Of a DNA stretch of 16,561 bases, positions 1-16,561 are shown piece by piece. The position numbers and the translations under genes are program-made. A model generated the notes under the pieces. It saw only the letters and a program-made list of their open reading frames with translations. It did not search any database and was not told the DNA's origin. How positions within the stretch are numbered: the first letter of the stretch is position 1; the number at the start of each line of letters is the position of its first letter. Source of the stretch: Jimgerdemannia flammicorona (lineage: Eukaryota; Mucoromycota; Endogonomycetes; Endogonales; Endogonaceae); assembly GCA_003990745.1 (NCBI GenBank), contig RBNI01003143.1, positions 1-16,561 of the forward strand, written 5' to 3'.

Positions 1-3000
1 AAAAAAAAAAAAAAAAAAAAATGCAACGCGCTTTATTTCTACACACCTTTAAGATTCAGTGTTTTCAGGCTCGTGCTCTTTTGTAGTGCTTCGACTAGCG
101 CGCTGGTTCCCTTTTCACCAATGTCATTACCTACGGAGGAACACGTACATTGTGTACGTGTGGTTATCAGCCAGAACACAAATGGATGAATGCTAAAGAT
201 GTAATAGGCTTCATTCCTACGTACTTTGTAAATTCAGGGTTTGCATGACTGTATTCGCTTTCAGCACTTCAGCTAGATCGCGGGCTCCCTTATCACCAAT
301 GGCATTATCTATGGAGGAACACGTCAGCCAGAACACAAACAGACGGATTCTAATAATATAATAGGGTTCATTCCTATATACTTTGTAGATCTAGGTCTTG
401 TAGGGTTGTGTTTGTTTTCAGTGCTTTGGCTAGTGCGCAGGCTCCCTTCACACCAATGTTATTGCCTACATAAAATGTATATGCGTGGCTGTCAGCAAAA
501 ACACAACAGACAGATGCTAAGAATGTCATAGGCTTCATTCTACATACTTTGTAGATTCAGGGTTTGCAGGATTGTTTTTGTTTCCAGTGCATAGGCTAGT
601 GCGCAGGCCCCCCTCCCCCTAATGTCATTGCCTACGTAAAATGTGTACGCGTAACTGTCAGCCAGAAATAAACAGATGGTTACTAAGAATGTATTAGTCC
701 TTCATATTACATACTTTGTAGATTCAGGTTTTGGAGGATTGTATTTGTTTTCAGTGCTTCGGCTAGTGCGCAGGCTCCCTGTACACCAATGACATTGCCT
801 ATGTATAATGTGTATGCGGGCGAGTTAGCCAGATCACCAACAGACGGATGCTTAGAATGTAATGTCCTTCATTCCTACATACTTTGAAGATTCATGTTTT
901 GCAAGAATGTGTTCGTTTTCAGCGCTTCGGCTAGTGCGCTGGCTCCCTTATCACCAATGGCATTGCCTACGGAGGAATACGTAAAATTTGTACGCGTACG
1001 CATGACTGTCAGCCAGAACACAAACAGACAGATACTAAAATGTAATGACTATAAAAAAAAAAAAAAAAGATACTAAAATGTAATGGACTTTATTCCTACA
1101 TACCTTGTAGATTCAGTTTTTGCAGTATTTTGTTCGTTTTTAATGCTTCGGCTAGTGCAATGGTTCCCTCATCACCAATGTTCTTGTCTACAGAGGAATA
1201 TGCGATTTGACATGCATATGTGTGAGCTAGATAGATGCATAAATACGTAACACACTTCGTTCCTACGTACTTTCTAGATCCAAGTTTTGCATGTCTGCGT
1301 TCTTAATTAGTGCTTCTGCTAGTGCGCTGCGCATATCGCTAATGCCATTGTCTATGGAGGAACACATCAAATGTACACGCGTGGCTGTCAGCCAGAACAC
1401 CAAATAGACCAATAGAAAAATATAACACCCTTCATACATACTTTTTTTATTCCGGATTTGCAGATTCGCGTTTGTTAACAGTTCTTTTATTAGTGCGCTG
1501 GCTCCCTTCTTGTCAATAGCATTGCCTATGGAGTAATACATAAAATTTGTACCCGAACACAAACAGATGGATGCAATAATGTAACATTCTTCATTCCTAC
1601 ATACCATTCAGATTCAAGGTTTGCAGGCTCGTGTTCATTTGCAGTGCTTCGATTAGTGCGCTGGCTCCCTTCTCACCGATGTCATTATCTACGGCGGAAT
1701 ACATACAATGTGTGTCAGCAGATCATAAACGGAAAGATACTAAAAATGTAATATACCTCATTCATACATACTTTGTAGATTTAGCTCTTGCAGGACTTTG
1801 TTCATTTTCAATGCATCAGCTAGTGCGCAAGCTTCCTTCTCGCCAAGGGCATTGCCTACAGAGAAACATGTCAAATTTTTATGCGTGCTGTCAGTGCTAA
1901 AAATGCAGGGTATATAATTATATACTTTATCCCTACGTACTTTGTAGATTCAGGATTTGCAGGCCCGTGTTTGTTTTCAGCACTTCGGTTAGTGCGCTGG
2001 CTCCCTTCTCGCCAATGCAATTGCCTACAAAGAAATACGCGAAATGCATGTGCACGGTTGTCAGCCAGAACACAACAAAAGGATGCATAAAATGTAATGT
2101 GCTTCATTCCTACATACTTTCAAGATTCAAGTTTTGTAAACTCTTATTCATTTTCAGCACTTCGGCTAGTGCACTGGCTCCCTCCTCACCAATGTTATTG
2201 TCTAGGGAAGAACACGTAGAATATGTACGGGTGGCTGTCAGTCAAAACGCAACCAGACGGATGATAATAATGTAATGGGCTTCATTCCAACATACTTTGT
2301 AGATTCAGGTTTTGGAGGACTGTGCTCGTTTTCAACGCTTCGGCTAATGCGCTGGCTCCGCCATCGCCAATGCCTTTGTCTACGGAGGAATATGCGATTT
2401 GTACATGCGTAGCCGAGGATCAGAATACCAAAAAAAAAAAAAAAACGTAAAGCGCTTCGTTCATACGTACTCCCTAGATCCAGGTATTCCAGATTCGTGT
2501 TCATTATCAGTGCTTCCGCTAGTGCGCTGTGCAGATCGCTAATGCCATTGTCTATGGAGAAATACATCAAAGGTATAGTGGTGGCTGTCAGAATAGATGG
2601 ATATAAATATCATGCCCTTCATACAAACATGTTAAATTACAGGTTTGCCGCCTCGCGTTTGTTAACAGTGCTTCTATTAGCGCGTTGGCTTCGTTCTTGG
2701 CAATGACATTATCTACGGAGGAACACATAAAATTTATACGCGTGGTCTGTTAACACAACAAAAATATGCAAAAAAAAAAAAGCAACACGCTTCATTCCTA
2801 CAAACCTTCCAGATTCAGAGTTTGTAGGCCCGTATTCGCCCGCAGTGCCTCAATTAATGCGCTGGCTCCCTTCTCACCGATGACGTTATCTATGGAGGAA
2901 TATGTAAAATGTGTATGCATGATTGTCAGCCAGTACACAAACAGATGGATGCTAAAAATATAATCAGCTTCGTTCCTACATACTTTTTAGATTTAAGTTT

Positions 3001-6000
3001 TGCAGGATTGTATTCATTTTCAGCGCTTCAGCTAGATCACAGGCTCCCTTCACACCAACGACATTGCCTATATATAATGTGTACACGAGGAGTTAGCCAG
3101 AACACTAACAGACAGATGCTAAAAATCTAATGTACTTCATTCCTACATACTTTGAAGATTCACATTTTGCAGGAATGTGTTCGTTTTCAGCGCTTTGGCT
3201 ATTGCGCTGGATCCCTTATCACCAATGGCGGTGTCTACGGAGGAATATGTAAAATGTGTAGGCGTACGCGTGGCTATCAGCCAGAACACGAGCAGACGGA
3301 TACTAAAAATATAAAGTGCTCCTTTCCTACATACTTTGTAGATTCAGGTTTTGCAGGATCGTGTTCGTTTTTAATGCTTCAGCTAGTGCACTGGCTCCCT
3401 CATCGCCAATGACTTTGTCTATAGAGGAACATGCGATTTGTACATGCGTATGTGTGAGCCAGAAAACCAAACAGAGGGATGCATATACGTAACGCGCTTC
3501 ATTCCTACGTACTCTCGAGATCCAGGTTTTGCAGGCCCGCATTTGTTATCAGTGCTTCTATTAGTGAGCTACGCAGATCACCGATGTCATTGTCTACTGA
3601 GGAACACATGAAATGTATATTGTCAGTCAGAATACCGAATAGATGAATAATAATAAAAATGGAACGCGCTTCATACATACCTTTTAGATTCCGAGTTTGC
3701 AGGCTAGTGTTTGTTAGCAGTTTGTCTATTAGTGTGCTAGCTCCCTTTTCGCCAATGACATTGCCTAAGGAGGAATACATAAAATGTGTACATGTAGATG
3801 TTAGCCAGCACACAAACAAATGGATGAAAGATATAACGCGCTTCATTCCTACATACCTTTCAGATTCAGGGTTTGCAGGCTCGTGTTCGTTTGCAGAGCT
3901 TCGACTAGTGCACTGGATCCCTTCTCACCAATAGCATTACCTATGTAGAACACATACAATGTGTATACATAGCTGTCAGCCAGATACACAACGATACTAA
4001 AAATGTAATGAGCTTCATTCCTACATACTTTGTAGGTTCAGGTTTTGCAGGGTTGTGTTCGTTTTCAATGCTTCGGCTAGTGCGCTGGCTCCATCATCGC
4101 CAATACCCTTGTCTATAGAGAAACATGCGATTTGTACATGCGTATGTGTGAGCCAGAAATCCCAAACAGAGGGATGCATATATACATAACGCGCTTCACT
4201 CCTACATACTCTCGAGATCCAGATTTTGCAGGCCCGCATTTGTTATCAGTGCTTCTATTAGTGAGCTACGCAGATAACTAATCCCATTATCAACTGAGGA
4301 ACATATTAAATGTACACACATGGCTGTTAGTCAGAACACCGAATACATGAATAAAATAAAAAATAAAATGGAACGCGCTTCATACGTACCTTTTAGATTC
4401 CGGATTTGCAGGCTGGCATTTGTTAGCAGTTTTTCTATTAGTGTGCTAGCTCTCTTTTCGCCAATTGCATTGCCTAAGGAGGAATACATAAAATGTGTAC
4501 ATGTCGGTGTCAGCCAGCACACAAACAAATGGATGAAAAAATGTAACGTGCTTCATTCCTACATACCTTTTAGATTCAGGGTTTGCAGGCTCGTGTTCGT
4601 TTGCAGAGCTTCGATTAGTGCACTGGCTCCCTTCTCACCGATGACATTACCTACGGAGGAGCACGTAAAATGTGTACGCGTGGTTGTCAGCCAGAACACA
4701 AACAGACAAATCCTAAAAATGTAATAGGCTTCATTCCTACATACTTTGTAGATTCAGGTTTTGCACGATTGTATTCGTTTTCAGCGCTTCAGCTAGTGCG
4801 CAGGCTCCACTCTCACCAATGGCATTACCTACGGAGGAATACGTAAAATTTGTAAGTATAGCTGTCTGCCAGAATGCAAATAGACGGGTTCTAAGAAGGT
4901 AATAGGCTTCATTCCTACATACTTTGTAGATTCAGGTTTTGCAGGAATGTGTTTGTTTTCAACGTTTCGGCTAGTTCGCTGGCTCCCTTCTCACCAATGA
5001 TATTGCCTATGGAAGAATACATGAAATGTGTACGTGTGGCTGTCAGTCAGAATACAAACAGACAGATGCTAAAAAATTTGTTGGCATAATTCCTACATAC
5101 TTTGTAGATTCAAGTTTTGCAGGCCAATGTTCGTTTTCAGCACTTCGGCTAGTGCGCTGGCTCCTTTCTCGCCAATGTAACTGCCTACAGAGAAACATAC
5201 AAAATATACGCGCGGTTGTCAGCCAGAATACAAACGGGTGGATTTAAAAAATGTAACGCGCTTCATTCCTAAATACTTTGTAGATTCAGGTTTTGCAGGA
5301 TTGTATTCGTTTTCAACGCTTCGGCTAGCTTGTGGGCACTCTCATCACCAATGGCATTATCTACGGAGGAACACGTAAAATGTGTACGCGTGGTTGCCAG
5401 TCAGAACACAAATAGACGGATTCTAAAAATGTAATAGGCTTCATTCCTACATACTTTGTAGATTCAAGTCTTGCAGCATCGTGTTTGTTTTCAATGCGCA
5501 GGCTAGTGCGCAGGCTCCCTTCACACCAATGGCATTGCCTATGAAGGGATACATAAAATGTGTACGTGTGGCTGTCAGTCAGAACACAAACAGACGGCCA
5601 AAAATGTATTGGCTTACGTTGTAGATTCAAGTTTTGCAGGCCCGTGATCTTTTTCAGCACATCGGCTAGTGCGCTGGCTCCCTTATCTCCAATGCGATTG
5701 TCTACAGAAAAATACACAAAATGCATACGCGTAGCTGTCAGCCAGGATACAAACTGGATGAATGCAAAATTGTAACGCGCTTCGTTCCTACATACTTTCA
5801 AGATTCAAGTTTTGCAGACTCGTGTTCATTTCCAGGGCTTCAGCCAGTGCACTGGCTACCTTGTCTTCAATACAATTATCTAAATAAAAACAATGGTTAT
5901 ACACACCTGATGGTTAAGAAAAGATATGGTGATGTAGTTCGATTTTCAAATTTCGAAGATTCTTCTCATTCAGCTGTAGTGTTGACTTTCATTGTACTGC

Positions 6001-8403
6001 TGATGTCGCTCCCCACAACCGTATACAAAATTCAATGTTACAGTTGTTATAACGTACCTGAAAGATTTAATTCTCGAAGTTGAAAGCACTTCAAAATAAT
6101 TTTTTTAATCCTACAGATGGATAAAGGTTGATTGTTAGTACAAGTATATATACTATGTATCATCTACTGACAAAGATGATAAATGGAAGATGATCTTACT
6201 GCACATTCTTCATCTGCTTTAGTCTAGATAAGCAAGATATATTAGTCATTATTACTTCAAGTTTGGCAAATAATAATATAATGTTAAAAGATATCTTACA
6301 CAAGAATTTCAATAGTGGTCGCAGCGGCAATAAGAGCCTCTACATCGTCTGAATAGGCCCCTTCACAAGCTACGAAGCTACAGTTTGTTCACTTGTTAGT
6401 TATTTAAGGTATGCAGAAAATAATATTAAGTCAAACTGATTACCTGATTTTCCGCAGGGGGACACTCGGTAGTTCACGTGTCACCGAATCTCGAAACGAA
6501 CGCAAAGAAGCCTTTGACAAGCCCTCGATCCTGATATTAAAAATAAAACTGTCATGAGTACAAAACCAGCACAGCTATGAAAAACACAAATTTATATCGA
6601 AGATTAGAAAATAACACGAACGTCAGCTCCCACTTCTCCTCGTTAAACATAACAACGCCATCCCCGGAACTGCTTTTGATGGCCGTATGAACTCTACGAT
6701 TGGCTTGTTTCGTCTCCCATTCCGGGGCGTGATTCACGCATACCCATCGCACTGTTATGCTACCATCTGCCCCACGACGAAGCACGCGCTGCAGATTCCC
6801 AAGTCGATCGGTGCTATCTATGCCTTCAAGGTAGGCTATAAACCAAAATGAAAAAAAAAAAAAAAAAAAATCAGTATATAGATACCAGCGTATGTACACT
6901 TGAAACAAGAAAATCGCTTTATCACTGCACCTTGAAGTTCTCGTAGATCAGGTCTTTGCATTAGTTCCGATGATCTTCTAGGTGGCTGCTCAGGCGGCAG
7001 AATATCAGTCGTATATTTCTGGACCTGGTTGTCAGCAACTTCCATGTTTCCAACCGTCTTAAAAAATTGGGCAGTCTGCGTGCAGAACTCAAGTTCGCGT
7101 TCCGTAAAAATCGGTGATTCTGTTGCCATGTATGGCATTGAAGCAACATCATCGATCGCTTCTGTCGCTCTACCCAATCCAGGAACACATTCCATTAGAC
7201 CTCCTCCCAAACGCACAGCCAGCAGTAGACAGGGAATGATCTATTTTGCACGTGAAATGTCAGATGGCACGCAAAGAAAATTCCACCGCTCAAGTTCAAA
7301 TAGACAACTTACCGTTCGTATGTATGGGCCAAATTTAGTCATAAACTATAATGCGCTCAAGAAAACAGAAAAATAAGCATATGTTGAGATTTTTGGAGCG
7401 CATGTCATATCAAATATCAAAATAACATACCTCGCGTGGTCGGATGACGCGGTAACCGTCATGATATGCCAGATGAAACTGTTTCTTTGTGCTACCGTTT
7501 TTTTCGATGGTCTCGTGCTCGCATAGAAAATATAGACGGAACGTTTTTTGGAAGAAGTTGTCAAATGATATATCCAACCAATTACCATCCTCGGGTAAAA
7601 GAAAGAAAAGTCGGGGGATTGTATCCTCATGCATATCAAGCATAAGCTTGGGCAGGTTGCCAACCATGCCGTGAAGTTCGTCGAGGGTGAAGAGGATCTT
7701 TGTCATATCGACCTTCATGTCCTTTATGTCTCGCGCAATCTATATGTGGGTGGAGAAAAAAGGATCACGGAAATTCCATAAACATCGTAACATGACAATC
7801 TGATAAACCAAATATTTTGATCGTTTCTGACCGATCCCAGATCATAAGATGGTGCTGGTATGCAAAAGTATACATATTTATCAGGAAAATGATCGTGGAT
7901 TTCGGTGAATTTGAGAATAAAACCGCATAATCCACCTATGTGGCGGTGTCGAGACAATAATTATCAAAACAAGAAAAATCTCGCACCTTCCGTAGATATC
8001 TGTTGACCGCCTGTCCCTGATCAGATCCAAAAAGTGATGTTTTCAGTTGACAAATACACCGGAGCTTTCATGACCGGTATGGTCATTTACCGGACGACTA
8101 ATGCTTGAAGACCCACCACAATAGTTCATCGGAATAATATAGCTGACGATAGTTACCTTTCAATCGGGCAATCTCGTTCATAATGATATTTACGGGCCCA
8201 CCTCGTAAGTTAAATGGAGATCTCGATAGCGCATTTTTGGTGAGCAGAATGAGAGCGGTTCCGTTTGTTTCCTGATCACGCAAGATCGCCACATGTTCGG
8301 GTTTCAATCCGAAAGCAGGGTGTCGAAAGTGGTCAAAGACTTGGTGTTCATCCCAGGTCTTGACTTGGGCAAGTGAGGGAGTTGGAAGTTCGGGTTCGGA
8401 CAT
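1..8403 (-). CDS. SAM-LRR receptor-like multi-exon gene, 3' end outside window
   Basis: This is the main gene of the window, read on the minus strand from an ATG at 8403-8401 and running off the left edge. My exon model is 8157-8403, 7987-8016, 7431-7739, 7313-7345, 6931-7240, about 6586-6835, 6444-6530, 6300-6377, 6058-6110, then 34 LRR exons from 5796-5879 down to 47-130. That is about 1,410 visible residues: a SAM domain (residues about 10-82), unnamed conserved modules (about 83-395), an LRR lead-in (about 396-467) and 34 LRRs. From 7739 downward the exon phases agree at every junction; the join between the first two exons does not. There is no signal peptide, membrane segment or P-loop, so the product is probably intracellular. 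SAM domains mediate oligomerisation and RI-type LRRs mediate protein binding, so a scaffold or innate-recognition role is inferred, not shown. Linking the SAM exons and the LRR exons into one transcript rests on strand, spacing, phase and the typical module order. Confidence 0.75.
1030..1085. mobile_element. Tiny poly(A) insertion with flanking 18-bp duplication
   Basis: Inside the intron between LRR28 and LRR29 the 18-mer AGATACTAAAATGTAATG occurs at 1030-1047 and again at 1068-1085. The bases between are ACTAT and a 16-A run (1053-1068). This makes the intron 137 nt, against 73-100 nt for the other introns of the LRR array. The form is that of a very short retroposed poly(A) end with a target-site duplication. 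Replication slippage is the alternative. Confidence 0.5.
1104..1688 (-). repeat. Four-exon cassette copy 4 (LRR25-LRR28)
   Basis: Exons 1605-1688, 1442-1525, 1271-1351 (81 nt) and 1104-1187 repeat the cassette order once more. Exon 1442-1525 ends with a lysine run instead of NLQ because of a T7 tract on the plus strand. It is the most distant copy from the 5' end of the gene. Confidence 0.65.
2296..2889 (-). repeat. Four-exon cassette copy 3 (LRR18-LRR21)
   Basis: Exons 2806-2889, 2629-2712, 2471-2551 (81 nt) and 2296-2379 repeat the cassette order. It is more diverged than copies 1 and 2: exon 2629-2712 has lost several consensus residues (it ends RRQTCNLT) and has the unusual donor GTTTGTATG. 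A 16-A run (2430-2445) sits in one intron. Confidence 0.65.
3335..3940 (-). repeat. Four-exon cassette copy 2 (LRR12-LRR15)
   Basis: This has the same order of repeat types as the copy at 4029-4650, with exons 3857-3940, 3681-3764, 3513-3593 (81 nt) and 3335-3418. Long stretches match copy 1 with few differences, including introns, which points to a fairly recent tandem duplication or to gene conversion. Confidence 0.75.
4029..4650 (-). repeat. Four-exon cassette copy 1 (LRR8-LRR11)
   Basis: This is a higher-order unit of four exons and three introns. In transcript order it holds a regular repeat (4567-4650), an ALI/LIEKLL-type repeat (4390-4473), the 81-nt short repeat (4210-4290) and a regular repeat (4029-4112). 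The intron after 4029-4112's acceptor side shares GCGATTTGTACATGCG (plus strand, around 4126) with the other cassettes. It is nearly collinear with the neighbouring copy 694 bp to the left, in exons and introns alike. Confidence 0.75.
6058..6110 (-). CDS. Exon 9: LRR lead-in exon, phase switch
   Basis: The exon is 53 nt, with acceptor CATCTGTAG, a perfect TACTAAC branch site about 24 nt upstream, and donor TTTCAG/GTACG. It reads IKKIILKCFQLRELNLS, ending in the LRR strand motif LRELNLS. It is entered after two codon bases and left after one, so it converts the phase of the upstream exons to the phase 1 used by all following LRR exons. The next intron (5880-6057, 178 nt) is the longest in the LRR part. 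Confidence 0.65.
6300..6377 (-). CDS. Exon 8: irregular LRR-like exon
   Basis: The exon is 78 nt, entered after AAACTGTAG, with a CTAAC branch site 18 nt upstream of the acceptor, and ending before GTAAGATA. It reads FVACEGAYSDDVEALIAAAT then TIEIL. The EALI..A helix is like that of an RI-type repeat. A second TAG acceptor eight bases inside would break the frame and is rejected. The exon is again symmetric (two bases over on both sides). Confidence 0.6.
6444..6530 (-). CDS. Exon 7: short helical exon before the LRRs
   Basis: The exon is 87 nt, between AATATCAG and AAATCAG/GTAATC. In the frame required by the next exons it reads IEGLSKASLRSFRDSV followed by TRELPSVPLRKI, with no stop; the other two frames are closed. 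The pattern resembles the irregular repeat-like segment that joins the preceding module to the solenoid. It is entered and left after two codon bases, so it is symmetric and skippable. Confidence 0.55.
6586..6835 (-). CDS. Exon 6: module with RWVCVNH motif
   Basis: The acceptor TTTATAG at 6836 is preceded by a 20-T polypyrimidine tract (6851-6870). The exon reads AYLEGIDSTDRLGNLQRV, RRGADGSITVRWVCVNHAPEW and later MFNEEKWELTFVLFSNLRYKF. The order LGNL.R, then V.WVC..H, then an amphipathic beta segment recalls a module that precedes LRRs in fungal proteins of this type (from memory). The 3' end at 6586 was chosen because a GTTTTTC donor there leaves two bases, which the next exon needs. Donors at other GTs between 6586 and 6650 remain possible. 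Confidence 0.55.
6931..7240 (-). CDS. Exon 5: helical linker module
   Basis: The exon is 310 nt, entered in phase 0 after AAAATAG (with a TCTGACA branch-like site upstream) and ending CAAG before GTGCAG with one base over. It begins IIPCLLLAVRLGGGLMECV, a hydrophobic helix-like stretch, then an acidic segment (ATEAIDDVASMPYMA), a charged helix around FTERELEFCTQTAQFF, and a hydrophilic tail with PPEQPPRRSSELMQRP before DLRELQ. The hydrophobic stretch is short and probably an internal helix rather than a membrane segment. There is no known catalytic motif. Confidence 0.6.
7313..7345 (-). CDS. Exon 4: 33-nt mini-exon completing the module
   Basis: Eleven codons in phase 0 read FMTKFGPYIRT, bounded by ATTATAG and by the near-ideal donor ACG/GTAAGT. 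The F.xKFGPY core is what I expect right after RPRE in this family, which is the main reason to accept so short an exon. Exons 3 and 5 are also phase 0 at these junctions, so skipping it would remove 11 residues without a frameshift. Confidence 0.6.
7431..7739 (-). CDS. Exon 3: conserved module with IPRLFFLLPED motif
   Basis: The exon is 309 nt (103 codons, phase 0 on both sides), with acceptor ACATATAG and a near-consensus donor GAG/GTATGT. The product starts with a helical segment (IARDIKDMKVDMTKILFTL), followed by NLPKLMLDM, TIPRLFFLLPEDGNWLD, FRLYFLCEHETIE and HLAYHDGYRVIRPRE. From memory, the series IPRLF..LP, FRLYFLCE, HLA.H.GY and RP.E recurs in SAM- and LRR-containing proteins of Mucoromycota and in some animal proteins. 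I know of no established function for it and cannot run a profile search. The module continues across the next two exons. Confidence 0.65.
7987..8016 (-). CDS. Exon 2: short connector exon (10 codons)
   Basis: A 30-nt exon is bounded by GATCAG and by GTGCGAG. In phase 0 it reads GQAVNRYLRK and continues in frame into the next exon (IARDIKDMKV), giving one basic amphipathic helix. The frame is open further upstream, so the exon could start earlier. An alternative acceptor lies six bases further in (GGACAG), also in frame. The phase-1 end of the SAM exon does not join directly to this phase-0 start. Either a further small exon lies between 8017 and 8156, or the SAM donor differs from the one I chose. 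Confidence 0.4.
8157..8403 (-). CDS. Exon 1: start codon and SAM domain
   Basis: The exon opens with MSEPELPTPS and the ATG lies in a good fungal context (CACC before ATG). An in-frame ATG 19 codons upstream (8460) is possible but gives an unlikely leader. Residues about 10-82 fit a sterile alpha motif: W17 opens helix 1, then come KPEHVAILRDQETNGTALI, LLTKNAL, and a GGPVNIIMNEIARLK helix typical of SAM helix 5. The SAM fold is a five-helix bundle that polymerises or pairs with other SAM domains. The exon ends AAAG before GTAACT, leaving one base of a codon (phase 1). That phase does not match the next exon I can place. Reading through instead reaches a stop after about 20 codons. The domain call is good; the 3' junction is uncertain. 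Confidence 0.7.
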
Positions 8404-8760
8404 GGTGACGGCGGTTGAGGTGTATACGGATGATTTTTCGTAATTATATACCCCAGTCAAAGGAGACAGGCATCATATTTGTAATGGTACCCGCGGGCTT
8501 GGTGTTACAAACTCGGTGTACAAATGATCACGGACAGTAAACTCGGGCATTCCTTCCCAGGCAACCTCGGTATATATCCGGACATTCTTCCCAGGCAACC
8601 TCGGTATATTTCCGAACATTCTTTACCAGGCAACCTCCAGGGCATTCTTTCCCAGGCCGGCCGCCTCCCCTCTTAAACGCGAATAAGCCATTCCCTAACT
8701 AACCACAAGCCATTACTTAACCGTTCGAGAGACACACAAACCGGCAAGGTTGCACCCATT
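8404..8760 (-). promoter_or_regulatory. Probable promoter of the SAM-LRR gene
   Basis: This is the non-coding interval directly upstream of the SAM-LRR start codon. It holds a tandem repeat (8548-8658, listed separately) and TATA-like stretches (GGTATATATCC at about 8569-8579, about 170 bp from the ATG). I saw no other conserved element. The exact transcription start cannot be read from the sequence. Confidence 0.35.
8548..8658. repeat. 34-35 bp tandem repeat in the promoter region
   Basis: Two nearly full copies (8548-8582 and 8583-8616) are followed by shorter ones (8617-8642 and 8643-8658). The shared core on the plus strand is CATTCTTCCCAGGCAACCTC followed by GGTATAT and TCCG. The copies differ by few substitutions. 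Both full copies carry a TATA-like segment. Confidence 0.75.
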
Positions 8761-8768
8761 CGTGACCA

Positions 8769-9395
8769 TCACATGCTAAACAACAACGAGTAAATATACT
8801 CCTTCATTCGCGAAATCACCCCAACCACCTCCATCCAGAGGAGGACGAGACCACCGCACATGACGTAGAAGGTGATATCGCTGCGCGGAAGTTCATGGCG
8901 CTGCTGGATTCCGATGTCGAAGACAACAGTGACGGTAATAGTGATGGTAGCGATGGAGGGCGCGGACAATGGAGAGGGTGCAGAGATCTGGTGGTTGAGG
9001 AGGTTGTGGCGCAAGGTGGCGTGGCGATTACATTCTTGTTCACTTCCCAAGTGTATATTTATCCTGCAGAATATTTCGCTATTCCAAAACAGTGGTAATC
9101 TGGGCTTGTCGTCATGAGATCCAAGCGGTTGAATTCCCCTTGTGCCACGTGAAGGGGGGAACCCTTGACAAGAGGGCTTACTTGCGCTGGCATCACTTTT
9201 ATCAAATGTTTCTCTTGAACTGTTCGCACCATTATCATGAAAACAACCAAAATTCGCATGCGCGATGTTTGAGGGATGACACTTAATCGTGCAATCTCGG
9301 CTTCCGTCCCCTTTCGGATTGACGAACAGATTAAGGTCGTGCTCCTCACGTTCGAGCATTTTTGCTTGTTGGTCCCGGCTTGGTCCTGATATCAT
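8769..9395 (-). CDS. Unrecognised 208-codon open frame
   Basis: This open frame begins MISGPSRDQQAKMLEREEHD. Its middle is unremarkable, and its C-terminal third has a hydrophobic stretch (DITFYVMCGGLVLLWMEVVG) that could be a membrane segment. It overlaps the acidic plus-strand frame over most of its second half, and at most one of the two is likely to be coding. There is no recognisable domain or convincing promoter. It is listed because it is the longest frame between the SAM-LRR gene and the 13.8 kb region. Confidence 0.2.
   Translation of the reverse strand: MISGPSRDQQAKMLEREEHDLNLFVNPKGDGSRDCTIKCHPSNIAHANFGCFHDNGANSSRETFDKSDASASKPSCQGFPPSRGTRGIQPLGSHDDKPRLPLFWNSEIFCRINIHLGSEQECNRHATLRHNLLNHQISAPSPLSAPSIATITITVTVVFDIGIQQRHELPRSDITFYVMCGGLVLLWMEVVGVISRMKEYIYSLLFSM
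8832..9098 (+). CDS. Possible acidic coding fragment, unrecognised
   Basis: The plus frame is open from about 8784 to a stop at 9096-9098. From about 8832 it reads PEEDETTAHDVEGDIAARKF, then MALLDSDVEDNSDGNSDG, SDGGRGQWRGC and VVEEVVAQGG. It looks like an acidic, disordered segment of a real protein or a relic of one. The only in-frame ATG is at 8895, within the interesting part, so this may be an internal exon. The opposite strand also carries a 208-codon frame (8769-9395, minus), Ser/Thr/Pro-rich here, which could instead be the real one. I recognise no family in either. Confidence 0.25.
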   Translation, partial: HPEEDETTAHDVEGDIAARKFMALLDSDVEDNSDGNSDGSDGGRGQWRGCRDLVVEEVVAQGGVAITFLFTSQVYIYPAEYFAIPKQW

Positions 9396-9428
9396 GCTTT
9401 TGTGTATAAGGTGTGGGGTAAATGTGCG

Positions 9429-9464
9429 TTTTTATTTTTTTTTTATTTTTTATTTTTTATTTTA
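9429..9464. repeat. T-rich low-complexity tract
   Basis: Runs of T are broken by single A residues (units such as TTTTTTA), 36 bp in all. It is simple-sequence DNA. Confidence 0.85.
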
Positions 9465-9466
9465 GG

Positions 9467-9710
9467 TTCGAGAATCTATGAACCACTGGCTCTGTTTACA
9501 CGCCATTAACTCAATAGCAGCGCATGGTCTGAATTCAACGATTGCAAACGCCAAAGCAGTCCAATGTTAGTTAGCGGCCTTGGGTGAGTCCTAATTAGGG
9601 GAGGAACATCTTTGCGCCGTCAAGCAGTCAATGCAGGGGTTGGGTCATCGTTCCCGAAAATCCGGGTGCCCGACGAGAGTGGCATTTACTCTTCAGGGAT
9701 TTGAGCAAAC

Positions 9711-9711
<1 letters not shown>
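9467..9711 (+). other. Unassigned segment ending at a long poly(A)
   Basis: No gene is recognisable. The segment ends directly in a 55-A tract (9712-9766), which would suit the body of a short retroposed sequence. I found no target-site duplication flanking it and no clear polymerase III A and B boxes, so a SINE is only a possibility. Confidence 0.2.

Positions 9712-9766
<55 letters not shown>
9712..9766. repeat. 55-base poly(A) tract
   Basis: Fifty-five consecutive A residues form the longest homopolymer in the window. Shorter A runs of 12-21 lie at 1-21, 1053-1068, 2430-2445, 2770-2781, 6851-6870 and 12402-12421. Assembly error in its length is likely. Confidence 0.95.
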
Positions 9767-9768
<2 letters not shown>

Positions 9769-10680
9769 AAGGATATATATAGTTATATTGCGAATTTGGA
9801 CAATTACATAGCTATTTTCAGATGGAAATCTAAGTAATAAAAGTGAGTCGACATACTGCTGGTACGTCTGACCACACCATACCATGGATTAGGATTATCA
9901 AGGCACGAGGCCACAGCCGCCTAAACAATTTCTTGCTTTCCCGACTTCGCCATGGAGAAATGTTTTTATCCAACTAACTCTAACTAGCCAGGCTCCGTCC
10001 AACTGGCCAACAGGATGTGGCTCATGGGATTTATTGGAAAACACAGAGTGTGTGATGGGGTAAGTAAAATAAAACCTCGTCCCGCCGAATTTGTAAGCGC
10101 CGATGGTCCGATGGCATTTCAAAGACGTTGTCTTTCTGGGTAATGTCAGGTGCGTAAACAGTGTACTTCTTTCCTTACTTCTTACTCCTCTCATCCCCAA
10201 ATATTCCTACGGCATTCTGCCTCTCCAGTATCCCCAGGGCTCTTGGCGGTTCGTGTCGGTGTGGGCGACCCCGTGGCCCATTGCTTGCCGGTGTGTTCCG
10301 AAAAGAGCCCTGTAGAGTTTTCGACTCTTAAAAGCAGCCTCGGCCAAACCCATTTGCACATGACACGAATCCTGTTTGCTTGCAACCCCCTACTTCTCAC
10401 TTTTTTTTTTTCGTTACCGGAGGGCCCTGTAAGAAGAGCGAACCCTCGGCGGCTTCTTCGGATCATGACGCGTACTATCACCTAACCTCTTCAATCTCTC
10501 CCTTATCACCACACCACCCCCGATTATAGGTACAATGCATTGGAACTAGTTCCTGCTTTGCTTCAAAACCTGGAACAGGAGTCTGTAATCCGGTGCCTCT
10601 AATCCACTCACGCGTTTGTCCGAGCGGGTCCCGCCTCTTGTCCTTTCTTTTACTTCCCCTAAATCCCCCCGCCTCGTTTC
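9767..10680. other. Unassigned region with overlapping open frames
   Basis: Open frames at 9898-10200 (minus), 10150-10485 (plus) and 10191-10481 (minus) overlap one another. The plus frame at 10150 includes VGVGDPVAHCLPVCSEKSP and is rich in Ser, Pro and Leu; the minus frame is basic. I recognise no protein family, and being open on both strands argues for base composition rather than coding. Splice-like signals exist but do not build a convincing model. Confidence 0.2.
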
Positions 10681-10760
10681 CACGAACTAGTGTAGAGGTT
10701 GCACGCGAGATTCACCGACCGCGTGATTCTTGGGAGGTGGTTCGACCCCACTGTTCGCGA
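10681..10760 (+). tRNA. Degenerate tRNA-like sequence (possible pseudo-tRNA)
   Basis: CACGAAC (10681-10687) pairs with GTTCGCG (10753-10759) in six of seven positions. TA follows at positions 8-9. A D-arm-like GTGT.AGAGGTT.GCAC spans 10690-10704. A T arm GGTGG-TTCGACC-CCACT spans 10736-10752 and contains a B-box-like GGTTCGACCCC. The centre (10705-10735) does not give a normal 5-bp/7-nt anticodon arm. Instead CACGCG and CGCGTG close a 12-nt loop. I therefore call it a degraded tRNA or chance fold and assign no amino acid. Confidence 0.2.
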
Positions 10761-11070
10761 ATCCTATAATACTATCGCATGACCTTCTCCATGTTCCAGT
10801 CCAATACAATCGACTTTCACCATACATACGTTCATGAGTATAGATCACTATTTAGCGATATCCTTCGACATGAATGAAGAATTCTTCATCGTCGTTGCCA
10901 AAATATTTTTGAAAAAGAATAGGTACATCATTTACAAAGAGTACGACATTATCTTGGAGGGCCATACTACAAAAATATTCTGCCATTACGGTTGAGGCCG
11001 GCCCGTATTTGCCATCACGAAAATTTTTCTAATAAACACTATGCCACTATGCCACTTTCCAACTCCGCTG
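10761..11070. other. No feature seen
   Basis: There is no long open frame, RNA fold or repeat. Composition is ordinary and slightly AT-rich. Confidence 0.5.
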
Positions 11071-11074
11071 GACA

Positions 11075-11420
11075 TCAGGTTGAATCTCCGACAATCGAAG
11101 ACTGCGAGCATAGCGGACGCAACGGATAAGGAACTGGTTCCGAGAGATCCGTAGCATAGCTTAGTTTATATAATGCCAGGTACCTCAAATTTGGCGAGAG
11201 TATATAGTGGATCAGCCGTCCGTAACAGTCGGAATTGGTGGCAGAGGCAAATTCGCTTCTACTATAATCAAACAACCGAGTCGATTTGTCAGGGTTTGTA
11301 GTACAAGATCAGAGTAAAAGAATGACACGTCGTCCGCATCGCTATTATAAGGCGTTCGAGATGTTGAGAAAATGCGAGGAAAATGGTCTACAAAATGATG
11401 TATATAGCAGGTGGAAAAAT
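11075..11420 (-). pseudogene. Possible coding remnant in two frames
   Basis: One minus frame is open from about 11400 to 11180 and reads DHFPRIFSTSRTPYNSDADD followed by VSFFYSDLVLQTL. A second minus frame takes over downstream, with RLFDYSRSEFASATN and GRLIHYILSPNLRYLALYK, ending at a stop at 11075. Both stretches look more protein-like than random sequence and may be one gene broken by a frameshift, or two exons. I recognise no family. Confidence 0.15.
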
Positions 11421-12160
11421 TGAGATAGAGAGCCCAAAACTGAGAGAGATGAGGGGAGTTTCAGGATGCAAACGATTGCTGGTATGTGCCGCGGGCTGCT
11501 TGCGTTCATAGCAAGCCAACCTTGTGAAATTCCTGTTGTGGCTGGTACGGTTGATGCCGTCTTGTGAGATGGGCGCAGTTGAAGAAGTCAGATGGCTTCA
11601 TTCAATGTGAGGATTTTGAAGATGGCGGTGAGTGTTTCGAAAGAAAGTGTTGTAGTGGCCTTAAACTGACGACTCGGTTTTTTTCAAAATGGTTTACTTT
11701 GCCTCAAAGCCATAACGAAATAGACAACACCGTCCTCTCCCCACCAACCGACTTTATCTAATCGGTTTACCACTTTAGGCATTTCGCGTCCGCGCTAATG
11801 CGACCTACAAATCTGTGAGCACCCATTATGTTAGAAAGCGCCCATCGTTCTTTAAGGTACATATAGCCTATATATTTCCCTTTGAATCCTTCCGAATGGG
11901 CCATGTTCTATTCAGCTATATGAATCTCGTTCTGACCATAACCTTCACTGCCTGATCTATGGCGATAGGTTAAATTTAACTATTATTTTGATGTAACATT
12001 TTGATTAATAAATTTTTGTTTTTATTTAAAAAAATTACTTAGAATTTTTTTTAAAAATAAAATTTTATGTAATTACAAATAATAAGCAGATTTTATTTAG
12101 AACTTAATGTGACAGAGGAAACATCTTAAAAAAAGAAACATATTATATTATTATTTTAAT
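11421..12160. other. Intergenic stretch with AT-rich block
   Basis: A 65-codon plus frame (11564-11761) is the only notable open frame and resembles nothing known to me. From about 11960 to 12160 the sequence is strongly AT-rich, with long T and A runs (TTTATTTAAAAAAATTAC and similar). It could be a matrix-attachment or origin-like element, or plain intergenic DNA. Confidence 0.4.
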
Positions 12161-12297
12161 ACTTCCTCACCGTTGTCGTCCTAGTACCATGGCGTGGTGA
12201 CAAGTCAATAACGTGCGAATTTTTTCCCCGTGGTTTAGTTTTCCATCTTCTATTTCCCCTACAACCCCAACAGAAAAGGCCAACCTTTTTAAGCGCT

Positions 12298-12516
12298 GTG
12301 TCGTCGTCTAACGGACTGCTACGATTTCGCTCTGGAACTTGGGAAAAATTGGTGGGTGGAATCGTCCTTCATGGCATTGCGTACGATGTTACCGTGCTGA
12401 CAAAAAAAAAAAAAAAAAAAATCGCCGTCAAGAACCCTCAAGACAATTGCTTATTCTTTCGAGTGCGCGAGCATATTGAACGTCTAGGTATTTCCTTTCA
12501 CCGGGAATTTTGGTAA
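12298..12516 (+). CDS. Possible short coding fragment interrupted by poly(A)
   Basis: The plus frame begins SSSNGLLRFRSGTWEKLV and ends CLFFRVREHIERLGISFHRE, with a 20-A tract (12402-12421) between the two halves. The end looks protein-like, but there is no conserved family signature. Homopolymer length determines whether the halves are in frame. Confidence 0.15.
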   Translation: MSSSNGLLRFRSGTWEKLVGGIVLHGIAYDVTVLTKKKKKKIAVKNPQDNCLFFRVREHIERLGISFHREFW

Positions 12517-13231
12517 ATAATAAAAATAATAATAACTCGGGTGGGCGCAGTCTCCTTCAACGGTTAACTGTGCGCTGTCGGTTGCGCCGTCGACATTAAA
12601 TAAATCGCCGCGAACAGGCCTTCCAAGCGGTCCCGTGGCCTTGCAAATGGTTCCGTGGCCTCGAGTTTTGAATGCTGTTCGTCGTTATGGAGTCAGGTAA
12701 TCTGCTTTTACGCAAACGAAAAACGCATACCAACCATCTCTGAAAGATGGATGTATTATGCGGCAGATGTGGGTTCAAGTCCCACGCGAGATTACTCTAT
12801 ATCCTTTCAAATCACCTTCGATTTGTTACAGGGACCTTCGACGTTTCTCGTGCCTATACCGCTGTTATCGCTGTCACCACATTTCCCATCAAGTCGAACA
12901 GGTTCAAAATGTTAATGTAATGGTATGCATAAATTCAATTATTTCCTGAAATATGAACATCCCTCCATTCGCAACTTTGTCTCTGGTATGGTTACTGCCT
13001 TAGACTAGAAGGAGTTAATATCATTCATTTATTCAAACACTTTCATTACCACCAATACTTATAATACAAATATTTCATTTCAACTCCACCTAGGGCAAGC
13101 GCCACCGAGCGCTGTCACGTTCATCAATGGCCATCAAGGCTCCGGGCATGGCGTAACTCTGCGACGAAATCCACTACTACACGACATATGGCAAATCAGC
13201 CCTGGATGGTACAGTATAACAATTTGTTCTT
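12517..13231. other. Unassigned region
   Basis: There is a 20-bp-period direct repeat (GGTCCCGTGGCCT at 12629 and GGTTCCGTGGCCT at 12649) and an isolated T-arm-like hairpin GTGGG-TTCAAGT-CCCAC (12769-12785) without a matching acceptor stem. The short open frames at 12596-12949 overlap and are not recognisable. Confidence 0.3.
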
Positions 13232-13829
13232 GTGGTCATCTGGGATGCACGACTTTGTTTTACTCGATTCTTTATTCATGATTTCGGAACCTCTTCTGCC
13301 TCGTTGCGTGAATCCGTCCATCCATCTCATCTACACAGAGGCTCTCTGAGTGGATACCCATATCGACTGCTCCAGCATTGCCCCACTTTGGTGACCGCCA
13401 ATTGGGGAAGGAGTAGGCGGTTTTTCTGCAAGGTGGTAGTGGTTCCTTCCCGTGGGCAAGGCTCTCAAACCGTGTTTGCAATTTTTCTACCAGGGTGGAC
13501 TGTATTATTTGACGCGGGAGACGTTGATTTAAGATTATTATTACCAAATGACACCTGTTTTTAATGAACCATTATTGGAGAAATTTACTTTATACTAAGA
13601 TAAATTGGATATATTTATTATTATTCTATTTCAAAATAAACCGTTCTGGTTCTGACCAACGCGCCTTAACACTCAAAATTGCCAGGACCGAAAGCATTGA
13701 CGAACACAAAAAAGACGGCGAAGAACCCACGGTTTACCAATGTCGACAACAACAACTTCAAGCTCTGGAAGTTTCTCTTGATAAGCCGAACGACAATTTA
13801 ACAATCTTCGTATCTACACAACATCAAGT
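13232..13829. other. Unassigned region with overlapping open frames
   Basis: A 110-codon plus frame (13232-13564) and a 91-codon minus frame (13272-13547) are mirror images of one another. Another plus frame (13564-13872) includes ARTESIDEHKKDGEEPTVY and QLQALEVSLDKPNDNLTIF, which is protein-like but unrecognised. None has clear start or splice support. Confidence 0.2.
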
Positions 13830-15533
13830 GTGCACTCAGTCATCTTTCTCCAGTACCACTCAGGTTACATGACCTTTGGAAAGCACTTACAACATCGTTT
13901 TTGGAGAAGGAAGACTAACAACATGGTGACTGACAGGCAATCTGAGGTGTGTACTGGGCAGGGTGACCTAAGCGCTTTCGACTGGCAGCAGGTGGGGAGA
14001 GGCCCGGGCCTGGGGGGGGGCATGAGGGGGCTGCTGGCAGGTGGACATGGAAGGGGTGAAGGTAGTGGTGGAGGCCAAGGGTCTGGGAGGGTGAGCTTTG
14101 TGGAGATGGTGAAGGGGAGACAGCAGACATTAGGGCAGGAGAGCTGGCTGAGGAAGGGCAAAGAGACTGAGAAGACAACAGTGCATGGAGGTATAGTCCT
14201 TGGAAGTGGGGGCAGTGGAGCTGGAGGAGTAGTGGCTGGGGGGAGTGTGACTGCTGATGGTGATGGAACTGCCAATCTGGAAAAAAATCCAGATATGACA
14301 GCTGATGGAGTAGCTGAGCAGTTGAGGCTTGGAAGACAAGGGGACTTGGCAGATGGTGTGATGGGTCTGGCAGTGGTCTCATTACTCAAAAAATTGATCT
14401 CGGCATTCATGGTTACACTGTGCTTCCAGGGCTTAGTGGTGACAGTGAAAATGATGCTAGGGCTTATCGCTAAGTAGGTGGTAGGAGCTATATTGGTGAA
14501 GTTTTTAAAGGGACTGGAGGGAGTAGAGGTGGGATTTGAGGAGGCTGGGCCACTGGAGGAGGCACTGAAGGTTAGATTGGTAGTTGGGGAGGTGTGTGTT
14601 CTAATGGCATGTTGCTTGAAGTAGGATCCAAGGGTGGTCCAACTGCTGGTAAAAGGAGTGCCCACAGTGACAGCAATAGAGACAAGAAGGAGAGTTGAGG
14701 AAGTTATGGCAGAATATAGAAAGGTGGTAGATATCAGATTCAGGATCTGGAAAGGGATCTCACTCAGGACTGGTGATGTGGATGTGAGGATTTGGCTAGC
14801 CAGAAAAGAGGCTATTGGGAAGGTGAGGGACTGGCCTTTGGTAATGGTCTGGGGAGCAATCTTGTGCAAGGTGATGAAGGTAAAGGGAAGTGAGGAGGAG
14901 GAAGAGGATTTATTAGAAGTGCTCAAAGAGTTGAGTGGTACTGTAGAGCAATAAGTGAAGGCTTGGAAGGCTTTTGTGGAGTTGATGCACTTGGAGGTAG
15001 TGGATAGAAAGCAGATTTGAGTAGATAAGGAGCAGTGGGAAAGGGCTCAGGGGCATAAGAGACAGAAGGATCTGCTGGCTAAGATGGAGAGTAGACCACT
15101 GGAGGATGTGAGTAAGACAAAGAGTATGGAGAGGGCCAAGGTGAGTGTCTGGGCTGATGAGGGGAGTGGGAATGCCAGGAAGGAGACAGGGGAGGATAAG
15201 GAGACAACTGGTAAGGATCCATATACTGATGGTATATTTGAGATTTGAGAGGAGGTCTGGGAGGACTCCCCTACTCCTACTCCTCTTATCAGACAAGGCC
15301 CAGCTTCCCGAAACAGGGTGGTGGAGGATATGCCAATGCAGGGGGCCCAGCAGGTGAAATTTGGAGTTCCAGAGGTGGCAAATGGGGGACAGGTGGTGGC
15401 AGCTAGAGAGGAGGAACTAGTGGATGTCCTGGAGGTATGGGATGAGGCTGCGAGTGCTGGGACTGACACCACAATGCTGGATAGAGGGAGGCTGGCGACT
15501 TCTGGAGGGAAGGCAGTAGGGAACCTACTTTGA
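13830..15533 (+). pseudogene. Decayed long ORF, possibly retroelement ORF1/gag-like
   Basis: One plus-strand frame stays readable for about 1.7 kb (568 codons), with internal stops at 14475-14477 (TAG), 14622-14624 (TAG), 14952-14954 (TAA), 15018-15020 (TGA) and 15246-15248 (TGA), and a final TGA at 15531-15533. The text is Gly-rich at first, has GRVSFVEMVKGRQQ, then VRDWPLVMVWGAILCKVMKV, an acidic run, QWERAQGHKRQKDLLAKM, AKVSVWADEGSG and EEVWEDSPTPTPLIRQG. This is typical of a hydrophilic nucleic-acid-binding or gag-like polyprotein that has lost selection. Several stops could derive from CAG, CAA, CGA or TGG by C-to-T or G-to-A change. No reverse transcriptase follows. The very long minus frames here (13865-14926, 15047-15733) are Ser/Thr/Pro-rich shadows of this purine-rich strand. 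Confidence 0.4.
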
Positions 15534-15840
15534 ATATGCCAGATAATGAACAACTTGGCAGTAGAAGAGTTGGGGGAGGTGGACTTGAGAGTGATGGGTG
15601 ATGAACATTGGGCATAGATACTGTAGGGAGATGGAGTGATGAGAGTATTGAAGGTGGAAATTCTGGTAGTGTATCTGGAGGAGGAAGGGTATGAGGTGGA
15701 TGAGGAGTGGAAGGTAGAGCTGGCAGTTGTCACAGGGGAGAGGGCTGAATACTGCTAGAACAAGTGCCATAGATTATAGCTCTGGCAAGAGGCCTGCCTA
15801 GAGTGTAAGAGGGTTGCTTTTTAGGGTAACCATTACATAG
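15534..15840. other. Unassigned, purine-rich continuation
   Basis: The plus strand keeps the G/A-rich composition of the decayed ORF up to about 15750 but with more stops. A 77-codon minus frame (15730-15963) with NLEINKRRGRTPYEIDLDHK is open but unrecognised. Confidence 0.3.
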
Positions 15841-15879
15841 TTCTGGAAGGGTTTTCTGGAAGTTCTGGATATTCTGGAA
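15841..15879 (+). repeat. TTCTGGAA motif cluster
   Basis: TTCTGGAA occurs at 15841-15848, 15854-15861 and 15872-15879, with TTCTGGAT at 15863-15870. The last three are a 9-bp-period tandem repeat. Each TTCNNGAA matches a two-module heat-shock element, but the 9-bp phasing does not match a continuous 5-bp-module array. Confidence 0.5.
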
Positions 15880-16270
15880 GACCGTTTTCTTATGGTCAAG
15901 ATCAATTTCATATGGAGTACGTCCTCTACGCTTATTGATTTCAAGATTGGGTTGACGTCTCAACCAAAGTCCTTTTTTGGACTAGTTCTAGATGTTCAGG
16001 ATTTTCTGTATTTCAGGAAGTTCAAGAAACTAAGACCAGCTTAGTTGAATCGGCGTATCGCTGCAGACAATACCCAATTAGGAAATTTTGTGACGGGGTT
16101 AGGAGTAGGACCTAACGGAGAGCAGATTTACTTAAGAGTGATTTGTGGGTTATTAAATAGGTTTATTCGCTATTCATGATATTGTTATACTAGGAATATT
16201 TGTGTGAAGGGATATTGTGGGGAAGTGCTCAGGAGTTGTGTTCGGATTGTTCAAGTCTGAGATTCTGAGG
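15880..16270. other. No gene seen
   Basis: There is one small hairpin, AGTCC-T6-GGACT (15968-15983). Otherwise this is AT-rich non-coding sequence with a G-rich run (GGGGGAGGGGG) just after it at about 16274-16284. Confidence 0.4.
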
Positions 16271-16320
16271 TCTGGGGGAGGGGGTATTTATACTAGTGAG
16301 GGGCTATCTGGACTATGCTA

Positions 16321-16561
16321 AATATGGATGTAGCACTAAGTGCTTTGCTGAGTCGGAATGCAGTCACATAGTACAAGTGTGATCTGACATGTCAAGAGAT
16401 TGTCTGACTGCTGAGTCAGTTCACAGTCACGTCATACAAGGCTAATCTAACTATACTATGACTGCTAATCTATTTATAGGTTCAGGCGCTATCTGGGTAG
16501 TCTTCGATGACATCACCATCGATGATATCATCTCTGATGAAGTAGTCGTCTAGGAAGAGTG
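16321..16561. promoter_or_regulatory. Motif-dense, possibly LTR-like or promoter DNA
   Basis: The segment is rich in TGAC/GTCA words: palindrome TGACATGTCA (16385-16394), hairpin CTGACT-GCTG-AGTCAG (16404-16419) that includes the AP-1/Gcn4-like TGAGTCA (16412-16418), CACGTCAT with a CRE-like half site just after it, a TATTTATAG box, and palindrome GATGATATCATC (16521-16532). Such density suits a promoter or the U3 of an LTR. The window ends before a second copy could confirm an LTR. Confidence 0.3.

Follow-up and report, generated by a model that had tools for sequence, protein, structure and literature searches.

A large SAM-LRR gene family in the fungus Jimgerdemannia flammicorona carries one leucine-rich repeat per phase-1 exon and may serve recognition

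The contig RBNI01003143.1 of Jimgerdemannia flammicorona raises the question of why one gene should carry dozens of short exons of nearly uniform length, each encoding a single leucine-rich repeat (LRR), and whether such an array varies a recognition surface, either by splicing or by change in exon number. The window analyzed here is the whole stretch of 16,561 nucleotides. Its origin from a fungus, which had been considered probable from the letters of the DNA, was borne out by Hsp70, which is 97% identical to that of Jimgerdemannia, a genus of the Endogonales.

The LRR array was found to consist of 34 consecutive exons on the minus strand, running from 5879 to 47, of which 31 are 84 nt and three are 81 nt in length. 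All 34 are open, have GT-AG borders and are in phase 1 at both start and end, and of the 33 introns that separate them, 32 measure 73–100 nt and the remaining one 137 nt. LRR exons 1 to 8 lie at 5796..5879, 5618..5701, 5455..5538, 5277..5360, 5101..5184, 4923..5006, 4745..4828 and 4567..4650, respectively, followed by exon 9 (type B, 4390..4473), exon 10 (84 nt, assigned to type C by eye, 4210..4293), exon 11 (type K, 4029..4112), exon 12 (3857..3940), exon 13 (type B, 3681..3764), exon 14 (81 nt, type C, 3513..3593), exon 15 (type K, 3335..3418), exons 16 to 18 (3151..3234, 2984..3067 and 2806..2889), exon 19 (type B, 2629..2712), exon 20 (81 nt, type C, 2471..2551) and exon 21 (type K, 2296..2379). 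Exons 22 to 25 were located at 2118..2201, 1941..2024, 1772..1855 and 1605..1688, exons 26 (type B), 27 (81 nt, type C) and 28 (type K) at 1442..1525, 1271..1351 and 1104..1187, and exons 29 to 34 at 883..966, 715..798, 548..631, 382..465, 225..308 and 47..130. The intron after exon 34 leaves the start of the contig and the gene is cut there, so 34 is a lower bound. A weight matrix of fixed length, trained on 22 of the window's LRR exons, gave scores of 59 to 160 bits to 30 of the 84-nt exons, while the highest score anywhere on the plus strand was −83; exons 14, 20 and 27, being 81 nt long, and exon 10, which is 84 nt long via a CAG acceptor, fall outside this fixed-length listing and were placed by the gene model. 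Matrix and gene model together confirmed what had been claimed of this array, namely 34 one-LRR exons of 84 or 81 nt, open and of the same phase, with introns mostly of 73–100 nt. The intron of 178 nt that leads into LRR exon 1 was considered as the site of a dead exon, but the candidate's score of 25 is barely above that of shuffled sequences (maximum 23), and it is not claimed as such.

The array forms the 3′ part of a gene model of 44 exons and 1420 stop-free codons, whose plan agrees with that of the complete paralogue C7626. The first coding exon, 8157..8403 on the minus strand, passes from phase 0 to phase 1 and encodes a SAM domain, recognized via the family profile, while coding exon 2 is a microexon of 23 nt (7832..7854, phase 1 to 0) with the weak donor GTCAGA, placed with the help of a similar stretch in the paralogues. 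Coding exon 3 (7431..7739) encodes a domain common to Mortierellaceae proteins (PRLF...FRLYFLCEH...), as judged from the gene model and homologues, and the gene model continues with coding exons 4 (7313..7345), 5 (6931..7240), 6 (6586..6835, the RWVC...H region), 7 (6444..6530), 8 (6300..6377, the entry of the solenoid), 9 (6200..6223) and 10 (6058..6110), the last of which encodes half an LRR (LRELNLS) and ends in phase 1. The window copy is without a 162-nt coiled-coil exon that is present in C7626 and common to the aligned paralogues; this exon is itself of phase 1-1, so the reading frame of the window gene is kept. A frame break once ascribed to its absence was dropped when the 23-nt microexon was recognized. 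The missing exon, the weak microexon donor and the contig end that cuts the gene might be taken as signs of a decayed repeat or pseudogene, but the stop-free codons, the 34 open LRR exons, the intact frame across the missing exon and a non-synonymous/synonymous ratio of 0.30 at the LRR scaffold codons make such decay very improbable.

Exons of this kind were also proposed to be frame-neutral modules, and this held: none of the 528 exon-skip junctions that the window gene could form creates a stop at the split codon, and only 32 of 2374 do so over 13 genes, the window included. These counts, together with the phase 1-1 symmetry of 34 of 34 exons, would suit a gene that yields many receptor isoforms per cell by alternative splicing. 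However, clonal duplication of exons predicts the same symmetry, and the short introns suggest intron definition, which short introns favor and under which exon skipping is uncommon. The available parts of two papers report splice variants, one for the ROCO LRR exons of brown algae (PMC11378527) and the other for NLRP3 (PMC6642158). On balance, production of many isoforms by splicing appears quite unlikely, and in the explanation preferred below splicing is assumed to be constitutive.

The window gene was found to belong to a large family: a hand-made list of SAM-exon matches with E below 1e-16 has 44 entries, spread over 37 contigs. In 16 arrays surveyed, by scans that admitted only exon lengths divisible by three, there are 250 LRR exons, 236 of which are 84 nt, and 226 of the 234 gaps between adjacent LRR exons measure 70–115 nt. 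The number of LRR exons per array ranges from 6–7 in C847, where long gaps remain, to 46 in C873, and of the neighbors C283a and C283b, the latter has one additional LRR exon, with all the others pairing one to one. Five long gaps in the arrays were searched again at lengths of 54–99; four of them hold a shorter in-frame exon and none was found in C9, which has lost the acceptor, so that long gaps were rejected as decayed exons with C9 as the exception. Exon number had been predicted to vary between strains; variation was observed between paralogues, all within one assembly. Copying is also visible inside genes: LRR exons 8 and 12 of the window are 93% identical, and a cassette of B, C and K exons is present in four copies each in the window and in C873, a single C exon of the former and a single B exon of the latter having been assigned by eye. 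Of 219 exons, 86 find their best match within their own gene, compared with 17 on average and 30 at most when the labels were shuffled 200 times; the other 133 match best outside it, indicating that within-gene exchange is only partial.

Homologues with LRRs in one uninterrupted exon, beside a decayed copy in the window, would speak against a modular design, and the comparison gave a divided answer. The genome does contain uninterrupted arrays of 28-aa LRRs, in proteins of a different architecture (the intronless frames of C5367, C2995 and C1490), and Mortierella P0009, which is the best distant homologue for the N-terminal part, carries 28-aa LRR_6 repeats that are apparently uninterrupted; the array in the window shows no decay. 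The three intronless frames were no longer counted as possible intron-free relatives, since the N-terminal parts examined are of another type, and they therefore bear only loosely on the LRR exon structure. The Mortierellaceae proteins P0007, P0008, P0009 and P0010, and likewise P0004, share a central region with the window family, at 26–34% identity over only part of the query, and no SAM match was detected in the four that were scanned (P0004, P0007, P0009 and P0010).

The SAM domain was recognized at the level of the family. With E allowed up to 10, Pfam SAM_1 was listed for the exon-1 proteins of 13 of the 16 family members, the best match having an E of 4.3e-6, and a profile of the 16 proteins led to the SAM proteins polyhomeotic-like 3, SARM1, L3MBTL3 and ETV6 in the PDB, with a best E of 3.8e-5; the window's exon 1 alone gave no SAM_1 match in Pfam at E up to 10. 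The C-terminal LRRs are evident from a match to LRR_6 (E 1.4e-23) already within residues 1–695 of the window protein. Neither NACHT nor NB-ARC was matched in Pfam at E up to 1 in these 695 residues or in C7626, no Walker A motif occurs in either model, and a ROC-COR GTPase tandem, as in ROCO proteins, and a STAND NTPase core of the HNWD kind were likewise unmatched at E up to 1. No signaling domain besides SAM was found, and a diverged NTPase may be present in the window protein or C7626.

Substitutions were counted by the Nei-Gojobori method on paralogous repeats, not by a codon model. The LRR scaffold codons are conserved, with non-synonymous/synonymous ratios ranging from 0.06 to 0.43 in 13 genes (pairs of high synonymous distance left out). 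Residues 27, 28 and 2, of which 28 is the intron-split codon, were picked as the most variable in the same data, and their divergence between repeats exceeds that of introns in all 13 genes (0.545 against 0.118 in C7626) and synonymous divergence in nine of them (with the 5th percentile of the resampled values above 1); they stay top-ranked whichever of the 13 genes is left out. In the window gene, these residues are not above synonymous change (0.93, 0.75–1.21). The textbook concave positions 22, 23, 25, 27 and 28 exceed 1 against their own synonymous sites in only two of 13 genes, C7626 (1.02) and C2787 (2.15), with the 11 others ranging from 0.38 to 0.98 and the window at 0.54. Between the one-to-one exons of C283a and C283b, residues 27, 28 and 2 differ at 0.141, below both pS (0.169) and introns (0.156), and between those of C847b and C847c at 0.154, compared with 0.297 (pS) and 0.206 (introns), suggesting that the diversity may be old and was then kept. 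Strong diversifying selection was therefore set aside, being weakened by both the concave-class ratios and the one-to-one comparisons. On diversifying selection at exposed LRR positions the evidence is mixed: residues 27, 28 and 2 speak for it in nine genes, and the concave class in most genes, the window gene and the one-to-one comparisons speak against it.

Near-neutral change in the one-to-one comparison and the low concave-class ratios agree with growth of exon tandems without any recognition role, in which a scaffold protein drifts in repeat number by unit copying, and the duplication of one unit would give identical phase automatically. However, the scaffold is conserved and residues 27, 28 and 2 lie far above introns in every gene, so we regard this drift as unlikely, though the most serious of the rivals. 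At the exon borders of C7626, entropy is 1.15–1.57 bits over the last four and the first two bases of the exons, next to nearly invariant bases in the first ten positions of the introns, a pattern that targeted hypermutation of exon-border codons could produce; the lack of excess between one-to-one paralogues, and selection as the simpler account, leave that idea scarcely credible.

The explanation we prefer, with slightly better than even confidence, is that of a family of SAM-LRR receptors with a recognition role, in which duplication of exon units drives the evolution of the arrays. Judged from the DNA, the window gene is a member of a large SAM-[Mortierellaceae-type domain]-LRR family in which the LRR solenoid may act as a recognition surface and the SAM domain may oligomerize the protein for signaling. 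The exon–intron unit (84 bp plus commonly 94 bp), and blocks of such units, would be duplicated and lost by unequal recombination, so that recognition might diversify over generations. Since the phase-1 intron cuts the most variable codon, any exon–exon join also sets the residue there.

Vertebrate NOD/NLRC proteins are NACHT receptors. Most of their genes encode one 28-aa LRR per frame-preserving exon, according to the accessible sections of Hoss et al. 2019 (PMC6642158), as does the window family, which differs in its fungal host, its SAM N-terminus, the lack of a NACHT/NB-ARC match, its up to 46 LRR exons and its some forty genes. Brown-algal ROCO genes, as far as the available text of Teng et al. 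2024 (PMC11378527) describes them, have 72-bp phase-2 exons for 23-aa LRRs and a ROC-COR GTPase, with alternative splicing and positive selection reported for these candidate immune receptors; they resemble the window family in one LRR per exon, shuffled arrays and variable concave residues, whereas selection evidence is mixed in the fungus. Tetrahymena LRR arrays are described, in the portion of the source at hand, as 90-bp phase-2 exons in thousands of genes, with unequal crossing-over proposed; this ciliate system resembles the fungal 84-nt phase-1 arrays in the constant length and phase of its exons, in their varying number, in a junction amino acid and in the mechanism that is proposed. 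In the literature searched, no one-exon-per-LRR array in a fungus was found, and the fungal arrays would be a further, probably independent case of a device that vertebrates, brown algae and Tetrahymena are already described to use.

Within fungi, there is a likeness with the Podospora HNWD genes (het-d, het-e and het-r), whose WD repeats in STAND proteins show selection in the available parts of PMC1805685 and PMC2873952; both systems have variable repeat number, repeat exchange and diversity at few codons, whereas in the window family the evidence for selection is mixed and within-gene exchange is only partial. A speculative and rather doubtful extension would see the roughly forty SAM-LRR genes as an early-diverging symbiotic fungus's own receptor repertoire and an LRR counterpart of HNWD allorecognition, with arrays that undergo reshuffling inside the species, perhaps even among the nuclei of a single mycelium, and each new exon junction giving a new contact residue. 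If a recognition role is true, the family supplies a concrete, sequenceable set of candidates for the genes by which early-diverging fungi tell self from non-self or recognize partners, and LRR recognition would occur in a kingdom whose NLR-like receptors are reported to miss LRR motifs in the accessible text of a survey and a review (PMC4986451, PMC5658179).

The SAM-LRR protein is probably cytosolic. Residues 205–223 of the window protein reach a mean hydropathy of 1.81 (1.59 in C7626), and this hydrophobic segment may be a membrane segment, which would allow another location.

The exon scan and the gene model agree with the original prediction of 34 consecutive symmetric exons of one leucine-rich repeat (LRR) each between 47 and 5879, and place them on the minus strand, which had not been named. 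All 34 LRR exons, 31 of 84 nt and three of 81 nt, are open, have AG/GT borders and are in phase 1 at both ends, with the introns between them ranging from 73 to 100 nt in 32 of 33 cases and reaching 137 nt in one. A poly-A run of about 21 bases (1–21) at the contig start adjoins the array. Ten upstream exons (8403 to 6058), modelled with the guidance of paralogues, connect to the array in consistent phase, giving a stop-free frame of 1420 codons over 44 exons, and the model leaves the contig start within the array. The model is least secure at a 23-nt microexon with a weak donor, GTCAGA. A complete paralogue with the same plan lies on contig C7626; it has 20 LRR exons between 11 upstream exons and a stop-bearing terminal exon, and encodes 1120 residues. 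Its coiled-coil exon of 162 nt is absent from the window copy, in which the frame is kept since that exon has phase 1-1. The window gene is a real, open, exon-modular LRR gene, and it belongs to a large family with SAM N-termini. The fungal origin was also borne out, with a mitochondrial Hsp70 exon of the assembly being 97% identical to Jimgerdemannia flammicorona, the next two matches at 90% and 87%, and the other named matches, among 120 listed, at most 84% identical; this points to Jimgerdemannia or a near relative of it.

By sequence comparison, exon 1 of the window gene is assigned to the SAM domain. With an E cut-off of 10, Pfam SAM_1 was listed in 13 of 16 family exon-1 proteins, the best at 4.3e-6, and the window exon-1 protein alone gave no SAM_1 match in the same search. 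A profile of the 16 members retrieved SAM proteins from the PDB as top matches, polyhomeotic-like 3, SARM1, L3MBTL3 and ETV6 among them (best E 3.8e-5). Many SAM domains of such proteins oligomerise. With E allowed up to 1, the central region matched nothing in Pfam, and a search of it for the Walker A motif found none; judged by the domains tested, the window gene appears to be neither an NLR nor a ROCO gene. Relatives of the central region were four Mortierellaceae proteins (P0007–P0010) and P0004, with 26–34% identity over part of the query and common motifs such as PRLF and FRL(Y/F)F. One of these, P0009, a partial protein from Mortierella sp. 14UC, also carries 28-aa LRRs, which are probably uninterrupted by introns, because 815 codons on a contig of 2924 nt hardly leave room for introns at about seven LRRs besides the N-terminal ones. 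Of the eight matches in the first protein search, the best three were to one Ectocarpus LRR protein and two TORNADO 1-type proteins of plants (24–28% identity over 29–38%), and they were taken as LRR matches only. Both protein searches scored the 7999 candidates with most query words and covered only targets comparable to the query in length; gene models broken into fragments, such as could occur in Jimgerdemannia itself, would therefore escape. Neither the window protein nor the C7626 protein has a hydrophobic leader. A hydrophobic stretch at residues 205–223 of the window protein (exon 5, within 7240–6931), with a mean hydropathy of 1.81 against 1.59 in C7626, may be either a membrane segment or a buried helix, and for this reason a cytosolic location of the SAM-LRR protein is one that we only infer.

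The assembly searched comprises 134.8 Mb on 7754 contigs, and the upstream exons gave 147 exon-level matches in it, the window's own among them. Hand-listed, with shorter and weaker matches excluded, 44 matches at E below 1e-16 span most of the SAM exon (37 contigs), and 35 span most of the central exon (31 contigs). Sixteen arrays, 15 fetched together with that of the window, contain 250 LRR exons under strict borders and a scan of lengths divisible by three only, with 236 of 84 nt, nine of 81 nt, four of 78 nt and one of 69 nt; gaps between neighbouring LRR exons range from 70 to 115 nt in 226 of 234, with a mode of 94 nt (n = 44). Of five longer gaps among the first 13 arrays, rescanned at every length from 54 to 99 nt, four contain an in-frame exon (of 63, 63, 69 and 78 nt). 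The fifth lies in the array on contig C9 (L051): the LRR consensus aligns over most of the stretch following LRR exon 8, where an AG acceptor was not found, and this stretch is presumably skipped in splicing. Among arrays with a terminal exon, C7554, C5611 and C4239 contain 10, 11 and 13 LRR exons, respectively, and the tandem neighbours C283a and C283b contain 17 and 18, each with one additional exon of 63 nt. Arrays with a weak terminal exon have 14 (C2787) and 46 (C873), and the three C847 genes have 6–7, counts in which long gaps remain. The remaining arrays are incomplete, limited by the fetched span or contig ends. Each tandem C283 gene (L049, L054) has two SAM-exon matches (13080 and 13647; 21958 and 22549), which suggests that the SAM exon itself was duplicated. 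Contigs C5367, C2995 and C1490 (L001–L008) carry uninterrupted open frames of up to 2403 codons with 28-aa LRRs and a different N-terminus; both interrupted and uninterrupted LRR arrays therefore occur in one genome.

The exons of C283a and C283b pair one by one at 81–95% identity, with C283b having one more exon. A cassette of three recurring LRR exon types in the order B-C-K appears four times in the window (exons 9–11, 13–15, 19–21 and 26–28, one C typed by eye) and four times in C873 (one B typed by eye), while C9 has it once, with a C exon that lacks an acceptor, and C-K alone once. The introns of C7626 have a mean identity of about 88%, and the residue pairs EH, YQ and GR at positions 27–28 of its exons 3–5 reappear in exons 7–9. 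Across 13 genes, 86 of 219 exons have their best-matching exon in their own gene, compared with a mean of 17 and a maximum of 30 in 200 label shuffles; since the other 133 do not, within-gene exchange is real yet far from complete. The one-to-one pairing, the cassettes, the C7626 repeats and the own-gene matches fit a process in which exon-intron units and blocks would be duplicated and lost through unequal recombination. Identical phase would follow from the copying of one unit and is no proof of selection for skipping.

With the repeat numbered so that its first complete codon in each exon is residue 1 and the intron-split codon is residue 28, the most variable of the 28 residues are 28 (3.54 bits), 27 (3.41 bits) and 2 (3.16 bits), presumably the final two variable sites in LxxLxLxxN plus the position following N; they ranked top in all 13 leave-one-gene-out runs. 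The scaffold ratio of non-synonymous to synonymous change, excluding pairs with synonymous distance ≥0.45, is 0.06–0.43 across 13 genes and 0.30 in the window, where 302 of 465 pairs are kept. At residues 27, 28 and 2, picked from the same data in which they were tested, non-synonymous distance is greater than intron distance in all 13 genes and greater than all-codon synonymous distance in nine (5th percentile above 1, up to 100 resamplings), with ratios of 8.2 and 4.8, respectively, in C7626. The window gene is one of four in which these residues do not exceed synonymous change (0.93; 0.75–1.21). The textbook concave class (22, 23, 25, 27 and 28), set against its own synonymous sites, gives a ratio above 1 in only two of 13 genes (window 0.54). 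Between one-to-one exons, residues 27, 28 and 2 (0.141 in C283a/C283b, 0.154 in C847b/c) fall below both synonymous sites (0.169 and 0.297) and introns (0.156 and 0.206). The likeliest reading is that repeat-to-repeat differences at these residues have been favoured and retained and the remainder held or homogenised, with no unusually fast present mutation.

Because the introns are in phase 1, any LRR exon joins any later one in frame, and a stop at the split codon arises at none of 528 potential skip junctions in the window and at 32 of 2374 in 13 genes. Exon skipping in the window gene, raised in the original prediction, is possible on these grounds. The one-LRR-per-exon device itself is already known. 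Most human NOD and NLRC genes are reported to have one 28-aa LRR per exon, with NLR LRR exons being frame-preserving and NLRP3 alternatively spliced there (PMC6642158); brown-algal ROCO genes are described with 72-bp phase-2 LRR exons that are shuffled and occur in splice variants, the concave face being under positive selection (PMC11378527), and Tetrahymena with thousands of LRR genes having 90-bp phase-2 exons (PMC6564038). Fungal NLRs are reported to lack LRRs (PMC4986451, PMC5658179), and the fungal HNWD genes of Podospora, as reported, share a similar evolutionary logic with the SAM-LRR family, the repeats there being WD (PMC1805685, PMC2873952). Among the open-licence papers listed by literature searches, titles and abstract openings described no fungal LRR exon-array family, nor such a family in Jimgerdemannia or Mucoromycota. 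The SAM-LRR protein may work like an NLR or ROCO. Recognition by the LRR array, oligomerisation and repertoire change are proposed for the family.

Outside the coding exons, a minisatellite (34 bp, 2.7 copies) was observed at 8544–8637, just 5′ of the first coding exon, and a poly-A run of about 55 bases at 9712–9766. A dispersed repeat at 14000–14900 (901 nt), with at least 40 other matches in the assembly among those listed, is 85–87% identical over almost its full length to 39 of the 40 (40 scored of 4458 candidates); it probably extends to 13800–16400 and is probably a transposable element.
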